Positions 1 to 49,653 of a stretch of DNA of 49,653 nt are shown here, piece after piece. Source of the DNA: a virus; IMG/VR virus record IMGVR_UViG_3300020194_001210, positions 1-49,653 of that record. One strand, 5' to 3'. The notes under the pieces were generated by a model that was not told the DNA's origin, did no database searches, and was given only the letters and a program-made list of their open reading frames with translations. The first letter of the stretch is position 1. The number at the start of each line of letters is the position of its first letter. The position numbers were made by a program, and so were the translations under genes.

Positions 1-876
1 TTCATCAGTCTCAACACGGTGAGACTTTTTGTTGGTTAGTGGAGAATCAGCAAGTTCACGATTGCCTTCCTCACCACCTAACTGCTTCTGGTTATCCTCA
101 GTTTTGTCGCCATCACTGTCTTGACGGTGTCCACTCGGATGTTGATCAACATCAGCATCAGATCCGTTGTTTTGATCTGTATCCATCTGCTGTTGAGTGT
201 CGGTATCATCTCCACCATCTTCGTCAGCAGATCCAAAATCCTCAGTTTGAGATTCAGCATCTTGATCTTGACCTGAAGACGGCGCTTGCGCCTCTGCGGA
301 TTGTAACTCCTCAGTTTCATTGTTATCCTCCTGCTCAGCAAACTCAAGTAAGGCTCTGCATACGTTAAGAACGTCATCCCAAGTCTCAACGTTCATAGCC
401 ATGTCTACGAACTGCTGTTCAATTGCGTTAAAAGGTACCTCAACAAGTTCGCGTAGTTTGGACTTAATGTTAAGGCGATTCATAAACGACATATCCGAAA
501 TGTCTTTGCCTGCGATCTCAAAGAAGTCGTTCTCAAACAGATGTGCGTAGCCTTGCTTAAAGGAACGGACCAACCCAGGATACTGTCTCTGGATTTTTTT
601 CTCAATACGGATATCTTCGACTATATTGATAAACGCGCGAGGGATCCCAGGAACTTCGATCTCACAATCGTGCCAACCTTCGGCTGGTGTATAAAGGGCA
701 TGACCTACTTCGTGACCGACCAACATATCAAGCAAACCTTTATTATCATACTTCCACATAGGTAAGCAAAGAATACGATTTTGGACGTCAAACGATGCCG
801 TATGGTAGTTCCCATAGCGGACGGTGATGTTCTCCTTCGCCAGCAGTTTTGCTAGGATTGACTTTGACTCGTTCAT
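1..876 (-). CDS. CobT/VWA-type metallopeptidase-like protein (3' end outside window)
   Basis: The frame opens at ATG 876 and stays open to base 1, so 292 codons are visible and the C-terminus is missing. The start follows a good ribosome site (GGAAGGAG) and an early-type promoter. Around residues 60-75 is VGHEVGHALYTPAEGW, an HExxH zinc-protease motif, followed by an invariant-looking E/D-rich helix (NIVEDIRIEKKIQRQYPG). From about residue 190 the chain becomes very acidic and rich in Q, D, E and S, with no fold visible. Similar proteins in T4-like marine phages are annotated as peptidases or CobT-like proteins, from the HExxH domain joined to an acidic linker and a VWA domain; the VWA part would lie beyond the edge. 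The substrate is unknown. The fold call is fairly secure; the function is inference. Confidence 0.75.
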   Translation of the reverse strand, partial: MNESKSILAKLLAKENITVRYGNYHTASFDVQNRILCLPMWKYDNKGLLDMLVGHEVGHALYTPAEGWHDCEIEVPGIPRAFINIVEDIRIEKKIQRQYPGLVRSFKQGYAHLFENDFFEIAGKDISDMSFMNRLNIKSKLRELVEVPFNAIEQQFVDMAMNVETWDDVLNVCRALLEFAEQEDNNETEELQSAEAQAPSSGQDQDAESQTEDFGSADEDGGDDTDTQQQMDTDQNNGSDADVDQHPSGHRQDSDGDKTEDNQKQLGGEEGNRELADSPLTNKKSHRVETDE

Positions 877-902
877 GGCTACTCCTTCCATTTGATAGTA
901 CT

Positions 903-931
903 ATTCTACCATAGTTTCGTATGGATGTAAA
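903..931 (-). promoter_or_regulatory. Early sigma70-like promoter of the metallopeptidase gene
   Basis: Read on the minus strand: TTTACA (931-926), a 17-base spacer, then TAGAAT (908-903), about 27 bases before ATG 876. Upstream of the -35 lies an AT-rich block with the palindrome AATATGCATATT, which is shared exactly with the promoter at 4624. Confidence 0.75.
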
Positions 932-955
932 TAGCTAATATGCATATTTATGAAA
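925..955 (+). repeat. 31-bp promoter-upstream repeat, copy 1
   Basis: These 31 bases are identical to the reverse complement of 4600-4630. Each copy covers a -35 box (TTTACA) and its AT-rich upstream flank with the palindrome AATATGCATATT, and each is oriented with its own promoter. It is probably a conserved upstream (UP-like) promoter element or regulator site. Confidence 0.8.
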
Positions 956-971
956 AAAAGTTCATTTTTTT

Positions 972-1154
972 TTAGCCAGAGACGTAATTTTCCTTAGGTC
1001 TGTACCAAACTTTCTGATGATATATCTTAGCCAACAGATCAACAACGCGTCGTTTATCGTCATTATTGCTTAAGTTAGACTGTAGTTCCTGCAGAGCTTT
1101 TTCTATCAAAGCTATGTCTTTTACGTCTAATCTGAACTCCGTGTTTGGTTTCAT
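972..1154 (-). CDS. Conserved small phage protein, unknown function
   Basis: A 60-residue protein that starts in a 4-base ATGA overlap with the stop of gene 46, so it is probably translationally coupled to it. The N-terminal two-thirds is predicted helical and charged; the C-terminus is HQKVWYRPKENYVSG. Small proteins with a similar QK-WYRP ending sit near gene 46 in T4-like marine phages, from memory of those genomes; no function is known to me. There are no cysteines, signal peptide or membrane segment. Its place directly behind 47-46 suggests a role in DNA recombination or replication, but that is context only. Confidence 0.75.
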   Translation of the reverse strand: MKPNTEFRLDVKDIALIEKALQELQSNLSNNDDKRRVVDLLAKIYHQKVWYRPKENYVSG

Positions 1155-2869
1155 GCCACCATCTTACTAAAGTTGTGCTCCTTGGCGAACTCAATCTTAC
1201 TACGGAATTTACCATCCAATAGATCACCCTTGTGACTGATGACGAATACGTTTGAGTCGTCCTCCAGTGTACCAAGGATCTTCATAAGGTTATCTACGCC
1301 GTCATGGTCGAGTGAGCTATCGAAGGTTTCGTCCAAAACGAGGAGGTTTGTTGATGTTGAGTTTTTCATACGTGCGATCTGTCGCCATGTAAACAACAAG
1401 GCCAAATCAATACGCTGCTTTTCACCCTCAGAGAACGATGCATAATTGAACGAATCCCTATGGCGTGACTTAATGACCTCGTTAAAGTTTTCGTCAAGGT
1501 GGAACGATACAAAGAAGTCAAGTACTTGTAAGTAGTTGTTCACCAGTTTGTTCATCACTGGTAGATACTCCTTAATGATCTTAGTCTTGATGCCAGTGTC
1601 CTTTAACATTTCAGCCGCTGCGTCGTTATAGGTTCTTTCATCGATCAAATGGAGTTTTTGTTCTGATACGCCGTCACGTTCCTCGACCAGAGTGGACAGT
1701 TCAGAGTTGGCCTTGCCTAGATCTCCGCCCTTGCCATTAAGGCTGCTGATGTCGTTTTCGATATTTCGTATCTGTCCTTGCATCCTGGAGATTGATGTAT
1801 TGTTAGAAGAAACAAGTGATGTTCTCTTCCGTACTTCCTCGGAAATTTCATTGAGCCGTTGAATATCCTGTTCCACAGAAGTTGACTCTGTAGAGACATC
1901 GTCCATTGCTTTGTGAAGCTCCGCCGCTTTGTCTTGGGCTGTTTTGAGTTTCCCTGATCTAACACTCTCACTAATATCTTGGGAACATGTGGGGCATGAG
2001 TCATTATCCTCATAAAACTTCGCGTCTTTAACGACTGTCCTAATTTGCTGTTGGAACTGAGCTTGGTATTGGAGTAACGCTTGCTTTTTGTCGTGTTGCT
2101 TTTTAAGGTTTGACTGAAGCTCGTCCTGGACCTTTTCGATGTAATCAGTGGCCTCTTTACATTGCGACTGTAACGTATCGATTTCTTTGTTGAGGTTGTC
2201 GATCTCTTTACGTTTTTCTTTAATCTGACCATCATTAATCTCCGTAATATCTCTAATGTACTTACGCTGTAGGGTTACCTTTTCCTTCATAAGCTCAAGG
2301 CGATAGTTCGTATCGTTGATCTCTTCCTTGAGTTTACCGTTTCTTTCCTTAAGGATTTGATTCATTTTACTAAACACCTGTATATCCAACAAGTCCTCGA
2401 TTACTTCACGTCGGATGTAAGCAGGTAGTTGCATAAAGGGAATGAATGAGGATGATCCTAGAACAACGATCTGGTGAAACGATTTGTGGTTTAGCTTAAG
2501 AATGTTTTGCTCAAGGAACTTTTGGTAGTCACGAGCCATGGAGGCCTGATTGATCATATTGTCGTTTTGCCATATCTCAAACTTATTTGGCTTGATACCA
2601 CGAACAACCTTAAACGAATGCGGTCCAATGTCAAACTCAACCTCAACGACGGTACCCTTACCATTAATAGTATTGACCATCTGCAGTTTATTAATATCGC
2701 GGTGAGCCTTACCGAATAAACCAAACGACAATGCGTCAAGCAGTGTTGATTTACCTGAGCCGTTTTGACCGACGATTAGTGTTGATGGCGATCTATCGAG
2801 TTGTACCTCAAGGAACGTGTCACCGGTTGATAGGAAGTTCTTCCATCTTACATTACGAAACTTAATCAT
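1151..2869 (-). CDS. 46: gp46, SbcC/Rad50-like recombination endonuclease subunit
   Basis: An ATPase subunit of the gp46-gp47 nuclease, which resects DNA ends for recombination-dependent replication and host DNA breakdown. The protein has 572 residues (T4 gp46 has 560). Walker A is GQNGSGKS at 34-41. Long coiled coils flank a zinc hook, CPTC, at 292-295. The ABC signature SFSEGEKQR lies at 478-486, Walker B LLVLDET at 509-515 and the switch histidine in VISHK near 546. All catalytic elements are present, so it should be active. Its ATG overlaps the stop of gene 47 (ATGA), the usual coupling for this pair. The ribosome site GGAG lies inside the end of 47. Confidence 0.97.
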   Translation of the reverse strand: MIKFRNVRWKNFLSTGDTFLEVQLDRSPSTLIVGQNGSGKSTLLDALSFGLFGKAHRDINKLQMVNTINGKGTVVEVEFDIGPHSFKVVRGIKPNKFEIWQNDNMINQASMARDYQKFLEQNILKLNHKSFHQIVVLGSSSFIPFMQLPAYIRREVIEDLLDIQVFSKMNQILKERNGKLKEEINDTNYRLELMKEKVTLQRKYIRDITEINDGQIKEKRKEIDNLNKEIDTLQSQCKEATDYIEKVQDELQSNLKKQHDKKQALLQYQAQFQQQIRTVVKDAKFYEDNDSCPTCSQDISESVRSGKLKTAQDKAAELHKAMDDVSTESTSVEQDIQRLNEISEEVRKRTSLVSSNNTSISRMQGQIRNIENDISSLNGKGGDLGKANSELSTLVEERDGVSEQKLHLIDERTYNDAAAEMLKDTGIKTKIIKEYLPVMNKLVNNYLQVLDFFVSFHLDENFNEVIKSRHRDSFNYASFSEGEKQRIDLALLFTWRQIARMKNSTSTNLLVLDETFDSSLDHDGVDNLMKILGTLEDDSNVFVISHKGDLLDGKFRSKIEFAKEHNFSKMVA

Positions 2870-3927
2870 AGGATCTCCATATTCTGTGCTTCGACGTATA
2901 ACCCTCGCATCAGACCCTTCATCTTTTCTTTATCAAGTTCGGTATCAACCGACTCGACGTATGTGTCAAGCAACTCTGTGGTATCCTCAACGGATATCTC
3001 ATCGTCGTTAACATTTGAGCCAAGGAACTCATCAAACGTTTCTGCGATCTTTAACTCATAGGTATCCACCTGATGTATACGATCAATGAAACGATCAAAC
3101 AAGAACGGATCCGACTTATTAGCAACGACTACCTTTACGAACTTATTCTTAAGTTTATCAACATCAAAGTTGGTATAGTCGTTAACCTTATCGTCATAAA
3201 CGACCTTCTCAAAGATAGAGATAGGATTGCGAACTGGAGTTAGTTCCCTCGTTTCTGTATCGATCACGTGAAAGTATTTTGGATCGCCGGCGTCAGCCCA
3301 GGTAAACTCCATCTGAGACCCTAGGTAATGAACATTGCCCTGTTGCGATTTTGTATGGAAGTGGCCTGTCATAACACACTCGAATCTCTTAAAGACTTCG
3401 GCCGACATGCCGTGCGTGTTTTGTACTCCGCGCATCATTTCGAAACCAGTCAGTTCGAGGTGGGCGCCAACCCATGAGGCATTACACTTACCTAAGAACT
3501 TCATCGTTTCTTCGTAGTTCTCGTTATTGATCCATGGTACCAGTGCTATCTTTAGACCATCATAGTCTAAGACCTTTGGCTTCATAACGATGTTTACGTT
3601 TGATGTAAAGTATCCAAGTAGTTCCTTAAGGGAACACAGATAGTTAGTGTTCTTATAGTATACGTCGTGGTTGCCCGGAATGATATCCATGCTAATACCA
3701 TCGTCACGCATACGTTCAAGAAACGATTTACGATTTTGATTTAATGCCTTAAAGTTGACGTACTTACGATGGTCGTAATAGTCACCAAGATGAAGTATCT
3801 GCGTAATGCCGTGTTCCTTTAGATAAGGAAAGAATACTTCGTTATAGAATCTGTCTTGGTAATTAAGGAAGATGTCTGAGCTATTTCTGACACCACAGTG
3901 GGTATCATTCAAGACTGCGATTTTCAT
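2866..3927 (-). CDS. 47: gp47, SbcD/Mre11-like recombination endonuclease subunit
   Basis: The metallophosphoesterase nuclease subunit that pairs with gp46. It has 353 residues (T4: 339). Metal-binding motifs are in order: LNDTHCG (D8, H10), HLGDYYD, PGNHD and, further on, GHFHT with the last histidines. The C-terminal part is acidic and likely forms the gp46-binding cap. The start ATG 3927 lies four bases after the gene 55 stop and uses a GGGAT ribosome site inside gene 55, so 55, 47 and 46 probably form one transcript from the early promoter at 4551. Confidence 0.97.
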   Translation of the reverse strand: MKIAVLNDTHCGVRNSSDIFLNYQDRFYNEVFFPYLKEHGITQILHLGDYYDHRKYVNFKALNQNRKSFLERMRDDGISMDIIPGNHDVYYKNTNYLCSLKELLGYFTSNVNIVMKPKVLDYDGLKIALVPWINNENYEETMKFLGKCNASWVGAHLELTGFEMMRGVQNTHGMSAEVFKRFECVMTGHFHTKSQQGNVHYLGSQMEFTWADAGDPKYFHVIDTETRELTPVRNPISIFEKVVYDDKVNDYTNFDVDKLKNKFVKVVVANKSDPFLFDRFIDRIHQVDTYELKIAETFDEFLGSNVNDDEISVEDTTELLDTYVESVDTELDKEKMKGLMRGLYVEAQNMEIL

Positions 3928-3930
3928 ATG

Positions 3931-4515
3931 TTATCCCATAAACAATTCAACGCCTGAACGTTTTTTAGTTTTTTGCTTTTTCTTTTCTTTTGTTGCGAAT
4001 TCTTTGATCTGTGTATCATGGTCGCGTACCTTATCAATACGGTCCTTGAGTTGATCAACGAATGCACGACTAACCGATTGGTCAACCATACCGCCTTCAT
4101 CGTATTGAATAAAGTCGTCAATACCTGCTTTCTCAATGAATCTGAACTTGATGTCCTGCTGACGTTTTTCCTTGGCCAACCTACGAAGAAATGCATAGTA
4201 GCAAATCTGTGTAAAGTAAGCAAAGGCGTTAGGGTTACCAGTTCGAGTCGCTGTTTCAATGTTGTAGTTGGTCACTGCTTTGAGACAGTTCTCAACTGCG
4301 TCCATCACCATCTCTTCGCGGTAGGTATAGCGAATAAAGTTGGACTTGTGGGATAAACCCTCAGCGATCTTAAGAAAACACTCTGCGATATAGTCAGGAA
4401 CGATAGGTAGCTTTTCGTTCTTTTCCTCGGCCTCTCTCACGAGTTTAACGTAATCAACGACAGCCAGAGAGAACTGCTTGTTGTTGACGTAGTGTGGTTT
4501 TTGCTTAGGTTTCAT
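3931..4515 (-). CDS. 55: gp55, sigma factor for late transcription
   Basis: A small sigma70-family factor which, in T4, directs host RNA polymerase to TATAAATA late promoters together with gp33 and the sliding clamp gp45. From ATG 4515 it has 194 residues (T4: 185). The region-2-like core is recognisable: ENCLKAVTNYNIETA, then NAFAYFTQICYYAFLRRLAK, as in gp55 and host sigma region 2. The C-terminus is basic (KKKQKTKKRSG). A TTG 12 bases upstream extends the frame, but GAGGAG lies between the two and is spaced correctly for ATG 4515, so I chose ATG. It is driven by an early promoter, as expected for a factor needed before late genes. No gp33 or gp45 is seen here. Confidence 0.95.
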   Translation of the reverse strand: MKPKQKPHYVNNKQFSLAVVDYVKLVREAEEKNEKLPIVPDYIAECFLKIAEGLSHKSNFIRYTYREEMVMDAVENCLKAVTNYNIETATRTGNPNAFAYFTQICYYAFLRRLAKEKRQQDIKFRFIEKAGIDDFIQYDEGGMVDQSVSRAFVDQLKDRIDKVRDHDTQIKEFATKEKKKQKTKKRSGVELFMG

Positions 4516-4550
4516 AATACTCCTCAATCACTACGATATCATATTGTACT

Positions 4551-4579
4551 ATTATACTATAGTTTAGGTTGAATGTAAA
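4551..4579 (-). promoter_or_regulatory. Early sigma70-like promoter of gene 55
   Basis: Minus strand: TTTACA (4579-4574), a 17-base spacer, TATAAT (4556-4551). The leader to ATG 4515 is about 30 bases. The box is embedded in CTATTTACAT, the same -35 context as the other three early promoters in the window. It diverges from the plus-strand promoter at 4624. Confidence 0.8.
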
Positions 4580-4599
4580 TAGTTAATTAATAAAAATAA

Positions 4600-4630
4600 T
4601 TTCATAAATATGCATATTAGCTATTTACAT
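4600..4630 (-). repeat. 31-bp promoter-upstream repeat, copy 2 (inverted relative to copy 1)
   Basis: Exact reverse complement of 925-955. Here it forms the upstream flank and -35 box of a plus-strand promoter, whereas copy 1 serves a minus-strand promoter, so element and promoter have moved or been conserved as one unit. Confidence 0.8.
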
Positions 4631-4652
4631 ATCTAGGAAACTGTGTTATAAT
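4624..4652 (+). promoter_or_regulatory. Plus-strand early promoter A, pointing into the uvsW operon end
   Basis: TTTACA (4624-4629), a 17-base spacer, TATAAT (4647-4652): a near-consensus sigma70 promoter on the plus strand, with the conserved 31-bp upstream element. No plus-strand gene follows; transcription would run antisense into the 129-aa gene, uvsW and uvsY. Confidence 0.75.
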
Positions 4653-4690
4653 TAATTGTACCGCCGGGAGCAGGGGATATACTATATTAA
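4653..4690 (+). ncRNA. Candidate leader or small RNA behind promoter A
   Basis: The sequence after the -10 reads GTACCGCCGGGAGCAGGGG then ATATACTA. It aligns with the sequence behind promoter B (26228-26265), sharing the -10 to +6 region, a CCGC start, a G-run and GGGGATATACTA. The longest plus frame here is only 7 codons (ATG 4691). The 3' end is undefined and no U-run terminator is visible. It could be a short or antisense RNA, or a promoter and leader left after gene loss. Confidence 0.35.
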
Positions 4691-5076
4691 TGGAGCTTAG
4701 TTTTACTAGAGTTTAGTTCCATCATAGCCTCAAGCATGTCTAGTTCCTCAGGCGAATCATTATACGAAGGATCTTCTAGTTCTTCAGGATAATCCTTCTG
4801 TTCCAAACACATCCTTACGTATCTTTCCTTAACATCATTGTCACACTCGACGTGTGATACGATATGCATGGGGTTTAGCGCAACGATGTCAGTTTTAGAT
4901 AGTGGTTGCCACTTAGTGAAAACAAATCCTTGAGTCCGCTCCTTCATCATCGTGTGTAGTTCCATAGGGGACTCAAGAATAATCATAGTATTCTCATTAC
5001 CCTTAACCAAAGAAATCAGCTCCTCCCCCGAGGACAACTTGAAATGGCGAATGTTGACGTCGTCTAGCTCATTCAT
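4687..5076 (-). CDS. Conserved T4-like phage protein, possibly Sm-like fold
   Basis: A 129-residue protein with its ATG in a 4-base overlap with the uvsW stop. The first half reads as a compact beta protein (RHFKLSSGEELISLVKGN, then IILESPMEL, then KWQPLSKTDIVALNP), a pattern reminiscent of small Sm-like phage proteins. The last 40 residues are acidic with a probable helix (SPEELDMLEAMMELN). I do not recognise a function. It ends the uvsY-uvsW operon, and the plus-strand early promoter A faces its 3' end only a few bases beyond the stop. Confidence 0.75.
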   Translation of the reverse strand: MNELDDVNIRHFKLSSGEELISLVKGNENTMIILESPMELHTMMKERTQGFVFTKWQPLSKTDIVALNPMHIVSHVECDNDVKERYVRMCLEQKDYPEELEDPSYNDSPEELDMLEAMMELNSSKTKLH

Positions 5077-6572
5077 ATGTTAACCTCATAAATCTTGTAG
5101 TTAAATTTTTCTTTAGTATATATCTTTATTCTCTCAGCCGCATGATTGAGCGTGTAATTTTTGTTCTTTTTCCAGTGGAGATCATCGGCGATGTCAAACA
5201 GGATTGTATCTCGTCCATCTTCTGATTTCCGTAATCCTCGTCCGATTGACTGTAAGACTCTGATCTGCGATTTAGACGGAGAAGCAAATATGATATTATG
5301 CAGGTTCCGTATATTAATACCAGTAGAGAAAGTACCAAGACTAGCGACAATGATAGCATTTTTTTCGTTCTCCGTAATCGATCTTATTTGCTCTCGAGTA
5401 TCGACATCAGTTGAACCAGACACGAAAAATATTTTTCTTCTACGGTGAGCTCGGTCATTGATCATATCATATAATGGTTTACCGTGCTTTTCTACATACT
5501 GAAAAAGTACTAGGGTATTTCCTTCTTGGTCCAGTGCTAAGTTACTAATAAACAAATTGCGAGGTTGGTGTGTAACGATAAAGTCGAGTTCTTCTTGATA
5601 TTTAATTTTATTTATACGTTTACATAATTCGTCAGAATACTTAAGTAAAAGTACGTTGATAGTTAGGTCAGCCAGCGAACCCTTATCCATCAGATCCTTA
5701 GTGGTAGTGACATAATATGCTGGTCCAAACAATCCCTCCAAGACAAGTTTATGGGTCTGCGTCCCATCAAGAGTACCAGTGGTACCAAAACGATACTCAG
5801 CATCACGCAGCTTAGTAAGTATAGAGGTAAGAGACTTCGCCTTAAAATTATGCGCCTCGTCGCCGAACACCGCGCCAAACTGTTCGAACCAAGTCCCAGG
5901 AAGTTTATATATCGATTGCCAAGTTGAGATAACCACCCTTTCGTTTTCGGCGAACTTAGGTCTGCCAGCGTATATCCTGTGACAACTAGACTCAGTGTCG
6001 AAACCATCATCGTATGCAGAGTAGTCAGCGAAGTCAGAATACATTTGTTGAACCAACGAGGTTGTCGGTACAATAATAAGGACCCTCTTATCGTGATTTG
6101 CAAGGTACCATCGAAGTAGACTGTATATGATGAGTGACTTTCCCGATGCCGTAGGTGAAACAAGTAAGGCAGACTTCCGACTGAGACCGTGCCTAATCGC
6201 TTCAAGCTGATAATCCCTAGGCTCAATTGCTTGTCCTTTCGATGATATAGTTAGGTCATTCATGAACGACATATCAACGTCAGTCTCTGCTCCAGGGTAA
6301 CCATACACAAGATCTTCTTGCAGCTCAATAGTATGGCCACGTTCTAAACTAGCAAACTCGTTAAGATACGCAAACAATCCAGCATACAGCTCTTTGGTCT
6401 GAGAGTTGTATAACCTAATACGACCGTCCCACATTTTGTTTTTGTACGCAGGCATAAACTTATACCCAGGAACAAAGAAGGTGAAGAAATCAGTCAGCTC
6501 GTTCAAAGCCGACGGTTCTCCATCAACGGTTATATACGCGTGATTCTTTTTCTTAACAGTCAGTACTGACAT
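5073..6572 (-). CDS. uvsW: UvsW, recombination DNA/RNA helicase
   Basis: A superfamily 2 helicase that, in T4, unwinds R-loops and stalled forks and drives branch migration, shifting replication to the recombination-dependent mode. It has 499 residues (T4: 502). The N-terminal domain includes FFTFFVPGYKFMPAY and MWDGRIRLYN, as in T4 UvsW. Walker A TASGKS lies at 141-146, DEAH at 238-241 and motif VI QSIGRGLRK at 441-449. A GTG at 6599 would add nine residues. ATG 6572 is preferred because it overlaps the uvsY stop as TAATG and matches the T4 N-terminus. It is coupled to uvsY and probably transcribed from the late promoter at 7059. Confidence 0.96.
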   Translation of the reverse strand: MSVLTVKKKNHAYITVDGEPSALNELTDFFTFFVPGYKFMPAYKNKMWDGRIRLYNSQTKELYAGLFAYLNEFASLERGHTIELQEDLVYGYPGAETDVDMSFMNDLTISSKGQAIEPRDYQLEAIRHGLSRKSALLVSPTASGKSLIIYSLLRWYLANHDKRVLIIVPTTSLVQQMYSDFADYSAYDDGFDTESSCHRIYAGRPKFAENERVVISTWQSIYKLPGTWFEQFGAVFGDEAHNFKAKSLTSILTKLRDAEYRFGTTGTLDGTQTHKLVLEGLFGPAYYVTTTKDLMDKGSLADLTINVLLLKYSDELCKRINKIKYQEELDFIVTHQPRNLFISNLALDQEGNTLVLFQYVEKHGKPLYDMINDRAHRRRKIFFVSGSTDVDTREQIRSITENEKNAIIVASLGTFSTGINIRNLHNIIFASPSKSQIRVLQSIGRGLRKSEDGRDTILFDIADDLHWKKNKNYTLNHAAERIKIYTKEKFNYKIYEVNI

Positions 6573-7018
6573 TACATGCCCGATGTAAACTGGCGCCACT
6601 TAATCATATTACCAATATTTTGATGCCGCCACTTGATGTTTTCCATGATCTCAGAAAGGGTATCAACCAGTGTTTGGAGATACTCAATGTGAGCGTTAGC
6701 TTCTTGAATGTGTTGGTCTGAATCATAAAAATGATCCATGTCGCCTTTTAATACCTTAAGACCATTCAATGGATCGTACCCCCAACCTAGTTTATCCATC
6801 TCTGCCTTCGACATTTTGCCATTGTACCACAGCCATTTGTTCTTAAGCAGCACTTTGAACTCCATCTCCTTCTTACGAAGCTGAAGCTTTGTTACTGATA
6901 GTAGTTCTAAATATTTGGAGTGTAGTTTTGCAGACTGCTGACTAGCAGTGTCTAGGTTTAACTCATCGATAGGAGAGTCGTTCTTCCACATCTCAAGGAC
7001 TTTGTCAATCGTGATCAT
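6572..7018 (-). CDS. uvsY: UvsY, recombination mediator protein
   Basis: UvsY loads the UvsX recombinase onto gp32-coated single-stranded DNA. From ATG 7018 the protein has 148 residues (T4: 137). It is mostly helical and charged, with the UvsY-like central region KLHSKYLELLSVTKLQLRKK and C-terminal KWRHQNIGNMIKWRQF. The identification rests on this pattern plus its place just before uvsW. An ATG at 7045 adds nine residues (MLGYALRYI) but has no ribosome site; GAGGT precedes ATG 7018 at correct spacing. A TATAAATA late promoter lies 40 bases upstream. Confidence 0.9.
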   Translation of the reverse strand: MITIDKVLEMWKNDSPIDELNLDTASQQSAKLHSKYLELLSVTKLQLRKKEMEFKVLLKNKWLWYNGKMSKAEMDKLGWGYDPLNGLKVLKGDMDHFYDSDQHIQEANAHIEYLQTLVDTLSEIMENIKWRHQNIGNMIKWRQFTSGM

Positions 7019-7058
7019 AATATACCTCAAAGCGTATCCCAACATTAGGATACAAAAT

Positions 7059-7066
7059 TATTTATA
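7059..7066 (-). promoter_or_regulatory. Late promoter TATAAATA for uvsY-uvsW
   Basis: Exact T4 late octamer on the minus strand, overlapping the stop codon of the gp3-like gene and about 40 bases before the uvsY ATG. Confidence 0.75.
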
Positions 7067-7577
7067 CGAGCTTAAAGTAGGAGTAGTTAAACGTTACGTT
7101 GCCTACTAGGTACTCAACATCGGTTGAGCTAGCATCAAATGGTAGAGACGATAGGTTCGTTGGATACGCGTCAGTGAACTTAATCTCACGTGATACGTTG
7201 TTGTGAGAGTTCAAAATCATTAAAGACATGTCTCGTTGTTTACGAACACCAGTATCGTCCTCGACCACAAGACCCATCATCCAATCGTGAATTTCTTTAT
7301 AGTTAACCAGATCCTCGTCGATCAAAAAGGTCATTTCAAATTGACCATACTCGACCTTATCTGGCATTGAGGTAATGTTTCTTTGTGGTGTATTTAACGG
7401 TGCACCAGTAACCGACAAGTCAGGAAGCGCAACGGTTTGTACCGTAAACTGAGCGTTCTTATACTTTTGGTTATCGATCAACAACCTAAATCCGGAAGGA
7501 CTTACGAATGTTGGGTTAGCGATTACTTGGCTCGTCTCTGCGCCCTCGCTAAAATCGACGTTAAGCTGATATGCCAT
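7062..7577 (-). CDS. 3: Tail-tube-fold protein, probably gp3 (tail completion/sheath stabiliser)
   Basis: A 171-residue structural protein. The middle section, TVQTVALPDLSVTGAP followed by QFEMTFLIDEDLVNYKEIHD, has the tail-tube-family pattern also seen in T4 gp54 and gp19 (hydrophobic strand, then a helix with xxNYxxxxDW). In T4-like marine phages the gene between 23 and uvsY is called gp3, which caps the tail tube and stabilises the sheath; T4 gp3 is of similar length (176). The fold is supported by sequence; the specific gp3 name rests on position. The real tail tube, gp19, is at 13132. It has its own late promoter at 7678 and a 100-base leader. Confidence 0.7.
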   Translation of the reverse strand: MAYQLNVDFSEGAETSQVIANPTFVSPSGFRLLIDNQKYKNAQFTVQTVALPDLSVTGAPLNTPQRNITSMPDKVEYGQFEMTFLIDEDLVNYKEIHDWMMGLVVEDDTGVRKQRDMSLMILNSHNNVSREIKFTDAYPTNLSSLPFDASSTDVEYLVGNVTFNYSYFKLV

Positions 7578-7588
7578 TTGCTAAACCT

Positions 7589-7672
7589 CTAGTCTAAAGC
7601 CATATTGACTACTTTGTGTAGTCTACCTGCCTTCATTAGTTTGTGTAGTTTCTTCATATATTTTCTAATCAT
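7589..7672 (-). CDS. Possible 27-residue micro-ORF in the leader of gene 3
   Basis: An open frame MIRKYMKKLHKLMKAGRLHK plus seven more residues fills the late leader. Its stop TAG is embedded in the ribosome site of the next gene (TAGAGGT). The peptide is strongly basic with a partly repeated KLHKL/RLHKV motif. Against it: the first ATG lies only about 6 bases after TATAAATA, no ribosome site precedes either ATG, and frames of this length arise by chance (one exists at 41341-41424). Confidence 0.3.
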   Translation of the reverse strand: MIRKYMKKLHKLMKAGRLHKVVNMALD

Positions 7673-7677
7673 ATAAC

Positions 7678-7685
7678 TATTTATA
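7678..7685 (-). promoter_or_regulatory. Late promoter TATAAATA for the gp3-like gene
   Basis: Exact late octamer on the minus strand, immediately downstream of the gene 23 terminator. A terminator followed by a promoter at once resets transcription for the next operon. Confidence 0.8.
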
Positions 7686-7688
7686 CAC

Positions 7689-7715
7689 AAAAAGAAGGGG
7701 GCCTAAGCCCCCTTC
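7689..7715 (-). terminator. Intrinsic terminator after gene 23
   Basis: On the minus strand a perfect 9-bp stem (GAAGGGGGC / GCCCCCTTC, 7715-7694) with loop TTAG is followed by TTTTT (7693-7689). It lies 30 bases past the gene 23 stop. Confidence 0.9.
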
Positions 7716-7744
7716 AACGAGTACATTAATGTACCTTCTTATTA

Positions 7745-9130
7745 TTAGCCTTCGCCAAGAATGTTGTCGACACGCATAATACGGAAGTATTGGTTCTGAC
7801 GAGCAGTACCGATTCCGTCTGGTGAAGCTTCAACAAATGGGTTGGCGATCATGCCGTAGCGAGTTTTGAAACCAATCTTCGGCTGGAAGTTGTTCTCACC
7901 AACTGCACGAACCATAGTCAATGGAACGTATGGGCAATAGAACATACCTGCGTCGTATGGGTTAGCACCACGGTAACCAACAGTCAAGTAGTTCACAGTT
8001 GCATATGGGTCGATGTAGACCTTAATGCCACCTGTAAGTGTACCTGCGAAGGTGTTACCTGAATCGTCAACAGCAAGACCTGCATTGCCAGCAAGAGCTG
8101 GAGTATAATCCAACATGCCAGAAGCAGAAAGTGCAGCAGCTACATCAGAAGAACACAGGATGAAGTTACCTTTACCGCGACGTGTTTCACGTGCGATAAC
8201 ATTTGCTTCACGCTGGATCTGTACCAACAGACCTTTGTACTTCTCAACAGACCAACGGCCATCAGCGTCAGTATCCAAGTCGAAGATACCTGCAGTTGTC
8301 AGGTCAGCTTGCTGGGCACCGAGCTTAGCGCGTGAGTTGATTGTACGAACCATCTCGCGGTTGATTTCTGCAAGGATCTCAGCAGACAAGATATTTGCCA
8401 ACTCAGATTCAGCATCCAAACCGTGGATAGCTTTAAGATCCTGTGCAAGCTCCATAGTGTACTCAGCTTTCAGAGCACGGCTACGAGCAGTCACAGTAGC
8501 TTTGTCAATAGTGAAGCTCATTTCACCAAACGCGTTGGTTGAGCTATCACCAAGTGCTTCAGCTTCTGCAGTAGTCATACCACCACCGAAACCAAAAGTA
8601 TCTCCTACGTTGTCAGAACCAGAATCAGCTGAGTCTGCATCGACGGAGAAGTTAGGCAGAGACGAAGAATCGCCACCGTGTGTACCGTTCTTAGCTGTAC
8701 CAGTGTTACCGTTGAACGAGCTTGAGCTGTAATCAGTGTCAGCTTCGTTGAACAGTGCTTCAGTAGCAGAAGTACGAGATGCGTTGTCGTTGTAGCGAGA
8801 CTTCATAGCGAAGATCAGGCCAGTAGGACCAGACATTGGCTGAACACCAGCAATGTCATATGCAATCAGGTTAGGCATTGCACGACGAACGAGTGAGATC
8901 AATACTGGATCCCAGTTGTTAATTGCGCCTGTGCCGGCTGAAGTAGAGTTAACAGGAGCCGCCTCAGTCAAGTTGAACGATGCTTGCGCACGCTCTTCTT
9001 TCAGAGCCTTCTCTGTGTTTTCAAGAACAGCAGCAGTTACCGCTTTCTTATATTTGTCACCCAGTGCAGGTGCGCCTTCGGCGTCAAGTACTGGGTTCCA
9101 TTTTTCCATTAATTGATCGGAACCAAACAT
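7745..9130 (-). CDS. 23: gp23, major capsid protein
   Basis: The protein of the capsid hexamers. It has 461 residues (T4: 521), with the typical N-terminus (GSDQLMEKWNPVL) and the conserved SLVRRAMPNLIAYDIAGVQP. FNLTE|AAPV around residues 52-60 fits the gp21 cleavage rule (hydrophobic-x-Glu before a small residue), so the mature protein would begin at Ala57; T4 cuts at Glu65. The middle contains a Gly/Ser/Asp-rich stretch (about 135-195) that may form the surface-exposed insertion domain. AAGGAG precedes the ATG. A strong terminator ends the operon. No gene 24 (vertex) is seen, as in other marine T4-like phages. Confidence 0.97.
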   Translation of the reverse strand: MFGSDQLMEKWNPVLDAEGAPALGDKYKKAVTAAVLENTEKALKEERAQASFNLTEAAPVNSTSAGTGAINNWDPVLISLVRRAMPNLIAYDIAGVQPMSGPTGLIFAMKSRYNDNASRTSATEALFNEADTDYSSSSFNGNTGTAKNGTHGGDSSSLPNFSVDADSADSGSDNVGDTFGFGGGMTTAEAEALGDSSTNAFGEMSFTIDKATVTARSRALKAEYTMELAQDLKAIHGLDAESELANILSAEILAEINREMVRTINSRAKLGAQQADLTTAGIFDLDTDADGRWSVEKYKGLLVQIQREANVIARETRRGKGNFILCSSDVAAALSASGMLDYTPALAGNAGLAVDDSGNTFAGTLTGGIKVYIDPYATVNYLTVGYRGANPYDAGMFYCPYVPLTMVRAVGENNFQPKIGFKTRYGMIANPFVEASPDGIGTARQNQYFRIMRVDNILGEG

Positions 9131-9142
9131 TGGACTTTCTCC

Positions 9143-10207
9143 TTATTGAGATGATTTTTTAATCGCAGCAAGATATGCTTCCATCATCGGCGAGTGTTCA
9201 ACTTCGTCCGACGCTTCAGTAGTTTCTTCCTGCATGGGTTGAGTTTCAGTTACTTGTTGCTTAAAGTAAGACTCCTTGATCGTATCAACCTTTTTAGCAA
9301 AGGCTTCTGCACTCTCAAAGTTTACGTCTTCAACAAGACCCTTAAGCTTCTCAGCTTGTGCTTCAGAGAGACCTGCACTAGACTCAACAATGATTGCCTC
9401 ACGAGTAAGTTTTGCAACCTCCTCCTTCAGATCAATGTTTTTCTCTACTGTGCCATTAAGCTGCTCTTCCAGTTCGTCGACTTTGTTGGCGAGATCGTCA
9501 ACTAGGTCAGCCTTACCTTCAGGTACCTCAATGTAGTGCTCAGTAAATACGCCATGCAATGCTTGAATGAATGACTCAGCGATTTCAGTACGGAGACCGT
9601 TCTCAATCGCAATTTTGTTTTCTTCCATCCAATTCTCTACAACGTAGTTTAGGTAGCCATCGACTTTTTCAACAAGGTCGTTCTGGATGCGTGTAGTTTC
9701 CTCAGCAAGCTCTTCGGCATACTGTGCATCAACACTTTCAATGTGCTCAGCAAGTTTTACCTTCAGCGCTGCTTCAAAAATTACTTCAGCCTTTTCCTTG
9801 AACCCTTCGGAAAGAGTTGCTTCGGAATCAACCAGAGCATTCAGATCCTCATCAAAGTTGCCTTCGACGATAGCGTCTTCGTCAGTTTCGAGACCTTCAG
9901 TTGCACACATTGCTTCGTATGCAGCCTTCAGTTCATCTTTTTTCATTTTGGACATCTGCATAGACATAGCATTAATCATGCCTGCCTTTGTTTTTGGTAG
10001 CGATGTTTTAGCGGGTGCTGATTTTTTTACTGTAGCAGCAACGTCGGCAGCAGCCTTTTCTCCATCAACTTCCATGTCAGCCTTACCCTTAGCAACCGGG
10101 GCTTGAGCCTCTTCCAAGGTTTCTTCGTCAGAAACTTCAACGTCTTCAACGACATCATCTTGGAGTTCTTTGATGTCCTCGATCGGATCTAATTTTTGAT
10201 CAGACAT
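9143..10207 (-). CDS. 22: gp22, prohead core scaffold protein
   Basis: The main scaffold around which gp23 assembles; it is removed by the gp21 protease after assembly. It has 354 residues (T4: 269), is almost entirely helical and rich in E, K and A, and contains coiled-coil stretches (for example VDELEEQLNGTVEKNIDLKE). Several possible gp21 cleavage sites are visible (TLSE|G, GLSE|A). The extra length relative to T4 is an N-terminal acidic and alanine-rich segment of about 80 residues. A clear AGGAG precedes the ATG. It lies between protease and capsid genes as in T4. The identification rests on composition plus order. Confidence 0.92.
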   Translation of the reverse strand: MSDQKLDPIEDIKELQDDVVEDVEVSDEETLEEAQAPVAKGKADMEVDGEKAAADVAATVKKSAPAKTSLPKTKAGMINAMSMQMSKMKKDELKAAYEAMCATEGLETDEDAIVEGNFDEDLNALVDSEATLSEGFKEKAEVIFEAALKVKLAEHIESVDAQYAEELAEETTRIQNDLVEKVDGYLNYVVENWMEENKIAIENGLRTEIAESFIQALHGVFTEHYIEVPEGKADLVDDLANKVDELEEQLNGTVEKNIDLKEEVAKLTREAIIVESSAGLSEAQAEKLKGLVEDVNFESAEAFAKKVDTIKESYFKQQVTETQPMQEETTEASDEVEHSPMMEAYLAAIKKSSQ

Positions 10208-10227
10208 TTTTTTTACTCCTAATCGAG

Positions 10228-10875
10228 TTAAAGTTTTGAGAGGAAATCTTTGAAGGCTTTCATCTGTGTTTCCGCTAAGCGGTTAGATGGTGCCCGTTTG
10301 ATCTCAGTCTCGAACCGTTCAATTTCTTGCGCCTTTAGGATTCCATTATCCCAAATCCATTCAACACCTTCCATGATTCCATTGACAAACGCCTCTGGAG
10401 CGGAAGGATCCTGAACTATATCGACGGCTGATAACATAAAATCATTACTGACTACGTTAGCGCCGTTCTTTTGCACAAGACTACCCATACCACGACTTGA
10501 AACACCGAGCTGAACCCCACCATCCATAAGACCTTCAACGATCCTACCCATAGGAGTATCCAACACGAGTGCTTTACCCATCACATTATCACCATCCCAT
10601 TTTAGTTCGGTGATGCGATGAGATACTTTATCCAAGTTAATAGACGGACCTTCTGGATGATTTAACTCACCGACTGCCCGACTCTTGGAAACTTGTTCGC
10701 TGACATATTTGTCAACTGCGGATTCTAATGTTGCTCGAGGATACACACGGCCGTTGCGATTCTTCTGCTCGGCCTGCATAAAGACTCCTTCAATAATACG
10801 TTGTTTCTTACCGTTCTTCTCTTCGGTAATGATACTGTACTGAAGGTCCTCAGTGTATTCTGTAATCAGCTTCAT
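10228..10875 (-). CDS. 21: gp21, prohead maturation protease
   Basis: A serine protease of the herpesvirus-assemblin-like fold that cleaves gp22, gp23 and other head proteins before DNA packaging. It has 215 residues (T4: 212). The catalytic histidine lies in VGELNHPEG (H73), the nucleophilic serine in GVSSRGMGS (S126 or S127), and a conserved acidic segment follows (SAVDIVQDPSAPEAF, about 149-163). The N-terminus has EQKNRNGRVYPRATLE, as in gp21. The start overlaps the stop of the preceding 72-aa gene by four bases. Confidence 0.96.
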   Translation of the reverse strand: MKLITEYTEDLQYSIITEEKNGKKQRIIEGVFMQAEQKNRNGRVYPRATLESAVDKYVSEQVSKSRAVGELNHPEGPSINLDKVSHRITELKWDGDNVMGKALVLDTPMGRIVEGLMDGGVQLGVSSRGMGSLVQKNGANVVSNDFMLSAVDIVQDPSAPEAFVNGIMEGVEWIWDNGILKAQEIERFETEIKRAPSNRLAETQMKAFKDFLSKL

Positions 10876-11090
10876 TGATTATCCCAATATGTTTTGCTCA
10901 GTTCGCCGCGATTCGCTGTTGGTGAATCTCCGACTCTCCGAACTTTTGTATAAACCTCATGACCTTTGAAAGTCCTAACTCCGCTAGTTTGTTTTAACCA
11001 GAGCGGACGATATGGACTACCAACGCCAGGATCGGCTGGTGCATTATCATATTCCCAGTTGGGATTATTTGTAATAGCGACCCATGCCAT
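10872..11090 (-). CDS. Small conserved head-module protein, unknown function
   Basis: A 72-residue protein opening with MAWVAITNNPNWEYDNAP and ending in RGELSKTYWDNQ. It is rich in W, Y, P and R with no membrane segment. It lies between the internal-core genes and the protease, coupled to gene 21 by a 4-base overlap. Proteins with this aromatic N-terminus occur at the same place in T4-like marine phages, from memory. The position suggests a virion or assembly role; I do not know its function. Confidence 0.7.
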   Translation of the reverse strand: MAWVAITNNPNWEYDNAPADPGVGSPYRPLWLKQTSGVRTFKGHEVYTKVRRVGDSPTANRGELSKTYWDNQ

Positions 11091-11093
11091 TTG

Positions 11094-11327
11094 TTACTTC
11101 CCCATCAAATCCGTAAAATCTTTAGCAGCTTTTTCTGCTTCCTTTGCGGACTTAAATTTGTCTAACATATCGCCATCTACATAAGCGATAAAATCTGAAC
11201 CTTTTTTAGAAACGACTGCGTCGTATTTGCCTTTGCCAACCTTAAACTTTTTTACCTGCTTTTCACCTGGCTTCAACTTAAAAGAGGCTTCACTCAGACT
11301 CGTCCGAAACTCCGTGAATTTCATCAT
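11094..11327 (-). CDS. Candidate internal head protein with capsid-targeting-like leader
   Basis: A 77-residue, lysine-rich protein. It begins MMKFTEFRTSLSEAS, which resembles the short capsid-targeting leaders of T4 internal proteins (M-K-x-x-x-F...EA) and contains an LSE|A site of the kind cut by gp21. After cleavage the remaining roughly 64 residues would be basic (KLKPGEKQVKKFKVGKGKYD) with a C-terminal helix. It overlaps the end of the gp67-like gene by 38 bases. GAGGT precedes the first ATG; the second is three bases later. In T4 this position holds gene 68, but I see no clear gp68 match. The internal-protein role is inference from leader and location. Confidence 0.6.
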   Translation of the reverse strand: MMKFTEFRTSLSEASFKLKPGEKQVKKFKVGKGKYDAVVSKKGSDFIAYVDGDMLDKFKSAKEAEKAAKDFTDLMGK

Positions 11328-11526
11328 CTGTTTCTACCTCTTGTTCTGTTTCAATCTCATCCACCTCAACGGCGGTTTCAACTCCAGCCATGGTGTTGGC
11401 CAATTCAATTTTTCGGTCATTCATTGCAGAATTAATTTTATCCTGCATAACATTCGCAAACGATTTTTCAGCATCAGCCATATTACCTGAGCCTACTTGT
11501 GTTACGAAATCCATTACGTCAGCCAT
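11290..11526 (-). CDS. 67: gp67-like prohead core protein
   Basis: A 78-residue acidic protein (T4 gp67 has 80). The first 45 residues form a helix-like region (MADAEKSFANVMQDKINSAM, then KIELANTM) comparable to gp67, and the remainder is an extreme acidic tail (EVDEIETEQEVETDDEIHG). gp67 is a minor scaffold component needed for correct prohead shape and is degraded by gp21. Order portal-67-...-21-22-23 matches T4. GAGGAT precedes the ATG and a TATAAATA late promoter lies 22 bases upstream. Confidence 0.82.
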   Translation of the reverse strand: MADVMDFVTQVGSGNMADAEKSFANVMQDKINSAMNDRKIELANTMAGVETAVEVDEIETEQEVETDDEIHGVSDESE

Positions 11527-11547
11527 TCTATTATCCTCATTCTATTT

Positions 11548-11555
11548 TATTTATA
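11548..11555 (-). promoter_or_regulatory. Late promoter TATAAATA for the gene 67-23 head operon
   Basis: Exact late octamer in the 42-base gap between gene 20 and gene 67, followed by the ribosome site and ATG 11526. No other promoter-like element is seen up to the end of gene 23. Confidence 0.8.
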
Positions 11556-11568
11556 AAAAATTAAATTT

Positions 11569-13071
11569 CTAGAGATCATCAATACTGATATCGCCTTCTT
11601 CACCGTCTTCCTTTTCGGCATTGATTTGCTTATCAATCATTTCGATCTCATCGTCGGTTTGCATTAAGATGTTCTTACGAACCCACTCAATAGAATAGTA
11701 TTTACCAACATATTCATCGAGTTCTCTAAGGGTAGACATACGTTCCCTTAAAAGTTCCGACTCTTTCAGTTCAACAAAGTGCGTGTCCTTCAAAAAGTCA
11801 ATGTTTATGTCTTGACTGATTTCTTTCCACTCACCCTCAGTAATGATTCCTTTTAGGATCAACTGAGTTTTCAACAAGTCCATGAAAAGACCTGAGAATT
11901 TTTTACGAAGTCTGGCGATAAACTTCTGGAATTTTAGTTCATCACGAGTAATCTCTGTGGCTCTTCCAAGAGCAAACTGTGATTCTTGTTCTAGACGGTC
12001 AGTTGGAACGTTGAGCGCTCTGTACAATTTCTTTTGAAAATAGATGATGTCTTCGATCTGTCCGAGGTTTTCCCCTCCTGGTAGGGTCGTGATCTCTGTA
12101 CCTCGACCACCTTCTCTACGCGGTAGCCAGAAGTCCTCGAGCATCGACATGTGTTTACGATCGTCCTTGAGTTCGCCGGTATTAGCATCATACACCATCT
12201 TGTTTCTGTATTTTGACATAATGTTGCGAAGGTATTCCTCCGCCTTACCCTTAGGTAAGTTACCTACGTCGATATAAAAGATCCTGCGCTCGGGTGCGCG
12301 CGAGAGGCGGTAGATAACCAACGAATCTTCCATCATACGAAGCTGATTCACTGGCTTTAGTGCTTTATGAAGATAACCTAATACCTTCTTACGGGATGGA
12401 TCCAACAGACCAGAAGGAATGTATGTAACCGCATCCTTAGAAATCTTTAGCCCTTGGTTGGACTTATCAAGAGGTTCGTTTTGATAGATGTAGTATTCTT
12501 TAACATCCTTTACGATCTTAATACCAGTCTTCTTATCGGTATCGTGTTCGACCTCTTTTACCTTACGAATCTTAGTAGCGTCAATAGGTCTTACTTCTAT
12601 TAGCCCACGCTTTGGATCCGCGTTATCGATAATCTTGTGATAGTATAGTTTGGAATCAACGTACCATCTTCTAAAAATCTCATGACCGTACCAACTAAAG
12701 TTTAAGAGATTGACCACAGTCTCAAACTCTTCAAGCATTAGCTTTTTGATTTTTGCTGGTTGATCCAAATCATCAAGGATAAGTTTAACCGGAACACCGT
12801 CAGTGTCCGATACCACTGCTTCGTTAATGATGTCTTCGATCGCAGCATCGCATTCTGGTTGGAACGATGCATCACGATACTTCATGATTAGTTCTTTTTC
12901 GGTTTTGGCTGAAGATGCATCCATGTCTAGGTAGGAACCGAAGTATCCTCCAGCATTGATTACCTGACCAAGGCCGTCATCCGTCTCAGGTGGAACAAAC
13001 GAAACTTTTTTCTTTTCGTCGGTCTCTTCCTGTCCTTTACGTTTTATTTCAAATCCAAATAGTTCAGCCAT
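11569..13071 (-). CDS. 20: gp20, portal vertex protein
   Basis: The dodecameric portal at the unique head vertex, through which DNA is packaged and ejected and to which the tail joins. It has 500 residues (T4: 524). Recognisable parts include DAAIEDIINEAVVSD, the wing region FRRWYVDSKLYYHKII, the crown/stem region RAPERRIFYIDVGNLPKGKA and RALNVPTDRLEQE, and an acidic C-terminus. GAGGTG precedes the ATG. The gap upstream carries a variant late promoter and a strong hairpin that would sit at the 5' end of its mRNA. Confidence 0.96.
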   Translation of the reverse strand: MAELFGFEIKRKGQEETDEKKKVSFVPPETDDGLGQVINAGGYFGSYLDMDASSAKTEKELIMKYRDASFQPECDAAIEDIINEAVVSDTDGVPVKLILDDLDQPAKIKKLMLEEFETVVNLLNFSWYGHEIFRRWYVDSKLYYHKIIDNADPKRGLIEVRPIDATKIRKVKEVEHDTDKKTGIKIVKDVKEYYIYQNEPLDKSNQGLKISKDAVTYIPSGLLDPSRKKVLGYLHKALKPVNQLRMMEDSLVIYRLSRAPERRIFYIDVGNLPKGKAEEYLRNIMSKYRNKMVYDANTGELKDDRKHMSMLEDFWLPRREGGRGTEITTLPGGENLGQIEDIIYFQKKLYRALNVPTDRLEQESQFALGRATEITRDELKFQKFIARLRKKFSGLFMDLLKTQLILKGIITEGEWKEISQDINIDFLKDTHFVELKESELLRERMSTLRELDEYVGKYYSIEWVRKNILMQTDDEIEMIDKQINAEKEDGEEGDISIDDL

Positions 13072-13093
13072 CTTTCACCTCTGTGTAGTAACA

Positions 13094-13115
13094 CGGGGAG
13101 GATAGACCCTCCCCG
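13094..13115 (-). promoter_or_regulatory. GC-rich hairpin at the 5' end of the gene 20 leader
   Basis: An 8-bp perfect stem (CGGGGAGG / CCTCCCCG) with a 6-base loop. There is no T-run after it on the minus strand, and it begins about 5 bases after the variant late promoter at 13121. It therefore looks more like a 5' mRNA-protecting or attenuating hairpin than a terminator for gene 19, though weak termination is possible. Confidence 0.6.
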
Positions 13116-13120
13116 CTATA

Positions 13121-13129
13121 CTATTTATC
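13121..13129 (-). promoter_or_regulatory. Variant late promoter GATAAATAG for gene 20
   Basis: One mismatch to TATAAATA, in the short gap after gene 19. The same nonamer occurs in the gap upstream of the 775-aa fibre gene (26188), which supports use as a real variant. Confidence 0.5.
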
Positions 13130-13131
13130 GC

Positions 13132-13659
13132 TTAAGTTGTAGTGCCGGATTCCCAGTACTGAACTTGAAGCTCAACCGTGAATTCCTCGATTGCGTTTTC
13201 GTTATCGTATGATAGATCGATAGCCGAAACGTTTGTCGGGAATGTTCCACGGAAATCATAACGTTTAGTCACAACACCTGATTTGTCCAACTGCTCAACG
13301 ATCATATCTGCTTGATAATCCGCTGGGTTAGTTAGACCAGTGTTGTTCTGATGTTGGTTAATACCATTCATCCAACGCTCAAATGCATTGCGCACTTCCA
13401 TGTTTACGTCGTTGATGATAGTGATATTCCAAGGTTCAAACGTACGATCACCTGCAAATTGTACCTGACGACCACGGAATGGTACCGTGATAGGTGCAAT
13501 GATTGATGCAGGTAACTGAGCAGCCTTACACATGAAGGATGTCAGCTCGACGTTGCCAGCCGCGTAACTAGGAAAGTTAACAGTGGCCTTGAAAAGGTTG
13601 GAACGTGCACCGCCACCTACGAGCTTTGACTTAAAGTCATCTACTCCTAAAATTGCCAT
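13132..13659 (-). CDS. 19: gp19, tail tube protein
   Basis: The subunit of the inner tail tube. It has 175 residues (T4: 163). The match to T4 gp19 is clear along its length: FMCKAAQLPASIIAPITVPF, RQVQFAGDRTFEPWNITIIN, FERWMNGINQH and, near the C-terminus, FRGTFPTNVSAIDLSYD with the final strand VELQVQYWE. AAGGAG precedes the ATG. It lies just after the sheath gene, in T4 order and probably on the transcript from 15326. Confidence 0.97.
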   Translation of the reverse strand: MAILGVDDFKSKLVGGGARSNLFKATVNFPSYAAGNVELTSFMCKAAQLPASIIAPITVPFRGRQVQFAGDRTFEPWNITIINDVNMEVRNAFERWMNGINQHQNNTGLTNPADYQADMIVEQLDKSGVVTKRYDFRGTFPTNVSAIDLSYDNENAIEEFTVELQVQYWESGTTT

Positions 13660-13671
13660 CTCTTACTCTCC

Positions 13672-15261
13672 TTATTGTCCAACGACCTCGCTGAACTCTA
13701 CACCAGTACGAGTGGCGATAAAGTTTAGCGTGATAAAGTTGATAGAACGAGCAGGCTTGACGAAGATATCTGCAACGAAGCGGTTGGAATCAATTACCTC
13801 ACCAGTGTTATTTGTTTCGTCACAAACAACAGCGAAGTCCGTGATACCACGACGACCTTGAATATCCCTCAGGAACGGCTCGACCAAATTCCTGAATTGA
13901 GCTCTTGTGAACTCATCGTTAAACTCAAACAACTGAAACTTAGCAGCGGTTGAGATTGCCTTCTCCATAGTAATAAACAGTCTGCGAACGTTAATACGAT
14001 CGAATGCAGAAGGTTTACTTTGTGCAGTTTTGTCACCGTAAAGAACGATTCCTTGTCCTGGGAACGAAGCGATAGGATTCACTCGAGCCTTGTACAAAGT
14101 ATCTCTTTCGGCTTGTGTTGGGTTAAACTTCAACTTAGTTACACCGCGAATTACTCCACGTGTGAAACCAGCAGGGGAGAACCATGCATCTGCGACACCA
14201 TCAGTATAGGCACAAAGACCTGCAGTGTTACCTGCGTTACCGATCCAACGATATGCATCGTTGTACTTGTCGTAGACATAAATGACTCCTGAATCAAGTA
14301 CACCGTAGGACGATGAATTGATAGAGTCTGCCCATGTTTTTGTTGCTGCTGCATCTGCAGTAGCGATTGGTGGTGATACGAACGCGACGCAATCCTTTCT
14401 TGCGGCCGCGACTGCGATGATAGTATTAGCATCAGTTGAGCTTACCGCTCCACCAATGATAAGGTTAACATCCAAAGTTTCTGAATCACCGAATGCGCTT
14501 GAGTAAAGTGCAGCTACACTGGATGGTGCAACATCAGTACCACCAGACAACGTAAACTCATCATCGTCAGTACCCGTTGCGCTTACTGCATCGGAACCAA
14601 CCCATACCCATTTCGAGGTACGGTTAATTACGTCGTTGATATACTTGGATGATCCATCATCGTTTTTAGCTCCAGCCGTAACTGATAGATTAGCAAACTT
14701 TTCAAGAACAGTATTCGCTGAACCAGAAATGTCGCCATCCTCATCAAGTACGAGAACGTGTACTTCGCCAGCATCGGGTGCGATATCGAATTGGCCCTGC
14801 CAAGAGACAGAAGCTGCATCTGAATCAACGCCCCAAGAGGTATTCTTAATTACGACTACCTTTAGCGAGTTTCCAAGAGCTCCAGGATACTTAGCGATGA
14901 ACTCGCCTGTACCTGTTAGTGTTAGCGAATCATAGTGGTCCTCATTCTTAACGAGAACGTTTGCGTCCCCAGAATCAGTACCGCTGTCCGCGTTAACTGC
15001 TGCGCCTACACCACGGTAGACTTTTAGGTTGTTTCCATACTGCAAAAATGATGCAGCATTAAGGAAATCATTATAGATTGTGGCGCTGGGTTCTCCGAAT
15101 TTGTTGACCAATTCCTTTTCAGAACCAACAGTAACTACTTCTTCAACAGGGCCCCAGCGGAAATGTCCGGCAACGGCTCCTATTGATGTAGATACAGCTG
15201 GGACTACGCTGGTCAGATCAATTTCTTTGACCTCAACACCTGGGCTTACTAGAAATGCCAT
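13672..15261 (-). CDS. 18: gp18, contractile tail sheath protein
   Basis: The sheath subunit, arranged around the tube and contracting during infection. It has 529 residues (T4: 659), so the protruding central domain is smaller. Conserved N-terminus: FLVSPGVEVKEIDLTSVVPA, then GAVAGHFRWGPVEEV. The conserved C-terminal domain includes NPIASFPGQGIVLYGDKTAQ, INVRRLFITMEKAISTA and VKPARSINFITLNFIA. The ribosome site is GAGGGG, and TATAAATA lies about 65 bases upstream. Confidence 0.97.
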   Translation of the reverse strand: MAFLVSPGVEVKEIDLTSVVPAVSTSIGAVAGHFRWGPVEEVVTVGSEKELVNKFGEPSATIYNDFLNAASFLQYGNNLKVYRGVGAAVNADSGTDSGDANVLVKNEDHYDSLTLTGTGEFIAKYPGALGNSLKVVVIKNTSWGVDSDAASVSWQGQFDIAPDAGEVHVLVLDEDGDISGSANTVLEKFANLSVTAGAKNDDGSSKYINDVINRTSKWVWVGSDAVSATGTDDDEFTLSGGTDVAPSSVAALYSSAFGDSETLDVNLIIGGAVSSTDANTIIAVAAARKDCVAFVSPPIATADAAATKTWADSINSSSYGVLDSGVIYVYDKYNDAYRWIGNAGNTAGLCAYTDGVADAWFSPAGFTRGVIRGVTKLKFNPTQAERDTLYKARVNPIASFPGQGIVLYGDKTAQSKPSAFDRINVRRLFITMEKAISTAAKFQLFEFNDEFTRAQFRNLVEPFLRDIQGRRGITDFAVVCDETNNTGEVIDSNRFVADIFVKPARSINFITLNFIATRTGVEFSEVVGQ

Positions 15262-15325
15262 GTGCTTTTCCCCTCATTGAGTTTAATAGATAAGATTTTC
15301 ATAATACGACGGTTTCTCATGTATT

Positions 15326-15333
15326 TATTTATA
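15326..15333 (-). promoter_or_regulatory. Late promoter TATAAATA for genes 18-19
   Basis: Exact octamer on the minus strand in the 85-base gap between 17 and 18. The octamer is part of TATTTATAAATA, so the plus strand also reads TATAAATA at 15330-15337, but no plus-strand gene follows. The minus use fits the gene layout. Confidence 0.75.
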
Positions 15334-15346
15334 AATAATCATATCT

Positions 15347-16951
15347 CTAGTATAGACTACCTTCTTCGTCAACCTTCCACATATCCCCGCCTTCGTAGAT
15401 ATACTCAGGTTCACGGCCATCATCAACGACTCCGAATGGTACCATATCCTCTTCAATCATTTTAATCTGTTCCGCGTATATCATATCCTTAACGTTAATA
15501 TCCGTCATTTCGTTAAAGAACGGGTTGGTGGAGAACCAACCAAATAACACTAGGTTCATCATTAAGTCGTCGTGGTTGTTATCGGAAGCCTCGTAGGAGG
15601 ATCCCTTAGCAACGAAAGTAGACATCTCAATGATGGTATCCGCGTCAACGATCTCAATCTTAAACTGTTCGACTAAGTCTTTTATGTTTGAACAGCCAAT
15701 TCGTTTGATCTTACGAGTCATAGTCACACCAATAGCGTTTGCTTTCACCATTGATTCTACATAACAGTTTTCGTACTCAAGATCATAATACAACCCGTTA
15801 CATACGACCTGTCCTGCATCATTTGACTCAATAACCACATACGCTTCGTTAAAAGTCATAGCATATTTATAAATAATGTCAGGAAAGAGCAATGGAGAGA
15901 TAACATTGTCACGATATACCGCCACCTGTTTGAAAGGTCGCACCGATATATCAATCACCGTAAAGGTGGAGTAATCCTGCCCTCTTCCCTTCGCTACATC
16001 AACGAACATCATATACTGATGATCTCGTTGTGGCTTTTCGTATACCTTGACGTTGTCTTGAACGTATACTGGATTCTGCGCTTGAAGTTTTAATAGCGCA
16101 TCGGCAGCGATCAGGGTGTTTCCTGTTCCGTGGAATGTGTTTCCAAATTCTTGGTTAAACTGAAGTTCAGATGTATTGGCAATGGTCTGTCTTTTCCATT
16201 CCTCATCCCTTCCTGGGACGTCCCACCAATCCACCTTGAATGATCTATAGTCATTGGTTGTTTGAACTGCGCCTTCCCAGATTCTATGAAATACGTTTCC
16301 GACTCCGTTTGCCGTTGACGTGATAATGACCTTGGTGTCTGCACCCGCTGACACAACTGGATATGTTGAGGTGTAAAACTCTGCGTCGTTCTCGACAAAT
16401 GCAAATTCGTCAAGGAAGAGTAGGTTGACAGACATACCTCGAATTGAGGATCCTGATGTAGCGGCAGCGATAATACGAGAGTTATTAGAAAAGTCAATGT
16501 TGGATTTGTTTACAATTTTACAACCGGGTTGAAGAAAGAACGGAAGGTTCTCTAACATAATCGTAATACGCGCTAGCATTTCACGAGCGGTTGAACCTTT
16601 GTTCGCTAATACAGCAATAGTTTTTTCTGGATTAAAAACTGCATACCACAACAGATAGGTAACCGATGATATCGATTTACCCGACTGACGACACGCTAAA
16701 ACAATCGAAAACCTGTGTTTGTTAAAATGCTTAAACATTTCTTCTTGATACGGATATAGGTTAAAAGGAACCAAACCCTCATCGAGAGAAATAATTTTAC
16801 AGTACTTAGTCGCAAAGTATACGGGATCGTTCATACACTTTGCGTATTCTTTGATTTCTTCCTGAGTCCACTCTTGCTCGACACCATCCCTTTTAATGTT
16901 TGGGTTGCCGAGGTAGCCGAACTCGTTATTCGTTATTCGACTTTGGCTCAT
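15347..16951 (-). CDS. 17: gp17, terminase large subunit
   Basis: The packaging motor and headful nuclease. It has 534 residues (T4: 610). The ATPase domain has Walker A CRQSGKS at 87-93 and Walker B LLFLDEF at 177-183 with catalytic Glu182, then the coupling motif region TSTANG near 211. The RNase H-like nuclease domain starts at MMFVDVAKGRGQDYS (Asp318), followed by VVIESNDAGQ (Glu) and a C-terminal Asp in NNHDDLMMNLV. All catalytic residues are present. Its ATG lies inside the end of gene 16 (26-base overlap), so the two are translationally coupled. Confidence 0.98.
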   Translation of the reverse strand: MSQSRITNNEFGYLGNPNIKRDGVEQEWTQEEIKEYAKCMNDPVYFATKYCKIISLDEGLVPFNLYPYQEEMFKHFNKHRFSIVLACRQSGKSISSVTYLLWYAVFNPEKTIAVLANKGSTAREMLARITIMLENLPFFLQPGCKIVNKSNIDFSNNSRIIAAATSGSSIRGMSVNLLFLDEFAFVENDAEFYTSTYPVVSAGADTKVIITSTANGVGNVFHRIWEGAVQTTNDYRSFKVDWWDVPGRDEEWKRQTIANTSELQFNQEFGNTFHGTGNTLIAADALLKLQAQNPVYVQDNVKVYEKPQRDHQYMMFVDVAKGRGQDYSTFTVIDISVRPFKQVAVYRDNVISPLLFPDIIYKYAMTFNEAYVVIESNDAGQVVCNGLYYDLEYENCYVESMVKANAIGVTMTRKIKRIGCSNIKDLVEQFKIEIVDADTIIEMSTFVAKGSSYEASDNNHDDLMMNLVLFGWFSTNPFFNEMTDINVKDMIYAEQIKMIEEDMVPFGVVDDGREPEYIYEGGDMWKVDEEGSLY

Positions 16952-17291
16952 GATCTATAACTGCTTTTTCTTTTTTCTTATTATGTAACATACGCTGTAG
17001 ATCCGTAGTGGATCCCACATAAACATTATTCTGAGTTAAGTTTGGCAACCTTTTATTAGGATCTAGTTTGATTTCCTTTTTCTTCTTTTGAAGATCCATC
17101 AATCTGTCGGTGATCTCTGCGTTCTGTTTCATCATGTTTGATAAAACCTCGAATGCACGAGGGTGCTCACTCTCACGAGCAAGTTCCATCATTAGATCGA
17201 TTGCCTCATCACCCTTTTCTGCTAGGTTGTAATACTTAGCACGAGCGTATTCGTAATCGTCATCAATTTCTTTGGTAGGATTATCCGTCAT
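16926..17291 (-). CDS. 16: gp16, terminase small subunit
   Basis: The DNA-recognition and motor-regulating subunit. From ATG 17291 it has 121 residues (T4: 164). It is helical and charged, with YARAKYYNLAEKGDEAIDLM and a central coiled coil (MKQNAEITDRLMDLQKKKKE), as in gp16. An ATG at 17321 would add MILPRILGCC, but this lies inside gene 15 and has no ribosome site. ATG 17291 also gives the usual short overlap with gene 15. It is followed by gp17 with overlap. Confidence 0.9.
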   Translation of the reverse strand: MTDNPTKEIDDDYEYARAKYYNLAEKGDEAIDLMMELARESEHPRAFEVLSNMMKQNAEITDRLMDLQKKKKEIKLDPNKRLPNLTQNNVYVGSTTDLQRMLHNKKKEKAVIDHEPKSNNE

Positions 17292-18273
17292 ACAACACCC
17301 AAGAATCCGAGGAAGAATCAACCGTTAGTGTGGCCGCAGAGGTTACCCCTGTAACTGTTTCGGTATCGGTAAATCTTCCATCTGGAGAATCAACCGTAAT
17401 GGTCGATCCTGTCACTGCACTTATACGGCCAACTGTTCCTGATGTACTACCAGTGACGCTTTCGCCAACGGTAAATGTTCCTGAGCTTGTCGTGAATGAT
17501 ATCACAGCTTCGTCAGGAATTGGATTAATCAGTTCAACCTCAATATCATAGTCATCCGTTTCTTGAGCGGTACTAGGTGAGATATAAATCTTTTGTGTTT
17601 GGTATGGTTCATCATTAACAGTCATTTCAGTATCAGCGAACGTTGCATCGACTCTACGAATGATTCCCTTATCACTTAACGGCCCATAGAACCTTACACG
17701 AGTCTCAAACTCAAGTGTGTAAATAATGGCACGACGTGAAAGAAAATCACCCTCATAGTCATCAGACATTGTTACTGACTGAAGTACGAATGGCATATCA
17801 GACTTAAAATTATTTTGAACTTCCTTTACGGTTACTGTGTATTCCGGTTGGAAGTATGGAAGAATCTGCTCGAGTAGTTGTAATGCCTCGTCCTGATTCT
17901 TTGTCATAATGTTTAACTGCAGCCCCATACGATAACCAACTGGGTTAAGAATGGTTTGCTTTTTGGTCGGGTCAGAAGAAGCAAGTGTTCTAGTGACACC
18001 TTTTTGCAGTTTTGTGTTTGTGTCATACGTCATTGATATGATCTCAAACGACATACGAGGTAAACGAATCGCAAGCTTAGGATCGTTTAGATGTTTTTCG
18101 TCCTGAATCCTTGCAAGAAACTTTTGCCTAGGACCATACGCAAGAGGTACCTTGATGGTCGATATAACATTACCACTTCCGTTCTTTTTAACGACGGACA
18201 TGTTATTGAACAGAGTACCAAAAACAGCTACCGCTCTTTTGATGTGTTCGTGATAGTAATGGCCTGAAAACAT
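17281..18273 (-). CDS. 15: gp15, tail sheath terminator/stabiliser, with C-terminal extension
   Basis: gp15 caps the tail after sheath assembly and joins the tail to the neck. It has 330 residues (T4: 272). The start MFSGHYYHEHIKRAVAVFG mirrors T4 gp15, as do QLNIMTKNQDEALQLLEQIL, PYFQPEYTV and FLSRRAIIYTLEFE. After about residue 255 there is a threonine/serine/glycine-rich beta segment (GTFTVGESVTGSTSGTVG, then AVTGSTITVDS) absent from T4; comparable beta segments recur in marine phage structural proteins. It may decorate the neck. Confidence 0.95.
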   Translation of the reverse strand: MFSGHYYHEHIKRAVAVFGTLFNNMSVVKKNGSGNVISTIKVPLAYGPRQKFLARIQDEKHLNDPKLAIRLPRMSFEIISMTYDTNTKLQKGVTRTLASSDPTKKQTILNPVGYRMGLQLNIMTKNQDEALQLLEQILPYFQPEYTVTVKEVQNNFKSDMPFVLQSVTMSDDYEGDFLSRRAIIYTLEFETRVRFYGPLSDKGIIRRVDATFADTEMTVNDEPYQTQKIYISPSTAQETDDYDIEVELINPIPDEAVISFTTSSGTFTVGESVTGSTSGTVGRISAVTGSTITVDSPDGRFTDTETVTGVTSAATLTVDSSSDSWVLYDG

Positions 18274-18279
18274 AATCTA

Positions 18280-19485
18280 TTACTCCGTACTTGGATCGCC
18301 GAATGGATTAGATTCAGAGAAATCAATGATTGAATCTGCTTCGGTCTCAAAGTCTTCGTTCTGGGAGAGTGGCTCATTTGGAATATCAAACCCGTCACTG
18401 CCAACCTTGTACACGGTAACGATAGACCAATCGTTGTTTGCATCAGTCAGGTGCGTGATCTTACCAATATTATTTGATAGGTCCGTCGGTAGGAAAGTCT
18501 TAGTGTCTCCTAGGCTTGACTGAACATCAACGACTTGGATCCTTGCCTGACGAGTAACCAATCCAGCGGCTTCCCGCGTTTCGTCAAACGTAGCGATCTC
18601 ACCGGTGATCTTAACAGCGGCAATATCGGCGGCCGGTGAAGGAGAAATCGTAACACCTGGTTCAACTAGATAGCCATTGCCGGGGTCATCAATCGTAATA
18701 CTTGTCACGACACCATCAGTAAGCACTGCGGTACCTATTGCGGTAGATCCGCTTGGAGGTGCCTCAAAGACAACAGAAGGAACTGACGTATAGCCAAATC
18801 CTCCATCGGTAACCGTTACGGTATCAACTGAGCTAGAAACCAGTGTTGACTGAGCTGATGCCGTTGATTCCTTGAAGGGAACGATTTGTTGCTCGATACG
18901 ATCTCCTGGTGCGAATCCATACACGCCACCGTCGATAAGAAGTGTTTCTCGTGTTGCGTATATCTGCTCGAAACGATCGAGTTCTTCGATTGAAGTGTCG
19001 AATTTTTCTGAACCGTACTCAAACAGCTCACACTGCAATTCGTATGTAGGTAACTGACTTACTTGATAGAACGGCTTCTCGTGTTCAACGAACTTAATCT
19101 CAAAGAGTGATTTAGACAAAGGAAGATATACCAAATCGCCTTCTCTTGGTCTGTCCTCCCTAAGTGAGTTATCGGGAATGTCTACGAGCTGACCAAATCT
19201 TCTCTTAGCCACAACGAAGGTTGCTTGGTCCCTGATCTCAAGGCCAAACTTAGACATAAGGTTTCCTTCACCCTCAAATCCTTCGGTGTTAGCGATATAC
19301 ATCTCAATGGCGTAACTATCCTTGAACTCTGAGTAATCATCATTAAGAATCACGTCCTGAGTTATCTGTGACCTAGGAATATAATATACATCCTGGCCAT
19401 ACATCTGCAGTGCCTCAATTACGATATCCTCGTAGAGGTGCTGCTCTGTTCTAACCTTGGGTGAAAAGAATACATTCGTTGCCAT
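18280..19485 (-). CDS. 14: gp14, neck protein, with an inserted beta-repeat domain
   Basis: gp14 closes the portal and forms the head-tail neck with gp13. It has 401 residues (T4: 256). The N-terminal core matches T4: EQHLYEDIVIEALQMYGQDV, YIPRSQ, FGLEIRDQATFVVAKRRF, LVYLPLSKSLFEIKFVEHE and YELQCELFEYGSE. Residues about 220-290 form an insertion with two GYxxxPxVxxxPxxxGxxA-like repeats (DGGFGYTSVPSVVFEAPPSG, and GNGYLVEPGVTISPSPA), a motif common in marine phage structural proteins. The T4-like C-terminus then resumes (TDANNDWSIVTVYK). Confidence 0.95.
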   Translation of the reverse strand: MATNVFFSPKVRTEQHLYEDIVIEALQMYGQDVYYIPRSQITQDVILNDDYSEFKDSYAIEMYIANTEGFEGEGNLMSKFGLEIRDQATFVVAKRRFGQLVDIPDNSLREDRPREGDLVYLPLSKSLFEIKFVEHEKPFYQVSQLPTYELQCELFEYGSEKFDTSIEELDRFEQIYATRETLLIDGGVYGFAPGDRIEQQIVPFKESTASAQSTLVSSSVDTVTVTDGGFGYTSVPSVVFEAPPSGSTAIGTAVLTDGVVTSITIDDPGNGYLVEPGVTISPSPAADIAAVKITGEIATFDETREAAGLVTRQARIQVVDVQSSLGDTKTFLPTDLSNNIGKITHLTDANNDWSIVTVYKVGSDGFDIPNEPLSQNEDFETEADSIIDFSESNPFGDPSTE

Positions 19486-19488
19486 GTG

Positions 19489-20235
19489 TTATCCCATGAA
19501 GAAATCTGGTGGCATTTCATACTTAAGCTGCATCTGTTCCTCGACCGCTGCGATCTCGGTTACAGCATCATCATACAGTTGTCTGCCGTTCAGGGTAACA
19601 CCTCCTGGAAGTTGCATGCCCTCAAACTTAATTAGGTTTGCGCCCCATTGCTTTTTAATCAGAGCAACCGCATATCTCTTAAGGAACATATCGTTATATA
19701 CATCGGTATGTGTATCAGGATCTACGATACGATAGGCATCAACGATGACGTAATCGTTCTCCTTAAGATCCTCTCCCCAGTCAGCATCAATGTACAATCT
19801 GTTCATATGACGGTTAAACCGAACCTGCTCGGTTCCGTTAAGCAACAGATCAATGGTACTCATGTACTGCTGAGTCTGATAATAATTCGATAGTGCACCA
19901 GCGTTTCGCAGATCAAAGATATCGTTTAAGTGAATCTGATAACGAGCATCAAACATATTGATTGAACTGTTCTCGTCGTTCAGTGGAAAGATTCTTTGAA
20001 CTGTGGTTACTGCATCAGGAATATCGATATATTCGTTTGTGACATCCGCCGCAGTGATCTGGTGTTTATGATACACCTTATAGATCGCGTCCGAATGGTA
20101 CTCCTGATAGAACTGAAGTGCCTCGTCAATACGATCACTTACTTGATCCTCATCGACGTTTACCTCAAGCACAGGCTCGCCCAGCGTGCGAAGGCAATAA
20201 TCGATTAGAGTCTGTCTTGAGTTAGGTACGGCCAT
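19489..20235 (-). CDS. 13: gp13, neck protein
   Basis: The neck protein that binds the portal after packaging and docks the tail with gp14. It has 248 residues (T4: 309). Typical parts: DYCLRTLGEPVLEVNVDEDQ, EALQFYQEYHSDA, RFNRHMNRLYIDADW and the C-terminal FEGMQLPGGVTLNGRQLYDD. AGGA precedes the ATG, and a TATAAATA late promoter lies 25 bases upstream, so genes 13 to 17 likely form one operon. Confidence 0.96.
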   Translation of the reverse strand: MAVPNSRQTLIDYCLRTLGEPVLEVNVDEDQVSDRIDEALQFYQEYHSDAIYKVYHKHQITAADVTNEYIDIPDAVTTVQRIFPLNDENSSINMFDARYQIHLNDIFDLRNAGALSNYYQTQQYMSTIDLLLNGTEQVRFNRHMNRLYIDADWGEDLKENDYVIVDAYRIVDPDTHTDVYNDMFLKRYAVALIKKQWGANLIKFEGMQLPGGVTLNGRQLYDDAVTEIAAVEEQMQLKYEMPPDFFMG

Positions 20236-20259
20236 TTTATTTTCCTGTCGTTATACCTT

Positions 20260-20267
20260 TATTTATA
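20260..20267 (-). promoter_or_regulatory. Late promoter TATAAATA for genes 13-17
   Basis: Exact late octamer spanning the end of the 385-aa fibre gene (its TAA stop is within the octamer) and separating the fibre region from the neck operon. Confidence 0.75.
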
Positions 20268-21420
20268 TCTCGGATTCTGCTTCAATGCCAAACTCAACTT
20301 GAACAGCAGCTCCCTCATTACCGTTATGATTGACGCGTATACCTGTTCCATACTTACTATTTCTGTTTGCAACTGTAGTAAGATTAGTGCTCCACCCAGC
20401 ACCGCCTGCACTAGCAGGAAGATAAACATCAACCACATCAAATGATACTGCTGGAGTATCCCTCATTACAACAGGATATTGAAATCTTGTATCACACTGA
20501 GTTGTCGACCATTGATTTCCTGTGTAGTTATGGTTAGTTGATTTTGCATGCGTGTAATAATATCTTTGACAAAGTAATAAATCATCTTGGTAAAACCTAT
20601 GTTCAAACGGAGTCGGATTATAACCTCTCTCTAACTGAACACCAGTAAACATAATATACGCGCCAGTTCTTTCTGAGATCGATACGGTTCTTTCAGTTAC
20701 AGCTCTGTCGCTACCAATCCATCCACTAGGATCTGTTGCATAAGTAGTATGTGATGATCCTAGATTCCATTTGATTCTTAAACCTGCACTTCCGTCTGTT
20801 GGCCAAGTTCCTCCAGTGTCACCAGGAATTCTTTTACATACCCATACCCACTCTTCTTCTGGTACGTCAAACTCCATAACATATGCTCTGTTGTTTGCAT
20901 TGTTTGATATGACTACGTTATGTATTCCTCCAAAGTTTGACTTAAACCAAAACTGTAACACAACAGGCTGAGCTTTAGATGTTCCCCATCCAAGATGAGA
21001 AATGTTCAATCCTTCAATATTATGTCTAATGAACTGATAACTAGTGCGAGTGAATGATGAGATAGTCGTTACTTTTAGAGCGTTTCTAAATCCTGGAGGA
21101 GCATTATTAATATCAGCCCCAGTTGAAACTCTTTGATACGAAAAACTATTAGCATTACTTGCATCAATTTGAAAACGATCAATCGTTTGATACCCTCCTC
21201 CTTGACCAGAAACTAAATTACCAGAGTTTCTTTGATCAATACGACACGCACCGTTAATCACCATGTTTCTACCATGAAGTCCCGTTGCATAATGAAACTC
21301 TTGATCCGTGTGAGCAGCAAGCACTGCAGCGCCACGATGACCTACGGGTCTATCAAGTTCTCTGATTTTTTCCCTGATCTTAAAGTCATGATCAATTGTT
21401 CCAAAAACTTCGGTTGCCAT
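20263..21420 (-). CDS. Short fibre or tip protein, cassette 3
   Basis: A 385-residue protein. The N-terminal adaptor FKIREKIRELDRPVGHRGAA parallels the 355-aa protein at 33217 (INIREKLTELQKPSGIAGEA). A phage fibre module follows: GRNMVINGACRIDQRNSGN, a jelly-roll-like central region and GVQLERGYNPTPFEHRFYQD next to LLCQRYYYTHA, a motif widespread at the ends of phage fibres and thought to form the receptor-binding tip or a trimerisation part. The specificity is unknown. CAGGAG precedes the ATG. It is the last gene of the third fibre cassette. Confidence 0.75.
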   Translation of the reverse strand: MATEVFGTIDHDFKIREKIRELDRPVGHRGAAVLAAHTDQEFHYATGLHGRNMVINGACRIDQRNSGNLVSGQGGGYQTIDRFQIDASNANSFSYQRVSTGADINNAPPGFRNALKVTTISSFTRTSYQFIRHNIEGLNISHLGWGTSKAQPVVLQFWFKSNFGGIHNVVISNNANNRAYVMEFDVPEEEWVWVCKRIPGDTGGTWPTDGSAGLRIKWNLGSSHTTYATDPSGWIGSDRAVTERTVSISERTGAYIMFTGVQLERGYNPTPFEHRFYQDDLLLCQRYYYTHAKSTNHNYTGNQWSTTQCDTRFQYPVVMRDTPAVSFDVVDVYLPASAGGAGWSTNLTTVANRNSKYGTGIRVNHNGNEGAAVQVEFGIEAESEI

Positions 21421-21421
21421 A

Positions 21422-23818
21422 TTAATCTCCTGCTGCTATTCCGCCGCCAATAGCGAACGTTGTGGATTGAGCAGTGTTAAGTTCTTTCTTTACGGTCAGT
21501 CCATCAAATACCCTTCCTCCGGTAACACCACCAACAACAAGTTCTCCAGTCCTAGGATCCTGATATGCATCACCATAATCAGAAGTTAAGAAACATTTAG
21601 CGCCGACTGAAAAGAGAGGCTTTTCTTGGTCATATATAAACTTAATAGTTTTTGGATCAAGGTATCCGCTATGACCTGCTCTGACCATTGAGAGTTTTGC
21701 TCCGGCTGACATTGGGTCTGATGAAGAGTCGTAACCTGCTCTTCTAAAGAATGTTGTGATTGGTCTTTCCCACTCAGATGACCAGTTTATTCCTGATGCC
21801 TGATGCGTATAATGATGAGCTTGGCCATCAATAAAAGATTGGAATCTGTTCTGATGCATCACTACGGCAACGTGAGTCCATTTTCCTTGGCCAACTTTAG
21901 GAAAGTTTGCATCCACAGAAGTATTATTACCAATAAATGAATTGACACTATTTAGATATCCATAATCAATACCTTCCCTTGTGGGGTTATAATTGATTAA
22001 GAATCCATCGTTTGATGCCCTATCGCCGTGACCAATAATTGCACCGCTACCACCTACAGGTATGTACACCCAGAACATCCAGTAAAAGTCGTTAGTTCCC
22101 CAAAGGAAATTATCGTTAAACTCTTGTTCAATCCAAGTGTCAGTATCACCAACTCTTGCACAAGTCATTTCAGCGTTTGTATCAACTGCTTCGATGTGAA
22201 TATTACCAGTGCCTTTAACCTCCATAGGAAACGGTTTCCCTGGTGATCTATCTATGATCGTAAGTTCACGAATTGAAACATTATCTATGGTTGTTGTCGC
22301 CGTGGAGTATAAGTTATTAGATTGTTGGTTGTTCGAGTTTTGTCTCCAGACCGCAACGGAGTTAGGATCATTCGCGCCTAGGTTACTCAAAGAGCCATGA
22401 ATCACAAACTGAGGATCCGCCTGAGTGTTACCTGAACCAGTGTTTGGCTGAACGTGAGTGCTTAAATTTTGATTAACTAGAATGACTGATCTATTACTAC
22501 CTACGCTTTGCTGAAGTGTTGCAATATAATACTTACCATATTCACGTTGTGCCGTAGCGGTTTGCGTCATATAAGGATCACCGTTATTCACTGACGAAGC
22601 AGTTCCGCCAGAGATAGTCCAGTTTGCTCCAGTACTCCAATCGCCTGCGTTTGAAAAGTTGCCACCTGTAACATACTCAGTAGAAGCAGAAAGAGTTGCC
22701 GTCGCTGAACCGTTTATAATGGACATAGAATTTGCGAATGGCATCCACCCAGTCATATAATCATCAGTTAATGTTAACTGGGATCCTTTCGCAAATGTGT
22801 GATCCGTAGGAGATCCTTTTTTGAATAAACACAGCGAAGTACCGTACCACCTGCGGCCAACAATGTCCTTGTACGCGACCATGTTTTTTATTGTGGCCGA
22901 AAATTTACCATAAGCAAGTCCGCTATGACCTAAGTAAGACAATCCATTATATTGAGTGTAAGGAGGAGCTACGGTATACCAGTTTGAGTTGTTATGGCCA
23001 GTGTAGTGAAATACTCCATCTCCATCAAATATACACTGGTACTCAGTATTGCCAGTAAAGCTAACGGCTTTTCCATCGTCGTTAATAATAGCACCGCCAA
23101 GTTGACCAGCGAACCCAAACGTAACCATTGGAAGTCCAGTGTCCTCGTTGATCGGAGCTCCTGGTCTAACGGTTACGGCGACTGACCTAATTCCTTGGCC
23201 AGGGATTTTGCCATAAAATGTATCAAGTGGATTTTGATCCGAGTTATATCTACCTCCTGAACTTTCGGTTAAATCATAGATCTGAGTGTTGTCGTTTCTA
23301 TCACTTAATCTTCCTGGGACTTTATAGAATTGGTTATTAGCATTGCCATATCTAACCATCTCCCAGGCCTTTTCACTAATAAAGTTCCATATGAATCCGC
23401 CAGATTGCGTAGCTTCAGAGTTACCTACTACCACCCATCCGTTTTTACACGCAACTGAGTTTAGAGCCCAGGCAAAAAAGTTTGCTCTGCCTAATCCAAG
23501 TGAGTTAGACGACCAGTTGCTAGCTGCAGCGTATGCTGGGAAAGTAAACTTCATCCATACAGGAAAGTCAGGTTGATCGGCATCATAAATATCAAGCGTG
23601 TTTGATCCACTATTAATACTAAAAATAGCAACTGATGGAAACTCTTTACGGCTACCTCTTGAAGAAGTATTTAGTGGTTCGTTATACCAAGATGTATTAT
23701 GACATCTTTTACGCCATGCTCCGCCATCCGAATCGTTAGTCGTGTCGTAAACGAAAAGGCGTGATGCGCCTTGGTCAAGACCTGTAGTTTTTTCAAATTG
23801 ACTTAAGATAACAGCCAT
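21422..23818 (-). CDS. LamG/lectin-like adhesin, cassette 3
   Basis: A 798-residue protein, paralogue of the 768-aa protein at 34287. The first 300 residues contain RLFVYDTTNDSDGGAWRKR, TSWYNE and RGSRKEFPSVAIF, and appear repetitive and beta-rich. The middle has a carbohydrate-binding-like segment (STEYVTGGNFSNAGDWSTGA). Residues of about 560-720 form a LamG/concanavalin-like domain (FYWMFWVYIPVGGSGAIIGH, WTHVAVVMHQNRFQSFIDGQ). Unlike its paralogue it lacks the N-terminal NQVPxNxDLG adaptor. A TAATG junction couples it to the 775-aa fibre. A host-surface glycan ligand is inferred. Confidence 0.75.
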   Translation of the reverse strand: MAVILSQFEKTTGLDQGASRLFVYDTTNDSDGGAWRKRCHNTSWYNEPLNTSSRGSRKEFPSVAIFSINSGSNTLDIYDADQPDFPVWMKFTFPAYAAASNWSSNSLGLGRANFFAWALNSVACKNGWVVVGNSEATQSGGFIWNFISEKAWEMVRYGNANNQFYKVPGRLSDRNDNTQIYDLTESSGGRYNSDQNPLDTFYGKIPGQGIRSVAVTVRPGAPINEDTGLPMVTFGFAGQLGGAIINDDGKAVSFTGNTEYQCIFDGDGVFHYTGHNNSNWYTVAPPYTQYNGLSYLGHSGLAYGKFSATIKNMVAYKDIVGRRWYGTSLCLFKKGSPTDHTFAKGSQLTLTDDYMTGWMPFANSMSIINGSATATLSASTEYVTGGNFSNAGDWSTGANWTISGGTASSVNNGDPYMTQTATAQREYGKYYIATLQQSVGSNRSVILVNQNLSTHVQPNTGSGNTQADPQFVIHGSLSNLGANDPNSVAVWRQNSNNQQSNNLYSTATTTIDNVSIRELTIIDRSPGKPFPMEVKGTGNIHIEAVDTNAEMTCARVGDTDTWIEQEFNDNFLWGTNDFYWMFWVYIPVGGSGAIIGHGDRASNDGFLINYNPTREGIDYGYLNSVNSFIGNNTSVDANFPKVGQGKWTHVAVVMHQNRFQSFIDGQAHHYTHQASGINWSSEWERPITTFFRRAGYDSSSDPMSAGAKLSMVRAGHSGYLDPKTIKFIYDQEKPLFSVGAKCFLTSDYGDAYQDPRTGELVVGGVTGGRVFDGLTVKKELNTAQSTTFAIGGGIAAGD

Positions 23819-26145
23819 TACTCAATCTCCTCCAGGGCAAAGCGAAACCTTTTGCCGCTCTTATTATTTATGATGTACAAGTGTTCGTCACCCTCCTGAA
23901 TAGTCCAGTTGCCCTTTGTGCCGTCCACAGAATTACCCTCGTCTCTCTTTTCGTTGCTTAAGTTCAAGTCTTGTGTATAGATGTTTTGCCAAGGCTGTGA
24001 TGCTGAGCCCAGGTCTTGATTTGTATCCGCAGGCAGCATATGACCTTCGGCGGCAGTGATTCTAATTTTTTCAGTACCCTTAGGAGCAATGACAATATGA
24101 CCACTTGCAGAGTTAGCACTTCTGAGCCTTGTAGCTGGTGTATTACTATTCGTGGACCCTACTGAAACACCAGCAATTCCTGAGATAGCGACATCCACCG
24201 TAAGAGCAGTGTTCATTTGAACATTACTTGATCCGTCGGCTCTTCCCAATGATACTGAGCTGTTATTTCCTGGCGTAGTACCAGGTGTCGCTGTGATAGT
24301 TACAGCAGCGGTGCCGCTAAGAGATAGGTTTGCATCGGAATCAAGATACAGTTTTTCTTTTTGTTCACTGGTGTGATTATTATCCCTCATAAAGAATGCA
24401 AATGCGCTATTTCCGCTTCTGTTATTCTTTAACGTGATCCTACCTGCAGCACCACCTCCGCTACCAGTACTGCGCATAAGAATAGAAACTTTACCATTCG
24501 TACTAGTGTTTTCTTCATTGAAAAGATAAAGAGCATCAGTACCTACAGAACTAAGTTCTGAAGCTTCAGTCGCTGAGTATTCCGTTGCATCATCAATGAA
24601 AATTGACTCAGTGTTGTACAGATAAAGTTGACCGTTAGACCTAAGAGTCATTTTGGTTGAAGGAACGTTTGTGCTATCACGAGTACCAAACTGCAAAGAA
24701 GCGTTTCTTAAGTTTGACGCCGTCCACGCGTCCTCTTTAACTGCTTTAATGTACGCTGCATCGTTTAGTCCTGATGCGTAACTTCTATAAAGTTGGAATA
24801 GTAAGCCTGCAGAATCACCTGCTGTATCAGCCGCGGCATAATCATTACCAATTGTGACGATATTATTATCAGCAGAATCATCATTAATAAACGATCCTTT
24901 TTCACCAATATAATCCCTGTCGCCATTGATAACAATATTACCAGCCATCTTAAAGTTTGCGGATGCCTCGATATCTCCTGCACCTGCGGTAGCACTTGCG
25001 TATGAAACACCAGCATAAACGTGTCTTACGTTAATACCCTGTGCGCCTGACCCAGAGGTACCATCAGTTCCGTCCAAAAAGCTAACAGGATTATCGTTGG
25101 ATAATGTTACAAAGTATCCACGCTTAGCGCCATCAACAACGACTGTACCGTCCGCTACGCTGTATTTGCTAGCAGTGATACCTTTATTGAAGTCAAACTC
25201 ATCGTCGGTAGAATCATATGTAAGTGTTGCACTTGCGCCGTCAATAGTGATGCCAGCACCGTCTGCTGCAGCTGCATTTGCTGCTCCCGATGCAAGAGTA
25301 ATGTTAAGATCATCAATATCAACAGTCGTAGAGTTAATAGTCGTTGTAGTGCCATCTACCTGTAGGTCACCACGAATCACGACGAGTCCGTTAGTGGCTC
25401 CGTCGGTGTCTGGATCGTGAGGTGCCGGATCGATATAGAAAGTCGCTGGGCCGTTAAGTTCACCCGTCAGCGTAAGATCACCTAGTGTCTTACCGTTTTC
25501 CCAACGAGAGTTTGAACTGTTGTATACGAGTAGGTCCTTGTCCGCGATGGAGGTAATCTCAACATCGTGAACTTCGTCCATGTGATAACCGAGGCGAGAA
25601 GCGCGTACCGCAATAACACCGTTTGATCCATTGTTTGAGATAACGAACGCAATAGGGATGTCTTGATTCGGCGCGGATGGTTTCGTAAGCGTTAACTCAC
25701 CCGCATACGTAGGAGATGCGTATAGTATAGAGCCATCAGTCCACGATTCTCCGCCAGTCGTTAGACCGCCGCTAGCATCGAGTCCACGAATGGAACCAAA
25801 CTGCGAAACGTATCCAAACGCGCCGGTTGCGATATCCTCAGCGGCAACGCCGAGTACGAGTGATTCGTCGATCGTATTGTTTGCGATGTAGGGAGTGGCT
25901 TCGATCTTACCTGAGTTACCGACAGCGCCTGATGCATAAACGACGTCACCCTTAGTGATCGTTGCACCGGCCTTAACGTAAAAGTAATGATCCTGAGCGA
26001 GTCGTGCGTTGACGTTTGCGTCCAGTGTCAGGTCGACCGTCTCGAAGTCGGCGTCGTATGTAAACGTCCCTGATTCTGGATTCGCTGTGTCAGTGGTACC
26101 TACAATGAGGCCCTTCTTGACTCTAAAGTCTGATTGCGTCGCCAT
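23818..26145 (-). CDS. Large tail fibre protein, cassette 3
   Basis: A 775-residue fibre. The first roughly 200 residues are unique to it. Residues of about 227-318 carry the module shared by the large fibres here (GELNGPATFYIDP, VVIRGDLQVDGTTTTINSTT, DGAGITIDGASATLTY). A long beta-rich shaft follows. The C-terminus reads SASQPWQNIYTQDLNLSNEK then GNWTIQEGDEHLYIINNKSG, an ending resembling the last domain of fibre proteins in marine T4-like phages. It is probably a trimeric side or long tail fibre subunit. A variant late promoter lies about 43 bases upstream. Confidence 0.75.
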   Translation of the reverse strand: MATQSDFRVKKGLIVGTTDTANPESGTFTYDADFETVDLTLDANVNARLAQDHYFYVKAGATITKGDVVYASGAVGNSGKIEATPYIANNTIDESLVLGVAAEDIATGAFGYVSQFGSIRGLDASGGLTTGGESWTDGSILYASPTYAGELTLTKPSAPNQDIPIAFVISNNGSNGVIAVRASRLGYHMDEVHDVEITSIADKDLLVYNSSNSRWENGKTLGDLTLTGELNGPATFYIDPAPHDPDTDGATNGLVVIRGDLQVDGTTTTINSTTVDIDDLNITLASGAANAAAADGAGITIDGASATLTYDSTDDEFDFNKGITASKYSVADGTVVVDGAKRGYFVTLSNDNPVSFLDGTDGTSGSGAQGINVRHVYAGVSYASATAGAGDIEASANFKMAGNIVINGDRDYIGEKGSFINDDSADNNIVTIGNDYAAADTAGDSAGLLFQLYRSYASGLNDAAYIKAVKEDAWTASNLRNASLQFGTRDSTNVPSTKMTLRSNGQLYLYNTESIFIDDATEYSATEASELSSVGTDALYLFNEENTSTNGKVSILMRSTGSGGGAAGRITLKNNRSGNSAFAFFMRDNNHTSEQKEKLYLDSDANLSLSGTAAVTITATPGTTPGNNSSVSLGRADGSSNVQMNTALTVDVAISGIAGVSVGSTNSNTPATRLRSANSASGHIVIAPKGTEKIRITAAEGHMLPADTNQDLGSASQPWQNIYTQDLNLSNEKRDEGNSVDGTKGNWTIQEGDEHLYIINNKSGKRFRFALEEIE
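25188..25465 (-). repeat. Shared fibre module, copy in the 775-aa fibre
   Basis: Encodes the GELNGPATFYIDP ... DDEFDFNKG segment. Related DNA lies at about 31745-32045 and 39945-40235, with a shorter relative near 42400-42562; similarity is visible by eye at DNA level over the part encoding ITIDGASATL. Boundaries are approximate. Confidence 0.7.
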
Positions 26146-26187
26146 CTAGTTCCCTATCCCGTAGATGAAAATATTTTATATTCAATT

Positions 26188-26196
26188 CTATTTATC
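26188..26196 (-). promoter_or_regulatory. Variant late promoter GATAAATAG for the 775-aa fibre gene
   Basis: Same nonamer as at 13121, here about 43 bases before ATG 26145. It abuts the -35 box of the opposing plus-strand early promoter B, so the two promoters diverge from the same spot. Confidence 0.5.
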
Positions 26197-26198
26197 TA

Positions 26199-26227
26199 TT
26201 TACATATCGCAAAAAATATGGTATAAT
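26199..26227 (+). promoter_or_regulatory. Plus-strand early promoter B, pointing into the fibre operon end
   Basis: TTTACA (26199-26204), a 17-base spacer, TATAAT (26222-26227), in the same CTATTTACATATC context as promoter A. No plus-strand gene follows. Confidence 0.75.
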
Positions 26228-26265
26228 TAATAGTCCGCTTGGCGGTGGGGGATATACTACGCAAA
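26228..26265 (+). ncRNA. Candidate leader or small RNA behind promoter B
   Basis: Begins near GTCCGCTTGGCGGTGGGGG followed by ATATACTA. It contains a small hairpin CCGC-TTG-GCGG and the GGGGATATACTA element shared with promoter A's transcript. There is no open frame; stops follow quickly in all three plus frames. It runs antisense to the end of the 117-aa gene. The extent and existence of the RNA are unproven. Confidence 0.35.
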
Positions 26266-26610
26266 TAATCTAACTGGAGTGCTTGGTGGATTATCTCTTC
26301 CATCCTTACCATCAAGAACAAAAGGCCATATTGAATCAGGCATTACGTCTCCATGAAGTAATAGATTAGCGTGATACCCATCAACGTCCTCAAAAATAGG
26401 AATTTCTAATCCATCACTATCAGTGTTTGATCCTATCTGTCTTTGATACGTTCCAATCACATCCAAAGAGTGGCCTGAGGTATAAAACTGTTGTTCTCTT
26501 GGGTTAATTACAGTACCATCATGATCGCTGAGTACTTCTTCAACAAGCCAACCCGCTTCTACGAGAGCTGCCTCAAAAGTTTCTTGATCCGTTGCTTTCA
26601 AAAAGAACAT
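26257..26610 (-). CDS. Small fibre-associated protein, cassette 2
   Basis: A 117-residue acidic protein ending GYHANLLLHGDVMPDSIWPF ... PSTPVRLFA. Small proteins with a similar G-[YWH]-H-x-N-L-x-L core and a P-x-x-P-x-R-[VL]-[WF]-A ending are found next to fibre genes in phages and prophages, from memory; they may assist assembly or attach to the fibre. I do not know a proven function. AGGAG precedes the ATG. It is the last gene of its operon, with promoter B facing its stop codon. Confidence 0.65.
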   Translation of the reverse strand: MFFLKATDQETFEAALVEAGWLVEEVLSDHDGTVINPREQQFYTSGHSLDVIGTYQRQIGSNTDSDGLEIPIFEDVDGYHANLLLHGDVMPDSIWPFVLDGKDGRDNPPSTPVRLFA

Positions 26611-26626
26611 ATTTTTCTCCTAATGT

Positions 26627-27376
26627 TTATGCATAAACGATATCTTGAATACCGTATGGTTGTCCGGTTGAGTCAGCCGATAGATTAGTAACTTCAAGTG
26701 AAAAGTCAAGTGTATAGTTTCCTGCCTGAGATCCAGTGCCATACATAAATAACGTCACTTGATCAACTCCGTTGTCAGCCGTGGATGGATCTGACAAATA
26801 CGCATATTGTAAGTATTGAATTCCTGTTGAGCTATGACTCTCAATAATGTTCCTTGTCGTTGACCTATCAGTTGTTTTAACGACAACGTTGCTGGAGTTA
26901 TAATCTCGTGATAATAGATATAATTCTCCGGTCAACATTGAGTATGCGCCATCCGCAGCGAATGCATACTTAATTGTTGTATATGCACCTCCACGATACG
27001 GTGACTTATACCAAAACTTTATTATTGGAATCGGTGTACCATTAAACGATCCACCTGTCCCAGGAGCAAATCTTTGACCCGTAATAAGAAGTTTAGTTGC
27101 TCCACTACGGCGGTCAGACATGTTGGTTGCTTTCCACTGCCCATTACCAATTCTTGCACACCTACCCTCTAAAAGTCTATTCCTACCATCAGTTGTTGTG
27201 AAAGTGGCGTCACCTGCTCCAGAGTCTGGATAGTTATTTCCTTGATATATGTAAAAAGGTTTGGATACTACTACTTCTTTAACTTTAATAGCCTCGGCAT
27301 CTTGATAAGCCATTGATCCAAGATCGCCGTTTGTTGGCACTTGGTTTGGTAAATTACCTATGAGTTTATTCGTCAT
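26627..27376 (-). CDS. Short fibre or accessory adhesin, cassette 2
   Basis: A 249-residue protein opening with the adaptor KLIGNLPNQVPTNGDLGSMA, shared almost exactly with the 550-aa and 768-aa proteins. The remainder is a single jelly-roll-like module (GRNRLLEGRCARIGNGQWKA, then PIPIIKFWYKSPYRGGAYTT) resembling the central region of the 385-aa protein. The adaptor probably mounts it at the same site on the virion as its paralogues. Its ATG overlaps the TAA of the preceding gene (TAATG). Confidence 0.7.
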   Translation of the reverse strand: MTNKLIGNLPNQVPTNGDLGSMAYQDAEAIKVKEVVVSKPFYIYQGNNYPDSGAGDATFTTTDGRNRLLEGRCARIGNGQWKATNMSDRRSGATKLLITGQRFAPGTGGSFNGTPIPIIKFWYKSPYRGGAYTTIKYAFAADGAYSMLTGELYLLSRDYNSSNVVVKTTDRSTTRNIIESHSSTGIQYLQYAYLSDPSTADNGVDQVTLFMYGTGSQAGNYTLDFSLEVTNLSADSTGQPYGIQDIVYA

Positions 27377-29028
27377 TATACCTTCACCATTTCTCTAAGA
27401 GTTTCTTCATCAGCCTCACCCGCCCAAAACGCAATTTTTTTGATCCATCCATTTCTTGACGGTTGACTTCCAGTAGAACTTCCAAGATAAAATTTATAGG
27501 GTTCGTTTGATCCATCTGAAAACGGAAGGCCTCCGTTCGATTCAATGGTTGATATTGGTCTTTGTAAGTACTCAACAAAATCAGGATCTCCAAGGTTACC
27601 GTCATACTTTGGAAGTGTTTCTTGAGACTGGTTATAATATATTATTAAGCTGTCGTAATTACCACTTGCTTGAGGAATATTACCATCAGCCCTTGAAAAT
27701 CTTGTAGACGACTGAAATCCGTGGGTTGGGCCAACCGTTCCTGCACACTTAAAGTGGCGATACTCAACTGAATTTGAGTTTGACGGTTCTTGGCCTATCT
27801 CGTTCGTAAAATAAGTTGTTCCTGTATAAATTTGATGAGCCATTCTTCCAGATGATCCGCCCATACGAAGGCCTACGTATTCGTTAGTATTAGTGTCTAG
27901 CGACCAATAATAATAATTTGTGCCACCGTCCCTATACCAGAGCTGAATTCCTTCGGTAAAATATGTAAAACCGGTATCAGTATAAGGTAACCGAATAGAT
28001 CCCCAATCGTTTTGAGAAGCAGCGCCATACCTACTATTTGTAGTAAGAAAAGAGTTTTCTGTTGAGGTGTTTGCACTTCGCGTTAAGGCAGCGCCGCCTG
28101 TTCTAATCAAAGGAGAAGGCGTTGGTCCTTCCTCAAGCTGGCATCCCCAAACATAAAGAGATTCATTTCCTGTTGCTGTAAAGGTAGTAGAGGCCGTATT
28201 ACTGCTAACATATATTCTCCAGTCGTTGCTCGTGGTACCACCAGCACCGGCCGCGTTATTTATAGTTGTGTGTACTCTATACCAGCCGTTAGGATATTCT
28301 TTGATACCCCAGTCAATCAAAGCAGACGTTCCCGTCCCGTTTGTTCTAAGTACGGTATGAGGTTTACCCGTTGATAAGTTCCACGTACTATTAGTTCCTG
28401 TGTTATCACAATCAATATGAAAAAACGTGTTATAACCGTTATCAACAGGCTTAACAAAAATTGAAAAACAATGAGTGTTATTATAAACCGGATTTGTATT
28501 AGAGGCCATGCGATGCGTTGTACTTGACGTATCAGCAACAATCTTAGTGGCAGTATAAGTTCCATCAGGAGCTCTGGTTTCAGTTGTGTTAAGTGTCTGT
28601 GTAAGCCCTTGGTTAATTGTAAATCTTGGATTAACGCCAGTGTCGTGCCCAGGAATATAATGCGTCAAACGATTAACACGAGTATTCATTTGCGGAAGAC
28701 CGATAGGCTCCAACGTCGTTGGGTCATGATCACATATTGCGTCATTAGGAGGTGCCCATCTGTATAGGCCGTTCCTATCAACGTATCCCATCTCTCCAAA
28801 AGAAGTATAACCAATAAACCCTGGGTTAGTTCCACCGTTAGCAAAATCCATCATCATTATTGGCTGAGTAGTAGGACCTCTCTTAAAAGACATTCCTGGT
28901 GTTGAGGTAAGTTCTTTTATCTGAGCTTTTTTAACACTTACTGCATCAGTGTTCTGATAAGCCATTGAGCCAAGATCTGAATTCGTTGGCGCCTGATTTG
29001 CTTTTGTTCCAAAAATATTTTCTGTCAT
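27376..29028 (-). CDS. Lectin-like fibre protein, cassette 2
   Basis: A 550-residue protein. Residues of about 8-28 are the NQAPTNSDLGSMAYQNTDAV adaptor. A module containing MMMDFANGG, YVDRNGLYRWAPPND, TRVNRL and VWGCQLEEGPTPSPLIRTGG follows, the same family as the 'DFA...PRFDH...RTN...GVQLE' carbohydrate-binding-like modules in the giant fibres. The second half (FTYFTEGIQLWYRDGGTNYY, then WIKKIAFWAGEADEETLREM) looks like a LamG-type beta sandwich. Its ligand is unknown. It follows the 1128-aa fibre with two bases between. Confidence 0.72.
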   Translation of the reverse strand: MTENIFGTKANQAPTNSDLGSMAYQNTDAVSVKKAQIKELTSTPGMSFKRGPTTQPIMMMDFANGGTNPGFIGYTSFGEMGYVDRNGLYRWAPPNDAICDHDPTTLEPIGLPQMNTRVNRLTHYIPGHDTGVNPRFTINQGLTQTLNTTETRAPDGTYTATKIVADTSSTTHRMASNTNPVYNNTHCFSIFVKPVDNGYNTFFHIDCDNTGTNSTWNLSTGKPHTVLRTNGTGTSALIDWGIKEYPNGWYRVHTTINNAAGAGGTTSNDWRIYVSSNTASTTFTATGNESLYVWGCQLEEGPTPSPLIRTGGAALTRSANTSTENSFLTTNSRYGAASQNDWGSIRLPYTDTGFTYFTEGIQLWYRDGGTNYYYWSLDTNTNEYVGLRMGGSSGRMAHQIYTGTTYFTNEIGQEPSNSNSVEYRHFKCAGTVGPTHGFQSSTRFSRADGNIPQASGNYDSLIIYYNQSQETLPKYDGNLGDPDFVEYLQRPISTIESNGGLPFSDGSNEPYKFYLGSSTGSQPSRNGWIKKIAFWAGEADEETLREMVKV

Positions 29029-29030
29029 TA

Positions 29031-32000
29031 CTAATCCTCTGTCAGCGCATGAAGTGTGTAAATGTCATGGTACTTTCTCCAGTACGCAAACTTACGAATT
29101 GTTCTAATCTCATCATCAGAACCAAACCATAGATGGTCGATATCATTTTCTAACGGTACCGTTGTTGCGCTATCACCTGAGTTAGACGCTTGATAACCAT
29201 CATATGTGTAGTCAGCTCTAGTGCCATTGTAAGAAAGACCAATTTTATTAAATTGCGCAGTAGCCGTGTTTCCACCAATCGCAAGGTTCGTAGTAAATCC
29301 GCCGGCTGAGGAATTAATCCTTGCAGCCAACCCACTAGAGTATCTATCAATATTTATAAAGTTATCTCCAGCTGTCCCTGATGCTGCTATAGCTGTTCTG
29401 TCATCAAACCTTACGATAACCTCACCTGAGGCATTACTAGTGTTACCAGTAAATGCATCAATCAACATAGTGCCACCATCCTCGCTATATATCGCTGTGT
29501 CTTTTTCGTGACTTAGTTCCATGTATGCTAGATCAAGATTACGTGTTCTTGCTTCATGTTGTGTTGGGATATAAGAAGTTGGAAAATCACCTCGTTCGAG
29601 TTGCACACCCCATATGTATTGATACGTTGTGCTACCATCACCTGCTACTTGGTCGGCTCGAAAAGGATGAAAAGTAAAACCAATCGCTTGACCTCCTGTT
29701 TGGAGCCGTACACCAAGTCTATACCAACCGTTTCCAACATACTGTGAAAATTTAGTAGTACTGTCGACACCAGGATATGGTTCATCGGTTTCAAAACTGC
29801 CACCGCTTAGCTGAGAAGCTGAAAAACTAGTGTTTTGCCAAGAATACGTACTATCAAGCCATTGAATGAACCATGTCCCTGGATTATCAGGGTTATTTTT
29901 TCCGTACCAAGTAACCCAAACATATCCTGAAGAAACGGTAGCTGTGGTAAAGCCTATTGTTTGATACGCTGCATCAGTTCCACGAATAACCTTAGCTGCA
30001 GTATAATCGCCAGCAGGACTTAATGTTTCAGTAGTATTTTCAATGATACTGGCTCCTCCACTTTCATCCCATTCGCCTGAAGAAATATTTGGTAGTTCGT
30101 TTGTACGAGATGGCTCAAGTAAAAGCCCAAGTCTTTCTCCAGTCTTTTTGTGATGATCAAATCTAGGTTGATTATAATCAACAATCTTAACTCTGCCGTC
30201 CTCGTCGGTATAACTTGCCTTTGATGCTCTTACAAAGGTCATCCTTGGATCCATCATACTTGAGTTAGCAAAATCAAGTAAAAGCGCAGGTTTAGTTGTT
30301 GGAAGAAGATTTTTACCTTTTAGCGCTCCATTATTCTGCACACCAAACAAGGTATCAGCATTATTTTCTACTTGTAATACATTAACGTCCGGAATTCCAA
30401 CGCCACGACCACTTGCGACTACTCTTAGTGCTTTACCTTCACCGGATTGACCGCCATCATTAAAAGCTCCAACGGCATACGAGGTATCTCTCTTATCAAC
30501 CTCTAACTTACGAGCGCTACCAATGACGATTGCCATTGCGTTAACACCATCAGAACCATCATGGAGAGTTTGGAAGTGTAAGTTATCACCTGACCCTGCT
30601 CTACGGCCAATCTGTTGGAACGTATTCCAAGATGCTCCGCCGTCGGCCTCATCAACGATGTGAAGGTTAGTACTTGGGTCGTTGTTGTTGATACCTACAT
30701 AGAGCTGAGCACCGTTTGCGGTTTCTTCTTTTAATGTAAGAATTGGGTAATCGGCATTATTTGAAGATCTTAACTCAAAGTGAGCAATTGATCTGTTTGA
30801 TACTTGGCGGCCTGCTTTAATCGCAAGACCTCTGTCATTATCATAATGACCAATTCTTACAACCGCACCAGTATTGTCATCATCACTACCTGCAACAAAG
30901 TGCGCTGTTTCATGCCAACCGGATCCCGTGGTTGCTCCCACGACTGCAAGTTTCGTTGCTCCACCTGTAACATCTGGGGCATAGTTATCAACAGGATCCG
31001 TGGTACCAATACCAATATTGCCAGATTTTACAATACGCATAACCTCACTAGGCGCACTGCCTTGATTTTCAACGACAAATGCTAGATCGGTTCCGGTGCC
31101 ATTAGTTATAGATACGATACGTGAAACGGCTTTTGAAGCGTTACGATTTCTAAAAAGAATCTGACTAAAAGTGTCGTTAGTGTCAGATAAATTCTGGATT
31201 GCAAGTGTCGCACCGTCTCCTGCTTGCCCGCTCGTATCAGTATCATCAAAGACCGTGCTTCCAGTCTGTTCTATTTCAATATGTGACTGTGGATCTTCAG
31301 TGCCGATACCAACATTGCCATTGTTTTTTACAGTTAGCCTTACAGCGCTAGCAGAATAATCATAGAGCCTATAATTTGGTTGGCCTTCAGTTGCGAACCA
31401 AACCCAATCGTTTGTTCCTGCAGTTGACCTATGTCCAGCACTTGTTCCCGTACCACCAGTTTCTGCTAGTATATAAGCAGTGCTAGGATCATAGACGTGT
31501 AATCTTTGAGAAGGGACAAAAGCGTCTGTTCTAAGATTATCGGCTATAAGAGTATTTCCACCGACTAGTCTAATCGTTTGTGCATCAACGGTTAATGGCT
31601 TATATTGACTGTTATCTCTGTCATAAGGTATCAGGTAAGCGCCTTCACCTTGTGTTCTTCCACTAGTCACGTAATGAATTTCTAAACTTGTGCCATCCGT
31701 TGGACTAGTGGCTGCCCCTGAAGAAATTACTCTAGTGTAATTTGCATCTAGTGCTTTATTAAATACAAACTTATCGTCAGTTGATGAATATGTTAAAGTT
31801 GCACTTGCGCCATCAATCGTGATACCAGCGCCATCTGCCGTTGCGGAATCAGCTGCACCTGATGCAAGAACAATATTCAAATCGTCAACGGTCAGTGTCG
31901 TTGAGTTGATCGTTGTGGTAGCACCGTCTACGATTAGGTCGCCGCGAATACGAACGGTACCCGCTGCGGATCCTGCTGATGATCCATCTGAATCCGTTTC

Positions 32001-32417
32001 GTATGTTGACGGATCGATGTAGAAAAGAGAAGGACCTTTAAGAGTTCCAGTGGTTTTGACGTCGCCATTGACATCGATCCCATAAGTTCCAACAACTAAA
32101 ATCTCACCGTCGGTATTACCTGATGGCCCAATCCTAATTTTCTTTTGGCTAGTGTTTGCCCAGATTGCTGGATCACCGTTTGTGAATCCACTACCCCACT
32201 CAAAGTTGTATCCACCCGTAAGTCTAAAGTTTGCAGTGGTTGCACTGATAGCAGTATCGCTAATCGTTAACTTAGTCGTCGTAGCGTTATCATCAATGCC
32301 AGTGGATGTCGCAGCGTTTACTGTTATGTCGTTGGCAATCGTGACCGCACCGGTTGAGTCATCAACGGTTAGATCTGTACCGAATTGTCCGAGCTCTAGT
32401 GCCTTAGTCGTTGCCAT
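29031..32417 (-). CDS. Giant tail fibre protein, cassette 2
   Basis: A 1128-residue protein. The N-terminus (MATTKALELGQFGTDLTVDD) is short, and the shared fibre module occupies about residues 124-224. A long shaft with repeats of the NVGIGTEDPQSHIEIEQTG and NIGIGTTDP type follows, the pattern of beta-prism/helix fibre shafts. From about 700 comes a terminal module: LLLDFANSSMMDPRMTFVRA, PRFDHHKKTGERLGLLLEPS, and WGVQLERGDFPTSYIPTQHE, with a final lectin-like region. It is probably a long tail fibre subunit; receptor specificity would lie at the C-terminus. Confidence 0.78.
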   Translation of the reverse strand: MATTKALELGQFGTDLTVDDSTGAVTIANDITVNAATSTGIDDNATTTKLTISDTAISATTANFRLTGGYNFEWGSGFTNGDPAIWANTSQKKIRIGPSGNTDGEILVVGTYGIDVNGDVKTTGTLKGPSLFYIDPSTYETDSDGSSAGSAAGTVRIRGDLIVDGATTTINSTTLTVDDLNIVLASGAADSATADGAGITIDGASATLTYSSTDDKFVFNKALDANYTRVISSGAATSPTDGTSLEIHYVTSGRTQGEGAYLIPYDRDNSQYKPLTVDAQTIRLVGGNTLIADNLRTDAFVPSQRLHVYDPSTAYILAETGGTGTSAGHRSTAGTNDWVWFATEGQPNYRLYDYSASAVRLTVKNNGNVGIGTEDPQSHIEIEQTGSTVFDDTDTSGQAGDGATLAIQNLSDTNDTFSQILFRNRNASKAVSRIVSITNGTGTDLAFVVENQGSAPSEVMRIVKSGNIGIGTTDPVDNYAPDVTGGATKLAVVGATTGSGWHETAHFVAGSDDDNTGAVVRIGHYDNDRGLAIKAGRQVSNRSIAHFELRSSNNADYPILTLKEETANGAQLYVGINNNDPSTNLHIVDEADGGASWNTFQQIGRRAGSGDNLHFQTLHDGSDGVNAMAIVIGSARKLEVDKRDTSYAVGAFNDGGQSGEGKALRVVASGRGVGIPDVNVLQVENNADTLFGVQNNGALKGKNLLPTTKPALLLDFANSSMMDPRMTFVRASKASYTDEDGRVKIVDYNQPRFDHHKKTGERLGLLLEPSRTNELPNISSGEWDESGGASIIENTTETLSPAGDYTAAKVIRGTDAAYQTIGFTTATVSSGYVWVTWYGKNNPDNPGTWFIQWLDSTYSWQNTSFSASQLSGGSFETDEPYPGVDSTTKFSQYVGNGWYRLGVRLQTGGQAIGFTFHPFRADQVAGDGSTTYQYIWGVQLERGDFPTSYIPTQHEARTRNLDLAYMELSHEKDTAIYSEDGGTMLIDAFTGNTSNASGEVIVRFDDRTAIAASGTAGDNFINIDRYSSGLAARINSSAGGFTTNLAIGGNTATAQFNKIGLSYNGTRADYTYDGYQASNSGDSATTVPLENDIDHLWFGSDDEIRTIRKFAYWRKYHDIYTLHALTED
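31745..32045 (-). repeat. Shared fibre module, copy in the 1128-aa fibre
   Basis: Encodes LKGPSLFYIDP ... VRIRGDLIVDGATTTINSTT ... DGAGITIDGASATLTYSSTD. It is related to the modules at 25188 and 39945. Boundaries are approximate. Confidence 0.7.
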
Positions 32418-32427
32418 CTATTCTACC

Positions 32428-33165
32428 TTACTGATTTGCTTCGTAGTGATCAATCACTGGTTGAGGAGTTGCATCAATGACTGCCTGTGCAGCTGCGCGT
32501 GCCTCATCGTCTCTTACGATTTGTGGATTCGGTACTTCGGTTTCAACATGATTTCCATCTGAATCCATGGACAGCTCTGCAACGGTAGCAGGAAGCGGAT
32601 CAATACCAACCGTAGTCACTACGTCTTCTTGAACGATATCCTGCATCACAACTTGACCATCTGAATCGTATGAATACGTTCCGTCTGAGTCAACAACAGG
32701 TTCTTGTCCTACGACAACATCCTCGATAACTTCTTCTTGGCCATCGGCAAGTCTATACTGAGCAAGACGTGTGACTGCAGCCGTGTATTCCCTAAGCTGA
32801 TGATCAAACAGCCATGCATCGGCTTCTTCTTGAACCCATGCAGGTACGTCACCGACGGTTACGGTTCTCTCCATCGTTTTTGGATACTCGTCCTTGACTG
32901 CTTGAATGGCATCGGCCCAAGTTGTGGTGCCGTTTACGTTATCCCAGTACTGCATGTCTAGCTGTTCCGCCATGGACGGATATGCAGCTGCTCTTAGTGT
33001 TTCGTACCCTTCAGTCACAACGTCAGGGCCCTCAACGGTGTCGTTACCCAGAGCAATATCCTCAATGAACATTTTATAGTGGCGATTTCCAGTTGATCTT
33101 GGAATCGACATATTATCCTTGCTAATTGAGTAACTGCCCTCAAACTCCATAATTTTATAAGGCAT
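32428..33165 (-). CDS. Putative fibre assembly or accessory protein ('YPSIxDQLD' type)
   Basis: A 245-residue acidic protein. Around residues 55-95 it has AAAYPSMAEQLDMQYWDNVN then WADAIQAVKDEYPKT. This matches a short motif, Y-P-S-x-x-[DE]-Q-L-D ... I-x-A-V-K-x-x-Y-P-K, that is frequent in small proteins beside phage fibre genes and thought to be involved in fibre assembly. The C-terminal half is rich in D, V and E with repetitive DSDG turns. It contains no lectin module, so it is unlikely to bind receptor itself. It has its own late promoter at 33202 and heads the second cassette. Confidence 0.65.
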   Translation of the reverse strand: MPYKIMEFEGSYSISKDNMSIPRSTGNRHYKMFIEDIALGNDTVEGPDVVTEGYETLRAAAYPSMAEQLDMQYWDNVNGTTTWADAIQAVKDEYPKTMERTVTVGDVPAWVQEEADAWLFDHQLREYTAAVTRLAQYRLADGQEEVIEDVVVGQEPVVDSDGTYSYDSDGQVVMQDIVQEDVVTTVGIDPLPATVAELSMDSDGNHVETEVPNPQIVRDDEARAAAQAVIDATPQPVIDHYEANQ

Positions 33166-33201
33166 TGTTAATTTCTCCTAAAGGGTATCTCTTTACATAG
33201 T

Positions 33202-33209
33202 TATTTATA
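33202..33209 (-). promoter_or_regulatory. Late promoter TATAAATA for fibre cassette 2
   Basis: Exact octamer on the minus strand, 37 bases before ATG 33165, with AGGAGA as ribosome site between. It likely drives 33165 down to 26257. Confidence 0.75.
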
Positions 33210-33216
33210 AGGTTCA

Positions 33217-34284
33217 TCAAAACTCTGAGTCAAAATCAATATATCCACCAGAGCCAGGATTGTTTGGGTTGGCTTGTCCAGGAAATCCCACGCCTACTGC
33301 TTGCTGTTGAGTTAATACATTTGAAGTTAAGTCAACCATTACCTGAACCGTTGTAGGACCTATTGGCGAAGTATCGTAATAACTTGCCTGAATACTATTA
33401 CCAGCCAAAGAGTGTGTAGCTCCATCATAATATACTGCAAGCCTATTCATAGTCACAGTCAGTGTATCTCGCATTGGAACTGGTAAGTGAAAAATTCCAT
33501 ATGCATCGTCTTGATCTAATGCGAATCCAGAAGCAACAACATGTCTATCACTGCCTCCTTCATTAATCCTATAATAATATCTCTGACATAATGCTACTTC
33601 TTCAGCATAAGAACGATGGACAAATGGAGTGGCGACTTTACCTTTAACCATTTGTACTTGTGCAATGTTAATTTGCGTATTTGCATAATCAAAACTTACT
33701 AGAGTCAATTCAAACAAAGGAGCTGTCCCATGTGGAAGTGAAGTTACAGTGAATTGATACACTACGTCTTCCCATTCGCCAGTCCCTCTATGTGGTTTTA
33801 TTTCTATTGAGCTAAAAACTGTGTTCGTCCCAAATGTTAAATTGTCTCTGAAAGAAACATTTGGTTTATGCATAACAGCAGTTGACTTAACCTTTAATGA
33901 TACAGTATAAGTTTCTCCTAATTCAAAGGGGGCAGGTTTACCTGTTTCGTTAAGTTCTATTCCATAATACATAACAGCTGCATTAGTTGCAGTGAACTGA
34001 AGATAATTTCCAACCTCTGCATCATACTGTTTACTTTGAGAAGTACAATTGTGTCCATCCCAACGATCAGCAACATAACCCGATGTTCCTGTAGTTGCTC
34101 TTTGCCATACTTGAAAATCACCATTGATAATTAGATTACGGTTTGGTGCAGCTCCAATAAGAGCCTGCTGTTCTTGTGGTGTATCAGCACGTAGCATTGC
34201 TTCGCCTGCAATACCGCTAGGCTTCTGTAACTCAGTCAACTTCTCACGAATGTTAATCTCTGGTTTTGTAATCTTAACTGTCAT
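33217..34284 (-). CDS. Short fibre or tip protein, cassette 1
   Basis: A 355-residue protein. The N-terminal adaptor INIREKLTELQKPSGIAGEA is shared with the 385-aa protein at 20263. Next comes RNLIINGDFQVWQRATTGTS, a very common start of phage tip modules, then a jelly-roll-like section and FVHRSYAEEVALCQRYYYRI, which also ends the equivalent module elsewhere. The C-terminal 100 residues differ completely from the 385-aa paralogue, as expected if they form the receptor-contacting tip. It closes the first cassette. Confidence 0.75.
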   Translation of the reverse strand: MTVKITKPEINIREKLTELQKPSGIAGEAMLRADTPQEQQALIGAAPNRNLIINGDFQVWQRATTGTSGYVADRWDGHNCTSQSKQYDAEVGNYLQFTATNAAVMYYGIELNETGKPAPFELGETYTVSLKVKSTAVMHKPNVSFRDNLTFGTNTVFSSIEIKPHRGTGEWEDVVYQFTVTSLPHGTAPLFELTLVSFDYANTQINIAQVQMVKGKVATPFVHRSYAEEVALCQRYYYRINEGGSDRHVVASGFALDQDDAYGIFHLPVPMRDTLTVTMNRLAVYYDGATHSLAGNSIQASYYDTSPIGPTTVQVMVDLTSNVLTQQQAVGVGFPGQANPNNPGSGGYIDFDSEF

Positions 34285-34286
34285 GA

Positions 34287-36593
34287 TTATTCCTCTACTA
34301 CCATGCCATTAGCTGCACTAATTGCTATGCCAACAGCACCGGTTGTGTTGTCTATTCTACGAAGCCCTTGGAACACTGAGCGACCTGCACTTGTGCCTAC
34401 GTGAAGCAGTTCAGTGTCATCGTCATAGGCTAGTGCTGTGACAGCATCAGATGAGCCGTAGAGAGTACACTTAGCGTTCTCTTGGAATAGCACCTTCTCG
34501 TCTTTGTATATCTGCTTGATCTGTTCTGGGGATGGAGCTGTGGCTGACCAGCGCATTAGAGCTAATGAACCAACGAAACCTTCTACTTTATTATATCTGG
34601 TGCCAACAGATAATGGTGCATCATCATTATTAAGGCTTTGTCCTTGAGAAAAACTACCTAAAAGTCTGCCATTTACATAAGTGTATATAACTCCGCTTCT
34701 TCGCACCGCGGTGTATAAGTGCCATACAGAATTTGTGTAAGAGTTAGCATAAGCCGCATACACCACAGTACCAGCTGAATTTGTAGTATAAGTAACTACG
34801 TTTCCGCCCGTTTGAAGATAAGCGGCTATTCTAGAATGCCCAGCGGAATCACCTCTATCAAATAAATATCCAGCACCGGTCGTTAACGATGAATTGAACC
34901 AACACATAACACTGTAATCACCTACGCCAAAACTTAAATCATCGTTGTGAGGTTGATGTATATAGTTACTCGCACTAAACCCACTATATGAAACTAAGTC
35001 TGCACCTGCCGCAACTGGTGTTTTCTTCACAGTTCCGAAGACTTGTAAGCCATTGCTGTTCACGCTGCGGTCTTCTTCGGCTATGCGAACTGAGATGTTG
35101 TCGTATGAAACAGTTCCTGCTGAGGAGCCGTTATAAAGCCTAATAATCATTGACGAACCAGTCGCTTGAAATGTTCCACTAAAAGGCCCTGTTTGATTAT
35201 TTACCCTAAAATCAACATGTGAAGAAGCATCGGCATTTCTAATATATAAGCCGTTTTGGCTGTCTGCGTGATTAGCAGTAATGTCAAATGATACAACATA
35301 AGTTTCGCCGCTTGTGGTTGTTATTGTTTGATCTGCCTGAGATGCTGAAGTTGAACTTGTTATAACGCCCGCACTTTGAGAAAACCCACTAACAGTCCAC
35401 CCACTCGTATCAGTATCAAACGTACCATTCGTCACCAATTCACTACTGCCGGTCACATCTGCCGCATTTGTGTCGGACAAGGTGGCTAGTTTGATGTTGC
35501 CGTTTATCCAACCTGTGTTGTAGTCGGAGGTGATGTAGGCTTGCTTGTACCCACTGTCGTCATCACCGCCAGAAGCAACAGATATTTTATTTGGGTTATC
35601 ATATACCCCAAGGCCTTCTTCCCCAGAAAAATCAGATCCGACAGCTACCTTAGTAGAAGTCATCGCAATACCGTGTGAAGTAGAACCTCTAACATTTATT
35701 GGACTTGTACTCCCTTGTGCAAATCTAACCCCAGACCAACCGTCAACGTTAATACTAGAGAGTTCTACTTGTTCTGAAAAGTTTGCTGTATCGCCAACTT
35801 CATGAAATAATGTACCGTCTTGTATAGTAACCCAGGAAATAGTTTTTGTTGTGTTGCTATCATAGACGTTCCCATCATCCTTAATCACACTCACGCCAGT
35901 ATTAGTCGCCACCGCAATCGTTGGAACAGGTAAGCCCGTAACTGAATCAATCGGGGCGTTGGGTAGCACAGTCATGGCTACATCATTACAAGTTGATGCA
36001 ACAAGAACGTTTGTTGTGTTAATGGTGATATGAGGAACGCCTGTTCTTTCAGCAATAGCATTAGTTGTTCTAAAATATCCAGTATGTGTGTATCTAACCA
36101 CATCATCATATACAAATCTTGCTATGTGAACACCATCTGGATCACTACAAGTTACTAATTGTCCATTTGACATAGTAACAGCACTTTTTGCTCTATTATT
36201 ATATCCCAATGCACTATTACCAGTTCCACTCCAAGTGAATATCATCCACATCAGTAACTCAGGAGCATCACCGTCATAGATAGTGACTTGCGTAGATTCA
36301 GCCACAATCACAGCAACCGCAGGAAACTCTTTACGACTACCTCGGATTGTAGTATTCAATTTTTCGTTATACCAAGAAGTGTGTTGTGTACGCTTACGCC
36401 ATGCGCCACCATCAGAGTCTTTACTTGTGTCATAGATGAACACGTCAACCGCGGTCTTAGGAATAACAGAATTAATCGCAGAAAGACTTGAACCTCTTGC
36501 AGTCAAGAAGTCAGTTACATCCTGAAAGGCCGCTGTTCCAAGATCAGCATTACTAGGTACTTGGTTTGGATTTGTTCCAATTAATTTAACCAT
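34287..36593 (-). CDS. LamG/lectin-like adhesin, cassette 1
   Basis: A 768-residue protein. It opens with KLIGTNPNQVPSNADLGTAA, the adaptor also found in the 249- and 550-aa proteins. Then VFIYDTSKDSDGGAWRKRTQ, TSWYNE and RGSRKEFPAVAVI match the 798-aa paralogue. A carbohydrate-binding-like domain (ELVTNGTFDTDTSGWTVSGF) sits mid-chain, followed by a LamG-type domain (DYSVMCWFNSSLTTGAGYLF, WHLYTAVRRSGVIYTYVNGR). The C-terminal LHVGTSAGRSVFQGLR parallels the end of the 798-aa protein. It probably forms a surface-binding appendage. Confidence 0.75.
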   Translation of the reverse strand: MVKLIGTNPNQVPSNADLGTAAFQDVTDFLTARGSSLSAINSVIPKTAVDVFIYDTSKDSDGGAWRKRTQHTSWYNEKLNTTIRGSRKEFPAVAVIVAESTQVTIYDGDAPELLMWMIFTWSGTGNSALGYNNRAKSAVTMSNGQLVTCSDPDGVHIARFVYDDVVRYTHTGYFRTTNAIAERTGVPHITINTTNVLVASTCNDVAMTVLPNAPIDSVTGLPVPTIAVATNTGVSVIKDDGNVYDSNTTKTISWVTIQDGTLFHEVGDTANFSEQVELSSINVDGWSGVRFAQGSTSPINVRGSTSHGIAMTSTKVAVGSDFSGEEGLGVYDNPNKISVASGGDDDSGYKQAYITSDYNTGWINGNIKLATLSDTNAADVTGSSELVTNGTFDTDTSGWTVSGFSQSAGVITSSTSASQADQTITTTSGETYVVSFDITANHADSQNGLYIRNADASSHVDFRVNNQTGPFSGTFQATGSSMIIRLYNGSSAGTVSYDNISVRIAEEDRSVNSNGLQVFGTVKKTPVAAGADLVSYSGFSASNYIHQPHNDDLSFGVGDYSVMCWFNSSLTTGAGYLFDRGDSAGHSRIAAYLQTGGNVVTYTTNSAGTVVYAAYANSYTNSVWHLYTAVRRSGVIYTYVNGRLLGSFSQGQSLNNDDAPLSVGTRYNKVEGFVGSLALMRWSATAPSPEQIKQIYKDEKVLFQENAKCTLYGSSDAVTALAYDDDTELLHVGTSAGRSVFQGLRRIDNTTGAVGIAISAANGMVVEE

Positions 36594-36595
36594 TT

Positions 36596-39500
36596 TTAGT
36601 CATTCTCCGTCAATGCTATTAGTTCTGCATTACCAAGTCTCTTTGGATAATATTTAATATTTTTGATGTGGCCACCAATATAATTGATTCCTTCCCCGTC
36701 ACCTATAGTCATTCTTGTAAGTTTTGGAAGAGTCACAGTTGTATCAGTACTCACTGTTCCGCCATTACCAACTGCGGCAGCATCGTTTGTTGCAAACGCA
36801 AATGCGCTTTTGTTAAAATAGTTTAAGTCGGCTGCTGAAATTGATGAAGCAGACATTTCAGATGAACCATTCAAAGATAGAACTTCACCCGTTGTGCCTG
36901 TTGAACGATATCTAATACCGATATAATCATCTGTACTTCCTTCGTTCTCTATGGTAACGATACCCCAAGCATCACTAGTAATGTCTCTATCGACATTATG
37001 CTCTACATATAAAGTCCCTTGGTCTTGATTATACCAATCTGACACCGGCATAAAGCAATCGTCTGCTTTTCTTTGAGTATCTCCTGATGAAATTACATCT
37101 GCACTTCTTGTCGCTGAACCGCCATAAGTCGGAATATATGTTGTTACTCTGTTACCAGTTTCTAATTGAGCACCATATATGTAAAGTCCAGAAGATCCGT
37201 CGCCTGTATATGAAGGTGTGTTTCCTGTACCAACCCCATCGCCTAAAGCAATACGAACATAGTTAGAACCAGCATTAACAGAGTATCCTCTGATTGCGCA
37301 TCTGTACCAACCATCGCCAACATTTTCAATTTCAGCAGTACCATTAGTGAAGTTAGTGTTATTATCTCCGAACTCTAACACTGTACCATTTGTTAAATCA
37401 AATTTACCAAAAAGTCTACTTGCTCCTATGTTTAGATTAAGCTCATCTCTTTGATTTGCTTTAGCATAGAGAGAAAAACAATAATATGTACCAGCTATTT
37501 CACTAAACGTTTCACGTAAAAAGTGGTTTGTTGTTGCGGAATCCTCCCTAAGGAAAGTTGCGTTGTATATGCCTTCAGGAGATGTGACTGCTGTTGTTCT
37601 TATAGCATTCGCACCGCTTTGATTGTCTTCCCAAGCGCCTCCACCGGAGTTATCATCGTCAAAGTCGTTAGAGTATCCAAAAATGTTTGTAGAAGCTAAC
37701 TCTAAAATTAGCCCAGCATCTACCCATTTTTCGCCATCAAACTTGTATCCATACCTAGGACTGTTTTGAGGAGCGATTTTTAACAAACCATTTTCATCAT
37801 GGTAAGATGCACGACTTGATCTAGAAAGAAATCTAACGTCAGACTTAATATAAGAAGATGGATTATCTACTCCGGATTCGTATTGTGTGCCCCAAATGAG
37901 AATTCCACTTACTCTATCGCCTGATCCTGTTACAGTTCTCCAAAATGGGTCATAACTATTAATGTCTGTACTATCTCCAACAAAAATATTTGCATAGTTT
38001 GTACCATTAGTATTCTCAAATGCTACTGAACACCTGTACCATCCATCTCCAACATCCTCCATGTATACTATGGTTGAGACGGAAGGTGTAGTCACTTGCG
38101 AATATGTTCCGTTATCCAATCTAAACTTATAACCATACCCAGAAGAGTTCGAACCAAAAATTTGCGACAAGAGAAGAGTATCATATCCTGCTGCCTTTGC
38201 GTATGTACTAAACACTTGCCAGCCACTTGACACTGTTAAAGTAGTGGAATATATTCCTTTACGACTACTAGATTCACCGGGAACGATTTTTGTTGCGGTA
38301 TATGTTCCGTCAGGAGCTTTGGCAGCGTTAAATACGTAGTGATGATCTGTTGATGTTGCATCACCCCATTCGCCCATGTGATAGTAACTACTCTGATCCA
38401 CACGATTGGTTCTAGATTCTTCTATGAGAAGCCCTTTACTCTCACCAGTCGCAGGATTGTGGTCAAAGCGTGGTTCGTTATTAACAGCGTATCTTAAAAC
38501 CCTATTATTATCATAGTAGGAACCAATTGATTCACGATTGAACGTAATGCGTGGATCAAGTTGCTTAGAGTTAGCGAAGTCTAAGTTAAGTGTAGGCCTA
38601 ATCGTTGGTTGATCATTATCATTATACAACGAATGCGTTGCGCCAGAAATCTTAAATGCAGTAGTTCCAACAGAAACACCACCAGCAGTATAGTCATGGT
38701 CGATATGAAACTCATCATCAGAGCCAGAGACTTTAACTTTCCATTCACTGTCACGTGTGCCAGAGGTTGATGCGCCAATTCTTAAGTGTGCCGAACCACC
38801 ACCAGTGTCATCCTCAATCTTAATATCTCCAGCACCTTTGACGTGCAGTTGATAACTTGGATCAATATAATAAGGAGCGGTGTTACCGTCACCAAAGTTA
38901 CCAATACCCAACTTACCATCATGTGATAGAACCATCAGAAGATTGCTGGTGACTGAATTTGTCTGATTTGGATCCGTTTGGTCTAAATCGCCATCACGGA
39001 ATTGTAGTGCACCACCGTCAAGTAGAATTCTTGCTGATGCATTTGTTCCTGTTTTGTCAAATGCAAGCGTAGGCGATAGACCACGAATTGTTACGGAACC
39101 ACCATTTGCGCCATCCACAAAAACTGCCGTAGGTTTAAGAGTAGTGATTGCGTTAGTGCCGACCGTTAGCCTAGACTCTGGAGTCTCTACACCAATACCT
39201 ACGTTGGTATCGCCAATCACCATCTTAACGTCACCGCTATCCTGCGGTGAGTCTGTTGAACCTATATTGTTCTTAAAGATGATTTCGCCGGTGCTTGACG
39301 TAGAGCCGATAATAACATCTAAGTCATGATAACCAATCTTACCTCTATTACCACCTTTTGGACCAATATCAATATGTGGACTAGTTGCACTGATATGTAG
39401 AAGTGTGTCTGGTGTATTGGCGCCTGTACCTATACCAACTTTATCTCCTACTATAGTAAGTGGATTTTTTTGAGAGCCACCTCCACTCGTAAAAATTCTT

Positions 39501-40384
39501 GTTAGACTTTCTCTATCAGCGTCAGTATTGTCTGACCAACTACTTTGTACATAAAAAAGCTGACGCTCTTGCGTAGTAGTCAAAGCCCTAAATTCTATAC
39601 CGACTCCGTTTCCTACGTCAGAAGTAGAAGCGTTTACGAACTCCGAATATGAAATTGCGCCATCGCTTTCGCCCTCAATCCTAAGTGGAATCGCGTCAGC
39701 GGTCTCTACATGTAAATTTCTAGTAGGATTTGTAACACCTCCAATACCAACATAACCGCCAGTGTCAATCGCAATACCAGCCGAGCCGTCAGGCCCGTTG
39801 ATTTTTACGTCTCCCGCTTGCGCGTCTAGTATTCTGTTACCACCTACATCTGAATAAATTCTATTTGATAAAAATTTTATATACGTATCAGTATCACCAG
39901 CGTGAACAATACCAGTGTCAGTAAGTATTGTGTCTACGTGGATATCTTTATTAAAATCCCACTCATCGTTTGTGCCGTCATATAGAATCGTTGCGCTTGC
40001 ACCATCAACCGTTAGTCCTGCACCGTCCGCTGCAGCTGCATTGGCTGCCCCTGATGCAAGAGTGATATTAAGATCAGCGACGTCCATTGTGGTTGAGTTG
40101 ACTGTAGTGGTTGTACCGTCAATCTGAAGGTCACCGCGGATAACAACAAGACCGTTTGTTGAACCGTCTGTATCTGGGTCATGAGGAGAAGGATCAATAT
40201 AGAACGTAGCGGGACCGTTAAGTTCACCAGTCAGTGTTACGTTTGCAGCACTAATATCTGCAGCACTAATATCACCACTAGTCGTAATATTTCCACTAGT
40301 GTTTAGCGCGATGTCTGACGCAAGATCGGCGTTGGTTATTGTACCGTCTAGAACTTGATCCGTTTTGATTCTTGTCAATGCCAT
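36596..40384 (-). CDS. Giant tail fibre protein, cassette 1 (1262 aa, duplicated terminal module)
   Basis: The largest protein here. The N-terminus MALTRIKTDQVLDGTITNAD is a typical fibre start in marine phages. The shared module lies at about 50-146, followed by a beta-repeat shaft (YVGIGGVTNPTRNLHVETAD, KVGIGTGANTPDTLLHISAT and similar). From about 590 comes LNLDFANSKQLDPRITFNRE, PRFDHNPATGESKGLLIEES and a first 'GTQYESG' end. A second, diverged copy of the same module follows (ASYHDENGLLKIAPQNSPRY ... YGAQLETGNRVTTYIPTYGG). The tandem duplication distinguishes it from the 1128-aa fibre. A LamG-like end follows. Confidence 0.78.
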   Translation of the reverse strand: MALTRIKTDQVLDGTITNADLASDIALNTSGNITTSGDISAADISAANVTLTGELNGPATFYIDPSPHDPDTDGSTNGLVVIRGDLQIDGTTTTVNSTTMDVADLNITLASGAANAAAADGAGLTVDGASATILYDGTNDEWDFNKDIHVDTILTDTGIVHAGDTDTYIKFLSNRIYSDVGGNRILDAQAGDVKINGPDGSAGIAIDTGGYVGIGGVTNPTRNLHVETADAIPLRIEGESDGAISYSEFVNASTSDVGNGVGIEFRALTTTQERQLFYVQSSWSDNTDADRESLTRIFTSGGGSQKNPLTIVGDKVGIGTGANTPDTLLHISATSPHIDIGPKGGNRGKIGYHDLDVIIGSTSSTGEIIFKNNIGSTDSPQDSGDVKMVIGDTNVGIGVETPESRLTVGTNAITTLKPTAVFVDGANGGSVTIRGLSPTLAFDKTGTNASARILLDGGALQFRDGDLDQTDPNQTNSVTSNLLMVLSHDGKLGIGNFGDGNTAPYYIDPSYQLHVKGAGDIKIEDDTGGGSAHLRIGASTSGTRDSEWKVKVSGSDDEFHIDHDYTAGGVSVGTTAFKISGATHSLYNDNDQPTIRPTLNLDFANSKQLDPRITFNRESIGSYYDNNRVLRYAVNNEPRFDHNPATGESKGLLIEESRTNRVDQSSYYHMGEWGDATSTDHHYVFNAAKAPDGTYTATKIVPGESSSRKGIYSTTLTVSSGWQVFSTYAKAAGYDTLLLSQIFGSNSSGYGYKFRLDNGTYSQVTTPSVSTIVYMEDVGDGWYRCSVAFENTNGTNYANIFVGDSTDINSYDPFWRTVTGSGDRVSGILIWGTQYESGVDNPSSYIKSDVRFLSRSSRASYHDENGLLKIAPQNSPRYGYKFDGEKWVDAGLILELASTNIFGYSNDFDDDNSGGGAWEDNQSGANAIRTTAVTSPEGIYNATFLREDSATTNHFLRETFSEIAGTYYCFSLYAKANQRDELNLNIGASRLFGKFDLTNGTVLEFGDNNTNFTNGTAEIENVGDGWYRCAIRGYSVNAGSNYVRIALGDGVGTGNTPSYTGDGSSGLYIYGAQLETGNRVTTYIPTYGGSATRSADVISSGDTQRKADDCFMPVSDWYNQDQGTLYVEHNVDRDITSDAWGIVTIENEGSTDDYIGIRYRSTGTTGEVLSLNGSSEMSASSISAADLNYFNKSAFAFATNDAAAVGNGGTVSTDTTVTLPKLTRMTIGDGEGINYIGGHIKNIKYYPKRLGNAELIALTEND
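39945..40235 (-). repeat. Shared fibre module, copy in the 1262-aa fibre
   Basis: Encodes GELNGPATFYIDP ... VVIRGDLQIDGTTTTVNSTT ... DGAGLTVDGASATILYDGTN. It is closest to the copy at 25188. Boundaries are approximate. Confidence 0.7.
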
Positions 40385-40385
40385 G

Positions 40386-41351
40386 TTATGCGCTCACCGT
40401 AATTCTTTTAGTCTTAATCGTGGTGTTCGTATTGGTCGGTGTTACCGTTAACCTTACGTTGCCCGTTAAGATTGATGCATCCAATGTTCCTAGGGAACTA
40501 CTAGTATATATCGTACCATACTCGGTCATGTACACTGTTGTACCATCATGAACCAATAAAACTTCAGTCGCATGATAACCTGCACTTGCGTGCGACATAG
40601 ACACAATGTATTTTGCTGTTCTGTAAGTATTTGATTTGAAGGTATCAACGATCTGACCTGAGGATGTTGTTGTAGCTACAAGCTCGCTATTGATTAACCC
40701 TTCTGAGTCAATAAAGCTGGCCTTGGCCAACGATACAATTTCAAGAGTATCACCTGATGATATTGCCGTTTGAAGAACGACTGATGTACCGTTCGTTGCC
40801 GTATAGTCAAGACTATGAACAAGACGAGCACCGTTAAGATACACCTCGATCATTTCAAGATCGTATGTAAGGGTGTTACCGTCTACATCCGCACCAGTGA
40901 ACGTTGTCGTGCTAGTGCTGGGTTGATATACGTAGGACTGATAATCTCTCAAACGGAACTCAGCATTATGAATCGCTAAAGTCCGACACTCGATTGCGTC
41001 ATTCAGCGCGGGTGCCTGGGAGAAGGTAAGAGTTCCGTTTGAGAGAGTATAAGCATCGGCGTGCTGTGACACACCGTTGATTGTTACAAAGACGTACTGT
41101 TCATCCGCTGGTGCTTCGGTTAGATTGAAGTCAACGGTTGAGTTATCGCCGGTGAAAGTGTCAAGAATAACTGATTCATCAGTCGCACAGTTACCACGGA
41201 AACGAACAATCTCTTCCCCGTTTAGGCCATCCCTTTTAAGAAAGATGTATCCGTCGTATGTGTTTATCGCGAGTTCGCCTAACTGTAATGCAGAGGTAGT
41301 TGGTACCTTCGCATGTACGGCGGACCGCTTTAGCTTGACATTAGTCGCCAT
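40386..41351 (-). CDS. Fibre or baseplate adaptor protein with two beta repeats
   Basis: A 321-residue protein. The N-terminus KLKRSAVHAKVPTTSALQLG, then ELAINTYDGYIFLKRD, is a frequent start of phage fibre-like proteins. Two similar beta units follow (FTGDNSTVDFNLTEAP ... VFVTINGVSQHADAYTLSNG; and FTGADVDGNTLTYDLE ... IEVYLNGARLVHSLDYTATN). The C-terminus has TAKYIVSMSHASAGYHATEV then TTVYMTEYGTIYTSSSLG, a module recalled from T4-like cyanophage structural proteins. It likely sits at the fibre attachment. GAGG precedes the ATG at a long spacing of about 12 bases. Confidence 0.72.
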   Translation of the reverse strand: MATNVKLKRSAVHAKVPTTSALQLGELAINTYDGYIFLKRDGLNGEEIVRFRGNCATDESVILDTFTGDNSTVDFNLTEAPADEQYVFVTINGVSQHADAYTLSNGTLTFSQAPALNDAIECRTLAIHNAEFRLRDYQSYVYQPSTSTTTFTGADVDGNTLTYDLEMIEVYLNGARLVHSLDYTATNGTSVVLQTAISSGDTLEIVSLAKASFIDSEGLINSELVATTTSSGQIVDTFKSNTYRTAKYIVSMSHASAGYHATEVLLVHDGTTVYMTEYGTIYTSSSLGTLDASILTGNVRLTVTPTNTNTTIKTKRITVSA

Positions 41352-41375
41352 TAAGAATATTCCTCAACAATGTAC

Positions 41376-41389
41376 GCCTTATATAAGGC
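41376..41389. repeat. Perfect 14-bp palindrome upstream of the 321-aa gene
   Basis: GCCTTATATAAGGC, centred on TATATA, in the only intergenic gap of the first fibre cassette, 25 bases before the ATG. It could be a protein-binding site or a degenerate promoter; nothing else supports a role. Confidence 0.4.
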
Positions 41390-41398
41390 AAGTCAAAC

Positions 41399-41418
41399 GC
41401 GGGGGTATGTACCCCCGC
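41399..41418 (-). terminator. GC-rich hairpin after the 714-aa gene
   Basis: Perfect 8-bp stem GCGGGGGT / ACCCCCGC with a 4-base loop, 13 bases after the stop. On the minus strand it is followed only by GTTTGAC, so termination would be partial; it may protect the 3' end of the upstream message. Confidence 0.55.
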
Positions 41419-41430
41419 TATCATAAAAAT

Positions 41431-43575
41431 TTAGTACTCACCACCATCAATCGTGGTGATGTAAACGTGACCTGCAGAAACGTTAAACTGCTCACTTGCG
41501 AACGATGCCACACCAAGTGCGTCTTTGTTCTGAGCCGTTGTTCCAGAAGGAGAAAGATCCAACCCATCACCGTCAGTTGCGGTAAGAGCGGTATCAGTCG
41601 TAGCAATTGTGGTTGCTTCATCAATATCAAAGGTAATCGTACCTGCGCCGTTAACGATCTCAATCGCAGTGTTGGCCGCGGTGGCAAGAGTTACTTTATC
41701 AAATTGACCAAGAGAAGAGTTACCAATCAGCAACTCACCGTCAGTGATTGCTGAGCTTGCGCCTTCACCATACTCGGTGATGTTACCGTCAAGCTTAAGA
41801 TCGCCAAAGTGAGCAACACCTCGGTCACCAGAGATAACCGATGCAGTATCAGTTGCATCAGGTACATAGGTTAACTCACCAGTGCTGTCATCGTAACCAA
41901 AGAAACCAACCTTGGCGGTACCGTCCACATAATGGAACTTAATACCACGATCCCTGTTGTCGTCAGTTGCCTTGGTGAATGTTAGTTCTTGGTTATCATT
42001 AAGAACACCGGTCGTTGCTGCGGACAGGCCAACGGTCGCAGTACCATCAGTATTAATTACTATGGACGATACGGTTGTACCACCAGCGATACCCGTACCA
42101 CTTACTGCATCATTGACGGCAATATTGTCGCCATCAGCAAGATCGATCGAGGTAGCACCAGAAGCAAGAGTATAGTCGGTAAACGTAACCGCATCACCGG
42201 ATGTCATTGCCGTTGCGACTTGTTGCGAGATAGTGATCGTTGTACCAGCGATGTTAGTTACCGTGGTGTTATTATCAATACCTGCACCAGTTACGGTGTC
42301 ACCGTTTTGAATACCCGTAGCGGATGCAACATCAATTGTCGTATCGCCTACGGAAGCATTGGCACCAAGAGTGGTTGCCGTTGCGGCTTCGTATTCAAGA
42401 GTCTTAATTGAGACAGTGTCAGCAAGAACAAAGATCGGATCGTTGACTGTAGTAGTCGTTGAGTTGACCGTTGTGGTTGTACCATTAACCTGAAGGTTAC
42501 CTTGGATAAGAACCGTACCGGGTGTACCAGCAGGGTTAGGATCAAGGATCATGGTTGATGGAGAAGCTGCGTTACCATCCGTTGTGCTAATCGTGTTAGC
42601 TGCTAAACGAAGATTACCTACATCAATGTAAGCCGACTGATCGTTAAACTCTAGACCGTTTTGGTCCACAGTCATTCTTAGAACGTTGGCTGTATAGAAG
42701 TAAAGTTTATCGTTATCTGCGCCAGAGGATAGTTCAGCAAGAATCTTCGTATCTTGGTCAACGTCGATTACGCCACCCAAGCCACTCCAGTTAGTACCGT
42801 TGTAACCCTCAAATCCAGACGAGTCAGTGTTGTATCGAATCTGACCTTGGACGTTTGTGAAACCTGATTTCTGAGCGTCAGTACCAACAGGTAGCTTGAC
42901 AGCGTCAGTAGTGTTAAAGTCTACATAACCTGAACCGTCACCTTGAAGATTAAGGTTGCCGTTAGTATCAGATGCCTTGATTGTGTTTCCGTTGATATTA
43001 ATGTTATCAATATCGGCGGATCCAGTGATATCAAGATCACCCTGAATGTCTACTACGATTCCACCGTCGGATCCAGCAGAGTAAGTAAACGAATCATACT
43101 CAACGAGTTGACCAGAAGTCGTTGTAAGAACAACTCTGTTTGCGTCAAGGTCGGATACGATCGTTGTGGTTGCGGTTAGGTTAGTAATGTTTGTTCGACC
43201 AGTACCGTCAGGCGTAATATTAATATTGCCGTTGGTGTCAGTCGAAGTAATGTCATTACCATCAATGGTAATGTTATCAATGTTAAGAACATCGATCTTT
43301 GAGTTACCGTCTACGATAATCGCAGAGTTAGGTGTTAGTGTGCCATGTGCATGGTCAAGTAGATTCGTAAAATACGAACCACCAATTAGTTCTACCGAAG
43401 CTGCATAGCCATCGGATTGAACAGATCCAGTACCAATATAGAGTCGCTTACCACCAGAAGCTACGTCAGCGGGAGTTAGTCCATCGGTACCGTATGAGTA
43501 CGCGAGCTCCCCCTGATGCAGATCTACTGGAGCGTTAGTAGTACTGGAGCGATGAATTTTAATAGTCGTTGCCAT
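41431..43575 (-). CDS. Fibre-like structural protein (714 aa)
   Basis: The N-terminus TIKIHRSSTTNAPVDLHQGE, then LAYSYGTDG, resembles that of the neighbouring 321-aa protein and of fibre proteins in marine T4-like phages. Repeated short beta units follow (NITIDGNDITSTDTNGNINI, NININGNTIKASDTNGNLNL). Residues of about 338-390 hold a reduced copy of the shared fibre module (ILDPNPAGTPGTVLIQGNLQ, VNGTTTTVNSTTTTVNDPIF). The last 250 residues are rich in A, T, D and G. It is probably the proximal part of a fibre complex. The start overlaps the preceding gene's stop by one base. Confidence 0.72.
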   Translation of the reverse strand: MATTIKIHRSSTTNAPVDLHQGELAYSYGTDGLTPADVASGGKRLYIGTGSVQSDGYAASVELIGGSYFTNLLDHAHGTLTPNSAIIVDGNSKIDVLNIDNITIDGNDITSTDTNGNINITPDGTGRTNITNLTATTTIVSDLDANRVVLTTTSGQLVEYDSFTYSAGSDGGIVVDIQGDLDITGSADIDNININGNTIKASDTNGNLNLQGDGSGYVDFNTTDAVKLPVGTDAQKSGFTNVQGQIRYNTDSSGFEGYNGTNWSGLGGVIDVDQDTKILAELSSGADNDKLYFYTANVLRMTVDQNGLEFNDQSAYIDVGNLRLAANTISTTDGNAASPSTMILDPNPAGTPGTVLIQGNLQVNGTTTTVNSTTTTVNDPIFVLADTVSIKTLEYEAATATTLGANASVGDTTIDVASATGIQNGDTVTGAGIDNNTTVTNIAGTTITISQQVATAMTSGDAVTFTDYTLASGATSIDLADGDNIAVNDAVSGTGIAGGTTVSSIVINTDGTATVGLSAATTGVLNDNQELTFTKATDDNRDRGIKFHYVDGTAKVGFFGYDDSTGELTYVPDATDTASVISGDRGVAHFGDLKLDGNITEYGEGASSAITDGELLIGNSSLGQFDKVTLATAANTAIEIVNGAGTITFDIDEATTIATTDTALTATDGDGLDLSPSGTTAQNKDALGVASFASEQFNVSAGHVYITTIDGGEY
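42400..42562 (-). repeat. Shared fibre module, reduced copy in the 714-aa protein
   Basis: Encodes ILDPNPAGTPGTVLIQGNLQ, VNGTTTTVNSTTTTVNDPIF and nearby residues. It matches only the second part of the modules at 25188, 31745 and 39945. Boundaries are approximate. Confidence 0.55.
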
Positions 43576-43778
43576 TAGAAGTTGCCCCCGTTAATGATTT
43601 GTTTTTCGAGTGTGATAGTTGTTTCAAATTTAGTCGTTGATGAATTATATACTAGGACTGATCCATCCTGAAGATTAGTAGTGTCCACGTCGGTTAGATC
43701 GCCAAGTCTTCTTGATTGAAAACTTGAAGTCCTAATACGAAGATCGTTTTGATCCTTTATGGTTGCCTTAATCTTCAT
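43575..43778 (-). CDS. Small structural protein (67 aa)
   Basis: Contains RRLGDLTDVDTTNLQDGSVL then VYNSSTTKFETTITLEKQ and ends IINGGNF. The 'LsDVDTxxLxDGxxLxYxxxxxKF' pattern is a short structural repeat found in marine phage fibre and baseplate proteins, here as a stand-alone protein. It sits between the 112-aa and 714-aa genes with one-base and three-base spacing, so it is likely co-translated. Its precise role is unknown. Confidence 0.65.
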   Translation of the reverse strand: MKIKATIKDQNDLRIRTSSFQSRRLGDLTDVDTTNLQDGSVLVYNSSTTKFETTITLEKQIINGGNF

Positions 43779-43781
43779 TCG

Positions 43782-44120
43782 TTAACTGCTCCTAGTTACG
43801 CTTGGAGTTACCTCAACGGATCCCTCAAGTGCTCGTGTTACTGCTCCACCTGACGATGTAGCCTTAACATCATAAACATAACGACCTGATTTGATCGCAG
43901 CAGTTTCAGCTGCTGTCATTGATATAGTTACCTGTCCATTGCCTGCATCTGCGACGTTAACGGTAAAATCATAAGCGGTGGCTGATTTGTAAGTTCTACG
44001 TACTTGACCTGTAACGTTATAACCCGACAGATCAAATGGATCTTGGTTTTCGTCCTCAAGACTAATAGTAGCCTCGAAATCTGCGCCTTGATCAATTACA
44101 ATGTTTGCGTATGTAGCCAT
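43782..44120 (-). CDS. Small beta-sandwich structural protein (112 aa)
   Basis: The sequence IVIDQGADFEATISLEDENQ, DPFDLSGYNVTGQVRRTYKS ... SGRYVYDVKATSSGGAVTRA reads as one compact Ig-like beta sandwich, similar to the N-terminal domain of upper baseplate proteins (BppU-like) in other phages. There is no signal or membrane segment. It is the first gene of the leftward fibre operon, about 38 bases below a TATAAATA promoter. The baseplate role is inferred from fold and place. Confidence 0.68.
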   Translation of the reverse strand: MATYANIVIDQGADFEATISLEDENQDPFDLSGYNVTGQVRRTYKSATAYDFTVNVADAGNGQVTISMTAAETAAIKSGRYVYDVKATSSGGAVTRALEGSVEVTPSVTRSS

Positions 44121-44157
44121 GCCTAGGTCAGCCTTACCTTTTGCTTATTACTGATTA

Positions 44158-44165
44158 TATTTATA
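44158..44165 (-). promoter_or_regulatory. Late promoter TATAAATA for fibre cassette 1
   Basis: Exact octamer on the minus strand before the 112-aa gene. A second minus-strand match at 44228-44235 lies within the palindromic TATTTATAAATA. Confidence 0.75.
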
Positions 44166-44190
44166 CTTTTCACATCTTCTTAGTATGAGA

Positions 44191-44198
44191 TATAAATA
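44191..44198 (+). promoter_or_regulatory. Plus-strand late promoter TATAAATA, distal
   Basis: Exact octamer on the plus strand, 75 bases before the 836-aa gene. It is one of two plus copies in the divergent gap 44121-44273. Confidence 0.55.
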
Positions 44199-44231
44199 AC
44201 TATGAAGATGTAAAGAACCCTCAGTACTATT

Positions 44232-44239
44232 TATAAATA
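44232..44239 (+). promoter_or_regulatory. Plus-strand late promoter TATAAATA, proximal
   Basis: Exact octamer ending 34 bases before ATG 44274. A weak ribosome site (AAGAGAGA) lies between. Confidence 0.75.
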
Positions 44240-44273
44240 AACTAGTAGGACAACATTAAGAGAGAACATTAAT

Positions 44274-46784
44274 ATGGCTCGTACCTTTAAGAAACGCGGT
44301 CTACGTCGTGACCTAAACTTTGCGGATATACCCACTCCAGAGACTGCATTAAACAACATGCTTGGGAATATCGCTGCACAAGGTCAAGAAGGCGATAGAT
44401 TTATCAGTCAAGATCTTGATGTTCTACGAGGTCTTCGTAGAACCACTATGACACGTGGCGACTTCTTAAACATCGATGGTGCGGCTCCTACTGTCATTAA
44501 TCCAAACACTGGCCTAGAAGAAACATATCAGCCAATCATTAGTCTTCAAAACAGATTTGATCAAGCACGATTTACTATTGGAGAACCACAGTTCTTTGGC
44601 GGTAATGGACTTACTACAAGATATTTTGAACAAGTCGACACTAACACAGCAACAGCCACAAACGTACCAGCAGCTCTTTCTGGAATATTTGACATCAACG
44701 ACGCAGTTGAGTTTAAGGACGCTGATGGTAATACCGTTGACTCAGAGATATTTTGGGAACAAGGTCAGTACACGTTTATCGGTCAACTTAAGGATGAGCT
44801 GGGTAGTGACCGCGGCGGAATAGAATGGAACGGTTGGTTTAAGCCAACTCGTGCAGGCCGATGGAGATTCTCGGTATCAACCACTGGGCTGTTTTCCTTC
44901 GAGTTTAATACTGGTGCAAATGCAGTATCAGGACCAGGATCAGTTGTTCACGCAAAACTTAGACCAGTCATGCCTATCGGAGTAACCTTGATAAACGGAT
45001 CCGACCAAGCCTTCATACTCCCTCTCTCAGGAGCTCCTTCCACTCAAAACGGAATTGCTACTATACGTCATTTGCTGCGAGGTGATATCATATGGAGTGG
45101 AGCAGATACATCTGGCTCGAGCGACATATCTCAATTTAACGATACTGATAATCTAATCACGGTCAGCGAGATTGACGTGGATGACGCGTCCGGAGTCGGA
45201 AGTTTTACGTTATCAAGTGCATTCACTGGCACTGGTGGTAGTTACACATTGTATGCGGTACATCCATTCGGAGAATCAGGCGACTTTTTTGAGACCTCAG
45301 GAAACCTCTCTGCGTATACTTATTACCCAATCACCGTTAGATACATGTGGGCAAACCCGTCAAGTGGAAACCCTCATTCACTATTAAGTAACGTAACGGA
45401 TCTAAATGTTGACAACGGCGGTGTGTATAATTTTTCTGCTGAATCGAGTCTAGTGAACTCGCTGTCGGTTAACACTACTCCGCCAAACAGTTCTTCTACA
45501 TATATGAACTATAGGTACCTACACGATGAAGATTATGAAAGAACCCCAACTGGGTTAGACGCAGGTGACTTTTATAACTACTATGAGGACAGAGTACCTC
45601 CAGGTGGTACAAGACTGTTCGCGGGATCCGATGGCTCAATTGGTAGTACGACCGAATCAACATACCAAAATGTTTTCACAAAAGGTCAATTGGTTCTGCC
45701 ATACGAACCCCCTAGGGACTGGGAGGATATTGCTTATCAGAAATCCTTATCGTGGAATCAGGGTTCAATCATTCTTACGACAGGAAATACCGATGGAATC
45801 GAGGTCGGAAACGTTGTATTGGCTCAAGGTACAAACACTGGCGATCCTAAGTTTGATTATACCGCAGGTGTTCCAGTTGTTACTGAAATATCAATCAATG
45901 AAGCGGTATTCGTAAGCCTACCTATCGACAGTGTTCATAATAGTTCTGATACTTCTGGTAGTTTCACGTTTACTTTCTTGGATCACAGAGGCCTTAAGGC
46001 CATAGATCTAACAGGATCAACCTGGACATCAAACGGAACACGTGTAAGTAACTTTTCTGGGCCAGGAACCGCGGCAGTAAACGTTGGTGACGTATTGGTT
46101 GCATATGCTAGCCAAACTAATCAATACAACGTAGTGACTGACCTTATAGACGGATCAACGTTTGACGTAAGTCGTGCATTGATTGACCAATCAAGTTTAG
46201 GCCAAGGGGCATCGGTAGATCCAGTAGTTGCGATATATGAAAGAAGCGGTCTTAAGAACGACTCACTTGATACCTATTGTAATGGCGTTTATGGTGCAAC
46301 GACTGTGGGTAATGCATCTAGCGGAGCAACACAGTTAACCATCACTAGTCCAACAATATATGACGGTGAACCAGGTGCAGCTACATTACCGTCATCAGGA
46401 TACTTTATCTTCTTTGGTAATCGTATCCCAGCGGGTACTACTGCTTCGGTTAGTGGATCAACTATTACCTTAAGTGATGAAATCTCCGATGATATTCCTG
46501 CTGACCAAGTAGTTGTATTAGTATCAACAAATGTCAATAAGGATCTTTGTTTTCCACCAACTGATACCTCACCGCCATTCACAGCCACGCAAAACGGTTT
46601 ACAGACTACTTCGTCAAGACCTACGATTGAGATCACCGGTAATGATTCAGAGGTTAAGTTCATTAGATTATTTGTTGAGAACGGAACGGTAAACACTGCT
46701 AGCGCAAACCCTGCCTATGACAGAAAGATTCCAATCAAGGATCTAACTGGCACAACATATAATATATTGGTGGATGCGGTTTAA
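44274..46784 (+). CDS. Structural protein with PA14-like region (836 aa), only plus-strand gene
   Basis: The N-terminus FKKRGLRRDLNFADIPTPET then ALNNMLGNI is basic and resembles a docking segment. Around residues 150-220, GIEWNGWFKPTRAGRWRFSV then STTGLFSFEFN has the pattern of a PA14-type beta barrel, a carbohydrate-binding fold. The rest is beta-rich with no known motif and ends TGTTYNILVDAV. It is probably a tail or baseplate surface protein. It has its own late promoters, while all neighbours run leftward. Its TAA shares three bases with the stop of the converging gene. Confidence 0.72.
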   Translation: MARTFKKRGLRRDLNFADIPTPETALNNMLGNIAAQGQEGDRFISQDLDVLRGLRRTTMTRGDFLNIDGAAPTVINPNTGLEETYQPIISLQNRFDQARFTIGEPQFFGGNGLTTRYFEQVDTNTATATNVPAALSGIFDINDAVEFKDADGNTVDSEIFWEQGQYTFIGQLKDELGSDRGGIEWNGWFKPTRAGRWRFSVSTTGLFSFEFNTGANAVSGPGSVVHAKLRPVMPIGVTLINGSDQAFILPLSGAPSTQNGIATIRHLLRGDIIWSGADTSGSSDISQFNDTDNLITVSEIDVDDASGVGSFTLSSAFTGTGGSYTLYAVHPFGESGDFFETSGNLSAYTYYPITVRYMWANPSSGNPHSLLSNVTDLNVDNGGVYNFSAESSLVNSLSVNTTPPNSSSTYMNYRYLHDEDYERTPTGLDAGDFYNYYEDRVPPGGTRLFAGSDGSIGSTTESTYQNVFTKGQLVLPYEPPRDWEDIAYQKSLSWNQGSIILTTGNTDGIEVGNVVLAQGTNTGDPKFDYTAGVPVVTEISINEAVFVSLPIDSVHNSSDTSGSFTFTFLDHRGLKAIDLTGSTWTSNGTRVSNFSGPGTAAVNVGDVLVAYASQTNQYNVVTDLIDGSTFDVSRALIDQSSLGQGASVDPVVAIYERSGLKNDSLDTYCNGVYGATTVGNASSGATQLTITSPTIYDGEPGAATLPSSGYFIFFGNRIPAGTTASVSGSTITLSDEISDDIPADQVVVLVSTNVNKDLCFPPTDTSPPFTATQNGLQTTSSRPTIEITGNDSEVKFIRLFVENGTVNTASANPAYDRKIPIKDLTGTTYNILVDAV

Positions 46785-47860
46785 GCAGGTCCTAGACAGA
46801 GAAAGTACTCAACGCCATCAATGTTTACGCCTAGCTTATGAGTAAACTCTCCTGAGTCTTTAACATTTCCTGATGCGGTCGTGATGGTTAATCCATCAAC
46901 CTCAATACCATCAGCGAATAAAAGGTTACCAATGTTAACCTGCTCTGAAGGCGTAGTAAGTTTTCCTGTTGCTTCACTCCAAGGATTTGCCGAGGTCGAG
47001 AACGCTCGGGTTGCTTCGATGTCAGTAATGTCAGAGAAAGGATCCGTGATGTATACGCCAGGAGCGGTTGGGTAGGTATCCCTATTAAGTTTACTTGCTG
47101 CATCGTTCGCACCATCAGGATCACCGGATCTAATACTTCCTTCAAGCTTAATATCTCTATCAGACGCAACGGATGCAGTCTCTGAATATTTTTGAACACG
47201 CTTAAAGTTAGCTATGTCAACGTTTGACTCAATAGTCTCAAATGCAGCATTAAAGTTTTCACCAATGCTATAACTAAACGACGAAGCTGCTCCAATATCA
47301 CCGCCATTATTAGCAGCGCTGTTTTGAATCTCAGGTGTTGCGATCCTAACAATATTATCCTGTGTAACTGCATCACTGCGAGTCAGGACAACGAATCGTG
47401 TTCTCCACGCAGTAGGTATTGTTATAGGAGTACCGTTTTCAGTTGTCGCTAGACCAAACGCTCTTTGGTTTCTAAACGACCCTTGTCCTAACGCAAGATC
47501 CACTACGTAATACTTAGTGTCATCAGTCGCGTGCGGAGAGTCTGTGTATTCACCGTCACTGTCAACATCAAGATTGTTTCTAACAGTTACGTTAGTTATA
47601 ACATCATTCGTTGTAAATGTAAATGGTACTTCTTGACCAAATAAGAATCTTTTATTTGCTGCACTGTTCGACGAAGTGGTTATACTCGCTTGGAGTGCAT
47701 TTGGATCCCATATTAGCTCAGACGTATTGTTTAAGTTATTAATAAAGATAAACAGATCTTGGTCAACACCAGCGCCGGCAAGGTTAGTGATTGCTTGGCC
47801 ATCGTCAAGTGGTTCTGATAAGTTGTTGTCTCTAGCAAGACCTTGATTTCTTTGTGCCAT
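46781..47860 (-). CDS. Structural protein, unknown (359 aa)
   Basis: It begins MAQRNQGLARDNNLSEPLDD and ends GVEYFLCLGPA. The chain is soluble, rich in N, T, D and A, and beta-like, with SIGENFNAAFETIESNVDIA as the clearest helix. I recognise no domain. Placed between a leucine-rich-repeat protein and the PA14-like protein, it is most likely part of the tail or baseplate exterior. AAGGG precedes the ATG. The stop TAA overlaps the stop of the converging plus-strand gene within TTAA. Confidence 0.65.
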   Translation of the reverse strand: MAQRNQGLARDNNLSEPLDDGQAITNLAGAGVDQDLFIFINNLNNTSELIWDPNALQASITTSSNSAANKRFLFGQEVPFTFTTNDVITNVTVRNNLDVDSDGEYTDSPHATDDTKYYVVDLALGQGSFRNQRAFGLATTENGTPITIPTAWRTRFVVLTRSDAVTQDNIVRIATPEIQNSAANNGGDIGAASSFSYSIGENFNAAFETIESNVDIANFKRVQKYSETASVASDRDIKLEGSIRSGDPDGANDAASKLNRDTYPTAPGVYITDPFSDITDIEATRAFSTSANPWSEATGKLTTPSEQVNIGNLLFADGIEVDGLTITTASGNVKDSGEFTHKLGVNIDGVEYFLCLGPA

Positions 47861-47871
47861 TTCTTATACCC

Positions 47872-49653
47872 TTACAGTGATATCGACCAACCAGCCGCTC
47901 TAAGCTTAGCAAGAATCCTTGCTGTTTCAGCTTCAGCGGTACCCTCTAATTCAGGTTCTTGATCCACGGTTCTTGGCGCGTATGTTTGTGGTTGACCTCT
48001 TAAATTAACCTGTACCCTGCTGTTTCCAGTGCTATCGTATATGTTCTCAAAGTCAACAAACATGTTGTCTATGTCAGTTGTCGACAACGAGTTGTTTTGT
48101 AAAAGAATTCTACGAATACGAGTAAAGTTAGCGAACGATCCTCGAGTGTATGAAGTGAAATCACAGTTATACAAATACAGATAACCAATGCCAGGTGCTG
48201 GACCAGATATATCAGGGATAGGTCCGGTTAAGTTATTATTGTTGTGTAAGAACAAATAATATAACGAAGGCATGGATTCTAGGCCAGGGAAACTGGTTAT
48301 ATTATTGTTATACAAACCAATGTAGTACATACGAAGTCTGTTTGAGTACTCAGGAACCGCACCGGTTAACTTATTGTTGGATAAGTTCATATACCTAATA
48401 TCGTTATTGGATACCAAGGATGGCGCAGATCCGCTAAAGTTATTGACCGGCATATATAATACTTGAAGTGAAGGTAACGAAGAAAGGTCAGGAACCAATA
48501 CGTCGTTTCTTCCGCCACCGGTTCTTCTATAACTATACCAATATAAATGTCTTAGATTCGAAAGGTTTGACCACGTGCCATCCTCGAAACCCTTTTCGTA
48601 CAAGGCACTGTTACTTAAGTAATAAAAGTAACCAAGTGTGTCTCTGCAGTCATCAAAGGTATCTTGATACATAACATACGTTTCACCATCAGCATACCCG
48701 TGTGATCCATTATCTGGACGGCCACCGGCTAACCCTTGGCATACCCACAAATGAAGACGGTTAAGAGAAGTATTACCCTTAAACTTTGGTATGAATCCGT
48801 TTAGGCCAGATCTATACATCGTAAGATTACTCAAAGACGAACAGTTCTCTAGCTTATAAGTAGACTCAACGGCGTTGTTTGTATAAAATTCTCCACCACT
48901 TGAGTAGTGACCATAGATCGTTGCAAGATTAGTCTTGTTCTGCAAGGACGGTAGCCTAAGTTGAGTTGCCGCGAAGTTTAAGTAGTTAAGATCATCGGCG
49001 TTACTGAAGGCAGAGGTCTCCCAGTTGCTATCGGATAGTCTCGTGTTACCGCTGACATGAAAGTTTGTAAGGTTGGCCCTGTCCACTAGACCCGTTGAGG
49101 GTATGGCCCTAAAGTCATTACTATGCGCATGAAACACCTCAAGTGAAGCAGGTACCGTTGGAAGATACGATGCGGTGTCGTAGTCGTCCGGTGAAAAGTA
49201 TGCCCCTCCGCCGCGCCCAAGATACAGCTGTGTTAGGTTTGGAAATCTTGCCTCAATTACTGATGGGTTTGATCCTGGTGTACCACTATCATTTACTCCG
49301 GAAGGAGTGTTAGTCGTTGTGGTACGAATACCTCCATAGAAGTTACCGTAAAGAGTAAGAGAGGTAACCGTTGAAGGAATACGCTTAACGACTGCTGCAT
49401 TAAGTTTACGATATGCCTCATCGTCTGACTGATACATTGCGTTTCTTGAAATGTTCAATGAAACTAGGTTTGGCGCAAAGACATTGAGATCCGGCATCGT
49501 TAGTAGTTCGTTATTGAACAAATTCAACGATGAAAGATTAGGTAATGATGCGGCAGGTAACTCTCTGATTCCAGAAGACGTGGCCGAGAAGGATGTAATA
49601 TTATCAGGAGGATAATAAAACTCTACGTCCCTTTCAGCGGATCTTACTGAACG
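47872..49653 (-). CDS. Leucine-rich-repeat protein (5' end outside window)
   Basis: The frame is open up to the last base, so at least 593 residues are present and the true start lies beyond the edge. A TTG at 49527 is not a convincing start because the repeat pattern continues upstream of it (LPAASLPNLSSLNLFNNEL). Many LRR units are visible, for example LVSLNISRN, VTSLTLYGN, IRYMNLSNNKLTGAVP and LYYLFLHNNNNLTGPIP. The C-terminus (VQVNLRGQPQTYAP ... ILAKLRAAGWSISL) resembles the end of bacterial surface LRR proteins. Such domains usually bind proteins or glycans, so a receptor-binding or adhesion role on the virion is inferred. Confidence 0.85.
   Translation of the reverse strand, partial: RSVRSAERDVEFYYPPDNITSFSATSSGIRELPAASLPNLSSLNLFNNELLTMPDLNVFAPNLVSLNISRNAMYQSDDEAYRKLNAAVVKRIPSTVTSLTLYGNFYGGIRTTTTNTPSGVNDSGTPGSNPSVIEARFPNLTQLYLGRGGGAYFSPDDYDTASYLPTVPASLEVFHAHSNDFRAIPSTGLVDRANLTNFHVSGNTRLSDSNWETSAFSNADDLNYLNFAATQLRLPSLQNKTNLATIYGHYSSGGEFYTNNAVESTYKLENCSSLSNLTMYRSGLNGFIPKFKGNTSLNRLHLWVCQGLAGGRPDNGSHGYADGETYVMYQDTFDDCRDTLGYFYYLSNSALYEKGFEDGTWSNLSNLRHLYWYSYRRTGGGRNDVLVPDLSSLPSLQVLYMPVNNFSGSAPSLVSNNDIRYMNLSNNKLTGAVPEYSNRLRMYYIGLYNNNITSFPGLESMPSLYYLFLHNNNNLTGPIPDISGPAPGIGYLYLYNCDFTSYTRGSFANFTRIRRILLQNNSLSTTDIDNMFVDFENIYDSTGNSRVQVNLRGQPQTYAPRTVDQEPELEGTAEAETARILAKLRAAGWSISL

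Follow-up and report, generated by a model that had tools for sequence, protein, structure and literature searches.

The phage T4 origins oriF and oriG consist of a promoter and an unwinding element, the promoters being MotA middle promoters, and oriE apparently uses an early promoter (PMC3016281). UvsW, a helicase made late in infection, unwinds the R-loops formed at T4 origins and shuts these origins (PMC3016281). In the T4 record, oriF lies beside uvsW and the oriG primer RNA runs opposite to the adjacent tail-fibre gene 34; a G-rich leader is absent at both. At the ColE1 and mitochondrial origins, a transcript runs over a G-rich stretch that favours a persistent hybrid. Priming by a transcript is known for both (PMC3016281). 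Phage-encoded antisense RNA is represented by CfrI, expressed at psbA in the cyanophage S-PM2 (PMC5931967).

The window analysed here, i.e. the whole linear virus record of 49,653 bases, is a fragment of a marine T4-like phage. Its T4-type genes comprise those for gp55, a UvsW-type helicase, tail sheath, portal, and tail tube, together with a large tail-fibre cluster, and its nearest named relative, judged by gp55, is Phage C48C1 of the Kyanoviridae (63% identity). Nearly all the long genes lie on the minus strand, while the two elements described below, A and B, lie on the plus strand (Table 1). The family of orf129 is the T4 GC0139 "methylamine utilization" family, and a C-terminal His directly before the stop is a conserved residue, found in about 40 of 53 orf129-family members (window 4687-5076 and relatives). 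The T4-type late -10 sequence TATAAATA occurs 12 times on the minus strand and four times on the plus strand of the window, in agreement with the strand of the late genes. The sole long plus-strand gene is an 836-aa ORF (44274-46784), with no PHROG match at E 0.001. Two further minus-strand features are a strong hairpin GAAGGGGGCTTAGGCCCCCTTC followed by TTTTT, resembling an intrinsic terminator (7694-7715), and, just upstream of the portal gene (ca. 13090-13130), a late-promoter-like GATAAATAG, after which a GGGGAGGG-TCTATC-CTCCCC stem is possible.

Table 1. Positions, in the window, of elements A and B and of the adjoining genes and motifs
Feature	Position	Strand	Basis
Late sigma factor gp55, 198 aa	3931..4527	-	phrog_234, E 1.4e-52
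Divergent sigma70-type promoter of gp55, TTTACA-17-TATAAT	4551..4579	-	
Promoter A, TTTACA-17-TATAAT (-35 4624-4629, -10 4647-4652)	4624..4652	+	
Leader A, G-rich tract then ATATACTA	4653..4684	+	
orf129, final gene of the uvsW operon; A points antisense into it	4687..5076	-	phrog_471; synteny in cyanophages
UvsW-type helicase, 508 aa	5073..6599	-	phrog_16, E 3e-108; position of the annotated uvsW of cyanophages
Structural/fibre-like gene, 775 aa, located downstream of B (minus strand)	23818..26145	-	
ATAAATA, T4-late-promoter-like motif adjoining the -35 of B, ca. 45 nt upstream of the 775-aa gene	26189..26195	-	motif only
Promoter B, TTTACA (-35 26199-26204), spacer 17, TATAAT (-10 26222-26227), TG just upstream of the -10	26199..26227	+	
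Leader B, 32 nt, G-rich tract then ATATACTA, ending GGGGATATACTA	26228..26259	+	
117-aa gene of the tail-fibre cluster, entered antisense by B	26257..26610	-	phrog_18574 (unknown function)

Judged from their sequences, A and B are two copies of one conserved non-coding element, placed antisense at the stop of a late gene and built of a strong putative sigma70-type (early) promoter, a G-rich polypurine tract at about +10 to +20, and then ATATAC(T/C)A. Both promoters have perfect hexamers, and the two copies share 77% identity in a 69-nt alignment (E 9e-7, within regions of ca. 500 nt). The window has exactly two copies of CTATTTACATATC and two of GGGGATATACTA, at A and B only. Since such short motifs alone are weak evidence (with two mismatches, 13 and 39 of 100 shuffles equal them), an independent sequence-only model, R1, was built without the window, on 43 elements that other phages have upstream of gp55. 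R1 gave 42.0 bits for A (E 3.4e-12) and 40.3 bits for B (E 1.1e-11); the two were its only full-length matches in the 49.7 kb, a third match covering the promoter part alone, at the gp55 promoter. The score of B is the decisive evidence that it is a genuine member of the family. The proposal of the earlier note that B repeats the promoter and leader of A is thus borne out, as is the distance given there, ca. 21.6 kb (the -35 boxes are 21,575 nt apart). A search of viral_contigs with the exact combined A and B pattern, which the note had suggested, returned near-identical contigs of the same phage only. The sequence of B is also present in contig L005, which is the same phage, so that copy adds no evidence of divergence.

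B was formerly placed just beyond the stop of the 117-aa gene. It adjoins that gene and is antisense to it, but the last three nucleotides of its leader (CTA, 26257-26259) are the antisense of the gene's TAG, so that the two overlap by 3 nt. The location of this gene in the tail-fibre cluster was confirmed as well; the fibre function once ascribed to it was not, its family having no proven function, and a search for its relatives returned the same phage only. The longest ORF beginning within 75 nt of B has 28 codons. No convincing terminator-like site was found by A or B on their strand.

The conservation of the A site was followed in gp55 relatives of 62-99% identity, 77 loci of which had enough upstream DNA to be scored. 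A strong promoter diverging from gp55 and directed antisense into the orf129-uvsW operon is present in 74 of them, its -10 lying a median of 34 nt (mostly 28-42) from the sense stop codon; where gp55 is located ca. 300 nt away, the element still lies by the stop codon. Six near relatives share an almost invariant promoter and leader but differ in the flanks and in the end of the overlapped gene. No conserved ORF follows the element in 53 relatives, nor A or B in the window, ATG-TAA cases included. An RTG ca. 32-39 nt after the -10 in many A-type leaders was considered as the start of a leader ORF and rejected; it mirrors the His codon with which the sense protein commonly ends before its stop, and such ORFs are not conserved.

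All nine cyanophages examined (S-P4, Syn9, ACG-2014g, S-PM2, P-HM1, S-SM1, S-RIM2, S-CAM1, and Bellamy) have a promoter at the same place and in the same direction, in most of them with a leader close to AACCNTGTNNGGGTTCA, as compared by eye and by pattern. R1 does not detect the cyanophage gp55 elements, so we infer the homology of the two leader types from their position and partial likeness. The element is a real and conserved non-coding one, apparently undescribed.

The leader is marked by its composition. Base counts reveal a G-rich purine block ca. 15-24 nt downstream of the -10. Stretches of 12 nt with seven or more G are present in the leaders of 92% of 53 elements and in 0% of 81 other perfect-hexamer promoters from the same loci. 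The difference between the RNA:DNA and DNA:DNA free energies over the tract, calculated from published nearest-neighbour values, amounts to -0.41 kcal per step, in favour of RNA:DNA, vs. -0.06 in the controls. The leader is the top hybrid-favourable 14-mer in 24 of 40 loci and is among the top two in 30; A and B are within the best eight such 14-mers of the window, outside the best two. In distant relatives the composition is kept and the exact letters vary, the motif taking such forms as GGATACC and GGTACC. RNA structure is not conserved: the consensus fold of 43 relatives has no pairs, and the 4-bp CCGC-TTG-GCGG stem noted earlier as possible in B is not kept in the family. The B leader folds no better than shuffled sequences (z 0.16), and Rfam 15 has no match in the window at the gathering score. 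A composition kept with varying letters, together with the lack of RNA pairs and of an ORF, fits a role in hybrid stability.

The G tract is followed by TATAC, at a near-fixed distance, in 66% of the elements vs. 4% of the controls, and related leaders are found in both coding and non-coding units. This would suit a promoter-proximal pause or antitermination loading site, in which TATACT, ca. 20 nt into the transcript, would mimic a -10 box and, with the G tract, hold sigma70 RNA polymerase while a phage factor modifies it. Such a site is improbable, however, as no loading factor is known and the motif itself varies.

The reading favoured here, with a probability of roughly 0.4, is that the element is a candidate R-loop-forming start for the priming of early replication. 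A hybrid-forming start is preferred because a strong promoter with no coding capacity behind it is combined with a G-rich block, conserved in composition, where the nascent RNA leaves the polymerase. Host RNA polymerase would leave the promoter early in infection, and the nascent purine-rich RNA would stay paired with the C-rich template; the resulting R-loop would most likely prime leading-strand synthesis before recombination-dependent replication takes over, the role that transcripts have at T4 oriF (ori(uvsY)) and oriG (ori(34)). UvsW, encoded beside A, would later remove the R-loop, and the G-rich tract would replace the A+T-rich unwinding element of T4 as the hybrid-promoting part. A, on the uvsW side, and B, antisense in the tail-fibre cluster, would then be two origins in one genome.

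Similarly to oriG and oriF, the element is predicted to yield a promoter-driven RNA from few sites per genome, oriG being antisense to a late tail-fibre gene and oriF lying by uvsW. Unlike them, it has a sigma70-type early promoter and a G-rich tract, and the stability of the duplex downstream is like that at control promoters, giving no A+T-rich unwinding element beyond the controls. At most, therefore, the element works in the manner of a T4 origin through a different hybrid-promoting feature, and it is not classed as a T4-type R-loop origin. With the ColE1 and mitochondrial origins it shares a predicted transcript across a hybrid-favouring G-rich stretch; it differs in that its tract is only ca. 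12 nt long, lies near the start site, and belongs to a large phage genome. Several findings speak against an origin. Besides the lack of an unwinding element beyond the controls here and of a G tract at T4 oriF and oriG, the elements of C48C1, S-SM1, and S-RIM2 do not coincide with a switch in GC skew, so skew lends this reading no support. The C48C1 leader ranks only sixth for hybrid preference in its 20-kb region and falls outside the eight best sites of its genome. Moreover, the leaders in cyanophages contain less G, appear to be sequence-specific, and are found at the start of some mRNAs as well, and most of the long relatives searched have the A copy only, with no B-like second copy.

Orientation and position are explained equally well by antisense silencing, in which RNA polymerase or an antisense RNA from A and B would enter the uvsW and tail-fibre operons at their 3' ends and block read-through or premature expression until gp55-dependent late transcription. 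This is a tentative alternative, nearly as likely as R-loop priming. In nearly all relatives A lies antisense at a late-operon stop, and this placement recurs at B, by the stop of a gp4-like head gene (contig L301, 19.8 bits), and in a baseplate operon containing a gp25-like gene (L359, 42.1 bits). The late synthesis of UvsW in T4, where it shuts origins (PMC3016281), would agree with such control, and the RNA may extend far, as its strand has no clear terminator. The expression of CfrI (PMC5931967) is a precedent: like it, the RNA predicted here would be a phage-encoded antisense RNA of a T4-like marine phage, but the CfrI locus is that of psbA and a homing endonuclease, in one phage and with no tie to uvsW or gp55. 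Silencing alone leaves unexplained the obligate G-rich tract with ATATAC(T/C)A, as well as the sense occurrence of such leaders upstream of coding genes. Of the earlier proposal of a family of small or antisense RNAs, not due to chance, the family itself, its non-coding nature, the strong promoter, and the antisense relation to late genes stand; a small RNA of under 150 nt is still a prediction, there being neither a convincing terminator on that strand nor a conserved RNA structure.

Further copies of the G-rich element were found in the tail region of one relative (G007, 36.6 bits), in an intergenic early region (L345, L349, and L357, ca. 39-42 bits), and, in sense, ca. 130 nt upstream of an 87-aa ORF (L279, L286, and L308, 43 bits). 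In the last three (L279:3196-3275) the element is followed by CTCCTCCTC, which could pair with the G tract, and the 87-aa ORF begins MINATTLRSIRNADND. That the second copies lie at differing loci speaks for an element acting in cis and against an antisense RNA with a specific target. Weaker R1 matches reaching the leader in four genomes (G043, G037, G049, and G051) proved to be ordinary coding early promoters with Shine-Dalgarno (SD) leaders.

The sense copies before the 87-aa ORF bear on another explanation, by which the sequence is a 5' leader common to one class of early transcription units, serving RNA stability, early expression, or an SD-like function, with A and B as non-coding or decayed members; the tract indeed resembles an over-long SD. 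The coding copies in cyanophages likewise favour a general leader function. Of 80 matches to the cyanophage leader TAGAATAACYNTGTNNNGGTTCA that were analysed, 71 lie antisense at gp55 and nine elsewhere; besides the gp55 site, the leader precedes cpeT, a gnd-like gene, and a small early gene (cpeT and gnd were named from N-terminal sequences read by eye, without a search). In S-SM1 and S-RIM2 the equivalent leader is present three times each, at the gp55-antisense site, before cpeT-like genes, and before a small early gene (GU071094 at 14275, 49015, and 119329; KX349234 at 13411, 48224, and 121045). A TAGAATAACCATGTNNGGGTTCA-type leader is common to these three kinds of sites, which form a cyanophage promoter-leader family. 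The occurrence of the same leader before coding early genes, named by the earlier note as a sign that A and B are relics, is therefore found in part, outside the window's clade (in the cyanophages and in one contig set in sense). Within the clade, ordinary coding early promoters bear a different, A-rich SD leader without the G tract, so A and B are unlike relics of coding leaders there; in G049, for example, A-rich SD leaders accompany the coding early promoters, and the single G-rich element has no ORF of at least 30 aa nearby. As no ORF is kept after the element, and its near-invariance at a non-coding site is unlike that of a relic, the common-leader explanation is rather unlikely.

PeSLs are mobile promoter/stem-loop cassettes that take part in gene shuffling. 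They are cited (PMC4503421) as strong early promoters in T4-type intergenic regions, and A and B similarly put strong early promoters in intergenic gaps. A stem-loop terminator joined to the early promoter, sought as the mark of a PeSL, was not found at A or B, nor was a conserved hairpin, and the main copy, far from being mobile, keeps to a single locus in almost every relative. It is thus very improbable that A and B are PeSL-type cassettes driving gene shuffling.

To return to R-loop priming, the presence of extra copies at different loci points to a cis function. Marine T4-like phages may possibly have an undescribed kind of origin, in which the G-rich initial transcript of an antisense early promoter would nucleate an R-loop, with one copy fixed beside uvsW and gp55 and extra ones, such as B, inside late operons. 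The element is short, strongly conserved, non-coding, and easily mutated, which gives a direct place to look and a candidate function that can be tested directly. If it is an antisense brake instead, it would be a conserved device for the timing of late genes in an abundant group of ocean viruses.
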